Assembly: GCF_004193775.1 (NCBI RefSeq) | Contig: NC_041016.1 | Location: forward strand, 36,791,334 to 36,855,333 | Length of the DNA stretch: 64,000 bases | DNA from: Glycine soja | Lineage: Eukaryota > Streptophyta > Magnoliopsida > Fabales > Fabaceae | Reading direction: 5' to 3' | Shown: positions 1-64,000 of the stretch, one piece after another | Position numbering within the stretch: position 1 is the stretch's first letter | Layout: each line of letters opens with the position of its first letter | Made by a program: the position numbers and the translations under genes | Notes under the pieces: generated by a model | Told to the model about the DNA's origin: nothing | The model's database searches: none | What the model saw: the letters and a program-made list of their open reading frames with translations, nothing else

Positions 1-280
1 TCAAGTGATTTCATTTCAACATCATCAAGATATGCATGATTCACATTCTCCCCCTTTATCAAGCAAATTCTTTTTGACATCATCGAAACCTGCATGATTT
101 ACATTCTCCCCCTTTTTGATGATGACAACCATTATCCAAGGGTTGATCTTTTTGACATAATCAAAATCTTCATGAATTTACATTCTCCCCCTTTTTGATG
201 ATGACAACCACCTGTAGGTTAGGAGCAACAACAAAGAAAAAATATCTATTTGCATATAGTTTACTCCCCCTTGGTTTTGC
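1..280 (-). mobile_element. 3' internal fragment of a TAATCGATTA-type Sirevirus
   Basis: This stretch matches 4014-4210 closely, which is the zone just upstream of the 3' LTR in the minus-strand element at 2966-6479. It carries at least three copies of a C-run followed by tttttgatgatgac (about 49-60, 102-127, 186-211) and a CCCCCTTGG run near 266. Read on the minus strand these are polypurine tracts of the kind that prime plus-strand DNA synthesis. The LTR it belonged to must lie left of the window. At 280 it is joined directly to plus-strand sequence of the same family, so it is a truncated remnant. No coding capacity is seen. Confidence 0.7.
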
Positions 281-724
281 TTGATTAATATTGTATGCTT
301 GTTAGTATAATTGATTGATAGAGTTAGATGATGTTCTTAGATAATAGAAATAGGTAATTTTTAGGAGAAAAGCCTTGTTTGGTGTTCTGATAATCGATTA
401 CCATTACGTGTAATCGATTACACAAGAACAGGTAGCTTGTAATCGATTACAGATCCCTGTAATCGATTACCAGTAGGCAGTATGGTCCTGTAATCAATTA
501 CAAAGCCCTGTAATTGATTATCATTCGTCCTCCACTATAAATAACATGTGTTTCAAACGTTGCAGCCACGAAACTCATGATTGTGGCACCCTTTTTTTTC
601 CCCAAACTTCAAATACTCATATCTTCTTGGTTTCTTAACCAAATCACATCCCACAAAGCACAAACTTCATCATTTTCAATCCTCTTTTGATTCCATTGAT
701 TGAAATCTACAAAAACTTCCTCAA
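281..724 (+). promoter_or_regulatory. Putative internal promoter of the env-like ORF: palindrome array plus TATA box
   Basis: Six TAATCGATTA-type palindromes start at 391, 411, 440, 460, 491 and 511; the last two have one base changed (TAATCAATTA, TAATTGATTA). They form three pairs with 20-bp spacing inside each pair and 29-31 bp between pairs. A TATA box, CTATAAATA, follows at 535-543, and the env-like ATG lies at 725. The minus-strand relative at 38689-38847 has the same order and almost the same TATA-to-ATG distance. 281-390 is homologous to the pol-env spacer of that copy. The promoter function is inferred from this layout. Confidence 0.6.
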
Positions 725-1867
725 ATGGCTGAATCAATGAAAAAGCGGAAGGGCTCTTCCACCACCATTGCCTCTGCTGGCCATCGATGCCACAGACCAT
801 CTGAAGCACCCACAACACCAGTTCCTCCTTCCTTGTCATCTCCATGATCATCTACTCTATTTTATTCAGATGATCAACGTCTACGGTACTCTTCTCAATT
901 TTCTACTAGAATCATATTAGACCCTAAGTACCTAGACATAGCTTTCTTTGATAATGAGACATTTGACTGCTATTAAGTATTTCAAAACTCTGGCTTAGTT
1001 GATTTTATGTCTTTAAAGTTGCCTCATTATCCTAAACTAGTTAGAGTCTTTTACAGTAACTTAAGAATTCAGGATAGTACACTTTACTCTGAGGTGCATG
1101 GTATTCCTCTTGTCATTGATCAATCTCTGTTTTTCTCATTGACTAAATTACCTAGTCAAGATGTTCCTTTTGAGGGCACTGTTGTTGATGACTGGAAGTT
1201 CGACTATTCGAGTCATGATGCTCACGGTATGGTCTGTAGTGACCAGGCTGATATGATCGGCAGATTGCTTGTCGGGTCATTAACCTTTGATTGCCGCATC
1301 ATGCACTACATCATTGTTAGAATTTTGTTACCCCGTTCGTCTAATCTTGCTTAAGCCTTCGAGGAGGACTTGATTTTGATGTGGGCTTTTCTTACCGATC
1401 GTCAGATCAACTGGGCCCACTTGGTTAAGTATCGTATGCATAAGGCATTACGGACCAATGCACCTCTTTCGTATCCTCAGTTAGTCACTCTTTTTCTTCG
1501 TCACTTTCAAATTCCTCTCGATGATGAACCCTTTGTTCAAGTCAAGATATCTTTTGCCATTGGTGCTGGAGCGATAACTTCTTTTAGGTACCGTAAGGAT
1601 ATTGATGGACAATGGATTAGGAAACAAGATTTACCACCACTGATTCCTGATGAGCGTACTCCATCTCCTCTGCCACATAGAGATGCCTCCTCTACTCTTA
1701 TGCATGAAGTCCTTTCTGAACTACGTGGCCTTCGAGGGTTCGTTGGTGACCGTTTGGATTCCATGGATGCTCATTTTGAAGGCATGGATACATGGATTAC
1801 TCAGCTTGAAGACGACATGGGTTTCATTCGCTGTTGCTTCCACCGGCTGCCCTATAGTTCTTTCTAG
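725..1867 (+). pseudogene. Env-like (third ORF) protein of a TAATCGATTA Sirevirus, broken by three stops
   Basis: One reading frame of about 380 codons runs from the ATG at 725 to the stop at 1865-1867. It contains three in-frame nonsense codons: TGA at 845, TAA at 974 and TAA at 1352. The product starts with a basic, Ser-rich N-terminus (MAESMKKRKGSS). A globular part follows with FMSLKLPHYPKLVRVFY, VPFEGTVVDDWKFD and IMHYIIVRILLPRSS, and the end is a Leu/Asp-rich, possibly coiled-coil segment. It is collinear with the minus-strand ORF at 38508-37408, which has one stop. The middle resembles the putative plant transposon protein domain found in Sirevirus env-like products. That assignment is from memory, and no signal peptide or fusion peptide is visible. 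The element's gag and pol are missing upstream. Confidence 0.75.
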
Positions 1868-2210
1868 TAGTTCTTTATTTCAGCCATGTATTTGGCTTTT
1901 ATTGTTTTAGTTATGGTTAACTTGCACTTTTATTACTATTTCTAGACTTTAAATTGATTGGTTAAGACTTTGTGTGGTCTGCTTCAGTTTATGACTGACT
2001 TAGTTTACTATTGATTGTTTTCCTTAGTTCTTTTCCTTATACGTTGTTGGCTTTTTGATGTTGCCAAAGGGGGAGAGAACATGGGTTAGAAATCATTAAC
2101 TTAGGCGTAAATTCCAAAAGATAGGGGGAGTAAGGGTTGTGTATGCGCTATCAAATTGTATATAGTTTATCTTGATTTCATGATATTGTCATCATCAAAA
2201 AGGGAGAGAT
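1868..2210 (+). mobile_element. 3' untranslated zone with repeated polypurine tracts
   Basis: This non-coding stretch lies between the env-like stop and the 3' LTR. It carries three plus-strand purine runs: AAAGGGGGAGAGAA near 2067, ATAGGGGGAG near 2122, and AAAAAGGGAGAGAT at 2197-2210. The last one abuts the LTR start TGTAGAAGC at 2211 and is therefore the working PPT. Several upstream PPT-like runs are a known Sirevirus trait. Confidence 0.7.
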
Positions 2211-2965
2211 TGTAGAAGCAAGATATTTTGATGTTTTGATGATGCCAAAGGATCAAGTGCTTCTCAATTTTTATTCAAGACAAGAATCCAAGAATCCAAG
2301 AAAATCAAGATATATGATCAAGTTGATCTCAGGAATCTTAGGAAGAAGTTTCCAAATTGAAAAAGCAAAAGGTTTGGCCAAAGAATTTTATCTAAATCAT
2401 TTTAAATTGAGATTTACTCTCTGGTAATCGATTACTAGTGGCCAATATGCTTTCTGAAAAGGTTTTAAATATTTTAGAAAGCATGTAATCGATTACACAT
2501 GGCTTGCAATCGATTACCAGAGGTTTGGAACGTTTTAAAAAAGTCATAAAAAATATGAATTTAAATTTCAAAGTTGTGTAATCGATTACAGTAAGTTGGT
2601 AATCGATTACCAGTGTTTAAATATTCATATTTCAAATGAAAAGAGTCATAACTATTCAAAAGTAACTGTGTAATCGATTACACCATTATTATAATCGATT
2701 ACCAGTGAGGACTTTCGAATATAACTCCCAACAGTTACATATTTTCAAATGTTTTTTGAATGGCCATCAAAGGCCTATATATAAGTAACTTGGGATACGA
2801 AAATTGTTGAGAGTTTTTATTGCCCAAAAGTCTTATCCTCTCAAAAGATTAAGAGAGTTTTGTTTAACTGAAATGTCTTATCCTCTCAAAAAGGATTCTT
2901 TGGACAAACACTTTTATATTCAATAAGGAATCTTGATTGATCTTCAATTGTAATATCTTTCTCCT
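2211..2965 (+). repeat. Truncated 3' LTR (plus strand) of the env-bearing Sirevirus
   Basis: The LTR starts TGTAGAAGC right after the PPT. U3 holds six full or near TAATCGATTA palindromes in three pairs between about 2422 and 2700, the same plan as in the other LTRs of the family. A TATA box (CTATATATAAG) lies at about 2774-2784. U5 is cut at 2965 where another LTR begins, so the 3' end and the target-site copy are missing. Confidence 0.75.
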
Positions 2966-3987
2966 TGTTAGACCAGCGGCCTCAATAACTTAAGAGGGAT
3001 AGGCTTAGAATGCAGAAGAAGAAGCAATCAATTTAATAATGTTCTTAAAACATGCAAGACAAAATTGATTGCACCAAAATCGATGAGATAAGGGAAGAGA
3101 GAATGCAAACACAATTTTATACTGGTTTGACAAAGTCCGTGCCTACGTCCAGTACTCAAGCAACCCACTCGAGATTTTCCACTCCCTTTGTAAAAATCCG
3201 TTTACAAAGTTTGAACCACACAGGGACAACCCATCCCTTGTGTTCAGGAATCCTTACAACTTAAGAGACCCTCAGTCCCTTAAAATGAGAAGAAAGAAAG
3301 AAGAATTCTCTCTTGAAGAGAAAGATATTACAATTGAAGTCCATGGATAAACTCTTAATGGATTTGCAAGTGTTTTCCCAAGAGATTCTTTTGAGAGAGC
3401 ATTTGGCAATGAAGTTCTCTTGGAATCTCTCTCATTTCCTTTTGAGAGGATAAGACATTTTGAACAAGAAAAACTCCCTCTTCAAAATTCGTGCCCATGT
3501 GACCTATTTATAGGCCTTTGATGGCCATTCACAAATCCAATAAAAAGATGTGACTGTTGGCAGATTTTCTGAAAGCTCTCGACTGGTAATCGATTACAAT
3601 GTTTGTGTAATCGATTGCACAATTATAATTTGAAGGGTCATGACTTTTGAATTTGAATTTCAGGAGTTTCGTGGCTGGTAATCGATTACAGACATATGGT
3701 AATCGATTACATGTTCAAAATTCAAATTCAAAACCCTTTTGAACAACTCTTTTTCATTCTTCCCATCTGGTAATCGATTACACTTCCTAGTAATCGATTA
3801 CCAGATCCTTGCATGACTTTGAAACCCTTTGTTTTGAGGAAAGGCTTGATCTTTAGTGAATCTTGAAATAAGGCTTTGTTTGTTGAAGCAATCTTGAATT
3901 AATCTTGAAGAAAATGCTTATCCTTTGAAGCGGCCTTGTTTGATTCTTCTTTGGCATCATCAAAATTCATGTATTCATACATTCACA
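2966..3987 (-). repeat. 3' LTR (left) of a 3.5-kb pol-less Sirevirus
   Basis: It begins TGTTAGACC and ends TTCACA on the plus strand. It is nearly the same as 5446-6479, with a few percent difference by eye. It contains three palindrome pairs; the first pair starts at 3587 and 3608 (21 bp apart), and the other two are spaced 21 and 20 bp. A C-rich tract follows at 3988, the minus-strand PPT. The five bases before it (CTCCT) do not match those after the right LTR (AAGAC), so no target-site duplication frames this element. Confidence 0.85.
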
Positions 3988-5445
3988 TTCTTCCCCTTTT
4001 TGATGATGACAATCAAGTGATTTCATTTCGACATCATCAAGATATGCATGATTCACATTCTCCTCCTTTATCAAGCAAACTCTTTTTGATATCATCGAAA
4101 CCTGCATGATTTACATTCTCCCTATTTTTGATGATGACAACCACCTGTAGGTTAGGAGCAACAACAAAGAAAAAATATCTATTTGCATATAGTTTACTCC
4201 CCCTTGGTTTTGCAATGATTTTTTATATGAGACAATTGAAGTTTTCATATTATTTTTTCATATATAAAAAGTTGTCTCATAAAGAATAGATAATTTTTCC
4301 TTACTATTTTATCTTTTATCTTTCTCTCCCCCTTTGTCGACATAAAAAACAAATCATGAATAGAGAGGAGAAAAATGTTACCACTTATTGCAATGTATGA
4401 GAATCAAGTGATACTAAAAGGAATTAAAACAATCATTCAATATTAATCAAGCAAAAAAAAGTACAATAACACATCAATAAAAAACACAATCAATCAAACA
4501 TACAATCAAAAGCAATCAACAAAACACAATAAAAAACAATTATTAAAGACAATCATCAAATACAGTCAAACACACAATCAAAAGCAATCATCAAAACATA
4601 ATCGAAAACAATTATCTAAGACAATCAACATAACTATCAATCATAATCATCAATGACAATAAAAAATTTAAGCATTAAACAAGTATCAAAACTCAATCAA
4701 AAGTTAACAATCATAGACAAAAATCATCAAAAGCAATCAATCAAAGACAAGTGACCTGTTGGTATCATTTGATATTACTTGTTGGGCTTGTTGATCAAGT
4801 GGCCTTTGTTTGTTGTCTTCATAAATCACATATCCATTTATCTTAGGGAGAAATATGAATAAACTTTGATGCATGCCATGTGTTTGGAGAAATTGCTGTC
4901 AATGTATCGACTTTGCTCTTCTCCATTTTCATAGTTATTCATCATGATACCCAGACTTATGATTTTATTCTCTGAATCACTCAAAGAATTTATGACATTA
5001 TCTTCCCAAGTGATGTATCCTTTCTTTTCTTTCTTCTCTTTGAAATTCCTCTTGTCATATTTTTAATTCTTCTTTTGAAGACAGGACAATTGAATCTCAT
5101 GTGCCCAGATTGATCACATTCAACATTTTGGGGCTAAAGAGGAATCTTCTTCTTTCTTCTTTCTTCTTTCATCATCATCTTCTTTCTTCTCTAGTTTTTT
5201 TTATGTAGTTGAATTTCTCTCTACTATTCTAGGAATAAAGGAATCAAATTCAATGGCTTCCCATATCTTTAAATCTATGGCTTCTTTAAAGATCTGCATT
5301 CGGGTTTTCCAATAATGATAACCCTCATCATTGAACATAAGAGGCCTATTAATAGATTTTCCCTCAGGAAATGGAAAGTTGGATGAGGCCATATCTATTC
5401 TTGAAGTTTTTAAACTTTAGACAAGAACCCTACTCTGATACCACT
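3988..5445 (-). mobile_element. Internal region of the pol-less Sirevirus
   Basis: Only 1.46 kb separates the two LTRs, and no protease, integrase, reverse transcriptase or RNase H is present. From left to right it holds PPT-like tracts and a leader copy matching 1-280. A short inverted repeat around TATGAGACAA lies at about 4225-4280, followed by a strikingly G-poor CAATCA-type repeat zone (about 4440-4755). Degraded gag C-terminal sequence with a damaged CCHC knuckle lies at about 5040-5140, then the gag N-terminus, then a primer-binding site at 5432-5443 (complement of TGGTATCAGAGT, initiator tRNA-Met type). It is best seen as a deletion derivative that depended on relatives for movement. 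Confidence 0.75.
5201..5392 (-). pseudogene. Gag N-terminal fragment
   Basis: This 63-codon ORF starts MASSNFPFPEGKSINRP and contains YHYWKTRMQIFKEAIDL, the opening of copia/Sirevirus Gag (a DUF4219/UBN2-like start). It is close to the gag start of the element at 49917, which has a stop where this one reads Glu at codon 10. It ends at a TAG, after which only broken gag sequence remains. The ATG lies about 40 bases downstream of the primer-binding site, as expected for a gag start. Confidence 0.8.
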
Positions 5446-6479
5446 TGTTAGACCGGCAGCCTCAATAACTTAAGAGGAATAGGCTTAGAATGCAGAAGAA
5501 GAAGCAATCAATTTAATAATGTTCTTCAAACATGCAAGACAAAATTGATTGCACCAAAATAGATGAGATATGGGAAGAGAGAATGCAAACACATTTTTAT
5601 ACTGGTTCGGCAAAGTCCGTGCCTACGTCCAATACTCAAGCAACCCACTTGAGATTTTCCACTCCCTTTGTAAAAATCCGTTTACAAAGTTTGAACCACA
5701 CAGGGACAACCCATCCCTTGTATTCAGGAATCCTTACAACTTAAGAGACCCTCAGTCCCTTAATCAATCTCTTTGAATGAGAAGAAAGAAAGAAGAATTC
5801 TCTCTTGAAGAGAAAGATATTACAATTGAAGTCCATGGAGAGACTCTTAATGGATTTGCAAGTGTTTACCCAAGAGTTTCTTTTGAGAGAACATTTGGCA
5901 ATGAAGTTCTCTTGGAATCTCTCTCATTTCCTTTTGAGAGGATAAGACATTTTGAACAAGCAAAACTCCCTCTTCAAAATTCGTGCTCAAGTCACCTATT
6001 TATAGGCCTTTGATGGTCATTCACAAATCCTATCAAAAGATGTGACTGTTGGCAGATTTTCTGAAAACTCTCCACTGGTAATCAATTACAATGTTTGTGT
6101 AATCGATTACACAGTTATAATTTGAGGGGTCATGACTTTTGAATTTGAATTTCAGGAGTTTCGTGGCTGGTAATCAATTACAGACATATGGTAATCGATT
6201 ACATGTTCAAAATTCAAATTCTTAACCCTTTTCAACAGCTCTTTTTCATTCTTCCCTTCTGGTAATCGATTACACTTCCTGGTAATCGATTACCAGAGCC
6301 TTGCATGACATTGAAACCCTTTGTTTTGAGGCAAGGCTTGATCTTTAGTGAATCTTGAAACAAGGCTTTGTTTGTTGAAGCAATCTTGAATTAATCTTGA
6401 AGCAAATGTTTATCCTTTGAAGCGGCCTTGTTTGATTCTTCTTTGGGATCATCAAAATTCATGTATTCATACATTCACA
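5446..6479 (-). repeat. 5' LTR (right) of the pol-less Sirevirus
   Basis: It starts TGTTAGACC next to the primer-binding site and ends TTCACA at 6479, where Tekay gag sequence begins abruptly. It carries the same paired TAATCGATTA palindromes as the left LTR, two of them with a C-to-T change to TAATCAATTA. Confidence 0.85.
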
Positions 6480-6817
6480 AAGACATCCCAGGTCACATCT
6501 TGACCTTTATCATCTAGGCATTGGTGAGTATTCTCCCACCAATACTCAGCTTCTTCCACCGGAGTGTATGTTCCAAAAGCAACTTTTTGCCCCTCCGGAC
6601 ATGCCATCACTCGGAAAATTTTCTCAATTTCCCTTATCCAATTATGAGCACCATCAGGGTTGTATCCTCCATTGAAAGCAGGAGGATTGTTTCGTTGGAA
6701 GTGGTCCAACCCTTGGTACTCAACAGCTCCAGCAACTTATCCCCTATTTGGATTCCTTATAGCTTGAGCTAAGGCTTGGAGAGCATCAACTATCGCATGA
6801 TCATTCCTTCCAGCCAT
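6480..6817 (-). pseudogene. Tekay/Del-type Gag N-terminal fragment
   Basis: The frame starts at the ATG at 6817 (MAGRNDHAIVDALQALAQ) and passes an in-frame TAA at about 6734-6736. It continues with LDHFQRNNPPAFNGGY, WIREIEKIFRVMACPEGQK and EEAEYWWE, the classic retrotransposon gag region of plant chromoviruses. It is cut at 6480 by the neighbouring LTR, so the rest of the capsid domain and the zinc knuckle are gone. It lies downstream of the 7296-10238 LTR on the minus strand and so belongs to a second internal domain sharing that LTR. Confidence 0.85.
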
Positions 6818-7295
6818 CACTCCTTGCACACACGAGGAAGTGAGACATGGAAAGAATACACACAAGAAAAGAGCAACACAAAAATCACAACCATCACAAG
6901 TCCCTACTTGGTTACTTTTGAGAGTTGATGCCTCGAGAAAGCATTCCTCTAAACTAGTCCTCTCTCGAGACATTAACACTCACTTTCCATCATTTGTATT
7001 TCTTGATTGTTTTCCATATCATCCCGTTGCACTTCAACAATTATACAGATGGCCAGTCTGATAACTCATGACACGGCATTGAAACTCATGGTATAGCAGA
7101 CATCAGGAAAACAAACATGATATGACTACAACAATCAAATCTTTATAACTCATGGAAACACAACAAAATGAGTAAGTTCCAATTGCAACCAACAAACATC
7201 AAGCATTCAACAAGGAACCCACAAAATGCACAGAAAAACATAGTAGACTCATAACTCACTGGCTGAAAAGGTTCGACCGACTTTGATACCACTAA
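6818..7295 (-). mobile_element. Tekay 5' leader and primer-binding site
   Basis: This is the untranslated leader between the LTR and the gag ATG. Four bases inside the LTR edge the plus strand reads TGATACCA (7284-7291). Its complement TGGTATCA is a short initiator tRNA-Met type primer-binding site. Nothing else is recognised here. Confidence 0.65.
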
Positions 7296-10238
7296 TGTAA
7301 TGACCCGCCTCGCTGCTACGATATCACCACTTTAAAACGCAAAAAAATTTCATTTTAGATGAAAAACTCTGTTAATTTGCTTATGAAAAATGAAAGTAAT
7401 TTTTTTTTCTCGACATACATACACCAAACAATGCACCATTACTTAAGTGAATATATATATATAGGAATAGTAACTCAATACACATCATACACATAATGGA
7501 AAGTAAATTTGTTCATACATATAATTAAATTTTTGATTTACATCTTCAAATCAACAAAAAGAATTACGAAACCATCTATGGAGGAGTTGATTAACAAAAC
7601 ACAACTCTCTCCCAAAATAATCCCAACGTCATCACGTCGGCTTGATGGCTCCACAAAAGAATCTCACTTCTTGTCCTCTACTGCTGTCATTCTGCTTCCA
7701 AGAATGAAGGTTCGCAATCATCACAGGTACCAACTACACGGTACAAAAATTGTGAGGGGTGAGTTTATTATAAAAGAAAATTAATGCCAAAATCAAATAA
7801 CCATAATTAGTAAGAAGACATTAACAAATATCATGAGCTTACACAAACATTCACTAGTCCAACACACACTCAACAAATAGTCATCATCAGTCCATAGTTC
7901 CAATCAATCATGCTCAGTATGATGCATGCACCTGACATTAACTCTCAAATGCAATGTGGTACCATCCTCAAGGAAATAGCCTAAGCGTGTCTACACGACA
8001 CTCTCACTTAGGAAAACTAGGCAGTAAGTGTCAAGGTCACCCTGTCGTGCACAGGCAACTCCCCCCCCCCCCCCATGGTGATCAGCCTGAGTCTGAAGGG
8101 AGTTCCAAACAGAGTGACATACCCCCTAGTACAAGTATTCCTCATCACAAGAAACTACAAGTACTTACTGACAAAGTTTATACTATTTCCATGTCATATG
8201 AAGTATGAAACATGGGCACCATCAAATGCATGACTGTGGATAATTAAGATTCTAAGCCATCCCCCTCCAAAGATGCTTAAAACACTTTAACCACTCTATT
8301 TCCCCCACCAGGGATATCCAACAAGGTTGCTGCACCCCCCCCATGAACATACACATCACATAACATATAAAACATGGGCACCATCAATGCACTGATCGTG
8401 GATAATTAAAGATTCTAAGCCATCCCCCTCCAGAGATGCTTAAAACTCTTTAACCACTCTATTCCCCCCACCAGGGACATCCAACAAGGTCAATGCACCC
8501 CCATGTATATACACAACATACATCATCACAATGCATTTTCAACATCATCCACATTTCATCTCAATATCATCTTCAACATCAACATCATCTCATCTTAATG
8601 ACATTAACAAAAACAACAACATCATCTCATAATAACACAATCATCAATAACAACATCAACTCATGTTAACATAGTCATCAATAACAACATCAACTTATGT
8701 TTACATAGTCAACAATAACAACATCACCTCATATCAATATTATCATAAACATCAACGTCACCTTATATCAATTAATGTCATCAATAGAAATATCATCAGT
8801 AAGTCACACTCCGCATATACATATATAGTTCATGCCTGAGATTCACACTCCCTAGGTCTTCAGACAACACAAGTCTAATAAAAACAATAATGTTATTCGT
8901 CAATAATAGATATATCGCATCCCATTAGTCAAAAACATTATTTTCTTGAAAATCAGCATGCAACAGGGACAGGCATACATCCCCATAGTTAGGTTCCCTG
9001 ACTCCAACTATGGTATCAAAAATGGTAAATTATAATAAACTCCCCTCACCTATCGTGAGCTCTCCTTTAGTTCCTCTTTGCATCGCTCAAAGGTCTCTCT
9101 TGTTCACGCTCGTCAGTCCAAACACAGGGTAATGACAAGGTAATGACAACATTCAGAGTCAAATACCCCTGTCAAACATAAAGGGTTGAGGGGTGTTTCA
9201 GATTCTACAAAAAGGAAACATCATTTTGAAATTTTGATCACGCCAATGTGACCGGGGTTCCGTGAAGGTCACAAAAATAACATCAATGTTATAAAAAGAT
9301 AACTTTTACAATGTCTCATTCTCTAGGGTTTTTCAAAGGAAGTATAAAAACACCCTATTACAGTACCCAACACACATAAGACACTAAGAGGAACTCAAAC
9401 TAACTAGGAGAAGGGTTTAGAAATCAAGATTACCTCAGAGAAGCTATGAAATGGAGGATTGGGGGATTTTCTCCATCGAATCCTTGAGGAGGATTCTGAG
9501 CATTCCGCTCCGATTAAAGTGTTCCTCTTGGTGTGGGGATTCAACGGCAAGCAACGACGGCTTGTAGTGGCCACCAGTGGTCGTGTGTGGTGGAAAAATG
9601 AAGTGTTAAGGTTTGGGTGGCATTTTCGAGAAGAGGAGAGTGAAAAATCGTGTTTTACACGCTGAGGAACGTATTTATAATCTACAGATCTCGCTTAGCG
9701 AGCTCATCTCGCTAAGTCGGAGCCCACTTTTCGTGCTTAACGTGAGAATTCGGGCTTAGCACAACTCCCTCTGCACTAGGGCTTGTTTAGCGGGCCAAGT
9801 CTTGCTGAGCGCAATTCCCTCTCGTGTTGGAAATGCGCTTAGCGCGCCCCTGCTTGCTGAGCACAATTCCCTCTCGGGTTGAAATTGCGCTTAGCATGCC
9901 CTTCTCGCTTAGCGAGACATAAAAGGTTGTTATTTTGAAAACCCCAACGGTCAGACAGTGGAAACATGTCTTCGAAAGCTCCAAGAAAAAAATTTGAAGA
10001 CGATCCAACGATTAAAGAATCCGTTATAGCTATTTTACTGAGATAGGTTTGGGTAAAATCTGAAATCTCATAATTTCAACTTAGTTCAACAAAACTCCAC
10101 ATAACTTAGCATCCACATCAAGAAATTCATACATGACTAATTCAAGTCAACCATATAGTCAAATAACATGATAAATACAATTAAACATCGATTTATAACT
10201 AGTAATATTTCAAGGTGTTACTATTTCAAGGTGTTACA
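7296..10238 (-). repeat. Tekay/Del chromovirus LTR, about 2.9 kb
   Basis: On the minus strand it begins TGTAACACC at 10238 and ends CATTACA at 7296. It serves as the 3' LTR for the pol at 13684-10239 and as the 5' LTR for the gag at 6817-6480. It contains a two-copy repeat of about 160 bp (8208-8368 and 8369-8520), short CAACATCA-type repeats (about 8540-8780) and small C-runs. A TATA box (TTATAAATA, minus) lies at 9672-9680. Upstream of it is a cluster of GCTTAGCGAG-type palindromes at about 9689-9915. Most short ORFs inside it look accidental. Confidence 0.8.
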
Positions 10239-10590
10239 ACTCTCCCACCCTTTTAGAAATTTCGTCCTCGAAATTTTACCTGACTCAAACAAGGATGGAT
10301 AGGCTGCTCGCATCTGACTCTCTAATTTCCACGTGGCATCTTCTCTTGATGCACCTCCTCAGATCACCTTGACCAATGGAATCTCCTTCCCTCTTAGGTG
10401 CTTTGTTCGTCTATCCTCGATCCTCAAAGGCAATGTTTCATATGTCAAGTTCTCCTTCACTTGTACGTAATCCAATTCGATCACATGAGATGGATCATGG
10501 ATATACTTATGGAGTTGAGACACATGAAATACATTGTGAAGATTAGAAACTGACGGGGGTAATGCAATTTGGTATGCCACAGGACTGACT
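10239..10590 (-). pseudogene. Tekay integrase C-terminus, chromodomain and PPT
   Basis: The minus frame reads SPVAYQIALPP, then NLHNVFHVSQLHKYI, the junction typical of chromovirus integrase C-termini. A chromodomain follows with HLRGKEIPLVKVI, a stop, then GGASREDATWKLESQMRAAYP. The stop replaces the conserved Trp (TGG to TGA), so the chromodomain is broken at an aromatic-cage residue. In this family the chromodomain binds histone marks to steer integration into heterochromatin. The purine tract CTAAAAGGGTGGGAGAGT (minus) at 10239-10256 abuts the LTR and is the PPT. At 10590 the frame is interrupted by a TG...CA insertion and resumes at 11456. Confidence 0.8.
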
Positions 10591-11450
10591 TGATGCAATG
10601 CTACCCCCCAAGGGTATTGGATAGAAGACTCCAAGAGACTTGGGCTAGAGCTACTAAAGAAGGCCCTAGGGTTCTCATGAACCTTAGGGTAGATTTTTGA
10701 GCCCATGGGTCAAGGTTGGATCCATTCTTCTTTGTAAATGTTAGAATTGGTTTTTCCTTCTTTTGGGCCTTGTATTTTGGCCATTCTAGTAGTATAGGGT
10801 TTTAGCCTTGTATTTCAGGGCATTTTGTGTAGTCTTTGTAATAGGGACTTTTTTTTTTTTTTTATATATTTTCATGTATTTTGGCATGGGGGTGAGCTTA
10901 GCTATTATAAGGGATGTGTGTAGCTAAGCTCTAGCTTCTTTAGGAATCTTCTCAAGGAAGATTCTCAAGGAGGTGAGCTTAGTTATTAGAGGGGTGTGTG
11001 TAGCTAAGCTCTAGCTTCTCAAGGAAGTTTTCTCAAAGAAGCTTCTCAAGGAAGTTTTCTCAAGAAAGCTTCTCAAGGAAGCTACCTAGTCTATGAATAG
11101 AAGCATGTGTAACACTTGTTGTAACTTTGATGAATGAGAGTCTTGTGAGACATAACTCAATGTTCAACTTCTCTCCCTTTTTCTTCCTTCAATTTCGTGC
11201 TCCCCCCTCTCTCTTTCTCTCCCTCTTTCTTTTCCTCCATTGAAGCATCCTCTCCAAGCTTCTTATCCAAGGCTCATCTTGGTGGTGAAGCTCCTTCTTC
11301 CATGGCTTATTCCTTAATGGATGGCGCCTCCTCTCACCTCTTTTCCTTTGTCTTCCGCTGCATCTCCATGGTGGAAAATCACCATTAAAGGACCCCATTG
11401 AAGCTCAAAGATCCAGCCTCCATAGAAGCCCCACAAGCAAGTTTCCATCA
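10591..11450. mobile_element. 860-bp TG...CA insertion (solo LTR or TRIM-like) with TSD TGACT
   Basis: It begins TGATGCAATG and ends TTCCATCA, and it is flanked on both sides by TGACT (10586-10590 and 11451-11455). Removing it and one TGACT restores continuous Tekay integrase coding, so the boundaries are firm. Inside are a long T-run (about 10850), a degenerate repeat of GAGCTTAG..GCTAAGCTC and TTCTCAAGGAAG units (about 10889-11090), and a pyrimidine-rich stretch (11170-11260). No primer-binding site or conserved coding domain is recognised. The orientation and parent family are unknown. Confidence 0.75.
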
Positions 11451-11455
11451 TGACT

Positions 11456-13684
11456 CTTTTAAGAATTTGGAAAGGACCGATAAAGCGAGGTGTGAGTTTT
11501 TGGGATTTCAATGCTCGACCAACCCCAGTCCACGGAGTGACTCTCAAGAATACATGATCACCAACCTCAAATTCCAGGTCTTTCCTCATCTTATCCTGAT
11601 AACTTTTTTGCCTACTCTGAGCAGTCCTCATCCTTTATTGGATCAACTTGACCTAAGGTGCGGTCTTCTCCGAGCTCTAACCAACATAGTGGTGTCTTAC
11701 ACCTTCTACCATACAAAGCTTCATAGGGAGCCATGCCAATCATAGAGTGAAAACTATTGTTATAAGTGAACTCTATCAACGGAAGAAAACTCTCCCAACT
11801 TCCCTTTTGCTCTAAGACACATGCCCTCAAAAGGTCCTCCAGCGATTGAATGGTCCGTTCAGTTTGGCCATCAGTCTGAGGGTGGTAGGCTGAACTTAGT
11901 CTAAGCTTGGTTCCCAATGCTCTGTTCAAGCTCCCCCAAAATCTAGAGGTAAATCTAGGATCTCTATCAGACATTATGCTAGATGACACACCATGTAATA
12001 TGAAAATCTCACTAATATACACGAAGGTCAACTTTTCCAAGGAAAATCTGATATTAATGGGAATAAAGTAAGCAGACTTGGTCAGTCTGTCAACAATAAC
12101 CCAGATACAATCTAAACCTCTGGGGTTTCTAGGTAATCCTACAACAAAATCCATGGAAATACTGTCCCACTTCCACTAGGGTATCTCCAAGGGTTGTAAC
12201 TTCCCGGAAGGTCTCTGATGTTCTATCTTAGCCTTCTGACAGACTAAACATGCATACACAAACTCACTAACCTCTCTCTGCATGTTGGGCCATCAAAACA
12301 TCATCTTCAAATCCTGATACATCTTGGTAGCACCAAGATGTATGCTCAAGTTACTCATATGTGCTTCCTCTAGGATCATCTTCCTAAGTTCGGGCACATT
12401 GGGAACGCAAATCCTATCTTGAAGTCTCAAGATTCCATCTGATCCAACATTGAAACTACTATCTCTTCCTAACTCTATAGCTTCTAACTGAGTCCTTAGA
12501 AAAGGATAAGTCTTCTGGCCCTCCTTGATATCTCCTAGTAACTCACTAGTGATCCTCAAAGTTCCTAATCTCACACTATTAGGGGTAATCTCACATGCAA
12601 GGCTAAGGTCTCTAAATTGTTCTAGGAGATCCATCTCTCTAACCATCAAGGCAAATATATGCAGGGATTTCTTACTCAAGGCATCAACCACTACATTGGC
12701 TTTGCCAGGATGGTAGCTAAGCTCAAATTCATAATATTTAAGAAACTCTAGCCATCTCCTTTGATGCATGTTCAACTCTTTCTAACTAAACAAGTACTTC
12801 AGGCTCTTATGGTCACTAAACACCTCAAACTTGGAGCCAAACAGGTAATGACTCCACATCTTAAGGGCAAAAACCTCAGCATCAAACTCCAGATCATGGG
12901 TGGGATAATTCCTCTCATGAGTCTTGAGTTGTCTTGAAGCATAGGCCACTACTTGGCCATTTTGCATTAACACTCCTCCTAAACCCATCTTTGATGCATC
13001 ACAATACACCTTAAAGGGTTCTCTTGGGTTAGGCAAAACTAGCACTGAAGCGGTCGTCAATTTTTTCTTAAGGGTTTGGAAGCTATGCTCACATTGGGTA
13101 TCCCACACAAAAGCTTGACCCTTACGAGTCAGTTTAGTCAAAGGTAAAACTAACTTGGAGAAACCTTCTATGAATCTCCGGTAGTATCTTGCTAAGCCCA
13201 GAAAACTCCTAATCTCAAAAATAGATTTAGGACTCTCCCACTCAAGAACGACTTCTATCTTAGAGGGATCTACAACTATACCCCCTTGAGATATCACATG
13301 CCTTAGGAAACTAACTTTTCTAACCAAGACTCACACTTCGACAACTTAGCATAAAGTTGTCGGTCCATAAGGGTATGTAGCACAATCCTCAAGTGTTCTT
13401 CATGTTCCTCTCTAGTCTTTGAGTATACCAAAAATATCATCTATGAATACTACCACAAAACTATCAAGGTAAGGGTGAAAGACTCTATTCATGTAGTCCA
13501 TAAACACACCTGGAGCATTAGTCACACCAAAGGGCATGACTAGATATTCATAGTGACCATAACGGGTCCTAAAAGCAGTCTTCGATATATCTTCAGACTT
13601 CACTCGAATCTGATGGTAACCTGACCTAAGGTCTATCTTGCTAAACACATAACCTCCTACCAGCTGGTCCATAAAGACATCTAT
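11456..13684 (-). pseudogene. Tekay pol: reverse transcriptase (3' part), RNase H, integrase
   Basis: Read from 13684 down, the RT part gives [31 protein letters not shown] and VVFIDDI, then a frameshift. A broken stretch leads to [13 protein letters not shown], the connection and RNase H with [12 protein letters not shown] and [12 protein letters not shown], then YHPGKANVVVDALS. Next come the integrase zinc-binding region, the core with SMDFVVGLPR, MSDRDPRFTSRFW and TDGQTERT (the three acidic residues are present) and the C-terminal VGDHVFLRVTPW...FIGPFQILKRV. Several stops and shifts separate the pieces. It stops at the 860-bp insertion on the left and at the Athila insertion on the right (TSD TCTAG 13685-13689); the missing RT start is at 33116-33660. 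Confidence 0.85.
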
Positions 13685-13689
13685 TCTAG

Positions 13690-14789
13690 TGATGTGCCAT
13701 TATTTTCTCCTATTTCTTAAGCCTTTTTGCACCATTTTAACTACTGATTAGTCTTAATTGTCAAATTAATTAGGCAGTTTTATTATTCGGGCTCATTCAG
13801 CTAATTTGATGTTTTTAATCTAATTTCAAGAATTAATGAAGCACTGAGCTTAATTCGGATTTTGGTCGTGGACTTAAAGAGGGCAAATAAAGCAACATTT
13901 ACCTTAGTTAATTTCTAATTAGGAGATTGCAATTTTATTTTATGTTGTTCAGTGCTTATTTCATTTTGGGCCTGAATAATGTAATAGGGCCCAATGACTT
14001 TGAGTGACCCTTATAAATAGCAACCTTGGGATTCGTGTAAAAGGGGATTCCATTATTCAGAGTAGAGGGTTTTAGGGTTTTACGTTTTTAGCTTTGGATT
14101 ACTGTTCACGTAAGGAATTTTTGCATTTTTTTGCTTTCAATTGCAATTTTGTTTTTTTTTTTCTGTTCCTTCTTCTAGTTTCATTTATGTTTTCTGCCTT
14201 TAGCTTCATTTATGTTTCTGTTTTTGTTGAACTTATGGAAGGCTAAATTCCTAGTGTTGTTTCCCTCTGAGGATGAAGCGTAATTCTCTTTGAGGTTCTA
14301 TTTTTAATGTTCCTCTCCTATCGGTTTTCCCTTCACCAATTAACCCACATGCGTTATGTTAATCTGTGCATGCTTCATGTTCGATTAATTGCCTCTATTC
14401 TTAAATTGCGTTCGTGCTTAATGAACAAGGGGTTAATTGGTGTATGTGTTGCTTAATCACATATTGACAACCCTAAGTTGATTTTCGCTTAGTAAATTAA
14501 ATTAGGCTTGGATTAAGTGGTTAACTGCCAGGGGTGAAATCCTTATAACCTAGGATAAGAGAATGGCTTCTGAATAAGAGGAAACAACATGTTTTTACTA
14601 TTATTAATTTTGCATTCCAATCTGCTTGTTCTTAAATTCACAAAACAAACCTAACCCCCCCCAATTGTTACTGTTACTGCAAGTATATTATGAACATTTG
14701 GTTTATCATTACTCGTTGGGAAACGACCTATGATCACTTCCTAGTTACTTCATTTTAATGTTTATTTGATTTCGGTACGACCTTGATCA
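13690..14789 (+). repeat. Athila-like 5' LTR
   Basis: 1100 bp, TGATGTGCC to TTGATCA. A TATA box (TTATAAATAG) at 14011-14020 follows the AATAATGTAATAGGGCCC region. A T-rich tract lies at about 14150. The right-hand partner starts at 22350. Confidence 0.9.
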
Positions 14790-15616
14790 AATTTGGCGCC
14801 GTTGCCGGGGAGCAGTGTCCAAAGGTTCATAATAGCTAGTGATTCGTGTTTTATGTTTAGTTGTTTTATGCTTTCTTGGTGTGTTAGTGTCGTTCAGTGT
14901 CTTGTATTTTGTTTAGTGTGGTGTTTTGTTTTAGTTTTTTTGTTCAGCGCTTCCCTTGTTTCAGTTTTTGTGTTTTGCTATGAATCTATGAATAGTGCTT
15001 TGCGACGGATTTAGCGACCACTTTTGCTGACCTGGGAAACAGAGCATTAGTGCAAATCCATTAGAGACTGAATTAGTGACTACTACTGATAATTGAATTG
15101 GCGATTTTTGTTTTGATAGTTAGGGTTGTTATTTTTGGCTGAATTTTGGTGTGGTAGGTTCTTTTGACTCATATTTTGTGTGAAAAATACTAGGAACACT
15201 TGTTGTGGCCAGATTTAAGAGATTCAAAAAAATTTGAGAACTTGTGTTTATCAAAACATCAAACGGCCATAACTTTTGCTCCGGGTATCAGAATGACTAT
15301 TATTATATATGTATTTGGGGTAGAAAAAAATTTCCCGTACCGTAGAAGGCTGAGGTCTCTAACTAGCCAAAATCGCCTGTTTACTAGTTTGTTTTTTCAA
15401 TTTTTATTGTTTTATTTTTCTAAACTTTCCTTTGGTAGTTTCCATAGTTAGATTTTGAATTTTTGTCTAAAAATTTTTATGCTATTGTTTCATGATTTTA
15501 GGGTGTTGCTCACAAAATTTCAAGTCATTTGGATATCATCTGATGGTAGCTGTAGTTCAAACCTACACTGTTACTTGCATAAGAAGGCAACTAGTTGTGC
15601 ATGCTGAATGTAGTGT
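14790..15616 (+). mobile_element. Athila-like leader with tRNA-Asp primer-binding site
   Basis: Four bases after the LTR is TGGCGCCGTTGCCGGGGA (14794-14811), the primer-binding site complementary to the 3' end of tRNA-Asp that is typical of Athila elements. The remaining 800 bp is an untranslated leader. ORFs here (14793-15014, 15200-15451) show no recognisable domain. Confidence 0.85.
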
Positions 15617-16985
15617 ATGACTAGAGGCAATCCATCTCACCAACAACCCTTTGATCCTGAGATAGATAGGACATTTCATTGATTAGTTAGGCATCATTTA
15701 ATACCTTTTGAGCATCCTGAGCATTCTGTTACTGGTGAGTCTGTGCATTCTTTTATTGGTGATTTTGAACATCTTGATTTTGAGCATTATAATTTTGAAC
15801 ATTCTGAGAACATGGCACAACCTCCACCCCATGAGAGGACTCTAAGGGAAATGGCTGCAGCTAATTTCACCTACAAAAGCAACTAGTTGTGTATGCTGAA
15901 TGTAGTGTATGACTAGAGACAATCCATCTGACCTACAACCCTTTGAATACTGGGAGAGATTTAAAAAACTATGTGCCAGTTGCCCTCACCACCAGATTTT
16001 TGAGTAGCTTATTCTCCAATATTTTTATGAAGGACTCAGTAACATGGAGAGAAGTATGATTGATGCTGCCAGTGGTGGAGCCCTTGGAGACATGACCCCT
16101 GCTGAAGCCAGGAATTTAATTGGGAAGATGGCTTCCAACTCCCAACAGTTTAGCGCCAGAAATGATGCTATAGTCATTAGAGGAGTGCATGAAGTAGCCA
16201 CAAACTCATTTGCATCATCTGAAACTAAGAAGCTTGAAGGTAAACTAGATGCCTTGGTTAACCTGGTAACCCAATTGGCCATGAATAAAAAATCTGCACC
16301 TATCGCCAGACTTTGTGGTTTATGCTCCTCTGCCGACCACCACACAGACCTTTGCCCTTATGTTCAGCAATCTGAAGCAATTGAATAGCCTGAAGCTTAT
16401 GCTGCAAACATCTACAATAGACCTCCTCAACCTCAGCAGCAAAATCAGCCACAACAAAACAATTATGACCTCTCCAGCAACAGGTACAATCCCGGGTGGA
16501 GGAATCATCTCAACCTTAGATGGTCGAGTCCTTCACAACAACAGCAGCAATAACAACAACAACAACAGCAGCAGCAACAACAACCCCAGAAACAACAACC
16601 AATTGAGACTCCTCCGCAACCTTCCCTTGAAGAACTTGTGAGGCAAATGACTATGCAAAACATGCAGTTTCAACAAGAGACCAGAGCCTCCATTCAGAGC
16701 TTAACTAATCAGATGGTACAATTGGCTACACAGTTAAATCAACAACAGTCCTAGAATTCTGACAGATTACCTTCTCAATCTGTCCAGAATCCCAAAAATG
16801 TGAGTGTCATTACATTGAGGTCGGGAAAGCAGTGTCAAGGACCTCAACCAGCAACATCTTCCTCATCCGCAAATGAACCTACCCAACTTCACTCTTCTCC
16901 AGAAAAAGATGATGACAAAAATTTAAAGAGTAAGTTACCTAACAATTTCTATGCATGTGAATCTTCCACTTGTAATTTTGATTTA
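15617..16985 (+). pseudogene. Athila-like Gag, rearranged and interrupted
   Basis: The N-terminus starts at 15617 (MTRGNPSHQQPFDPEIDRTFH), hits a TGA, and continues with repeated PFEHPEHS-type residues to REMAAANFTYKSN. About 75 bp surrounding this start is then repeated near 15878-15950. After that the frame is that of the later Gag: YWERFKKLCASCPHH, EGLSNMERSMIDAASGG, then CGLCSSADHHTDLCP, the Athila zinc motif. A long Gln-rich stretch (about 16420-16600) and VITLRSGKQ follow. Stops lie at about 16016, 16386, 16549, 16752 and 16986. The middle of Gag appears to be lost in the rearrangement. Confidence 0.75.
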
Positions 16986-17038
16986 TAGAAGCAGTATATC
17001 CCTCTTCCATTCCCTCTAAGAGCAATTTCCAAAAAAAA

Positions 17039-20000
17039 ATGGAAGAGGCAGAGAAGGAGATCTTGGAAACATTTAGAAAAGTAGAAGTAAACATACCTCT
17101 GCCGGATGCAATAAAGCAAATTCCAAGATATGCTAAATTCTTGAAAGAGTTGTGCACTAATAAGCGGAAGCTTAAAGGAAGTGAAAGAATCAGCATGGGC
17201 AGAAATGTCTTGGCATTGATTGGTAAATATGTTCCCCAAATCCCTGAAAAATGTAAAGATCCAGGTACATTCAGCATACCTTGTATTATGGGGAACAATA
17301 AGTTTGACAATGCCATGCTAGATTTAGGAGCTTCTGTTAGTGTTATGCCTCTGTCTATTTTTAATTCTCTATCTCTTGGTCCTTTGCAGTCAACTGATGT
17401 GGTAATTCATTTAGCTAATAGAAGTGTTGCCTATCCTGTTGGTTTCATAGAGGATGTCTTACTTAGAGTTGGTAAACTGATTTTCCTTGTTGATTTTTAT
17501 ATTTTGAATATGGAGGAAGGATTTTCTCAAGGATCAGTTCCCATCATTCTAGGCAGACCTTTTATGAAAACTGCTAGAACTAAGATAGATTTATATGCAG
17601 GCACACTATCTATGGAGTTTGGCGATATAACTGTTCATTTTAATATTCTTGATGCTATGAAACACCCATCTGAAGATCTTTTTGTATTTCGTGCTGAAAT
17701 AATTGACCATATTGTTGATGAATACATGAATGATCTTCATTCTAATTTGCATGTTTGTCACTCTTCATGCATTGAATCTGAATTTGTACTTGATCATATG
17801 TCTGAATTTGATGCTGAGAGTAAATCTGAATTTGATATTGATTATATGTCTGGTGATGTTTTACCTCTTGAGATTGATTTTCTAGAGTCAGATAGAACTA
17901 ACCATGTTTCAGGAAGTACATATACCTCTGACTTTCTTTATGAGGTACAGGCTGAGAAACCATCTCTTTCTACCACTATCGAGCCACCCACACCAGAATT
18001 GAAGCCTCTGCCATCAAATTTGAAATATGCTTACTTGGATGATAGAAAAAGTTTTCCAGTAATTATATATGCCTCCCTTGTTGATGAGCAAGAGGAGAAG
18101 CTGTTATCAGTTCCCAAGAAACATAAGAAGGCTATAGGCTGGACCATGGCGGACATTCCTGGTATTAGCCCATGCACATGTATGCATCGAATAAATTTAG
18201 AGGATGGGGCTAAACCAGTAAGACAGCCACAGAGAAGACTCAACCCGATGATTCTTGATGTAGTGAAGAAGGAGGTAACCAAGGTTTTGCAAGTTGGAAT
18301 CATTTATCCTATCTCCGACAGCCAATGGGTGAGTCCCATCCAGGAAGTCCCGAAGAAAACCGGTCTCACCGTGATAAAAAATGAGAAGGAGGAGCTGATT
18401 CCTATTCGGGTGCAGAACAATTGGAGAGTCTGCATCGACTATAGGAGGCAAAACCAGGTTACCAAAAAGGACCATTTTCCCCTGCCATTCATTGACCAGA
18501 TGCTTGAACGCCTGGCAGGTAAATCTCACTACTGTTTCCTTGATGGTTTTTCTGGTTATATGTAAATCACTATTGCTCTTGAGGATCAGGAAAAGACCAT
18601 ATTGACCTGCCCCTTCGACACTTTTGCCTATAGGAGGATGCCTTTCGGCCTGTGCAATGCCCCTGGTACCTTTCAGTGGTGCATGATCAGTATTTTCCGT
18701 GATTTTTTTAGAAAATTGCATAGAGGTGCTTATGGATGATTTCACTATATATGGATCCTCTTTTGATGTTTGTTTGGATAGTCTGGAAAAGGTTTTGAAT
18801 AGATGCATTGAAACTAATCTTGTTCTAAATTTTGAAAAATGTCATTTTATGGTTGAGCAAGGTATAGTTTTAGGCCACATTATTTCCAATAAGGGCATTG
18901 AAGTAGATCCTACAAAAATTTCTGTTATTTCACAATTGCCTTACCCTTCTTGCATGCGAGAGGTGCAATCTTTTCTTGGTCATGCAGGATTCTACAGGCG
19001 CTCTATAAGAGATTTTAGCAAAGTAGCCCTTCCACTATCCAACTTGTTGCAAAAGGAGGTGGAGTTTGACTTTAATGATAAATGCAAAGAGGCTTTTGAT
19101 TTCCTAAAAAGAGCACTGACTACCACCCCCATCATCCAAGCACCTGACTGAACAACCCTTTTTGAGCTTATGTGTGATGCATCAAATTATGCATTGGGGA
19201 CTGTCCTTGCTCAGAAAATTGATAAATTGGCCAAGGTGATATGTTATGCTTCTAGGACTTTAGATGATGCCCAAGCGAATTATATTACTATTGAGAAAGA
19301 GCTACTAGCCATAGTTTTTGCTCTTGAAAAATTTCATTCTTATTTGCTTGGTACTCGCATTATTGTTTATACTGACCATGCAACTCTAAAGTACTTGTTA
19401 AAGAAGGCTGATTCAAAGCCTACGTTGATCTGATGGATGCTCTGGCTCCCAGAGTTTGACTTGGAGATCCGTGATAGGAGCGGAGCACAAAATTTAGTTG
19501 TTGATCATTTGAGTCGGATCGAACGTGTGTCTGATGAGGACTCACCCATTCGGGATGATTTCCCGGATGATCATTTATATATATTGTATAGTATTTCTGA
19601 TTCTTTTTCTACTCCCTGGTTTGCTAACATTGTAAATTATTTAGTTGCTTCTATTTTTCCTCCCTTAGCATATAAGGCCCAAAAAGATAAAATTAAAAGT
19701 GATGCTAAGCATTTTATTTGGGATGACCCCTACTTGTGGAAATTGTGCAGTGATCAAGTCATTAGACGATGCATTACAAATCATGAGACTAACTCAGTCC
19801 TGCAGTTCTATCATTCTTCCGCATTGGGAGGTCATCTGGGTGTTCAAAGGACAACTCGCAAAGTGCTTGACTATTGGCCCACCATCTTTAAAGATGCATG
19901 GAAGATTTGTAGCACTTGTGAGCAGTGTCAGAGAGCAGGAAGTGCACTTACATGGCGGCAACAAATGCCTGAGCAACCCATGCTATTCTGTGAGGTGTTC

Positions 20001-20826
20001 GATGTTTGGGGCATAGATTTCATGGGCCCTTTTCCTATCTCTTTTGGTTATGTTTACATTCTCCTTGCAGTTGATTATGTTTCAAAATGGGTGGAAGCCA
20101 AGCCCACTAGAACTAATGATGCTAAGGTTATTGTAGATTTTGTCAGATCTAATCTGTTTTGCAAGTTTGGAGTACCCAAAGCAATCGGTAGTGATCAAGG
20201 AACCCATTTTTGCAACAAATCAATGCACGCCTTGCTTAAAAAGTACGGGGTTGTACATAGGGTATCCACACCATACCACCCCCAAACCAATGGACAGGCA
20301 AAAATTTCTAATAGGGAGATCAAGAGAATTTTAGAGAAGATTGTGTAGCCATGCAGGAAAGATTGGAGTACCAGGCTTGATGATGCTCTTTGGGCACATA
20401 GGACTGCCTTCAAAGCACCCATAGGAATGTCTCCTTATCGGGTTGTCTTTGGAAAGACATGTCATCTTCCTGTGGAGATTGAGCACAATGCATACTTGGC
20501 AGTGAAGACCTGCAACTTCTCTATGGATGAAGCTGGTGAGGAAAGAAAGTTGCAATTGAGTGAGTTAGATGAGATCCACCTAGAAGCGTATGAGAATGCC
20601 AAGTTCTACAAAGAAAAGACCAAGAAGTCCATGATAGCATGATAATTAAGAAGGACTTCATGGTTGGGCAAAAAGTGTTATTGTATAATTCTAGGCTTGG
20701 ACTCATGAGTGGTAAGTTGAGGTCTAAGTGGATTGGTCCTTTTGTTGTTACTAATGTTTTTCCTTATGGTACAGTTGAGATCAAAAGTGACTCCACAAAC
20801 AAGAGCTTCAAGGTCAATCGACACTG
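17039..20826 (+). pseudogene. Athila-like pol: protease, RT, RNase H, integrase, degenerate
   Basis: The first ORF (17039-18565) holds the protease motif MLDLGASVSVMP and the RT start (WRVCIDYRRQNQVTKKDHFP), ending at a TAA where RT continues as ITIALEDQEK. A shift in a T-run near 18706 leads to the next frame with VLMDDFTIYG, the RT catalytic Asp pair. RNase H ([26 protein letters not shown]) follows a TGA at 19149. Integrase ([29 protein letters not shown]) follows a TGA at 19431. The third catalytic position, usually Glu in QAE, is Lys here. Further breaks are a TAG at 20346 and a shift near 20640, before VGQKVLLYNSRL. The ORF is joined to gag through a damaged A-run at 17031. Confidence 0.85.
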
Positions 20827-22349
20827 ACTTAAGCCATTTCTCAGAAACCCTTCTTTAGTGGACGTAGTGGTGGAAGAGACTTCCTTACTCCACCCTACTC
20901 TTCCTCCACCATGACTTAGGGAGTTTTTCTTTTCCTATCTCCTTCTTTACTTTTATTACATTTGTCTGATTCTATTTGATGGTTTAATTGCTTTTAATCT
21001 TTTACTTGTGCTACATTGAGGACAATGTGTTGTTTAAGTATGGGGGGAGTGTTCTTTGGTTTTGCTAGTTTTGTTGGTTTTGTTAATTTTGTTAGTTATG
21101 TTAAATCTAGTTTAATATTTTAGGCCAATTCTGTTTGCATGTACAACTTTGCATATTTTTTTCCTTGAATATAGGATATGTTCAAGTAATGAGTAATTGT
21201 TTTGAAAATAAAAGTCTCTTGACATTTTGTGATTTGAAATCCTTATTTTTCCTCTACATGTCATGATAGATTTGAGCCATCCATCATCATAATCATTTGG
21301 TGTGTTTTGCCACATTGATTGCTTGACAATAGCCTTGGCTTGATTCTTGTTGATGCTTCCTAATTCACATGCATATTTGGAAATGATTTAGGCAATTTTG
21401 TTCTTATAAGCCTCTAGCCAAATGGACTTACCTTGAATTAATTCCTTTGATAGCCCTTTTGAGCCTTGTTTCCCTTTCCTTGTTTTGAAGCTCACTACAA
21501 GCCTTAAGTGAAAAACCATGATATCACCTTACCCTTAAGGAATTTTGGAGCTTTGGAATTGTTTTGGGAATAAGTGTGGGGGGTTTTGTTTCATTGGATA
21601 ACATGTTTTGTTGGCTATGCTTCATGATCTATTTTGGGCCATACTTGATGTACATTGTATATTGGTTAAATGTTGGACATGCTGAATGAGATGCTATTTC
21701 TCAAATGCTATAAAGAAAAAAAAAATTAAGTTGAATCAATTTGAAAAAGAAAAAGAAAAGCGATAAAGTTGAGTGAATAAGATCTTAAATGGAAAAAGAA
21801 TGATGAGACTCTTGGTTCTACTCTTTGAGTTTAAATTTTATCTTTAGGTTTTCTTATTTTTTCATAATGTGTACTTATTCCCCATTGCTCCTCTATTCCT
21901 TTGGGATTTAGCTACTTATTCCATATTTTTCCCTACCTTGTCCTTGGCCCCATTACAACCTTAAAAGACCTTTTGATCCTTATGTGCTTGTGTTTATGGG
22001 TTGATTGTCAATTTTAGAATCTTGCTAAGTTTATGTGGTGTTGGTTTTCATGGGTGCTTTGAGGGTAAATAGTAGCCTAGACACTTGAGAGATAGAGTGT
22101 ATATCTTGTGAGGCTTTATCACTTTTCATTCTTGAGCTGATTAACTATTTTTCCATGATTGGGTTGCTTGGATGATTTTCATGAATGCCTTGACTCTTTG
22201 GATCTCTTCATGTTTACCCATTCCTTTCATTCCTTGATGTTCATTGAGAAATATGTAAATGTTTTTTGTTTGTCTCTCTTTGATATCCTTGGATTTTGTT
22301 CTTTGTTTCATTTTGCCCAGGAGTGCAAAAGGCTAAGTATGGGGGATTT
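20827..22349 (+). mobile_element. Athila-like 3' non-coding region with two polypurine tracts
   Basis: These 1.5 kb follow pol and hold no env-like ORF. A first purine run, AAGTATGGGGGGAGT, lies at 21036-21050 just after TTGAGGACAATGTG. The terminal PPT, AAGTATGGGGGATTT (22335-22349), abuts the right LTR. A purine-rich, G-poor stretch lies at about 21710-21800. The short ORF at 22159-22380 has no recognisable domain. Confidence 0.8.
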
Positions 22350-22615
22350 TGATGTGCCATTATTTTCTCCTATTTCTTAAACCTTTTTGCATCATTTTAA
22401 TTACTGATTAGTCTTAATTGTCAAATTAATTAGGCAGTTTTATTATTTGGGTTCATTCAGCTAATTTGATGTTTTTAATCTAATTTTAGGAATTAATGAA
22501 GCATTGAGCTTAATCCGGATTTTGGTCGTGGACTTAAAGAGGGCAAATAAAGCAACATTTACCTTAGTTAATTTCTAATTAGGAGATTGCAATTTTATTT
22601 TATGTTGTTCAGTGT
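22350..22615 (+). repeat. Athila-like 3' LTR, first part (split by SIRE1)
   Basis: It starts TGATGTGCC after the PPT and is broken at 22615 by SIRE1, with the target copy AGTGT at 22611-22615. Compared with the left LTR it shows about 11 changes over 280 bp, most of them C/T. Confidence 0.9.
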
Positions 22616-23762
22616 TGAAATTCTGATACTGGGGACAGATGTCGTACAGGATGTCACGACATCACGCTTCAGAACATGCAGATTATATGTGTCCGTATGA
22701 ACAGATTAAACAAGTAAATAACACAAGAGAATTGTTAACCCAGTTCGGTGCAACCTCACCTACATCTGGGGGCTACCAAGCCAGGGAGGAAATCCACTCT
22801 CAATAGTGTTAGTTCAAGGTCTAACAGCCCCTGTTTACAACCTTCTCACCTAACCACTACCCGTGCGATCTCTACCTAAGAGCCACTCTTAGATATGAGA
22901 ACCTCCGCTCACTCCCTCTCACTCACACTCCCGTGTTTACAATTAAGTCAAAGACACACCAGAGATCAACTCTGAACAAAAGAGATCAACTCTACACACT
23001 AGAGATCAACTCTAGACACAAGAGATCAACTCTACACACATAGGTCCAACACTTGATGTTAGGGTACCATCAAGGTGGCTCACAAAAGACTCAAGTCCCA
23101 AAAACTCACAAACTAACTCTTCAATCCCGGACTTGGTACAGAACTCGTGCAGCCTCCATGATTATATAGCAATTTGCGTTTCTGGGCTGCAACGGCTTGT
23201 GCTGGAGGAGATCTATCTTCTTCTGAAAAAATCTGCAGTTAAAGAACTAAAAGATAACTTTTGATCTTTTAGTTTGAATCTTTAATCTTTAATCTTTAAT
23301 CCCTGAACAAACTCTTCTACTTTGAAATTCGAACTTTAATGATCTTTTAATTCGTTCCTAAAGATAGATCTTCTAATCTCTTGCTATCTGCACAATAATC
23401 TGTTAAAGATATAACAGATTTATATGTCCAGTATTTTCGGGCCGGATGTCAGGACATCGTGTCCGACATCGTGGATCCTGCAGCTTCACTTCTGCACTTG
23501 ACTTTTATCTTGCATTGTACAGCAACTCCAGTATTCTCGGGCAGGATGTCAGGACATTGTATCCGACATCGTGGATCCTGCAACTTCAATTCTTCATTTG
23601 ACATTTTATCTTGCCTTGTGCATTGTGCAGCCCGATCTCATTCCTTGACATATCGTTGGACATCATGTGCAGCAACTCCAGCTTTCCTTCATTGTCTAAG
23701 TGCTTATGTTTTAACAAAATCTTAGCCAATCTTTTAAAGCTCAGTAGAGCTAAACACTAACA
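22616..23762 (-). repeat. SIRE1 copy A 3' LTR (left)
   Basis: TGAAATTCTG to ACTAACA on the plus strand. It has a minus-strand TATA box (CTATATAAT) at about 23161-23169. Short tandem repeats of AGAGATCAACTCTACACAC lie at 22960-23040. Three 26-bp dyads (GATGTC-N6-RATGTC-N2-GACATC) are at 22638-22663 (plus), 23445-23470 and 23545-23570 (minus). Confidence 0.93.
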
Positions 23763-24406
23763 ATCTCCCCCTTTGGCAAATTTTGTCTAAAACATACTTA
23801 GACACTTCCTGAGCAGGTACGAGCAGTTATGCAAGTGGGATCAGCAACTTCCATTATCAGAGTAATCAAGCACAGCGGAAATTCTTCAAGTTGCAAATCT
23901 ACAAGTCTTCTCCAGGATGTCAAGACATCTCTCGTGACATCAGCTTTCTGCTACTGCTCCCCCTGTCTTCATGCTTACTGCATCATCTTCTATCAGCTAC
24001 TAGTCTTTTCCAGGATGTCGAGACATCTCATGTGACATCCGCTATCTGCTCCCCCTGTCTTCATGCTCTTTACTGCAGCATCTTCTAGTAGCTTACATCA
24101 GTCGTCATCAGCAGCAGTCTCCCCCTCAAAATCGTGTACATACAACTCCCCCTCAAGGTCATGAATCATGCATACATCGTATCCTACTGCCATACATCTA
24201 CTATTGCATACATAGTATCCTATTACTCAAAATCATGCATAATAGCAAGCATAATACTATTACTCCCCCTTTTTAGACATAAATTTGGCAAAAGTAGGAT
24301 GCATGAAATTAATGTGCGAATATTACAGACCAATAACAATCAATTGTTCAAAGGGACATGCCCCTTTAGCTAATAAAAGTGAAAAGCAAACATAAGGGTC
24401 TGATGA
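23763..24406 (-). mobile_element. SIRE1 copy A 3' untranslated zone with multiple PPTs
   Basis: The tract GCCAAAGGGGGAGAT (minus, 23763-23777) touches the LTR and is the primary PPT. At least five more GGGGGAG runs on the minus strand appear at about 23957, 24051, 24121, 24147 and 24263, matching the multiple polypurine tracts known for Sireviruses. Two 26-bp dyads lie between them (23916-23941 and 24014-24039). No ORF of note. Confidence 0.85.
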
Positions 24407-26349
24407 TCATGGGGTGGCTTCAGAATCATCATCTGATTCTGTCTCTTCTGCTGCATCTTCCTCTTCCTCAGCAGCTTCTTCTTCTTCTTCAGCTGCTTCT
24501 CCTTCTTCCTCAGCTGCTTCTTCATCATCAATGCCATTCTCTGAGAGCCTTTCGATCAGCCGTTCCAGCTCCATTTTCTTCTCTGTGGTGGCTTTGATGG
24601 TTGTTTCCAGCACCTTGCATGTGTCCTTGAGTTCAGCAATCAAGGCATCCTTGGACACAGCACCTGAAGCAGCTTTCCCTGATGTCGAGACAATGTCTGG
24701 GACATGTGTCCCCTCAAACAATTTGTAATGCAGGGATAGAGGAGATTCTCTTTTCATCACAGAGTCAGTGTAGTTTAACATATTGGGATGCTGACTCAAC
24801 ATAATGCCACACAATACAGTAGGGAAGGCAATGGGTAATTTGACAGCAAATGATTCTGAATGCTTAACAGTTTGATCAAAAATATAGTTTCCAAAATTAA
24901 ATTTGGACTTGGTTCCAACAGCATACAGAAATTTACCCAAACCTGTGGCAACAGTGGAAGTATGATTGGTGGGAACCCAGTTTGCAGCTCCAATCCTGTG
25001 CAGAATTGCATACTTCACACTTAGCTTCCCTGCTGAAAGCTTCCCTTTCTTTGGCCAATGCTGGACTCGTTTGGCAGTGATTTCCTTGGCAATTTGATGC
25101 TCAGAAACATCAATATCTATCACTCCATCAGTAGGTCTGCCCAGATATTTGTTGATCACAGCAGGGGAGAATCTAACACACTTTCCTCTGACAAACACTC
25201 TTTGATAATCATCACTTTTTCTGTTTGATATGTCAGAGGGAATGTTGACAATCAATTCCCTGACTAGGCCTTCATAACAGTCTCCCAACTTGGTGACTGT
25301 CTTCAGTAGTCCAGCAGCCTTGATGAGGTCCATGGTCTCCTTGCAATCCAAGGCATCTCTTCCCAGTTCTCTTTCAACCGCAAGCCAGGCACCTTTCTTC
25401 CAGATTTCTTGGCCCTCTTAGATGTCGAGACATCTAGTTCGACATCATCATCAGAATCGGATGAGGAAATTTCTTTCCTTTTCTTGGAGGGGATAACAAC
25501 CTTGCTTCTTCTGGATGTGGCAGGAGTGATTGGAGTACTCTTCTTCTGTGCCATAGTCTTGATTCTTCCAGACCTCTTAAGGGGGGTTTTTCCCTTTCTG
25601 TTTTGAAGTCTTTCCGCAATGCCAGGTGCCAACCTGTTGGCAATGGGTTCTTCATCAGATTCGACTTCTTCCAGGTCAATGAGGTCACCTGGAGCAGTTT
25701 CTGGTGCCCGTGGTGCAGGAGTCTCCTCTGAGGCTTGATCCTCTTCTTCTGTTGATTCCTCTTCACTGGGTGAAGGGAGGGCTTCAGCATTTGGAGCGGA
25801 GGATGTTGGAACATCTTTCTCAGCATCAGGCACGGAAACACTTGGCGTGGAAGATGTTGGAACATCTTTCTCAGCATCAGGCACAGAAGCATCTTTCAGA
25901 ATGCTACTCACAATACTGCGGATTTTCTTGTCCATCTCCGTGTCTACTTCCCTAGGACTTGTTGCAGGGCTAGGGTTTTCAGCAATCTTCACTCCCTGTT
26001 GTCTTCTGGGAACCAGTTTCTCAGGGACTGAAGCTTGACCAGGAATTATTTGTATGGGTTGGATGTTGAATTCTGGTTGTTCCTGGTGCGGAGATGATGG
26101 TACAGCGGGTGAACCAGGAGCGGAAGTTTCTTTTGGTGAGGAAGCCATGGAAAAACAGAGCGTTTGGAATGATTTCGTAAATCTCAGAAAACTATTGGGA
26201 AAGGCTGGTGAAAACACGAATGCCAAGCAGATATAAATTTGAATGAAGAATGTAGAGGGGCGTGTGAGGCAACGGTCGAATTTGCTTTGTGGTGAACGTG
26301 CTATTAATGTTAAGTGATTCGTTTGGGCACGTTCAGATTGCAGTAGCTG
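24407..26349 (-). pseudogene. env-like: SIRE1 copy A env-like protein, frameshifted by an 85-bp deletion
   Basis: The frame is open from the pol UAG (26350) through an N-terminal leader to about 25390, giving a Pro/Ser-rich acidic part with two DAEKDVPTSS repeats and a basic patch (SKKRKEISSSDSDDD). Compared with copy B, 85 bp (copy B 60073-60157) are missing, so the frame shifts and soon ends at 25303. The remaining C-terminal half is open in the second frame from 25351 (MDCKETMDLI) to 24407, with GRPTDGVIDID, a Lys/Glu-rich coiled coil and a Glu/Ala tail. The product is called env-like because of its position and published SIRE1 work. I see no clear signal peptide or membrane span that would prove an envelope role. 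Confidence 0.88.
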
Positions 26350-26352
26350 CTA
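26344..26352 (-). promoter_or_regulatory. UAG CAG CTA stop-codon readthrough context (copy A)
   Basis: Gag-pol ends ...GAG GAA TTA TAG CAG CTA on the minus strand. UAG followed by CAR YYA is the readthrough context known from tobamoviruses and reported for SIRE1 env-like expression. The 41 codons after the UAG up to the env-like ORF are open in the same frame. Confidence 0.85.
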
Positions 26353-29300
26353 TAATTCCTCTAGCAGACAAATGCCCAGCTTGCCCCTCAGTTTTTCAAA
26401 CTGATTTGCATCCAAAGCCTTTGTGAAAATATCTGCTATTTGTTCCTCAGTGTCAACATGCTTCAGTGTGATCACTTTATCATCAACAAGATCTCTGATA
26501 TAGTGATGTCTAATGTCAATGTGCTTGGTTCTGCTGTGTTGAACAGGATTTTTAGAAATATTAATAGCACTCATGTTGTCACAGTACAATGTCATGACAT
26601 CTTGTTCGACATTGTACTCCTTCAGCATCTGCTTCATCCAAACTAGCTGTGAACAGCTGCTTCCTGCTGCAATATACTCGGCTTCTGCTGTAGATAGGGA
26701 CACACAGTTCTGCTTCTTGCTGAACCATGAAATAAGATTGTTTCCCAAATAGAAGCATCCACCAGAAGTGCTTTTTCTGTCATCTGCACTTCCAGCCCAA
26801 TCAGCATCACAATACCCAACCAGCATTGAATTTGAACAATGACAGTACATAATCCCATAGTCACTAGTGCCATTTACATATTTCAGAATTCTCTTTACTT
26901 GATTCAAGTGACTTATCTTGGGATTGGCTTGATATCTTGCACAAACACCCACTGCATAGGTGATGTCGGGTCTGCTAGCTGTTAAATATAGTAAGCTCCC
27001 TATCATGCTTCTGTACAGGCTTTGATCAACACTGGTCCCTGCTTCATCTTTTGACAGCTTCAAGTGAGTAGGTGCAGGTGTTCTTTTATGGCTGGCATTC
27101 TCCATCCCAAACTTCTTGACAATGTTCTTTGTATACTTGCTCTGTGAGAGGAATATGGAGTCTTCCATCTGCTTCACTTGGAGTCCCAGAAAATAAGTCA
27201 GCTCTCCAACAAGACTCATCTCAAATTCATATTGCATCTGTTGAACAAAATGTCGAAGCATCTCATTCGACATCCCTCCAAACACAATGTCATCAACATA
27301 TATCTGTGCTATCATCAAGTTTTCAGCATCTTGCTTGACAAAGAGAGTCTTGTCAATTCCTCCCTTCCTATACCCTTGCTGAGTTAGGAACTCTGTTAGC
27401 CTTTCATACCAAGCTCTTGGAGCTTGCTTCAATCTATAGAGAGCCTTCTTGAGCCTGTATACATGATCTGGATGAGTTGGATCTACAAATCCCTTTGGCT
27501 GCTCCACATAGACTTCTTCATTCAGGTATCCATTCAGAAATGCGCTCTTCACATCCATCTGGTACAGCTTGAATTTGAGGATGCAAGCCACACCAAGTAA
27601 TAATCTGATGGACTCAAGTCTAGCAACTGGGGCAAAGGTCTCATCAAAGTCTACACCTTCAATCTGAGTGTAGCCTTGAGCAACCAGTCTGGCCTTGTTT
27701 CTGGTTATGACACCTTCTTCATTGGTTTTGTTCTTGAAGATCCACTTGGTGCCAATCACATTAGTTCCCTCGGGTCTCGGAACTAGCTCCCAGACTTCAT
27801 TCCTTTTAAATTGCTCCAATTCTTCTTGCATAGCATTGATCCAGAACTCATCAGTCAGTGCCTCTTTCACATTCTTGGGCTCAATTCTGGAGACAAAGCA
27901 GGAGTTGGAGACAATCTCAATCTCCCTTGATCTTGTAGTGACTCCTCTGTTTGGATCTCCTATAATCAGCTCCTTGGGGTGCATCTTCTGGATTCTAATG
28001 GAGGGTCTCTTGTCAGGTTGGTTGATGTTTGAATCATCTGTAGCAGGATCAGAGTTTTCTGCATTTTCTCCACTTTTAGCTGCATCTGCTACATTGTCTC
28101 CCGATGTTCTGACATCTTCTTCGACATCCTTCTTTCTTGCTGGAGTTAGATCATCAACAACCACATTGATGGATTCCATCACAGTTCTGGTTCTGGAATT
28201 GAATACTCTATATGCTCTGCTGTTTGTAGAGTATCCCAGGAATATTCCTGCATCACTCTTGGGATCCATCTTTCTCCTTTGCTCTCTATCTGCCAAAATG
28301 TAACATGGACTTCCAAAGATGTGGAAGTGCTTGACAGTTGGCTTCCTCCCTTTCCAGATTTCATACAGAGTGGTTGGAGTCCCTCTTCTAAGTGTGACTC
28401 TGTTGTGGATGTAGCATGCTGTGTTCATGGCTTCAGCCCAGAGATTATAGGGAAGTTCTTTGGCATGAAGCATGACCCTAGCAGCCTCTTGCAAAGTCCT
28501 GTTTTTCCTCTCAACTATCCCATTCTGTTGTGGTGTAATGGCTGCAGAGAACTCATGAGTGATGCCTTCAGATGTGCAGAATTCAGTGAACCTGCTGTTT
28601 TCAAATTCTCTGCCATGGTCACTCCTGATTCTCTTGATGACACAGTCTTTTTCTCTTAGACTCAACTCTTTGAATACTTCAAAGATTTCTGATTTCTCTC
28701 TGATAAAGTTGACCCAGGTAAATCTGGAGAAATCATCCACAACAACATAGGCATACCTCTTTCCTCCAAGGCTTTCAACCTGCATAGGCCCCATCAAATC
28801 CATGTGGAGTAGTTCCAGCACCCTGGAAGTGGTCTGATGTTGAAGCTTCTGGTGGGACATCTTGACTTGCTTTCCAATCTGACATTCACCACAGATTCTG
28901 CCTTCTTCTATTTTGAGATTGGGGATGCCTCTAACAGCACCTTTGTCAATGATTTTCTTCATGCCTCTTAAGTGCAGATGTCCAAATCTTTGATGCCATA
29001 ATTTGACTTCATCTTCTTTGGAGGATAGACATGTGGAGGAGTAGCTGGTTTCTTGGGGTGTCCATAGGTAGCAGTTGTCCTTTGATCTGCTGCCCTTCAT
29101 TAGAACTTCACTCTTCTCATTTGTCACCAAGCATTCTGACTTTGTGAAGTTTACATTGAATCCTTCATCACACAGCTGACTGATGCTGATCAAGTTTGCA
29201 GTCAGTCCCTTCACCAGCAGTACTTTGTTCAGACTAGGAAGTCCATTATGAACTAGCTTTCCCATTCCAATGATCTTTCCTTTAGAGCCATCTCCAAATG

Positions 29301-31065
29301 TCACATAACTAGTGGAGCAGGGCTCAATGTTCACCAGGAATTCTTTAACTCCTGTCATGTGTCTGGAACAGCCGCTATCTAGGTACCAATCTTCCTTAGC
29401 TGATGCTCTAAGTGAAGTATGAACAACAAGACTGACAATCTTGTGTTTTGGAACCCACATCATCTTCTTTCTGCTACTTTGAGTTCCATGATGTGGATGG
29501 CCATGTAGATGATAGCAAAAGGGCTTTATGTGACCATACTTGCCACAGTAGTGACACCTCCACTTCTTTCTTTTGCTCTTTTTCTGCTGCGTTCCATGAT
29601 GTCGAGACCGATGTTGTGACATCGTGGCTCCAGTGCTGGTTTTGGCAGGAACAAATTCTGTCATGGTTTTTCTGCCAGCAGATTTACTATTAAGCCCAAG
29701 TCCTCTCTGGTCTCCAACATTCTTCCCAAGCTGTAGCACCTCATCAAGCATATCTGAGCCTTTATTCAACATCTTTATTGATTTGGTCATGTTTTCCAGT
29801 TTAGAGTTCAGAAAACCGACTTCTCCTTTAAGCTCAGAGATCTCCTCTTTATGTGCCTTCTTCTCAGCCTCCAGATCTGCAATGACCTTCTTCAGTTGTG
29901 CTTCTTGCTGAAGAATCTTCTCACTTTTGATGCATAGTTCTCTATAGGATGTAGCAAGCTCATCAAAAGTGATTTCACTGTCTGTATCACTTGAATCTTC
30001 AGCAGATTCAAATCTCCCAGTGAGTGCATTCACATCTCTGTCAGAGTCACTTTCTTGTTCACTCTCTGTATCAGATCGACATACAGAAAGTCCTTTCCTC
30101 TGCTTCTTGAGATGAGTGGGGCATTCAGCTATGATGTGTCCATAGCCTTCACACCCATGGCATTGAATTCCTTTGCTGTGACTGGGCTTTACATCTGATC
30201 TTTTCTGGTTTTTACTGCCTTTCCTGATGTCGAAAGGGATGTTCTGGACATGTGGTTTCTGCCTCTTGTCCATTCTGTTCAGCACTTTGTTGAACTGCTT
30301 TCCAAGGAGCACAACTGCCTTAGTCAGACCTTCATCAGTATCCAGGTCATACTCATCTTCATCTCCTTCATCATTGGACACGAAAGCCAGATTCTTGCTC
30401 TTCTTTTCAGCCCTATCCGAGAGTCCTAACTCAAAGGTTTGAAGGGAACCAATGAGTTCATCTACTCTCATGTTGCAAATGTCTTGGGCCTCCTCTATTG
30501 CAGTGACTTTCATGTCAAATCTCTTAGGCAAGGATCTGAGGATCTTTCTCACCAGCTTTTCGTCTGTCATCTTTTCTCCCAAGGCAGTGCAAGCATTGGC
30601 AATTTCAAGAATGTTCATGTGGAAGTCATGAATACATTCTTCCTCCTTCATCTTCAGATTTTCGAATTTTGTGGCCAATAGTTGCAATCTGGACATCTTC
30701 ACTTTGGAGGTTCCTTCATGAGTGGTTTTCAGGATCTCCCATGCATCCTTGGCCACTGTGCAAGTGTTGATCAGTCTGAAGATGTTCTTGTCAACTCCAT
30801 TGAATAGAGCATTCAAAGCTTTGGAGTTTCCAAGTGCCAATTCGTCTTCTTCTTTAGTCCAGTCTTCTTCTGGCTTCAATTCTTCAGTGGGCTTTCCTTC
30901 TGTGTCCAGCATCTTGGGATGTTCCCAGCCTTTGATGACAGCTTTCCAGGTTCTGCTATCCAGTGATTTGAGAAAGGCCACCATTCTTGCTTTCCAGTAT
31001 TCATAGTTGGTTCCATCAAGAATTGGTGGTCTGTTCACTGGTCCTCCTTCTTTCTCCATGTTCAT
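26350..31065 (-). CDS. gag-pol: SIRE1 copy A Gag-Pol polyprotein, intact (1571 aa)
   Basis: One open frame encodes all replication functions of a Ty1-copia (Sirevirus) element. The order is: Gag N-terminus with [12 protein letters not shown]; a CCHC knuckle [14 protein letters not shown] (about residue 300); an acidic, coiled-coil stretch (about 330-440); a second knuckle [14 protein letters not shown] (about 505); protease [13 protein letters not shown] (about 560); integrase zinc region [10 protein letters not shown]...CGECQ (about 690); core [18 protein letters not shown] and [12 protein letters not shown] with YVDDIVFGG (about 1255); and RNase H with [16 protein letters not shown] and CDNMSAI. 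It lacks three residues present in copy B near SLRLQREKD, with the frame kept. The ATG lies about 45 bases after the primer-binding site. The catalytic residues I could check are all present. Confidence 0.95.
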
Positions 31066-31108
31066 CAGAATTTATCTCCCTAGATCTCACTCAGTGATTT
31101 CGAGTGTT

Positions 31109-31120
31109 GCTCTGATACCA
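31109..31120 (-). other. SIRE1 copy A primer-binding site
   Basis: The minus strand reads TGGTATCAGAGC, complementary to the 3' end of initiator tRNA-Met, two bases inside the 5' LTR. Confidence 0.9.
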
Positions 31121-31122
31121 AT

Positions 31123-32269
31123 TGAAATTCTGATACTGGGGACAGATGTCATACAGGATGTCACGACATCACGCTTCAGAACATGCAGATTATATGTGTC
31201 CGTATGAACAGATTAAACAAGTAAATAACACAAGAGAATTGTTAACCCAGTTCGGTGCAACCTCACCTACATCTGGGGGCTACCAAGCCAGGGAGGAAAT
31301 CCACTCTCAATAGTGTTAGTTCAAGGTCTAACAGCCCCTGTTTACAACCTTCTCACCTAACCACTACCCGTGCGATCTCTACCTAAGAGCCACTCTTAGA
31401 TATGAGAACCTCCGCTCACTCCCTCTCACTCACACTCCCGTGTTTACAATTAAGTCAAAGACACACCAGAGATCAACTCTGAACAAAAGAGATCAACTCT
31501 ACACACTAGAGATCAACTCTAGACACAAGAGATCAACTCTACACACATAGGTCCAACACTTGATGTTAGGGTACCATCAAGGTGGCTCACAAAAGACTCA
31601 AGTCCCAAAAACTCACAAACTAACTCTTCAATCCCGGACTTGGTACAGAACTCGTGCAGCCTCCATGATTATATAGCAATTTGCGTTTCTGGGCTGCAAC
31701 GGCTTGTGCTGGAGGAGATCTATCTTCTTCTGAAAAAATCTGCAGTTAAAGAACTAAAAGATAACTTTTGATCTTTTAGTTTGAATCTTTAATCTTTAAT
31801 CTTTAATCCCTGAACGAACTCTTCTACTTTGAAATTCGAACTTTAATGATCTTTTAATTCGTTCCTAAAGATAGATCTTCTAATCTCTTGCTATCTGCAC
31901 AATAATCTGTTAAAGATATAACAGATTTATATGTCCAGTATTTTCGGGCCGGATGTCAGGACATCGTGTCCGACATCGTGGATCCTGCAGCTTCACTTCT
32001 GCACTTGACTTTTATCTTGCATTGTACAGCAACTCCAGTATTCTCGGGCAGGATGTCAGGACATTGTATCCGACATCGTGGATCCTGCAACTTCAATTCT
32101 TCATTTGACATTTTATCTTGCCTTGTGCATTGTGCAGCCCGATCTCATTCCTTGACATATCGTTGGACATCATGTGCAGCAACTCCAGCTTTCCTTCATT
32201 GTCTAAGTGCTTATGTTTTAACAAAATCTTAGCCAATCTTTTAAAGCTCAGTAGAGCTAAACACTAACA
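31123..32269 (-). repeat. SIRE1 copy A 5' LTR (right)
   Basis: 1147 bp, nearly identical to 22616-23762. The dyads are at 31145-31170, 31952-31977 and 32052-32077. The LTR is followed by the AGTGT target copy and the rest of the Athila-like LTR. Confidence 0.93.
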
Positions 32270-33110
32270 AGTGTTTATTTCGTTTTGGGCCAGAATAATG
32301 TAATAGGGCCCAGTGACTTTGAGTGACCCTTATAAATAGAAGCCTTGGGATTCATGTAAAAGGGGATTCCATTATTCAGAGCAGAGGGTTTTAGGGTTTT
32401 ACGTTTTTAGCTTTGGATTACTATTCACGTAAGGCATTTTTTCATTTTTCTGCTTTCAATTGCAATTTCATTTTTTTTTTCTGTTCCTTCTTCTAGTTTC
32501 ATATGTTTTCTGCCTTTAGCTTCATTTACGTTTCTATTTTTGTTGAACTTATGGAAGGCTAAATTCCTAGTGTTGTTTCCCTCTGAGGATGAAGCATAAT
32601 TCTCTTTGAGGTTCTGTTTTTAATGTTGCTCTCCTATCGGTTGTCCCTTCACCAATTAACCCACATGTGTTCTGTTAATCTGTGCATGCTTCGTGTTCGA
32701 TTAATTGCCTCTGTGCTTAAATTGCGTTCGTGCCTAATGAACAAGGGGTTAATTGGTGTATGTGTTGCTTAATCACATATTGACAACCCTAAGTTGATTT
32801 TCACTTAGTAAATTAAATTAAGGTTGGATTAAATGGTTAATTGCTAGGGGTGAAATCCTCATAACCTAGGATAAGAGAATGACTTCTGAATCAGAGAAAA
32901 CAACACATTTTTACTATTATTAATTTTGTATTCCAATCTGCTTGTTCTTAAATTCACAAAACAAACACAACCCCCCCTCCCCCGATTGTTACTGTTACTG
33001 CAAGTATATTATGAACATTTGGTTTATCATTGCTCGTTGGGAAACGACCTAGGATCACTTCCTATTTACTGCATTTTAATGTTTATTTGATTCGGGTACG
33101 GCCTCGATCA
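32270..33110 (+). repeat. Athila-like 3' LTR, second part
   Basis: This continues the LTR broken at 22615, collinear with 13962-14789, including TTATAAATAG at about 32331 and the end CTCGATCA at 33110. The target copy TCTAG (33111-33115) and Tekay RT follow. Confidence 0.9.
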
Positions 33111-33115
33111 TCTAG

Positions 33116-33354
33116 GCAAAAGGTACTTATTCTTAATCATCACCTTATTCAATTGGCGGTAGTCTACACACAACCTCATGGTCCCATCTTTCTTCTTTAC
33201 TAACAACACTGGTGCTCCCCATGGAGACACACTGGGTCTCACAAACTGCTTCTCCAACAACTCCTCTAGCTGTTTCTTAAGCTCGGCTAACTCTATAGGA
33301 GACATCCTATAAGGGGCTATGGATATGGCTCCAGCACCAGGTAATAAGTCTTTG

Positions 33355-33403
<49 letters not shown>

Positions 33404-33660
33404 GTAGACTGGATATATCCTCAGGGAACACTTCAGGAAACTCTCTGACAACTGGGAGGTCACACATGGAAACCTTCGTCTCTATTTCTAGGTTAGAAAA
33501 GATCATGTACACTTGAGCATCTTTTTTTAAAGATGTCACAACTTGGTTGGCAGAGATGAACATCACATCCTTACTCACTCTAGAACCATCAAACACCACA
33601 GCTTTATCAAAACAGTTTAACAAGACATGGTTGGAAGCTAACTAGTCCATTCCCAGAATA
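33116..33660 (-). pseudogene. Tekay pol: linker and N-terminal reverse transcriptase with a (GA)20 expansion
   Basis: Read from 33660 down: ILGMD, a stop where Trp is usual, then [37 protein letters not shown], a run of Arg-Glu repeats, [33 protein letters not shown] and [11 protein letters not shown], ending KYLLPR at the Athila insertion. The piece joins in frame to 13684 once that insertion is ignored. The Arg-Glu run comes from a 40-bp TC/GA microsatellite at 33361-33400 that happens to keep the frame. The protein start at about 33660 is where the LTR fragment lies; roughly 60 bp of the protease-RT linker appear to be missing. Confidence 0.85.
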
Positions 33661-34793
33661 ATTAAGAAGGGGGGGGGGGTTGAATTAATTATTCCTAAAC
33701 CTTTACTAATTAAAAAATTACTCTTCTAAGGCTTTTACTTATGTTGTTAAGAGAATGTGGAGTAGAAGAGAAAACTTAACAGAAAGTAAAAGCGGAAATT
33801 AAATGCACAGCAGAAAGTAAAAGAGTAGGGAAGAACGAAGCAAACACACAAGAGTTTTTATACTAGCTCGGCAACAACCCGTGCCTACATCCAGTCCCCA
33901 AGCGACCTGCGGTCCTTGAGATTTCTTTCAACCTTGTAAAAATCCTTTTACAAGCAAAGATCCACAAGGGATGTACCCTCCCTTGTTCTCTTTGAACCAG
34001 GTGGATGTACCCTCCACTGGAACTGATCCACAAGAGATGTACCCTCCACTGGAACTGATCCACAAGAGATGTACCCTCCACTGGAACTGATCCACAAGAG
34101 ATGTACCCTCTCTTGTTCTCAGTCAAACCCAAGTAGGTGTACCCTCTACTTGTACCACAAAGGATGTACCCTCCAATGTGTTAAGACAAAGATCTCAGAT
34201 TGTTAAACCTTTGATACTTTGTGAATGGGGATACAAAAGAATTCTCAGGCGGTTAGTCTTTTGAACACCTTTGCATTAGGGAAAGGGAAGAATCAAAAGA
34301 ATTCTCAGACTGTGTCGTTTTGAATTCTTTGACAAGGGAGAAGGAAGACACAAAAGAATTCAGGCGGTTAGTCCTTCGTTCTTTTGGAAAAGGGAGAAGA
34401 GAGACACAAAAAGAATTCAGGCGGTTACTCCTTGGCGAATTCTTTTTTGGCAAAGGGAGAAGAGATGAAAAGATGAATAGCACAAGTTTTCAAGGTTTAG
34501 AAAACCAGAAAACTTTGGAAAGCTTTTTGGCACAATGAAGAAGAAGAAGTTCAAAGAGATTCAGGGCTTGTAAAAGATTGATTGAATAAGTGTATTGAAA
34601 AGCAAATCAAAGCCTTGCTTTTATAGACTCTTCATGTTTGGCCAAGAGGACCATTTAGAAGAGTTATAACTTTTAGAAAAAATTAAAACCAATTTGAAAA
34701 AGTCAAAAACCTTTTGAAGAGTTACATCTTTTTGATTTATTCAGAAACAATCACTAGTAATCGATTACCAAATTAGTGTAATCGATTACACAA
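33661..34793 (-). repeat. LTR fragment (TAATCGATTA family) inserted in Tekay, left part
   Basis: It begins with a G11 run followed by TTGAATTAATTATTCC, like the LTR starts at 34820 and 43900, but the first bases (TGTTAGAC...) are lost. It contains a tandem repeat of about 32 bp (GATCCACAAGAGATGTACCC, 33980-34170) and degenerate 60-70-bp repeats around GAATTCAGGCGGTTAGTCC (34225-34450). A TAATCGATTA pair starts at 34758 and 34779. The minus-strand Sirevirus interrupts it at 34793; it resumes at 51073. No internal domain belongs to it, so it is a solo or truncated LTR. Confidence 0.7.
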
Positions 34794-37009
34794 TGTTAGA
34801 CAAGTGGCCTCAGATATCTTAAGAAGGGGGGGGGGTTGAATTAAGATATTCCAAACTACTTCCCCAATTAAAATCTATTTCACTTTCTTTTCAAGTTATA
34901 AATTCCCTTAACAATGAACTTCTTAAATATTAATTCAAATAAAACAATTTTGTTAGTGCTTAGCTCTACCGAGTGTTTAAAAGATTGGCTAAGATTTTGT
35001 TAAAACATAAGCACTTAGACAATGAAGGAAAGCTGGAGTTGCTGCACATGATGTCCAACGTTATGTCAAGGAATCAGATCGGGCTGCACAATACACAAGG
35101 CAAGATAAAATGTCAAATGAAGAATTGAAGCTGCAGGATCCACGATGTCGGATACAATGTCCAGGACATCCTGCCCGAAAATACTGGACACATAAATCTG
35201 TTATATCTTTAACAGATTGTGCAGGATCCACGATGTCGGACACGATGTCCTGACATCCGGCCCGAAAATACTGGACACATAAATCTGTTATCTCTTTAAC
35301 AGATTATTGTGCAGTTAGCAACAGATTTGGCGATCTATCTCTTGGAACGAATTAAAAGATAATTAAAGTTCGAATTACAAACTTGAATAGTTCGTTCAGG
35401 GATTAAAGATTAAAGATAAAAACTAAAAGATCAAACTGTATCTTTTAGATCTTTAAGTGCAGATTTTCAGGAAAATGATAGATCTCATCCAGCACAAGCT
35501 GTTGCAGCCCAGATACGCACACTGCTATATAAACATGAAGGCTGCACGAGTTTTCAACCAAGTCCGGGATTGAAGAGTTATTTTGTGAGTTTTGGGACTT
35601 GAGTGTTTTGTGAGCCACCTTGATGTCACCCTAACATCAAGTGTTGGACCTGAGTGTGTAGAGTTGATCTCTATAGTGTATGGAGTTGATCTCTATTGTT
35701 CAGAGAGCAATCTCTGGTGTGTATTCGATTTAATTGTAAACACGGGAGAGTGATTCAGAGGGAGTGAGAGGGGTTTCTCATATCTAAGAGTGGCTCTTAG
35801 GTAGAGGTTGCACGGGTAGTGGTTAGGTGAGAAGGTTGTAAACAGTGGCTGTTAGATCTTCGAACTAACACTATTTTAGTGGATTTCCTCCCTGGCTTGG
35901 TAGCCCCCAGATGTAGGTGACGTTGCACCGAACTGGGTTAACAATTCACTTGTGTTATTTACTTGTTTAATCTGCTCATACGGTCAAAATATAATCTGCA
36001 TGTTCTGAAGCGCGATGTCGTGACATCCTGTACGACATCTGTCCCCAGTATCAGAATTTCAAATTTGAATATGAATATAAAGCAATAATAAACAAAGGAG
36101 ATTAAGGGAAGAGAAAGTGCAAACTCAGATTTATACTGGTTCGGCCACACCCTTGTGCCTACGTCCAGCCCCCAAGCAACCCGCTTGAGAGTTCCACTAT
36201 CTTGTAAATTCCTTTTACAAGTTCTAAACACACAAGGACAATCCTTCCTTTGTGTTTAGAATTCCTTTACAACAAGAGACCCACAGTCTCTTAATCCCTT
36301 AGAGAATGAGGAGAAGAAGAAGAATGAACTCTCTAGAAAGAGATAGATTTTATAGATTGAGCACTCAAATAATTCCTTAATGAATTGCAATTGAATTGGC
36401 CAAGGAATTTTTAAGAGGATAGAATGATTTTTGCTCTTTGAGAGGATAAACACTTGTTGTTCTCAAAAACTCTGTCAAAATCGTGTCTCAAGTCACATAT
36501 ATATAGGCCTATGATAGCCATTCAATAACCACATAAAAAGATGTGACTGTTGAGAATGTTTTCTGAAAAAATCCTCTGGTAATCGATTACAATAAGTGTG
36601 TAATCGATTACACTCTTTAAAATTTGAATTAAAACGTTCAGAAACTGCTGGTAATCGATTACTATATATGTGTAATCGATTACACAGTGCAAATTTTGAA
36701 TTCAAATTTAAATAGCTGTTGTAAATCAGTTTTGGCCACTGGTAATCGATTACATCCTCTGGTAATCGATTACCAAAGAGTAAATTTGTTGAAAAAGACT
36801 TTTTTAACTTAAAATTCTTGGCCAAACCTTTTGCGATTTCAATTGGAATTCCCTTCCTATTTAATATCCTTTCTAAGACTCTATAGACTGTCTTGATCAT
36901 CCATCTTGAATATCTCTAATTGCTTTGTCTTGAGTAAATCTTTGAGAAGCATATGATTCATGTAATCCTTTGGCATCATCAAAACATTCAGCTTGATCCT
37001 TTGTCTACA
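34794..37009 (-). repeat. 3' LTR (left), interrupted by a solo SIRE1 LTR
   Basis: LTR sequence lies at 34794-34950 and 36067-37009. Minus-strand TATA box TATATATA is at about 36497-36505. TAATCGATTA palindromes start at 36580, 36601, 36652, 36673, 36743 and 36763, making three pairs with 21, 21 and 20 bp spacing. It ends TTTGTCTACA at 37009, next to the PPT. Confidence 0.9.
34951..36061 (+). mobile_element. Solo SIRE1-family LTR, TSD AATTT
   Basis: TGTTAGTGC to CAGAATTTCA, 1111 bp, oriented opposite to SIRE1 copies A and B. It is flanked by AATTT at 34946-34950 and 36062-36066. The uninterrupted site AAACAATTTGAATATG is present at 44014 and 50117 in the matching LTRs, which proves the insertion. 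It is more diverged than the other SIRE1 LTRs and contains an internal duplication around the dyad region (35129-35270). A solo LTR is what remains after recombination between the two LTRs of one element. Confidence 0.92.
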
Positions 37010-37407
37010 ATGTCCCCCTTTTTGATGATGACAATTCCTGAAATCAAAACAAGCTATATACAAGATGATAGCACGTTCACACAACCCATACTCCCCCTAT
37101 CTTTTGGCATGTATGCCTAATTGATTTCTAACCCATATGTGTTCTCCCAAGTTCTCTCCCCCTTTGGAAACATCAAAAAGAACTAGATCAAAACAATCAA
37201 TATCCAAACATTAACACAATAAATATCCAAACAAAGCCAACCATTAAATCGAAATAAATCCATACAATGTCATAATTAACCAAAACAAAAGCGAGAATTA
37301 TAATAATAGTGCAAGACTAGAACAAAAAGCCAAATACATGGCAATAAAGCAAAGTACTAATAATATTTGACTACTAATTAAACTAAGTTAGAATAATAAC
37401 ATATAAT
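37010..37407 (-). mobile_element. PPT and 3' untranslated zone
   Basis: The minus-strand tract AAAAAGGGGGACAT (37010-37023) touches the LTR. More purine runs appear at 37091-37098 (GGGGGAG) and 37158-37166 (GGGGGAGAG). The rest is AT-rich and non-coding. Confidence 0.8.
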
Positions 37408-38508
37408 CTAAGAGGATGAAGGAGGCGGTGGTGGTGGATCAAAGCAAGTTCGGATGAAGGAGAGATCTTCTTCAACCCTAGTGATCCTTGATTCCATAGC
37501 ATCGAACCGCATGTCAACTTGCAATTCCATGGCATCAAACTTGTCCATAAGCCTTTGAAGAAGAGTGGAATTATCTTCAACTGGTATGTGGCCTTCATCA
37601 TCAGCAGGTGGAACACCCTTTTTGACCCAAGAGCCATCACGCTCTTTGCGGTAACCAAAAGAAGCAATCACAGCAGCACCAATTAAAAAAGATCGCTTGA
37701 TTGGAACATAAGGTTCAGAATCAAGAGGAATTTGAAAATGGCGGAAAAAGAGAGTGACAAGCTGTGGATATGGTAGTGGAGCATTTAATCGCAATGCCTT
37801 ATGCATGCGATATCTGACTAAGTGTGCCCAGTTAAGTTGACGCCCTGTATGAAAGGCCCACATGATAATTAGATCTTCCTCAGAAACCTGGGCAAGGTTG
37901 GAAGACCATGGAAGCAAAATACGCACAATTAAATAGTGAAGGATGCGACTTTCAAAAGCCAATGACCCGGCAAGAAGACGTCCGGTCATATCCGCATTGT
38001 TGGTGCAAACCAACTAGCGGGCATCATGGGCAGAGAAATCAAATTTCCAGTCGTCATTCAGTGTACCTTCAAATGGTACACCATCACTGGGTAATTTGGT
38101 TAAGTCATGGAAAAGGGACTGGTCAATGACCATTTTTATCCCAAAAATTTCAGAAATCAGAGTGTTGTCCTGAATTTCAAGATTACAATAAAAAGCTTTA
38201 ACCAATTCAGGATAAATAGGCAATTGTAATGACATAAAAGGTAGAAGACCTAAGTACTGAAAGGCTTGAATGCAATCAAAGGTTTCAGCAGAAAAGAATT
38301 CCATATCAATAAACTTAGGGTCGATAATGGAACGAGATGAGAAAAGATTGGAGTACCGTTTCTGCTTTTCGTCGGAAGAAAACACTGAGGAAGAGGACAA
38401 TGAGGGTGGAATTGGTGCTGTGGATGCGCTAGTGGCTCCAGAACGATGAGCCCTTGAAGCCGAAGCGGAGGCGGAAGAACCCTTTCGTTTCTTTGACGAT
38501 TCTGCCAT
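37408..38508 (-). pseudogene. env-like: Env-like protein of the TAATCGATTA Sirevirus (one stop)
   Basis: A frame of about 366 codons starts at the ATG at 38508 and has a single TAG at 38011-38013. The N-terminus is MAESSKKRKGSS, followed by a Ser/Ala-rich stretch. A globular region holds FMSLQLPIYPELVKAFY, VPFEGTLNDDWKFDFSAHD, LHYLIVRILLPWSS and NWAHLVRYRMHKALRL. The end has heptad-like MDKFDAMELQVDMRFDAMES and a Pro/Ser tail. It is collinear with 725-1867. Unlike in SIRE1, it is not in the pol frame and starts 480 bp after pol, so readthrough cannot produce it; a promoter of its own is more likely. The role is unknown, and env-like refers only to its position. Confidence 0.8.
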
Positions 38509-38688
38509 TTGAGGGAGTTTTTGCAGATTTTAATCGGTGAAATCAAAAGAAAAATGAAAAAGAAGAAGATTGCAATTTACGGGAGTTGATTTGATGAAGA
38601 AATGAGTGAGATAGGAAGGTTTGGAAGTTTGGGAATGGAGGTACGGCACAAGGAGGAAGGGGCTGTGCAGGAGATTCTGAAAACGTGA

Positions 38689-38847
38689 TATTTATAGAGC
38701 AGGACGCGTGGTAATCGATTACAAGTAATGGTAATCGATTACAGGAGGAGGCAGCCTACTGGTAATCGATTACATGAATACTGTAATCGATTACAGGCCA
38801 TCTGTTTTGGTGTAATCGATTACAGTATTCATGTAATCGATTACCAG
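38689..38847 (-). promoter_or_regulatory. Putative env-like promoter: TATA box and phased palindrome array
   Basis: The minus-strand TATA box CTATAAATA is at 38697-38689, about 188 bp before the env-like ATG. Upstream are six perfect TAATCGATTA copies starting at 38712, 38732, 38763, 38784, 38813 and 38834 (steps 20, 31, 21, 29, 21). 38759-38795 and 38811-38847 are perfect reverse complements (37 bp) around a 15-bp loop. The layout matches 391-543 on the plus strand. Confidence 0.65.
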
Positions 38848-38989
38848 AACAAAAAATAGCCTTTTCCTAAAAGAAAACTTATTTCTTAAGTCTAAAAACT
38901 TATGTTATTTAAAGAGTTAATTATACTAACAAGAAAAGTAAACTAAATTAAACAAGACAAGTGTCATACTTCATCAAAAACACAATCAA

Positions 38990-41900
38990 TCATTCAAAAA
39001 AAAAATACCTATTCAAATCACTAAGGTCTAAAAGCCCTAATTCTCTTCTTATTGAAAAGAATATTTCTTTTGGGAGAGGTTTTGTAAAGATATCAGCAAG
39101 CTGATTCTTTGTATCAACAAACTCTAATATACAATCTCCCTTTAGGACATGATCTCTAAGAAAATGGTGCCTAATTTCTATATGTTTGGTTCTAGAGTGT
39201 TGAACAGGGTTTTTGGATAGATTTATGGCACTAGTGTTATCACACCTAATAGGTATACGATCAAGAAGGATACCATAGTCAGATAATTGTTGCTTCATCC
39301 ATAAAATTTGTGCACAACAACTGCCGGCAGAAATATATTCCGCTTCAGCAGTGGACAAAGCAACACTATTTTGTTTCTTACTATGCCATGAGACAAGAGC
39401 GGATCCAATGAATTGACAAGTTCCACTTGTGCTTTTTCTATCAGTTTTAGATCCGGCAAAGTCCGAATCAGAATATCTTATTAAGTTACATGTTGAGTTC
39501 TTAGGATACCATAATCCTAAATTTATTGTACCTAATAGATATCTCATGATTCTCTTAACTGTACTCAAATGTGATTGTTTGGGGTTGGATTGAAACCTAG
39601 CACACATGCATACACTAAACATAATATCAGGCCTACTAGCAGATAAATAGAGAAGAGATCCGATCATACCTCGATACTGTTTCATGTCTATAGATTGACC
39701 AGATTCATCTTTATCTAAGTAACAGCTAGTGCTCATCGGTGTAGCCATGTGTTTTGCATTTTCCATCCCAAATCTTTTTATTAATTCTTTGCAGTACTTG
39801 GCTTGATTGATGAATATACCTTCTTGAGTTTGCTTGATTTGTAATCCCAGGAAGTACTTTAGTTCTCCCATCATTGACATTTCAAATTCACTTTTCATAT
39901 CAAGGGAAAACTCCTTGCACAATGAATCATTAGTGGATCCAAAAATTATATCATCAACATATATTTGAACCAACAAAATATCATTATGTTTTCTCTTTAT
40001 GAATAATGTGGTATCCACTTACCTCTAGAGAATTCTTTTTCTAGAAGAAAATTACTTAAGCGTTCATACCAAGCCCTAGGGGCTTGTTTCAAACCATAAA
40101 GAGCCTTTTGCAATTTATAAACATGATTTGGTTTATCTGGGATTTCAAAGCCTGGGGGTTGTTCAACATATACTTCTTCTTGAATTAAACCATTTAGAAA
40201 ACCACTTTTAACATCCATTTGATAGAGTTTAAAATTCATTATGGATGCATATGCTAAGAGCATTCTAATGGCTTCTAATCTTGCAACTGGAGCATATGTT
40301 TCTTCATAGTCTATTCCCTCTTCTTAATTATACCCTTTTGCTACTAACCTAGCCTTATTTCTAATAATTATGCCATGTTCATCTAATTTATTTCTAAAAA
40401 CCCATTTTGTTCCTATGACAGGATAATTTTCAGGTTTTTCTACTAGTTTCCACACATTATTTCTTTCAAATTGATTTAGTTCTTCTTGCATGGCAATGAT
40501 CCAGTTATCATCTATTATGGCTTCTTTTATATTTTTAGGTTCAATCATAGATACAAAAGCCATATTATTGCATAAATCTTTAAGAGAATGTCTAGTTGTT
40601 ACCCCTTTTGAGATATCACCAATAATGTTGTCGAGGGGATGATCTCTTTAAGCTTTCCATTCTCTTGGAAGTTCATCATTTGATTTGACTTCTTCTGGAG
40701 GATCTTCATTGTTTCCTTTATCATTTCCTTTGGAATCTTCTTCATGAATATTCATATGTTCTAAAGAATCTGCAATATCATCTAGCATATTCTTTCTTGA
40801 CAAGATAGCATTAGATTCATCAAAGGTAACATGAATGGATTCCTCGATATTCATAGTTCTTTTATTATATATCCTATATGCTTTGCTTTGTGATGAATAT
40901 CCAAGAAAAATACCTTCATCAGATTTTGCATCGAATTTTCCTAGATTATCTTTACCATTATTAAGCACAAAGCACTTGCAACCAAAAACATGTAGATGAG
41001 AAATATTTGGTTTTCTACCATTATATAACTCATATGGGGTTTTCTTTAAAATGGGTCTTATTAAGGCCCTATTCATGATGTAACATGCAATATTGACAGC
41101 TTCAGCCCAAAAATACTTTGGAAGAGAAGTATCATTTAATAAAGTTCTTGCAATTTCTTCCAATGACCTATTTTTCCTCTCAACAACTCCATTTTGTTGA
41201 GGGGTTCTAGGTGCAGAAAAATTGTGTTCAATACCATGTTCATCACAGAATAATTCAAAATCTTTATTTTCAAATTCACCCCCATGATCACTTCTAATGG
41301 ATGCAATCTTGAGATTTTTCTTGTTTTGTATGACTTTAGCAAGTTTTGTAAATGCTTGGAATGAATCACTTTTATGTGTAATAAATAATGTCCAAGTATA
41401 TCTAGAGAAATCATAAACTATAACTAGAGCATAGTAACTTCCTCCAAAACTCATGGTTCTAGATGGACCAAATAAATCCATATGCAATAATTGTAAGGGT
41501 TGAGTGGTTGAAACAACATTTTTAGGTTTGAATGAGACTCTTGTTTGTTTTCCCTTTTGACATGCATCACATAATTTATCTTTTTCAAATTTCAATTTAG
41601 GCAAACCAACTACTAAATCTTTTGAAATTAATTTATTTAAGTGATCCATGTTTATGTGAGCAATTCTTTTATGCCATAACGATGGATCATCATCTTTGCT
41701 AAGAAAGCAATGATTGTTTTCTAGTTTTATGCTTAAGTCTATCATGTAAACATTATTGACTCTATGTCCTACATGCTTTATATTAATGTCATGCTTATGT
41801 TCTATAAGACATTTTTGAGAATCAAATGATACTAGATAGACTTTGTCGCATAATTGACTAACGCTAAGCAGGTTGTGCTTAAGGCTTTCAACAAGTAGAA

Positions 41901-43816
41901 CATTTTCAATGGAGTTTGAAGAATTTGTACCTATTTTACCAACTCCAAGGATTCTACCTTTGTTGTTGTCACCATATGTTACGTGCCCACTTTTCTTTGG
42001 AGAGATATGTGTAAAATTTGATGCATCTCCAGTCATATGTTTTGAGCATCCGCTATCTATGTACCACTTCTTCCTCAAAGACACCTACATATCAAATTTT
42101 TTGACTTAGGTACCCTAACTTTATTGGGTCCTTGCATGTTAGTATAAACTGAGGATCCTTTTGGCACCCATATCATTTTAATGTTGCTGTAATTTTTCTT
42201 GAAGTAGCAAGTTGATATGCCATGTCCTCTTCTTCCACAGTAAAAACAAGTTATATAATTACATTTTTGTGTGGAAGTAGAAAGTTTTTATAAACTTTTG
42301 TTGTTTTTCAGATTTATACCCTAGTCCATTCTTATTGGAAACATATCTTTGTATACTTAATATGACATCTAAATTATTTTTACTATAAGAAAATTTAGCA
42401 AGTGAATTTTTCAACTCTTTAATTTCTTTTTCATATTTTTCACAACAACTACAAGGATCTGATAGTTTCTTGTCAGAAATAGTGGAGACATTAACTTTTT
42501 CATTTGTTTTAGAAATTGAGACTTCATTTCTAAGATGATCTAATTCTTTGTTTAATTTTGAGATTTCATTTTCTAAATTTGAAATTGTTTTCTTTGAAGA
42601 TGAAACTAATTTTGCAAGTTTAATTGATTCTTTATGCAGATCAGCAAATGCTTCTTGCAATTCATCAAAAGAAATAGATAAGTTATTTGAAGATGTTACC
42701 TCTTCATCACTTTCGTAACTTTTAGCCATAAGGCAGAGATTTATCTCTTCATTTTCTGAATCTTTAGAAGATTCCATATCATTTTCATCCCATGTGATGT
42801 ATGCTTTCTTCAGTTTCTTTTCACTAAGATTTTTCTTTTCAGATTTCTCCATCTTTTTCTTGAAGATGGGACAATCAACCCTCAGATGTCCAGGTTGATT
42901 ACATTCAAGGCATTTTAAAGTAGAGGATGAAGTTTTTGTCCTTCTCTTTGATTTAAAATTGGGTCGCCTCTGATTTCCTCTTACTTTAAGAAACTTGTTG
43001 AATCTTTTTACAAAAAGACTTAGATCATCATCATCATCTGGATCATTTTCCTGATCACTTTCTTCTTGAATTGAGGATGATGCTTTAAGAGCAATTCCTT
43101 TCTTTTTCTTGTCATTTTCTTCATGTTGGTTTAATCTCAATAATTCCATCTCGTGTTCCTGCAACTTTCCAAATAGGCAAGGGACATGTTAGACAAATCT
43201 CTTGATTCAGTAATGGCCGTTACTTTGGGTTGCCATTCTCTACTTAAACATCTTAACACCTTGTTTATGAGATCCTCATTTTGAAATTCTTTACCTAAGG
43301 CTGCCAGATGATTTACTATATGTGTAAATCTCTTTTGCATGCTTTGAATATTTTCATTTGCATTCATTCTAAATAATTCATACTCATGAGTTAGTGCATT
43401 TATCCTAGATCTTTTAAACATCTGTAGTTCCTTCATGTGTTAATCGAAGAGTGTCCCACATTTCCTTAGCACTCTTACAATTTGAAACTTCTGAAATATT
43501 CATCCATTCCCAGGGCAGATGTTATTATGTTTTTGGCTTTTAAATTGTATTGTACTCGTTTTCTATCCTCTTCAGACCATCTATCTCTAGGTTTTTCTAT
43601 AGTTATAATTTCACTTGATGAACTGCCATCTATTGTAATTCTTTCTACTGTGGTGGGTATATAAGGCCCTATTTCTATGGCTTCCCAAATATTTAGGTCT
43701 ATTGCCTCAATAAAAATTTGCATTCGGGTTTTCCAGTAATGGTAACCCTCTCCATTAAAGATTGGAGGTCTATTAATAGAATTCCCTTATGGAAATAAGG
43801 AGTTTGCTGAGGCCAT
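38990..43816 (-). pseudogene. Gag-Pol copy 1 of the TAATCGATTA Sirevirus, many frame breaks
   Basis: Gag starts at the ATG at 43816 with a stop at codon 10, as in copy 2. The pieces are: gag 43723-43137 and 43164-42259 (CLECNQPGHLRVDC knuckle), protease WYIDSGCSKHMTG, integrase (HMDLFGPSR, IRSDHGGEFEN, QQNGVVERKN) at 42084-40648, RT at 40563-39997, then YVDDIIFG and RNase H (YSDSDFAGSKTDRKSTSG) at 40018-38990. Relative to copy 2 there are single-base insertions or deletions near 40020, 42100, 42285, 43405 and 43489, a 5-base deletion near 43175, and only a few substitutions. Most breaks sit in homopolymers, so some may be sequencing errors. A shared TAA after RLVAKGYN (40321-40323) is probably genuine. 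Confidence 0.85.
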
Positions 43817-43854
43817 CTTTTTCTTGAAGCTTCTAAACTTTATACAAGAATGAA

Positions 43855-43866
43855 GCTCTGATACCA
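43855..43866 (-). other. Primer-binding site of gag-pol copy 1
   Basis: TGGTATCAGAGC on the minus strand, initiator tRNA-Met type, two bases from the LTR piece at 43869. Confidence 0.85.
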
Positions 43867-43868
43867 CT

Positions 43869-44152
43869 TGTTAGACAAGTGGCCTCAGATATCTTAAGAA
43901 GGGGGGGTTGAATTAAGATATTCCAAACTACTTCCCCAATTAAAATCTATTTCACTTTCTTTTCAAGTTATAAATTCCCTTAACAATGAACTTCTTAAAT
44001 ATTAATTCAAATAAAACAATTTGAATATGAATATAAAGCAATAATAAACAAAGGAGATTAAGGGAAGAGAAAGTGCAAACTCAGATTTATACTGGTTCGG
44101 CCACACCCTTGTGCCTACGTCCAGTCCCCAAGCAACCCGCTTGAGAGTTCCT
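43869..44152 (-). repeat. LTR fragment at the internal junction
   Basis: This matches 49970-50253 (the start of the LTR on the plus strand) almost base for base, then stops at GAGAGTTCC where integrase sequence begins. It has no U3 and no LTR end. Confidence 0.88.
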
Positions 44153-44705
44153 TACTTTGGAAGAGAAGTATCATTTATAAAGTTCTTGCAATTTCTTCCA
44201 ATGACTATTTTTCCTCTCAACAACTCCATTTTGTTGAGGGGTTCTAGGTGCAAGAAAAATTGTGTTCAATACCATGTTCATCACAGAATAATTCAAAATC
44301 TTTATTTTCAAATTCACCCCATGATCACTTCTAATGGATGCAATCTTGAGATTTTTCTGTGTTTGTATGACTTTAGCAAGTTTTGTAAATGCTTGGAATG
44401 AATCACTTTTATGTGTAATAAATAATGTTCCAAGTATATCTAGAGAAATCATAAACTATAACTAGAGCATAGTAACTTCCTCCAAAACTCATGGTTCTAG
44501 ATGGACCAAATAAATCCATATGCAATAATTGTAAGGGTTGAGTGGTTGAAACAACATTTTTAGGTTTGAATGAGACTCTTGTTTGTTTTCCCTTTTGGAC
44601 ATGCATCACATAATTTATCTTTTTCAAATTTCAATTTAGGCAAACAACTACTAATCTTTTGAATTAATTTATTGTAAAGTGATCCATGTTTATGTGAGCA
44701 ATCTT
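44153..44705 (-). pseudogene. Misplaced integrase scrap with dense one-base indels
   Basis: This corresponds to integrase core sequence at about 41114-41670 (and 47212-47770). Within about 550 bp it has ten or more single-base insertions or deletions, many in homopolymers: for example GACCTATTT became GACTATTT, CACCCCC became CACCCC, and TTTTGACATG became TTTTGGACATG. The surrounding copies are nearly identical, so this patch does not behave like aged DNA. It links an LTR piece to env-promoter sequence with no normal element logic. Confidence 0.85.
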
Positions 44706-45091
44706 CTTAATAGGTTTGGAAGTTTGGGAATGGAGGTACGGCACAAGGAGGAAGGGGCTGTGCAGGAGATTCTGAAAACGTGATATTTATAGAGCAGGAC
44801 GCGTGGTAATCGATTACAAGTAATGGTAATCGATTACAGGAGGAGGCAGCCTACTGGTAATCGATTACATGAATACTGTAATCGATTACAGGCCATCTGT
44901 TTTGGTGTAATCGATTACAGTATTCATGTAATCGATTACCAGAACAAAAAATAGCCTTTTCCTAAAAGAAAACTTATTTCTTAAGTCTAAAAACTTATGT
45001 TATTTAAAGAGTTAATTATACTAACAAGAAAAGTAAACTAAATTAAACAAGACAAGTGTCATACTTCATCAAAAACACAATCAATCATTCA
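44706..45091 (-). promoter_or_regulatory. Second copy of the env-like promoter zone, without its ORF
   Basis: Matches 38618-38990: TATA box at about 44784-44792, and six TAATCGATTA palindromes with the same 37-bp inverted repeat (44854-44890 and 44906-44942, loop 44891-44905). The env-like ORF that should follow is absent because the sequence switches to integrase at 44705. Confidence 0.75.
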
Positions 45092-48000
45092 AAAAAAAAA
45101 TTACCTATTCAAATCACTAAGGTCTAAAAGCCCTAATTCTCTTCTTATTGAAAAGAATATTTCTTTTGGGAGAGGTTTTGTAAAGATATCAGCAAGCTGA
45201 TTCTTTGTATCAACAAACTCTAATATACAATCTCCCTTTAGGACATGATCTCTAAGAAAATGGTGCCTAATTTCTATATGTTTGGTTCTAGAGTGTTGAA
45301 CAGGGTTTTTGGATAGATTTATGGCACTAGTGTTATCACACCTAATAGGTATACGATCAAGAAGGATACCATAGTCAGAATAATTGTTGCTTCATCCATA
45401 AAATTTGTGCACAACAACTGCCGGCAGAAATATATTCCGCTTCAGCTGTGGACAAAGCAACACTGTTTTATTTCTTACTATGCCATGAGACAAGAGCGGA
45501 TCCAATGAATTGACAAGTTCCACTTGTGCTTTTTCTATCAGTTTTAGATCCAGCAAAGTCCGAATCAGAATATCTTATTAAGTTACATGTTGAGTTCTTA
45601 GGATACCATAATCCTAAATTTATTGTACCTAATAGATATCTCATGATTCTCTTAACTGTACTCAAATGTGATTGTTTGGGGTTGGATTGAAACCTAGCAC
45701 ACATGCATACACTAAACATAATATCAGGCCTACTAGCAGATAAATAGAGAAGAGATCCGATCATACCTCGATACTGTTTCATGTCTATAGATTGACCAGA
45801 TTCATCTTTATCTAAGTAACAGCTAGTGCTCATCGGTGTAGCCATGTGTTTTGCATTTTCCATCCCAAATCTTTTTATTAATTCTTTGCAGTACTTGGAT
45901 TGATTGATGAATATACCTTCTTGAGTTTGCTTGATTTGTAATCCCAGGAAGTACTTTAGTTCTCCCATCATTGACATTTCAAATTCACTTTTCATATCAA
46001 GGGAAAACTCCTTGCACAATGAATCATTAGTGGATCCAAAAATTATATCATCAACATATATTTGAACCAACAAAATATCATTATGTTTTCTCTTTATGAA
46101 TAATGTGGTATCCACTTTACCTCTAGAGAATTCTTTTTCTAGAAGAAAATTACTTAAGCGTTCATACCAAGCCCTAGGGGCTTGTTTCAAACCATAAAGA
46201 GCCTTTTGCAATTTATAAACATGATTTGGTTTATCTGGGATTTCAAAGCCTGGGGGTTGTTCAACATATACTTCTTCTTGAATTAAACCATTTAGAAAAC
46301 CACTTTTAACATCCATTTGATAGAGTTTAAAATTCATTATGGATGCATATGCTAAGAGCATTCTAATGGCTTCTAATCTTGCAACTGGAGCATATGTTTC
46401 TTCATAGTCTATTCCCTCTTCTTAATTATACCCTTTTGCTACTAACCTAGCCTTATTTCTAATAATTATGCCATGTTCATCTAATTTATTTCTAAAAACC
46501 CATTTTGTTCCTATGACAGGATAATTTTCAGGTTTTTCTACTAGTTTCCACACATTATTTCTTTCAAATTGATTTAGTTCTTCTTGCATGGCAATGATCC
46601 AGTTATCATCTATTATGGCTTCTTTTATATTTTTAGGTTCAATCATAGATACAAAAGCCATATTATTGCATAAATCTTTAAGAGAATGTCTAGTTGTTAC
46701 CCCTTTTGAGATATCACCAATAATGTTGTCGAGGGGATGATCTCTTGAAGCTTTCCATTCTCTTGGAAGTTCATCATTTGATTTGACTTCTTCTGGAGGA
46801 TCTTCATTGTTTCCTTTATCATTTCCTTTGGAATCTTCTTCATGAATATTCATATGTTCTAAAGAATCTGCAATATCATCTAGCATATTCTTTCTTGACA
46901 AGATAGCATTAGATTCATCAAAGGTAACATGAATGGATTCCTCGATATTCATAGTTCTTTTATTATATATCCTATATGCTTTGCTTTGTGATGAATATCC
47001 AAGAAAAATACCTTCATCAGATTTTGCATCGAATTTTCCTAGATTATCTTTACCATTATTAAGCACAAAGCACTTGCAACCAAAAACATGTAGATGAGAA
47101 ATATTTGGTTTTCTACCATTATATAACTCATATGGGGTTTTCTTTAAAATGGGTCTTATTAAGGCCCTATTCATGATGTAACATGCAATATTGACAGCTT
47201 CAGCCCAAAAATACTTTGGAAGAGAAGTATCATTTAATAAAGTTCTTGCAATTTCTTCCAATGACCTATTTTTCCTCTCAACAACTCCATTTTGTTGAGG
47301 GGTTCTAGGTGCAGAAAAATTGTGTTCAATACCATGTTCATCACAGAATAATTCAAAATCTTTATTTTCAAATTCACCCCCATGATCACTTCTAATGGAT
47401 GCAATCTTGAGATTTTTCTTGTTTTGTATGACTTTAGCAAGTTTTGTAAATGCTTGGAATGAATCACTTTTATGTGTAATAAATAATGTCCAAGTATATC
47501 TAGAGAAATCATAAACTATAACTAGAGCATAGTAACTTCCTCCAAAACTCATGGTTCTAGATGGACCAAATAAATCCATATGCAATAATTGTAAGGGTTG
47601 AGTGGTTGAAACAACATTTTTAGGTTTGAATGAGACTCTTGTTTGTTTTCCCTTTTGACATGCATCACATAATTTATCTTTTTCAAATTTCAATTTAGGC
47701 AAACCAACTACTAAATCTTTTGAAATTAATTTATTTAAGTGATCCATGTTTATGTGAGCAATTCTTTTATGCCATAACGATGGATCATCATCTTTGCTAA
47801 GAAAGCAATGATTGTTTTCTAGTTTTATGCTTAAGTCTATCATGTAAACATTATTGACTCTATGTCCTACATGCTTTATATTAATGTCATGCTTATGTTC
47901 TATAAGACATTTTTGAGAATCAAATGATACTAGATAGACTTTGTCGCATAATTGACTAACGCTAAGCAGGTTGTGCTTAAGGCTTTCAACAAGTAGAACA

Positions 48001-49917
48001 TTTTCAATGGAGTTTGAAGAATTTGTACCTATTTTACCAACTCCAAGGATTCTACCTTTGTTGTTGTCACCATATGTTACGTGCCCACTTTTCTTTGGAG
48101 AGATATGTGTAAAATTTGATGCATCTCCAGTCATATGTTTTGAGCATCCGCTATCTATGTACCACTTCTTCCTCAAAGACACCTACATATCAAATTTTTG
48201 ACTTAGGTACCCTAACTTTATTGGGTCCTTGCATGTTAGTATAAACTGAGGATCCTTTTGGCACCCATATCATTTTAATGTTGCTGTAATTTTTCTTGAA
48301 GTAGCAAGTTGATATGCCATGTCCTCTTCTTCCACAGTAAAAACAAGTTATATAATTACATTTTTGTGTGGAAGTAGAAAAGTTTTTATAAAACTTTTGT
48401 TGTTTTTCAGATTTATACCCTAGTCCATTCTTATTGGAAACATATCTTTGTATACTTAATATGACATCTAAATTATTTTTACTATAAGAAAATTTAGCAA
48501 GTGAATTTTTCAACTCTTTAATTTCTTTTTCATATTTTTCACAACAACTACAAGGATCTGATAGTTTCTTGTCAGAAATAGTGGAGACATTAACTTTTTC
48601 ATTTGTTTTAGAAATTGAGACTTCATTTCTAAGATGATCTAATTCTTTGTTTAATTTTGAGATTTCATTTTCTAAATTTGAAATTGTTTTCTTTGAAGAT
48701 GAAACTAATTTTGCAAGTTTAATTGATTCTTTATGCAGATCAGCAAATGCTTCTTGCAATTCATCAAAAGAAATAGATAAGTTATTTGAAGATGTTACCT
48801 CTTCATCACTTTCGTAACTTTTAGCCATAAGGCAGAGATTTATCTCTTCATTTTCTGAATCTTTAGAAGATTTCATATCATTTTCATCCCATGTGATGTA
48901 TGCTTTCTTCAGTTTCTTTTCACTAAGATTTTTCTTTTCAGATTTCTCCATCTTTTTCTTGAAGATGGGACAATCAACCCTCAGATGTCCAGGTTGATTA
49001 CATTCAAGGCATTTTAAAGTAGAGGATGAAGTTTTTGTCCTTCTCTTTGATTTAAAATTGGGTCGCCTCTGATTTCCTCTTACTTTAAGAAACTTGTTGA
49101 ATCTTTTTACAAAAAGACTTAGATCATCATCATCATCTGGATCATTTTCCTGATCACTTTCTTCTTGAATTGAGGATGATGCTTTAAGAGCAATTCCTTT
49201 CTTTTTCTTGTCATTTTCTTCATGTTGGTTTAATCTCAATAATTCCATCTCGTGTTCCTGCAACTTTCCAAATAAAGTGGCAAGGGACATGTTAGACAAA
49301 TCTCTTGATTCAGTAATGGCCGTTACTTTGGGTTGCCATTCTCTACTTAAACATCTTAACACCTTGTTTATGAGATCCTCATTTTGAAATTCTTTACCTA
49401 AGGCTGCCAGATGATTTACTATATGTGTAAATCTCTTTTGCATGCTTTGAATATTTTCATTTGCATTCATTCTAAATAATTCATACTCATGAGTTAGTGC
49501 ATTTATCCTAGATCTTTTAACATCTGTAGTTCCTTCATGTGTTAATCGAAGAGTGTCCCACATTTCCTTAGCACTCTTACAATTTGAAACTCTGAAATAT
49601 TCATCCATTCCCAGGGCAGATGTTATTATGTTTTTGGCTTTTAAATTGTATTGTACTCGTTTTCTATCCTCTTCAGACCATCTATCTCTAGGTTTTTCTA
49701 TAGTTATAATTTCACTTGATGAACTGCCATCTATTGTAATTCTTTCTACTGTGGTGGGTATATAAGGCCCTATTTCTATGGCTTCCCAAATATTTAGGTC
49801 TATTGCCTCAATAAAAATTTGCATTCGGGTTTTCCAATATTGGTAACCCTCTCCATTAAAGATTGGAGGTCTATTGATAGAATTCCCTTATAGAAATAAG
49901 GAGTTTGCTGAGGCCAT
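45092..49917 (-). pseudogene. Gag-Pol copy 2 of the TAATCGATTA Sirevirus
   Basis: This is better preserved than copy 1. Gag runs from the ATG at 49917 (stop at codon 10, then open from 49824 to 48190) with knuckles CLECNQPGHLRVDC (about residue 300) and CFYCGRRGHGISTC (about 520). Pol is open from 48182 to 46422: protease WYIDSGCSKHMTG, integrase WHKRIAHINMDH..CDACQKGKQ, HMDLFGPSR, IRSDHGGEFEN, QQNGVVERKN, and the RT start. A TAA at about 46419-46421 interrupts RT, which continues 46361-45468 with YVDDIIFG and RNase H, ending at a TAA in HSKK. Gag and pol are separated by a TGA in the gag frame and a TAG just before pol, so the element was inactive before duplication. Confidence 0.87.
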
Positions 49918-49955
49918 CTTTTTCTTGAAGCTTCTAAACTTTATACAAGAATGAA

Positions 49956-49967
49956 GCTCTGATACCA
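49956..49967 (-). other. Primer-binding site of the 5' LTR
   Basis: TGGTATCAGAGC on the minus strand, complementary to initiator tRNA-Met, two bases inside the LTR at 49970. Confidence 0.9.
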
Positions 49968-49969
49968 CT

Positions 49970-51067
49970 TGTTAGACAAGTGGCCTCAGATATCTTAAGA
50001 AGGGGGGGTTGAATTAAGATATTCCAAACTACTTCCCCAATTAAAATCTATTTCACTTTCTTTTCAAGTTATAAATTCCCTTAACAATGAACTTCTTAAA
50101 TATTAATTCAAATAAAACAATTTGAATATGAATATAAAGCAATAATAAACAAAGGAGATTAAGGGAAGAGAAAGTGCAAACTCAGATTTATACTGGTTCG
50201 GTCACACCCTTGTGCCTACGTCCAGTCCCCAAGCAACCCGCTTGAGAGTTCCACTATCTTGTAAATTCCTTTTACAAGTTCTAAACACATAAGGACAATC
50301 CTTCCTTTGTGTTTAGAATTCCTTTACAACAAGAGACCCACGGTCTCTTAATCCCTTAGAGAATGAGGAGAAGAAGAAGAATGAATCTCTCTAGAAAGAG
50401 ATAGATTTTACAGATTGAGCACTCAAATAATTCCTTAATGAATTGCAATTGAATTGGCCAAGGAATTTTAAAGAGGATAGAATGATTTTTGCTCTTTGAG
50501 AGGATAAACACTTGTTGTTCTCAAAAACTCTGTCAAAATCGTGTCTCAAGTCACATATATATAGGCCTATGATAGCCATTCAATAACCACATAAAAAGAT
50601 GTGACTGTTGAGAATGTTTTCTGAAAAACTCCTCTGGTAATCGATTACAATAAGTGTGTAATCGATTACACTCTTTAAAATTTGAATTAAAACGTTCAGA
50701 AACTGCTGGTAATCGATTACCATATATATGTAATCGATTACACAGTGCAAATTTTGAATTCAAATTTTAATAGCTGTTTTAAATCAGTTTTGGCCACTGG
50801 TAATCGATTACATCCTCTGGTAATCGATTACCAGAGAGTAAATTTGTTGAAAAAGACTTTTTTAACTTAAAATTCTTGGCCAAACCTTTTGCGATTTCAA
50901 TTGGAATTCCCTTCCTATTTAATATCCTTTCTAAGACTCTATAGACTGTCTTGATCATCCATCTTGAATATCTCTAATTGCTTTGTCTTGAGTAAATCTT
51001 TGAGAAGCATATGATTCATGTAATCCTTTGGCATCATCAAAACATTCAGCTTGATCCTTTGTCTACA
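49970..51067 (-). repeat. 5' LTR (right) of the TAATCGATTA Sirevirus
   Basis: 1098 bp, very close to the left LTR. It has TATATATA at about 50557-50565 and three TAATCGATTA pairs between about 50639 and 50832. The target copy CACAA follows at 51068-51072. It contains the empty site for the solo SIRE1 LTR at 50117. Confidence 0.9.
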
Positions 51068-51072
51068 CACAA

Positions 51073-51667
51073 GGCTTTTATGTGAAAGGATGCGACTCTT
51101 CACATTTGAATTTGAATTTCAACGTTCAAAGGCACTGGTAATCGAATACCAAAACATTGTAATCGATTACAACCTTTTGAAATTAATTGGAACGTTGTAA
51201 ATTCAGTTTGAAAACTTTTTCAAATCTATTTTGCTACTGGTAATCGATTACAATCATTTGGTAATCGATTACCAGAGAGTAAAAACTCTTTGGTAAACAT
51301 GTTTTGAGAAAAATCCATGTGCTTCTCAGTTTTTGAAAAATCCTTTTCATACTTATCTTAATTAAGTCTTCTCTTGATTCTTGAATCTTGATTCTTGAAT
51401 CTTGAATCTTGATCTTGATTCTTGAAGCTTGATCCTTGAATCTTGATTCTTGTATTCAACTTTCCTCTTGAATCTTGAAGTGTTCTTCAACTTTTCCTCT
51501 TGAGTATTGAATTGTTCTTGATTCCATCTTGAACATTTTGAACTCATTCTTTGATTGACCTTTGAGATTTTTGTCATCACCTTTGTCATCATCTTTTGTT
51601 ATCGTCATTGTTATCATCAAAACATCTTTGAATCATTCTTGATTCACCATGAAGCTTTGCTTCTACA
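51073..51667 (-). repeat. LTR fragment inserted in Tekay, right part
   Basis: This continues 34793. It carries TAATCGATTA-type palindromes at about 51140-51275. A tandem TTGAATCTTGATTC repeat (51368-51530) is followed by more TCATC repeats, and the fragment ends GCTTCTACA at 51667. On the minus strand the start TGTAGAAGC matches the LTR start at 2211, which fixes this edge. AAGCA follows, but the other edge is truncated, so no target duplication can be confirmed. Confidence 0.7.
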
Positions 51668-52361
51668 AAGCACACATTAGAAGTTAACACAAAACCACTA
51701 GTTCTGGTTTCTACCACCAGATCTTTACTTAAAGAAGACATAGAAAGCTTAAATTTTTCGACACACGAATAGGATATAAAAGAGTGGGTTGCACCGGAAT
51801 CGAATAGCACAAGTAAGGGAATTCCATTTATGAAAAATTTACCTTGGATTAGATCTTTGGATTTTGAAGCTTCTGCACCGTTAAGGGTGAAGACTCTTCC
51901 CGTGGCCTTCAGATGTCCAGTTTAGTCATTCAGGCCCCCAGCATTCTGCTTCTTCTTGGGATATGGACAATCTCTTTGAATATGCCCCCTTTGTCTACAA
52001 TTAAAACATGTCATGCCTTTATTAAGACAATTTGAGGAGATGTGCCCTGGCTTACCACATTTGTAACAAGTGATCTGAGTGGGAAAAGTATTGGGCTTGC
52101 TACCACTACCACCTGCAAACCCTAATGCAACAGTCCTCTGATTGTTGGGGCGGTTACCATATTTCTTAGGAGGGGTCGAGTATGGTTTTCCCTGATGTTG
52201 AGGTACATTCTTTTTGTTCTTCATTGGACCTATACTCCTATAATAGCTCGCCCTATCTCGAGCGTCTTCATCCCAAATCCGACACATGTTAACCAAGAGT
52301 GGAAATTGATGAGCACCTTGCTAATTCATAGCTTGCTTCACTTCATCCCAAATTTTGAATT
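51668..52361 (-). pseudogene. Tekay Gag C-terminus and protease
   Basis: The frame from 52361 reads EFKIWDEVKQAMN, a stop, QGAHQFPLLVNMCRIWDEDARDRASYY, then two CCHC knuckles (CYKCGKPGHISSNC and CFNCRQRGHIQRDC), typical of Tekay/Del Gag. After a stop following GGLND comes the protease region TGRVFTLNGAEAS..LLVLFDSGATHSFIS with the DSG active site, ending ..SNVC at the LTR insertion. The first half of gag, the leader and most of the 5' LTR are deleted at 52361/52362. The minus-strand continuation is at 33660. Confidence 0.85.
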
Positions 52362-52681
52362 CGGGTTGTTATTTTGAAAATCCTAACGGTCAGGCAGTGG
52401 AAAAATGTCTTAGGAAGCTCCAGGAAAAAATTTGAAGACAATCCAACGGTTAAAGAATCCGTTATAGCAATTTTACAGAGATAGGTTTGGGTAAAATCTG
52501 AAATCTCGTAATTTCAACTTAGTTCAACAAAACTCCACATAACTTAGCATCCACATCAAGAAATTCATACATGACTAATTCAAGTCATACCTCAACTCAT
52601 TCAATTCAACCATATAGTCAAATAACATGATAAATAAAATTAAACATCGATTTATAAGTAGTAATATTTCAGGGTGTTACA
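52362..52681 (-). repeat. Tekay 5' LTR fragment (U3 end)
   Basis: Homologous to 9930-10238, ending GGTGTTACA at 52681 (TGTAACACC on the minus strand). It is fused directly to gag, so about 2.6 kb of LTR and the gag start were lost in one deletion. It marks the right limit of the Tekay layer. Confidence 0.85.
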
Positions 52682-53375
52682 CCCTTAGTGTCAAGTGTAG
52701 TCTTCGAATAAAACTAAATTTTTTGACAAATTAACCAATCTTATGGGTCTTTGATGAACTAAGTAATTGTTTCTTAAATATAGGACCAAGAATAGCACTA
52801 AATACCATAAGAATAAATATAATTTTTTTTGTTAAATAAATGAATGTAACTTATATTAGTATACTTTATACTAGTATAAATTGATGCCTACATCTAAGTG
52901 TGTTCTTGGTTTTAGGTAGTTCTTGGATGTGACATTGTTGGCTCAAGAATAGTTTGATGAGATGAGAAAGGTAGTCGACAACATTCGACTAATAAATAAT
53001 CAATGACAGGATGACTACATATACTTGGTCAACAGAGGGCAAAAATGTAAGAACAGGGTAATGCCCATTATCTAAGTTGTAACTGCTTAGAGAGACATGG
53101 GATAACAATGCTGACAAAGGATAAAAAAATTAGAATCATGTAACCCATGATCTCCTAAAATTTAGGGTTATGGATTGAGGAACTTATAAGGCTTGTAATC
53201 ATTGTTATCATTACAAATACAGGAAAATCGTTTGTGATCATTATTTTTATTGATTTATTTACTTTTACATACTTTACATTATTCGTTTACTGCATACCTT
53301 CATTGAAAATTTACATCAAAGAATCATAACCTAGAAAACTCAAGCTTACAACTTCTGGAATGCTTTTTGGGCACA
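52682..53375 (+). mobile_element. Non-coding, possibly Ogre-like LTR/leader remnant
   Basis: AT-rich sequence between the Tekay LTR edge and the Ogre-like gag. Its position, and the T-rich stretch at 53230-53300, would suit a degraded LTR end and leader, but I find no clear LTR termini or primer-binding site. No ORF is supported. Confidence 0.4.
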
Positions 53376-54864
53376 ATGATGGAGGCCATGATGAGCATGA
53401 AGAAGATAATAAAGGTCAATGCGGCTGCAGTTGCCGCTACCAGTGCCGTTGCTGAGGTGGACCCGGCTCCCCCATCTGGCCTCAACCAAATAAATCATCC
53501 CATCCCGGATATGGTAGGGTAGACAAGCAAATAATTGGGAAGTACGGCAAGCATGCCTTCCTGCCATATGGCTTGCCTCCCAATTATACACCACCCAATG
53601 TGGCGCACACTCCCAATAAGAATGTCAATGACCCCACTCCCATACTCATTGAGAGCCAACAACCTCAATCTGATCATGCACCTATCCCTCAACCCATGGG
53701 GGGGGGGGGACACATGAAATACCCCACCACAATCTTGCCAACTTCGAGCCTTGCCTCAAATACGCCACTGAAGGACAAGCTGTTGGTGGTGTACCCCTTG
53801 TTGACATGGAAGATTTGTGCCTAGTAGGGACGTGGTGATTCCTCCGAAGTTCAAGGTACCGAACTTCGATAAATACAAGGGGACTACCTACACTAAGAAT
53901 CACCTAAAGGTGTATTGCGGGAAAATGGGAGCATATGCGAAAGATGAAAAATTGTTGATGAATTTCTTCCAAGAAAGTCTTACTGGGGCAGCCGTCACCT
54001 GGTACACTAATCTAGAACCTTTCCGAGTCCATTCTTGGAAAGATCTAATGATTGCCTTCATTAGGCAGTATCAGTACAATTCTGATATGGCTCCGGATAG
54101 GATGCAACTACAGAACATGTGCAAAAAGGAGCACGAATCTTTCAAAGGATACGCCTAAAGGTGGAGGGATATGGAAGCTCAAGTAGTGCCTTCAATGACG
54201 GAGAAAGAGATGATAAAAATGATAGTAGACACCTTACCAGTGTTCTACTATGAAAAAACGGTGGGTTACACACCTTCAAGCTTTGCGGTTTTAGTTTTTG
54301 CCGGCGAAAGGATTGAAGTTGGTATGAAAAGAGGAAAATTTGATTATCCTGCTTTGATGAATGAGAAAGCTGGGGCAAATGAAGAGAATGAGAAGGAGGG
54401 AGGAACCCATGTTGTGACTGCCATTCCTACATGTCCAAATCTCCCACTAGCTCCACAATATCAATACTCCGCCAATATCAACCCTTCTCATTATCCACCA
54501 CCCAATCAACCACAGACCATCCCTAAATTAGCCATAGAGCCCACCTACCGCACATCCAATACCAAACACAAACCAAAACACCAATCAGGGAAGGAATTTT
54601 CCAGCGAAAAAGCCTGTAGAATTCACCCCAATTCCGGTGTCCTATGCTAACTTGATCCCATATCTACTTGATAATTCAATGGTAGCCATAACCCCAGCCA
54701 AGGTTCCTCAACCTCCATTTTTCCGAGGATATGACTCAAACGCAACATGTGCTTTCCATGGAGGAGTTCTGGGGCATTCCATTGAGCATTGCAGGACCCT
54801 AAAGCATAAGGTGCAAGGTCTAATTGATGCGGGCTGGCTAAAATTTGAGGAGAATCGCTTGTGA
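53376..54864 (+). pseudogene. Ogre/Tat-type Gag, degenerate
   Basis: It starts near 53376 (MMEAMMSMKKIIKV, AAAVAATSAVAEVDPAPPSG) and shifts frame around PPYG/PPNYTPPNVAH. The core ORF at 53817 holds IPPKFKVPNFDKYKGTTY, FFQESLTGAAVTWY, FIRQYQYNSDMAPDRMQLQ, a TAA at 54156, then RWRDMEAQV and FAGERIEVGMKRGKFDYP. Another shift near 54570 leads to YANLIPYLLDNSM, FFRGYDSNATCAFHGG and GHSIEHCRTLKHKVQ, the Ogre-type zinc-finger end. These motifs are typical of soybean Ogre Gag. Sequence after 54864 is non-coding, so protease-RT-integrase is missing. Confidence 0.8.
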
Positions 54865-55987
54865 ATCCTGACATTGACAAGCGACACCATACACGGGGTA
54901 ATTTTGAAAGTTGTTGTTAGATGTCTCTAATGACTCATTAGGATTTTCAAGTTTATGCCATTATTGTAAACCATAGTTACAATGCTAATAATATGGATAA
55001 ATTTGACATCTTTGCTTATTTGACTTCCATTGGAATGTGAATGTAAGCCGTTGGTTTGTTTGCTCAAGCAACCTACGCTCTTGAGTTTTGACTTCCAAGA
55101 TTGTTCAATCAGAAATTACTCATTCTGCACGTTTGGTCGGGGGGCCATAAAATGATGAGTAAAGTTCGAAACAAAAAAAAGAAAAAGAATTCGATTGATT
55201 GTGTTTCAAATAAAAAAATATACGTACATTCATGTGACCTCATTTTACCATTCCTGAAAGTTTGTCTTTTAGAGAGAAAAGTGAGTTATCAAAAATAGGA
55301 GTCATTGGACTTAATCTGTCAATTAAAAAATCCTACGAATGTTTCTCGTCCTCGAAATATTCATTTGAGAATCTGCACAGTTTCTTTCTTTTCGTCCTTG
55401 CTACAAGGTCATGACGAAAGACACAATAGATACCTCAAAATCCTACACTGGGGCAATGAGAGGCACCGTGCATGAGCCTCAAGCAAACCTAGGGGCATAT
55501 CAAAAGTTCACATCCGGTAGGTCGAAAACCTGAAAGGGCGGCCTAGGCAAAAACTAGGGTGATATAAAAATAAAAGAAAAAAAACAATTAGGGTCGTGCT
55601 GTTAAGGTTTTGTTCTGAAATCCAAACTATAAAAGGATCTAAGTCAGGATTTGAAATGACACATGGCCATCCCAAACACTAGTCTATCCTTTGCTACCCC
55701 CTCCGAGCCATAGCATGTTGTTTTCTAAAAACAACAACAAAAGAAAAATCAAAATCAAAGTCACAAAAATAGGAAAGAATGTCATGAATATTGTACAACT
55801 TTCCATTGCATTGCATTGTTGTATACAAAGCCTGCATTTACTGCATTTCAAGATGAAAGTTGCATACATCTGCATCCGTAAAAAAAAAGAAGTTATGTTC
55901 AGATGCATAGATGAGAAGCCCTCTCAAAGAGTCAATCTCTTGCTTTCTCATGAGGCTGAACCCTTTGGAACTAGTGGCCATTGGTTT
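54865..55987 (+). mobile_element. Ogre-like 3' non-coding region
   Basis: It follows gag directly, so pol has been deleted. It holds several A-runs and a stretch with TGGGGCAATGAGAGGCACCGTGC and CCTAGGGGCATATC (about 55450-55510), which I associate with the 3' part of Ogre elements. No ORF is supported and no LTR start is recognised. Confidence 0.5.
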
Positions 55988-56330
55988 GTTTCAGAGGACT
56001 CAAAGTCCTTGCCTTCAGAGGGCTAAAAAAGTCCCCGCCTTCAGAGGGCTAAAAAGTCCTCGCCTTTAGAGGGCTCAAAGTCCTCGCCATTTAGAGGGCC
56101 CAAAGTCCTCGCCATCAGAGGACTCAAAGTTCTCGCCTTTAGAGGGCTCAAAGTCCTTGCCTTCAGAGGGCTCAAAGTCCTCGCCATCAGAGGACTCAAA
56201 GTCCTCGCCTTTAGAGGACTCAAAGTTCTCGCCTTCATAGGACTCAAAGTTCTCACCTTCAGAGGACTCAAAGTCCTTGCCTTCATAGGACTCAAAGTCC
56301 TCGTCTTTGTAGGAGTCAAAGCCCTTCGTC
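55988..56330. repeat. Minisatellite of about 24 bp, some 14 units
   Basis: Tandem units of 24-26 bp with the core CAGAGG(G/A)CTCAAAGTCCTCGC. By eye there are 14 units differing at a few positions, with the last ones (GTAGGAGTCAAAG) decaying. The minus strand gives an acidic repeat ORF (GEDFES/GEDFEP), which is a by-product of the repeat. Tandem arrays near the 3' end are a known feature of Ogre elements. Confidence 0.85.
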
Positions 56331-57275
56331 AACCAGAGGCAAGCGAGCCCGTTGACATGCAGACTCAAAGTCCTTGTGAGATTTTTCTTATTTTTTCCTT
56401 TAATCCAAATCGCTTGGTTCTTTTTTTATAATTTTGGTCCAGATGTCTAGAAAATTCAGTAAAAGTTTCAGCTCAAAAAACGTAGTGACCAATTCCCAGT
56501 AATTTATACAAGTTCATATGTTCAAGCTGCCAGCACCAGCGATTTCAGCCTGGAAATCAAGAGTAGTGTTTATGTTGCTTAAGGCTTGGATAGTTACAAT
56601 TTGTGTTTGCTTATGCTCAATTATCTTGAATAACACAATTAAAGAGAGCTTAATACTTATTTTGATTCACATATCCAGCCACAACTCAGCACCACAACTC
56701 AACTTCATCATAGGCATCATGTAGGAAACTTAGAAAGCAAAAAAAAGTTCAAGAACAAGACTACTTCTAGGAATTGATTTAGAACATGCTATGAACTAAA
56801 TAACATGCATGAATTAGACTCAAAATTCAAAAGATAGGCTAAGAATGACAAGAATACATGAACAAATGTATCTAGAATTCAATCAACAAAATAAAATTCA
56901 ACATAAACTTAGAACATAATGTGACAATTACTATGACTAAACATGACTCTAAGACAACATGGATTAAGTGATTTACACTTAGATTTTTGTGTTTTTTTTT
57001 CTAATCAATATTTTGGAACAAAATTTAGATCTAAAGGTTCAGCACAAGAATATTATGAATGAAAATTGATAGAACCTAAAATCAACACAAAAACAAGATT
57101 CAAGAGTAGATCTACAAAATTTGAACCATAGAAATGCAAGAACAAGTGTAGATTTAAGATTTAATCGGTTTTTTTTTAATCTACTCTAAACAGCACCAAA
57201 CCACAAGACAATGGAGGATATACATGGAGAATAAGATGAAGAACAAGGAATTAAAGAAAATTCACCGAACAAAAA
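56331..57275. other. AT-rich non-coding stretch, origin unclear
   Basis: There is no recognisable domain. It contains T-runs and A-runs and repeated AACATAA/ACATGA words. It may be the Ogre-like LTR or older repeat DNA. SIRE1 copy B is inserted at its right end; AAAAA at 57271-57275 would be the target copy, but the partner is outside the window. Confidence 0.35.
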
Positions 57276-58440
57276 TGAAATTCTGATACTGGGGACAGAT
57301 GTCGTACCGGATGTCACGACATCACGCTTCAGAACATGCAGATTGTGTTTGACTGTATAAACAGATTAAACAAGTAAATAACACAAGAGAATTGTTAACC
57401 CAGTTCGGTGCAACCTCACCTACATCTGGGGGCTACCAAGCCAGGGAGGAAATCCACTAAAATAGTGTTAGTTCAAGGTCTAACAGCCACTGTTTACAAC
57501 CTTCTCACCTAACCACTACCCGTGCGACCTCTACCTAAGAGCCACTCTTAGATATGAGAAACCCTGCTCACTCCCTCTCAATCACACTCCCGTGTTTACA
57601 AACAAATCAAAGACACACCAGAGATTGCTCTCTGAACAATAGAGATCAACTCTACACACTAGAGATCAACTCTACACACAAGAGATCAACTCTACACACA
57701 AGAGATCAACTCTACACACAAGAGATCAACTCTACACACTCAGGTCCAACACTTGATGTTAGGGTACCATCAAGGTGGCTCACAAAACACTCAAGTCCCA
57801 AAACTTACAAAACAACTCTTCAATCCCGGACTTGGTACAGAACTCGTGCAGCCTCCATGATTATATAGCAATGTGCGTTTCTGGGCTGCAACTGCTTGTG
57901 CTGGATGAGATCTATCATTTTCCTGAAAATCTGCACTTAAAGATCTAAAAGATACAGTTTGATCTTTTAGTTTTTATCTTTAATCTTTAATCCCTGAACG
58001 AACTCTTCTACTTTGAAATTCGAACTTTACTTATCTTTTAATTCGTTCCTAAAGATAGATCATCTAATCTCTTGCTAACTGCACAATAATCTGTTAAAGA
58101 TATAACAGATTTATGTGTCCAGTATTTTCGGGCCGGATGTCAGGACATCGTGTCCGACATCGTGGATCCTGCACAATCTGTTAAAGATATAACAGATTTA
58201 TGTGTCCAGTGTTTTCGGGCAGGATGTCAGGACATTGTATCCGACATCGTGGATCCTGCAGCTTCAATTCTTCATTTGACATTTTATCTTGCCTTGTGCA
58301 TTGTGCAGCCCGATCTTATTCCTTGACATAACGTTGGACATCATGTGCAGCAACTCCAGCTTTCCTTCATTGTCTAAGTGCTTATGTTTTAACAAAATCT
58401 TAGCCAATCTTTTAAAACTCCGTAGAGCTAAGCACTAACA
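57276..58440 (-). repeat. SIRE1 copy B 3' LTR
   Basis: TGAAATTCTG to CACTAACA, 1165 bp. It has five AGAGATCAACTCTACACAC-type units (57640-57740) against four in copy A. A local rearrangement places two CAATCTGTTAAAGATATAACAGATTTATGTGTCC blocks (about 58085 and 58175) next to the two dyads. Confidence 0.92.
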
Positions 58441-59091
58441 ATCTCCCCCTTTGGCAAATTTTGTCTAAAACATACTTAGACACTTCCTGAGCAGGTACGA
58501 GCAGTTATGCAAGTGGGATCAGCAACTTTCATTATCAGAGTAATCAAGCACAGCGGAAATTCTTCAAGTTGCAAATCTACAAGTCTTCTCCAGGATGTCT
58601 AGACATCTCACGTGACATCAGCTTTCTGCTTCTGCTCCCCCTGTCTTCATGCTTACTGCAGCATCTTCTATCAGCTACTCGTCTTTTCCAGGCGCTTTCT
58701 GCTCCCCCTGTCTTCATGCTCTTACTGCAGCATCTTCTATCAGCTTCTAGTAGCTTACATCAGTCATCCTCAGCAGCAGCAGTCTCCCCCTCAAGATCAT
58801 ATTCATACAACTCCCCCTCAGAATCATGAATCATGCATACATCGTTTCCTACTGCCATACATCGTATCAATCATGCATAATACGACTATTGCATACATAG
58901 TATCCTACTGCTCAAAATCATGCATAATAGCAAGCATAATACTATTACTCCCCCTTTTTAGACAAAATTTGACAAAAGTAGAATGCATGAACTTAAGGTG
59001 CAAATATTACAGACCAATAACTAGTAATTGTTCAAGGGACATGCCCCTTTAGCTAGTAAAAGTAAAAAGCAAAAATAGAAAGGTCTGATGA
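58441..59091 (-). mobile_element. SIRE1 copy B 3' untranslated zone with multiple PPTs
   Basis: GCCAAAGGGGGAGAT (minus, 58441-58455) touches the LTR. Further GGGGGAG or GGGGAGC runs occur at about 58637, 58703, 58785, 58811 and 58949. One of the two dyads seen here in copy A is lost by a small deletion near 58690. Confidence 0.85.
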
Positions 59092-61170
59092 TCATGGGGT
59101 GGCTTCAGAATCATCATCATCGGATTCTGTATCTTCTGCTGCATCTTCCCCTTCCTCAGCAACTTCTTCTTCTTCCTCAGCTGCTTCTTCTTCCTCAGCT
59201 GCTTCACCATCATCAATGCCACTGTCTGTGAGTCTTTCGATTAGCCGTTCCAGCTCCATTTTCTTCTCTGTGGTGGCTTTGATGGTTGCTTCCAGCACCT
59301 TGCATGTGTCCTTGAGTTCAGCAATCAAGGTATCTTTGGACACAGCACCTGAAGCAGCAGCTTTCCCTGATGTCGAGACAATGTCTGGGACATGTGTCCC
59401 CTCAAACAGTTTGTAATGCAGGGATAGAGGAGATTCTCTCTTCATCACAGAGTCAGTGTAGTTTAAAATATTTGGATGTTGACTCAACATAATGCCACAC
59501 AGTACAGTAGGGAAGGCAATGGGTAATTTGACAGCAAAGGATTCTGAATGCTTAACAGTTTGATCAAAAATATAGTTTCCAAAATTAAATTTGGACTTGG
59601 TTCCAACAGCATACAGAAATTTACCCAAACCTGTGGCAACAGTGGATGTATGATTAGTGGGTACCCAGTTTGCAGCACCAATCCTGTGCAGAATTGCATA
59701 CTTCACACTTAGCTTCCCTGCAGACAGCTTCCCTTTCTTTGGCCAATGCTGGACTCGTTTGGCAGTGATTTCCTTGGCAATCTGATGCTCAGAAGCATCA
59801 ATATCCACCACTCCTTCAGTAGGTCTGCCCAGGTACTTGTTGATCACAGCAGGGGAGAATCTAACACACTTTCCTCTGACAAACACTTTCTGATAATCAT
59901 CATTTTTTCTGTTTGTTATGTCAGAGGGAATGTTGACAATGAATTCCCTGACTAGGCCTTCATAACAGTCTCCCAACTTGGTGACTGTCTTCAGTAGTCC
60001 AGCAGCCTTGATGAGGTCCATGGTCTCCTTGCAATCCAAGGCATCTCTTCCCAGTTCTCTCTCAACCGCAAGTCTGCGTTGATACACATATTTCCACTTT
60101 TCAACATTGCCAATGGAGTGGAAAGAGATGTTGTCCAATGGTGCATCAGGAACATTTCCAGGCACCTTTCTCCCAGATTTCTTGGCCCTCTTTGATGTCG
60201 AGACATCTAGTTCGACATCATCATCAGAATCGGATGAGGAAATTTCTTTCCTCTTCTTGGAGGGGATTGCAACCTTGCTCCTTCTGGATGTGGTAGGAGT
60301 GATTGGAGTGCTCTTCTTCTGGGCCATAGTTTTGATTCGTCCAGACCTCTTGATGGGGGTTTTTCCCTTTCTGCTTTGTAGTCTTTCTGCAATGCCAGGT
60401 GCCAACTTGTTGGCAATGGGTTCCTCATCAGATTCTACCTCTTCAAGGTCAATGAGGTCACCTGGAGCAGGTTCTGGTGCCCTTGGTGCAGGGGTCTTCT
60501 CTGTGGCTTGATCTTCTTCTTCTGTTGATTCCTCTTCACTGGGTGAAGGGAGGGCTTCAGCATTTGGGCCGGAAGATGTTGGAACATCTTTCTCAACATC
60601 AGGCACAGAAACATTCGGGGTGGAAGATGTTGGGACATCTTCATCAGCTTCAGGGACAGCAACATCTGGGGTGGAAGATGTTGGAACATCTTTCTCAGCA
60701 TCAGGAACAGAGGCGTCTTTCAAAATGCTACTCACAATACTGCGGATTTTCTTGTCCATTTCCGGGTCTACTTCCCTAGGACTTGTTGCAATGCTAGGGT
60801 TTTCAGAAATCTTCACTCCCTGTTGTCGTTTAGGAACCAGTTTTTCAGGAACAGGGGCTTGACCAGGAATCATCTGTATGGGCTGAATATTGAATTCAGG
60901 TCGTTCCTGGTTTGATGGTGCAGAGGGTGAACCAGGAGCTGAAGTTTCTTTTGGTGAGGTAGCCATGGAGAAGCAGAGCGTTTGGAATGATTTCGTAAAT
61001 CTCAGAGAGCTGTTAGGGAATGCTGAAAACGAGATTACCACGAAAATATAAGTTTGAATGAGGAATGTAGAGGGGCGTGTGAAGCAACGGTCGAATTTGC
61101 TTTGGTTTAGTAGTGAACGTGCTATTAATGTTAAGTGAGACGTTTGAGCACGTTCAGATAGCAGTAGCTG
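59092..61170 (-). CDS. env-like: SIRE1 copy B env-like readthrough domain, intact
   Basis: The frame is open from the codon after the pol UAG (61170) to the stop at 59092; from the GTG at 61041 it is 649 codons, the size reported for SIRE1 ORF2. The first ATG suitable for independent translation is at about 60966 (MATSPKETSAPG), but readthrough from pol fits better because the leader is open and in frame. The order is: short hydrophobic start; Pro/Ser/Glu-rich region with three DVEKDVPTSS-like repeats; basic patch SKKRKEISSSDSDDD; a domain with MDLIKAAGLLKTVTKLGDCY, GKCVRFSPAVINKYLGRPT and WVPTNHTSTVATGLGKFLY (like the putative plant transposon domain, from memory); a coiled coil ELKDTCKVLEATIKATTEKK; and a Glu/Ala acidic tail. 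No convincing transmembrane helix is seen. Confidence 0.88.
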   Translation of the reverse strand, partial: QLLLSERAQTSHLTLIARSLLNQSKFDRCFTRPSTFLIQTYIFVVISFSAFPNSSLRFTKSFQTLCFSMATSPKETSAPGSPSAPSNQERPEFNIQPIQMIPGQAPVPEKLVPKRQQGVKISENPSIATSPREVDPEMDKKIRSIVSSILKDASVPDAEKDVPTSSTPDVAVPEADEDVPTSSTPNVSVPDVEKDVPTSSGPNAEALPSPSEEESTEEEDQATEKTPAPRAPEPAPGDLIDLEEVESDEEPIANKLAPGIAERLQSRKGKTPIKRSGRIKTMAQKKSTPITPTTSRRSKVAIPSKKRKEISSSDSDDDVELDVSTSKRAKKSGRKVPGNVPDAPLDNISFHSIGNVEKWKYVYQRRLAVERELGRDALDCKETMDLIKAAGLLKTVTKLGDCYEGLVREFIVNIPSDITNRKNDDYQKVFVRGKCVRFSPAVINKYLGRPTEGVVDIDASEHQIAKEITAKRVQHWPKKGKLSAGKLSVKYAILHRIGAANWVPTNHTSTVATGLGKFLYAVGTKSKFNFGNYIFDQTVKHSESFAVKLPIAFPTVLCGIMLSQHPNILNYTDSVMKRESPLSLHYKLFEGTHVPDIVSTSGKAAASGAVSKDTLIAELKDTCKVLEATIKATTEKKMELERLIERLTDSGIDDGEAAEEEEAAEEEEEVAEEGEDAAEDTESDDDDSEATP

Positions 61171-61173
61171 CTA
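61165..61173 (-). promoter_or_regulatory. UAG CAG CTA readthrough context (copy B)
   Basis: Identical to copy A. Pol ends TTA TAG CAG CTA, and all codons after it are open into the env-like frame. Known from SIRE1 work as the suppression signal for env-like expression. Confidence 0.85.
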
Positions 61174-64000
61174 TAATTCCTCTAGCAGGCAAATGCCCAG
61201 CTTGCCCCTCAGTTTTTCAAACTGATTTGCATCCAATGCCTTTGTGAAACTATCTGCTATTTGTTCCTCAGTGTCAACATGCTCCAGTGTGATAACTTTA
61301 TCATCAACAAGCTCTCTGATATAGTGATGTCTGATGTCAATGTGCTTGGTTCTGCTGTGTTGCACAGGATTTTTAGAAATATTAATAGCACTCAAGTTGT
61401 CACAGTATAATGTCATGACATCTTGTTCGACATTGTACTCTTTGAGCATCTGCTTCATCCAAACTAGTTGTGAACAGCTGCTTCCTGCTGCAATATACTC
61501 TGCTTCTGCAGTAAATAGGGACACACAGTTCTGCTTCTTGCTGAACCATGAAATAAGATTGGTTCCCAAATAGAAACATCCACCAGAAGTGCTTTTTCTG
61601 TCATCTGCACTTCCAGCCCAATCAGCATCACAATACCCAACCAGCATTGAATCTGAACAATGACAGTACATAATCCCATAGTCACTGGTGCCATTTACAT
61701 ATTTCAGAATTCTCTTTACTTGAGTCAAGTGACTTATCTTAGGATTGGCTTGATATCTTGCACAAACACCTACTGCATAGGTGATGTCGGGTCTGCTAGC
61801 TGTTAAATATAGTAAGCTCCCAATCATGCTTCTGTACAGACTTTGATCAACACTGGTGCCAGCTTCATCTTTTGACAGCTTCAAGTGAGTAGGTGCAGGT
61901 GTTCTTTTATGGCTGGCATTCTCCATCCCAAACTTCTTGACAATGTTCTTTGCATACTTGCTTTGTGAGAGGAATATGGAGTCTTCCATCTGCTTCACTT
62001 GAAGTCCCAGAAAATATGTCAGCTCTCCAACAAGACTCATCTCAAATTCAGATTGCATCTGTTGAACAAAATGTCGAAGCATCTCATTCGACATCCCTCC
62101 AAACACAATGTCATCAACATATATCTGTGCTATCATCAAGTTTTCAGCATCTTGCTTGACAAAGAGAGTCTTGTCAATTCCTCCCTTCCTATACCCTTGC
62201 TGAGTAAGGAACTCTGTTAGCCTTTCATACCAAGCTCTTGGAGCTTGCTTCAATCCATAGAGAGCCTTCTTGAGCCTGTATACATGATATGGATGAGTTG
62301 GATCTACAAATCCCTTTGGCTGCTCCACATAGGCTTCTTCATTCAGGTATCCATTCAGAAACGCGCTCTTCACATCCATCTGGTACAGCTTGAATTTGAG
62401 GATGCAAGCTACACCAAGTAACAATCTGATGGACTCAAGTCTGGCAACTGGGGCGAATGTTTCATCAAAGTCTACACCTTCAATCTGAGTGTAGCCTTGA
62501 GCAACAAGTCTGGCCTTGTTTCTGGTTATAACACCTTCTTCATCGGTTTTGTTCTTGAAGATCCACTTGGTGCCAATCACATTAGTTCCCTCGGGTCTCG
62601 GAACTAGCTCCCAGACTTCATTCCTTTTGAATTGCTCCAATTCTTCTTGCATAGCATTGATCCAGAACTCATCAGCCAGTGCCTCTTTCACATTCTTGGG
62701 CTCAATTTTGGAGACAAAACATGAGTTGGAGACAATCTCAATCTCCCTTGATCTTGTAGTGACTCCTCTGTTTGGATCTCCTATAATCAGCTCCTTGGGG
62801 TGCATCTTCTGGATTCTAATGGAGGGTCCCTTGTCGGGTTGGTTGATGTTTGATTCATCTGTAGCAGAATCAGAGTTTTATGCATTTCCTGCACTTTTAG
62901 CTGTATCTGCTACATTGTCTCCCGATGTTCTGACATCTTCTTCGACATCCTTCTTTCTTGCTGGAGTTAGATCATCAACAACCACATTGATGGATTCCAT
63001 CACAGTTCTGGTTCTGGAATTGAATACTCTATATGCTCTGCTGTTTGTAGAGTATCCCAGGAATATTCCTGCATCACTCTTGGGATCCATCTTTCTCCTT
63101 TGCTCTCTATCTGCCAAAATGTAACATGGACTTCCAAAGATGTGGAAGTGCTTGACAGTTGGTTTCCTCCCTTTCCAGATTTCATACAGTGTGGTTGGAG
63201 TCCCTCTTCTCAGTGTGACTCTGTTGTGGATGTAGCATGCTGTGTTCATGGCTTCAGCCCAGAGATTATAGGGAAGTTCTTTGGCATGAAGCATGACCCT
63301 AGCAGCCTCTTGCAAAGTCCTGTTTTTCCTCTCAACTATGCCATTCTGTTGTGGTGTAATGGCTGCAGAGAACTCATGAGTGATGCCTTCAGATGTGCAG
63401 AATTCAGTAAACCTGCTGTTTTCAAACTCTCTGCCATGGTCACTCCTGATTCTCTTGATGACACAGTCTTTTTCTCTTTGAAGTCTTAGACTCAACTCCT
63501 TGAATACTTCAAAGGTGTCTGATTTTTCTCTGATAAAGTTGACCCAGGTAAATCTGGAGAAATCATCCACAACAACATAGGCATACCTCTTTCCTCCAAG
63601 GCTTTCAACTTGCCTAGGCCCCATCAAGTCCATGTGAAGTAGTTCCAGCACCCTGGAAGTGGTCTGATGTTGAAGCTTCTGGTGGGACATCTTGACTTGC
63701 TTTCCAATCTGACATTCACCACAAATTCTGCCTTCTTCTATTTTCAGATTGGGAATGCCTCTAACAGCACCTTTGTCAATAATTTTCTTCATGCCTCTTA
63801 AGTGCAGATGTCCAAATCTTTGATGCCATATTCTGACTTCATCTTCTTTGGAGGATAGACATGTGGAGGAGTAACTGGTTTCTTGAGGTGTCCATAGGTA
63901 ACAGTTGTCCTTTGATCTGCTGCCCTTCATTAGAACTTCACTCTTCTCATTTGTCACCAAGCATTCTGACTTTGTGAAGTTTACATTGAATCCTTCATCA
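61171..64000 (-). pseudogene. gag-pol: SIRE1 copy B Pol (integrase, RT, RNase H), one nonsense codon, 5' end outside the window
   Basis: The frame is open from the window edge through [13 protein letters not shown], integrase [32 protein letters not shown] and [10 protein letters not shown], until a TAA at 62878-62880 that replaces the Glu of AEN in copy A. It resumes at once with [21 protein letters not shown] ([25 protein letters not shown]) and RNase H ([31 protein letters not shown]), ending at the UAG. Copy B keeps LQR near SLRLQREKD that copy A lacks. Apart from the nonsense codon, the domains look complete. Confidence 0.9.

What the first reader, a model, noticed from the sequence alone, without database searches (positions are those of the whole stretch)
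22638..32077. A 26-bp spaced dyad recurs across SIRE1 in LTRs, untranslated and coding DNA
The pattern GATGTC-N6-GATGTC-N2-GACATC (18 fixed positions, small variation) is found on the minus strand at 23445, 23545, 23916, 24014, 24681, 25421, 25802, 25853, 26588, 27249, 28103, 29598, 31952 and 32052 (each spans 26 bp). It is found on the plus strand at 22638 and 31145, and a 27-bp variant lies at 30226. In env and pol it encodes DVELDVSTS, DAEKDVPTS and DVEEDVRTS, but in another reading frame MSNEMLRHF and MSQHRSRHH. The spacing and halves are kept while the protein frame changes, so something acts on the nucleic acid itself. Candidates are a host or element DNA-binding protein, an RNA hairpin used in packaging or dimerisation, or a target or decoy for small RNAs. 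I know of conserved palindromes in Sirevirus LTRs, but not of this dyad spread through coding regions.
Basis: seen in the sequence. Interest (0 to 1): 0.88.

Follow-up and report, generated by a model that had tools for sequence, protein, structure and literature searches.

The report
Repeated DNA-binding-like dyads throughout soybean SIRE1
A soybean endogenous retrovirus-like element carries the same spaced DNA palindrome about every kilobase, even inside its genes, and the DNA letters of that palindrome change far less between copies than the letters around it, which points to an unknown DNA-binding protein that recognises the whole element.

Summary
GATGTC-N6-GATGTC-N2-GACATC has 38 matches (27 distinct places) with up to 3 mismatches in the window, against 0.04 expected. 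All lie in one Sirevirus, a truncated second copy and an isolated LTR. The genome holding the window has 9,165 matches with up to 1 mismatch, 0 for the reversed pattern. Inside genes, 5 sites with up to 2 mismatches stand against 0.23 expected from synonymous codon choice.

Between copies, fixed positions differ in 25 of 3,888 cells (33 if one shift hidden by the alignment is counted), spacers in 123 of 1,728, flanks in 1,604 of 29,475. Copies found without the dyad agree: 4/576, 34/256, 190/3,731. In one subfamily env codons change from STS to LDI or PDI while GACATC survives, shifted by one base.

On the sense strand A-C mismatches exceed G-U pairs, and sense folding is no stronger than antisense. 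This favours DNA recognition over an RNA hairpin.

Best reading: an operator array for a sequence-specific DNA-binding protein, akin to Sirevirus LTR palindromes, which a 2010 survey reported SIRE1 to lack, but extending into gag, pol and env. The binder is unidentified.

The parts
22616..32269 (-). SIRE1-type Sirevirus provirus (element A), flanked by the 5-bp target duplication AGTGT (22611-22615 and 32270-32274)
   Evidence: LTRs of 1147 bp with 2 differences, target duplication; primer site next to the 5' LTR; gag, integrase and RT domains
22616..23762 (-). 3' LTR
31123..32269 (-). 5' LTR; TATA-like boxes near LTR offsets 340 (TATAAAT) and 595 (CTATATAA)
26350..31065 (-). gag-pol open frame, 1571 aa, ending in TAG followed by CAGCTACTG
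24407..26226 (-). env-like region, in two overlapping frames in this copy; the second half matches PF20167 Transposase_32
22638..22663 (+). dyad near the inner end (U5) of 3' LTR, antisense to the element, 0 mismatches
23445..23470 (-). dyad, U3 of 3' LTR, 0 mismatches
23545..23570 (-). dyad, U3 of 3' LTR, 1 mismatch, in a 100-bp tandem unit with the previous one
23916..23941 (-). dyad, untranslated DNA after env, 0 mismatches
24014..24039 (-). dyad, untranslated DNA after env, 0 mismatches; partly deleted in element B
24681..24706 (-). weaker dyad in env, 3 mismatches
25421..25446 (-). dyad in env (DVELDVSTS), 0 mismatches; N3 form with middle half-site GATGTT, encoding LDI or PDI instead of STS, in subfamily 2
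25802..25827 (-). weaker dyad in env tandem unit, 4 mismatches, with matching changes in the inner arms (GATGTT..AACATC)
25853..25878 (-). weaker dyad in env tandem unit, 4 mismatches
26588..26613 (-). dyad near the end of pol (NVEQDVMTL), 2 mismatches, outer arms fully paired
27249..27274 (-). weaker dyad in RT part of pol, other frame (MSNEMLRHF), 3 mismatches
28103..28128 (-). dyad in integrase-RT linker of pol (DVEEDVRTS), 1 mismatch
29598..29623 (+). dyad between gag and integrase parts of the frame, antisense orientation, 1 mismatch (sense frame MSQHRSRHH)
30226..30252 (+). 27-bp N3 dyad in gag, antisense orientation, 2 mismatches
31145..31170 (+). dyad near the inner end (U5) of 5' LTR, 0 mismatches
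31952..31977 (-). dyad, U3 of 5' LTR, 0 mismatches, LTR offset about 293
32052..32077 (-). dyad, U3 of 5' LTR, 1 mismatch, LTR offset about 193
35232..35257 (+). dyad in an isolated LTR of the same family
36014..36039 (-). U5-type dyad in the isolated LTR
57298..63691 (.). element B, a second SIRE1 copy cut off by the window end, with dyads at 57298, 58136, 58223, 58594, 59369, 60194, 60575, 61409, 62070, 62924 and weaker ones

Best explanation
The dyads are a dispersed array of operators, that is binding sites on double-stranded DNA for one sequence-specific protein. The site has two outer half-sites, GATGTC (mostly followed by a purine) and its inverse, 20-21 bp apart centre to centre (about two helical turns, so on one face of the DNA), plus a third GATGTC between them. 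Shown: the array is real, precisely spaced, and its fixed letters change far less between copies than spacers (in non-coding DNA) and flanks. Inferred: purifying selection at the DNA level, and a dimer or larger oligomer that binds. Inferred and less sure: binding all along the provirus, with gaps of about 0.4-1.6 kb, keeps the element transcribable (promoter activation from U3 plus local protection from silencing), in the way VANC proteins act on VANDAL transposons. [quoted passage not shown] I put about 0.35 on the anti-silencing role, and roughly equal odds on a host transcription factor and on an element-encoded binder such as the env-like protein, which has a KKRK run, a PF20167 domain and an acidic tail.
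For: Enrichment: 38 matches (27 places) against 0.04; 9,165 genome-wide against 0 for the reversed pattern. Spacing: all 25 half-site pairs within 60 bp at 8, 12 or 20 bp. Codon-conditional null: 5 against 0.23, P=4.8e-6. Conservation: 25/3,888 fixed (33 with the hidden shift), 123/1,728 spacer, 1,604/29,475 flank; copies picked without the dyad give 4/576, 34/256, 190/3,731 and 6/1,080 against 1,051/36,243. Synonymous positions 4/826 (12 with the hidden shift) against 1,062/14,025; columns 3/57 (4/57) against 231/994, P=3.7e-4 (0.0016). Subfamily 2 keeps GACATC through a one-base insertion and a one-base deletion while three residues change. DNA rather than RNA: A-C mismatches 11, G-U 4 on the sense strand; summed folding energy -102.6 sense, -112.5 antisense over 15 sites. 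Even distribution by coefficient of variation, P between 0.001 and 0.0055 by site set. A search for perfect sites with spacer position 9 = C or T found 3, all inside SIRE1 copies, so perfect sites outside SIRE1 are probably very few.
Against: No binding protein was identified and no binding data exist here. The 14 long copies were found through perfect dyads, which biases. In the dyad-independent coding set the synonymous column test is not significant: 2/15 against 104/664, P=0.58. In tandem regions BLAST may place two query sites on one copy site (visible), so cells are not all independent. In subfamily 2 the middle env half-site is GATGTT in 8 of 8 copies. Element A against B: fixed positions 5/225 substituted plus 9 gapped, rest 309/6,175 plus 44; these fixed changes lie in the env tandem array and one partly deleted site. 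In coding sites the spacers also show no synonymous change, 0/403, so conservation there is not confined to the 18 positions. The largest-gap test of evenness is weak with up to 4 mismatches (P=0.08). The triple site points with the sense strand at 11 of 14 distinct sites, which DNA binding does not require. Weak sites (25802, 25853, 24681, 27249) could be partly protein-driven.
Confidence: 0.72

Rival explanations
1. RNA hairpins: the genomic RNA folds each dyad into a small stem-loop used by Gag for packaging, by the element for dimerisation, or by the host to make small RNAs.
For: Each perfect dyad can fold, and loop size N2/N3 would be tolerated. 11 of 14 triple sites are in sense orientation. 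Matching arm changes at 25802 and 26588. Positions 7 and 20 could extend the stem at 9 of 13 sites, four of them by G-T. Maize Sirevirus LTR palindromes attract small RNAs (passages of PMC10760457 citing Bousios 2016).
Against: Sense folding is weaker in sum than antisense (-102.6 against -112.5), and A-C mismatches (11) outnumber G-U wobbles (4) in the arms, both contrary to selection on sense RNA. Positions 8 and 19 could pair at only 5 of 13 sites. Three distinct sites are antisense.
Confidence: 0.13
2. A protein motif: DVxxDVxTS is a functional peptide in env and in the integrase-RT linker, and the DNA dyad is its by-product.
For: A form of the peptide is kept in 17 of 49 extracted linkers from plant homologues (4 of the 17 are SIRE1-like themselves), at the same place in an otherwise variable linker, and a form of it occurs in 37 of 41 env-like proteins.
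Against: The same DNA occurs in LTR and untranslated DNA, antisense, and in other frames. Subfamily 2 env loses STS but keeps GACATC. Codon choice is non-random given the peptide.
Confidence: 0.07
3. Recent spread by duplication: the dyads descend from one sequence copied around the element, with no function now.
For: Local tandem units exist: 100-bp units in U3, about 98-bp units after env, 51-bp units in env.
Against: Between regions the flanks shown share nothing obvious beyond the dyad (by eye), and copies drift freely in non-coding spacers but not at the fixed positions.
Confidence: 0.04
4. Target or decoy sites for a host or element small RNA.
Against: Sites differ at most spacer positions, so no 21-24 nt RNA would match more than a few of them. 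Reasoned, not measured: no small-RNA data were available.
Confidence: 0.04

Closest known systems
[quoted passage not shown] 2010, PMC2829016 (section 9 with Table 3, and passages read)
   Same: [quoted passage not shown] The SIRE1 U3 dyads sit at LTR offsets of about 193 and 293, TATA-like boxes at about 340 and 595.
   Different: SIRE1-1 was among the 21 elements examined, is not in Table 3 of 13, and is named among env-bearing elements that lack the boxes. The SIRE1 dyad has no CGG-CCG core, is a triple half-site, and also lies in U5, gag, pol, inside env and after env.
VANC-target motifs of Arabidopsis VANDAL transposons, PMC5735166 and PMC10398659 (passages read)
   Same: A short motif repeated along one transposon family, local tandem amplification, family specificity, and effects that spread over the whole element.
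   Different: VANC sites lie in non-coding DNA and bind a known element-encoded protein; VANDALs are DNA transposons. The SIRE1 binder is unknown and many sites are in coding DNA.
Maize Sirevirus LTR palindrome CACCGGAC-N3-GTCCGGTG (PMC10760457 passages; Bousios 2016 cited there, not read)
   Same: Repeated palindrome in a Sirevirus LTR.
   Different: Different letters, in the LTR cis-region, linked to small RNAs.
Composite three-part response elements such as heat-shock elements, and auxin response factor sites with a TGTC core (recalled, no call)
   Same: Several half-sites with fixed spacing.
   Different: As recalled, the GATGTC half-site and the 12/8 bp spacing match neither; no motif library was searched.

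Membership tests
Sirevirus (SIRE1 type) | Ty1/copia order: gag, integrase, then reverse transcriptase | tested here: met
   Pfam matches gag, integrase, RVT_2 in that order in four pieces of the frame; protease and RNase H had no Pfam match of their own
Sirevirus (SIRE1 type) | Multiple copies of one PPT octamer before the 3' LTR | tested here: met
   6 copies of AGGGGGAG between env and 3' LTR, none elsewhere on the sense strand; PMC2829016 gives 5 for SIRE1-1
Sirevirus (SIRE1 type) | Env-like gene separated from pol only by a stop codon | tested here: met
   TAG, then CAGCTACTG, with the env-like frame following; read-through itself not testable
Sirevirus (SIRE1 type) | Close relatives in Glycine | tested here: met
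Sirevirus RM boxes | Palindromic dyad in at least eight copies | tested here: met
   14 distinct sites, 17 with both LTRs
Sirevirus RM boxes | CGG-CCG core (all listed but Tnd-1) | tested here: not met
   Half-site is GATGTC
[quoted passage not shown]
   Also in gag, pol, within env and after env
Sirevirus RM boxes | RM clusters form CpG islands | not tested
   not computed
VANC-type anti-silencing system | Element-encoded protein binds the motif and removes methylation | not testable with these tools
   no binding or methylation data
VANC-type anti-silencing system | Encoded protein related to VANC (DUF1985, name recalled) | tested here: inconclusive
   No DUF1985 match in 5 env-like proteins with the limit at E 10; the planned genome search for PF09331 did not complete

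The most novel reading that the evidence does not exclude
SIRE1, an endogenous plant retrovirus-like element, encodes or recruits its own operator-binding protein and has written that protein's binding site into gag, pol and env about once per kilobase, so that the whole provirus is coated and kept open against silencing. If the env-like protein is the binder, the plant 'envelope' of such elements is a nuclear chromatin factor rather than an envelope.
Probability: 0.2. Interest if true: 0.92.

Novelty: new variant of a known kind. Interest (0 to 1): 0.7.

Why it matters
Regulatory palindromes were known in Sirevirus LTRs, but protein-binding-like sites kept inside the genes of a retroelement, against synonymous drift and even across an amino-acid change, are unusual. 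The dyad gives a concrete probe sequence for finding the factor that recognises a family with more than nine thousand such sites in this genome. It would also offer a direct test of what plant env-like proteins do, an old open question.

Tried and rejected
Site 28836 (4 mismatches) was found and set aside: it encodes MSHQKLQHQ, and most of the aligned relatives that cover it read MSH..L.H, so protein constraint may explain it. It is still counted.

Other species: no DNA of legume relatives could be reached. The one motif hit in viral contigs showed nothing retroelement-like to the eye and is taken as chance. No match in viral contigs for the RT piece. Most of the 3' LTR has no close match in plasmids. 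Five loci among bacterial genomes that encode distant copia-like relatives have no dyad with up to 4 mismatches. The clover peptide evidence is suggestive only: D at position 7 does not allow a perfect third half-site.

Structure of the PF20167 domain: useless model, mean pLDDT 37. No solved relative by sequence. A search of this genome with a melon relative scored 71 of 22,151 candidates; the 20 that I fetched are SIRE1 (2.0-3.6% from A), so other soybean Sireviruses remain untested. A later search with a dyad-free LTR piece listed 40 near-identical LTRs, not used further. Counts with an N3 spacer and the PF09331 search were asked repeatedly, N4 once, and never answered. Paper searches for SIRE1 or Sirevirus with palindrome, SIRE1 with LTR and repeats, SIRE1 with envelope, dispersed palindromic sites in retrotransposons and the hexamers (swamped by primers) listed no paper whose title, abstract or passages seen reports this dyad; only open-licence papers are held.

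Mended on the second check: the target duplication and LTR ends, the alignment-hidden GATGTT, and several counts.

Full report
What is there. Its LTRs of 1147 bp differ at 2 positions and the target duplication is AGTGT. A TGGTATCAGAGC primer site follows the 5' LTR. Pieces of its frame match copia gag, integrase and RT families, and the second half of the env-like region matches PF20167. Six AGGGGGAG octamers precede the 3' LTR and TAG ends pol.

The observation. The 26-bp pattern or a variant is at all the listed places, with 0 to 4 mismatches. The window holds 38 matches with up to 3 mismatches, against 0.04 in shuffles; overlapping and opposite-strand readings reduce them to 27 places. All lie in element A, in an isolated LTR (about 34950-36062), or in a second copy from about 57270 to the window end. 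Among perfect half-sites in element A, every pair closer than 60 bp is 8, 12 or 20 bp apart (25 pairs, both LTRs counted). Across 13 distinct N2 sites the best conserved letters are ATG of the first, TG of the second and ACAT of the third half-site; the letter after the first half-site is a purine in 12 of 13, and the one before the third a pyrimidine in 12 of 13. The outer half-sites are 20-21 bp apart.

Genome-wide. The pattern has 9,165 places with up to 1 mismatch and 0 for the reversed control (only the first 100 places are listed). Restricting spacer position 9 to C or T leaves 3 perfect places, all inside SIRE1 copies (93-94% to A over 2.8 kb). Perfect sites are therefore probably a SIRE1 property.

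Coding sites are not explained by codon choice. Given the amino acids and the codon use of the frames, 0.034 sites with up to 1 mismatch were expected and 3 found, 0.234 with up to 2 and 5 found, 1.06 with up to 3 and 7 found, 3.2 with up to 4 and 10 found (N2 and N3 pooled). The weakest sites thus add little.

Conservation. Fourteen copies were fetched around perfect dyads, plus element B. They are 91-96% identical to A and fall into two groups. At 15 sites the fixed positions differ in 25 of 3,888 cells, spacers in 123 of 1,728, flanks in 1,604 of 29,475 (deletions count as differences). The alignment hides one change: in 8 of 8 copies of subfamily 2 the middle env half-site reads GATGTT with a 3-base spacer, which makes 33 of 3,888. 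In coding sites, synonymous change at fixed positions is 4/826 (12/826 with the hidden change), at spacers 0/403, in flanks 1,062/14,025. By column, which removes most pseudo-replication, it is 3/57 against 231/994 (P=3.7e-4; 4/57 and P=0.0016 with the hidden change). For non-coding sites it is 8/90 against 106/630 (P=0.03), and spacers vary more than flanks (15/40, P=0.002). In tandem regions two query sites may land on one copy site, so cells are not all independent.

Check on bias. Because those copies were chosen through dyads, I took 20 of the 71 copies listed for an integrase-RT protein hit. Fixed positions of three sites differ in 6/1,080 cells and flanks in 1,051/36,243; synonymous cells are 2/300 against 710/13,088, but the synonymous column test is not significant (2/15 against 104/664, P=0.58). 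For 8 of these 20 I fetched the region after env and U3. All 8 carry at least one perfect dyad after env, and fixed, spacer and flank differ in 4/576, 34/256 and 190/3,731 cells. Inside the window, A against the isolated LTR gives 0/54 fixed and 84/1,029 elsewhere. A against B gives 5/225 (plus 9 gapped) and 309/6,175 (plus 44 gapped), the fixed changes being in the env tandem array and one partly deleted site.

Protein against DNA. In subfamily 2 a base is inserted in the inner spacer of the env dyad and one is lost just after it. GACATC is kept while the residues STS become LDI or PDI. The U3 dyads of the same subfamily also have a 3-base spacer; one copy of the other group, L039, is mixed. 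The dyad is read in different frames, and on the antisense strand at U5, 29598 and 30226.

DNA against RNA. Over 15 sites the summed minimum folding energy is -102.6 for sense and -112.5 for antisense. Imperfect pairs of the arms on the sense strand are 11 A-C, 4 G-U and 5 others. Selection for a sense-RNA hairpin would favour G-U over A-C. Against this, positions 7 and 20 could extend a stem at 9 of 13 sites, though 8 and 19 only at 5 of 13. The evidence is modest because the sites are few.

Layout. Sites are more even than random along the element: coefficient of variation 0.32-0.36 against about 0.77-0.78, P between 0.001 and 0.0055 depending on the mismatch limit. By largest gap (1,515-1,553 bp) P runs from 0.0006 to 0.08. 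Both LTRs are counted in this.

Other plants. From the 279 fetched proteins 49 integrase-RT linkers could be cut out; 17 hold D[VI]xx[DN][VI]x[TS][SFL] near the start of an otherwise variable linker, 4 of these being SIRE1-like and the rest clover or unnamed. This shows an old feature at that place but, without DNA, cannot tell peptide from dyad.

Mechanism. I take the dyads as operators for a sequence-specific DNA-binding protein that binds as a dimer or more across two helical turns. The most likely role is transcription and chromatin control of the provirus. The binder may be a host factor or the env-like protein, whose piece here holds a KKRK run near the dyad and an acidic tail (31 D or E in the last 70 residues). 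Binding, role and binder are inferences.

Relation to the known. Bousios et al. 2010 (PMC2829016, section 9 and passages read) describe palindromic repeated motifs in Sirevirus LTRs and upstream of env in 13 of 21 elements. SIRE1-1 was examined and is named among the env-bearing elements lacking them. The SIRE1 dyads sit at about the same U3 place but have another core and spread into the genes. In function they resemble VANC target motifs of VANDAL transposons (passages of PMC5735166, PMC10398659), which are non-coding.

Noticed in passing
window 22961-23033 and the matching part of the 5' LTR: A second palindromic repeat in the LTR: AGAGATCAACTCT four times at exactly 20-bp spacing, downstream of the TATA-like boxes.
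   Followed up: no
window 24407-26226: The env-like region of element A lies in two overlapping frames, so this copy does not encode it in one piece; longer env-like proteins exist among Glycine proteins.
   Followed up: no
window 24407-25351: The SIRE1 env-like protein matches PF20167, a family also reported for an extra ORF of an Athila (Ty3/gypsy) element in sunflower (PMC11728184 passages), hinting that different retroelement orders share this accessory protein.
   Followed up: partly
window 22644 / 31151: One of the two differences between the LTRs of element A falls in a dyad spacer, none in a fixed position.
   Followed up: no
L032, L044, L071: Some copies carry three instead of two 100-bp U3 units, each with a dyad, so dyad number changes by local tandem duplication.
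   Followed up: no
window 23639-23664, 32146-32171, 58317, 35050 (LTR offset about 100): A weaker third U3 site, GATGTC-N6-TATGTC-N2-GGAAT, is present in several copies.
   Followed up: no
L077, L078 (Labilibacter sediminis scaffolds): Copia-like sequences 44-47% identical to the query sit on contigs filed under a bacterium, possibly contamination.
   Followed up: no
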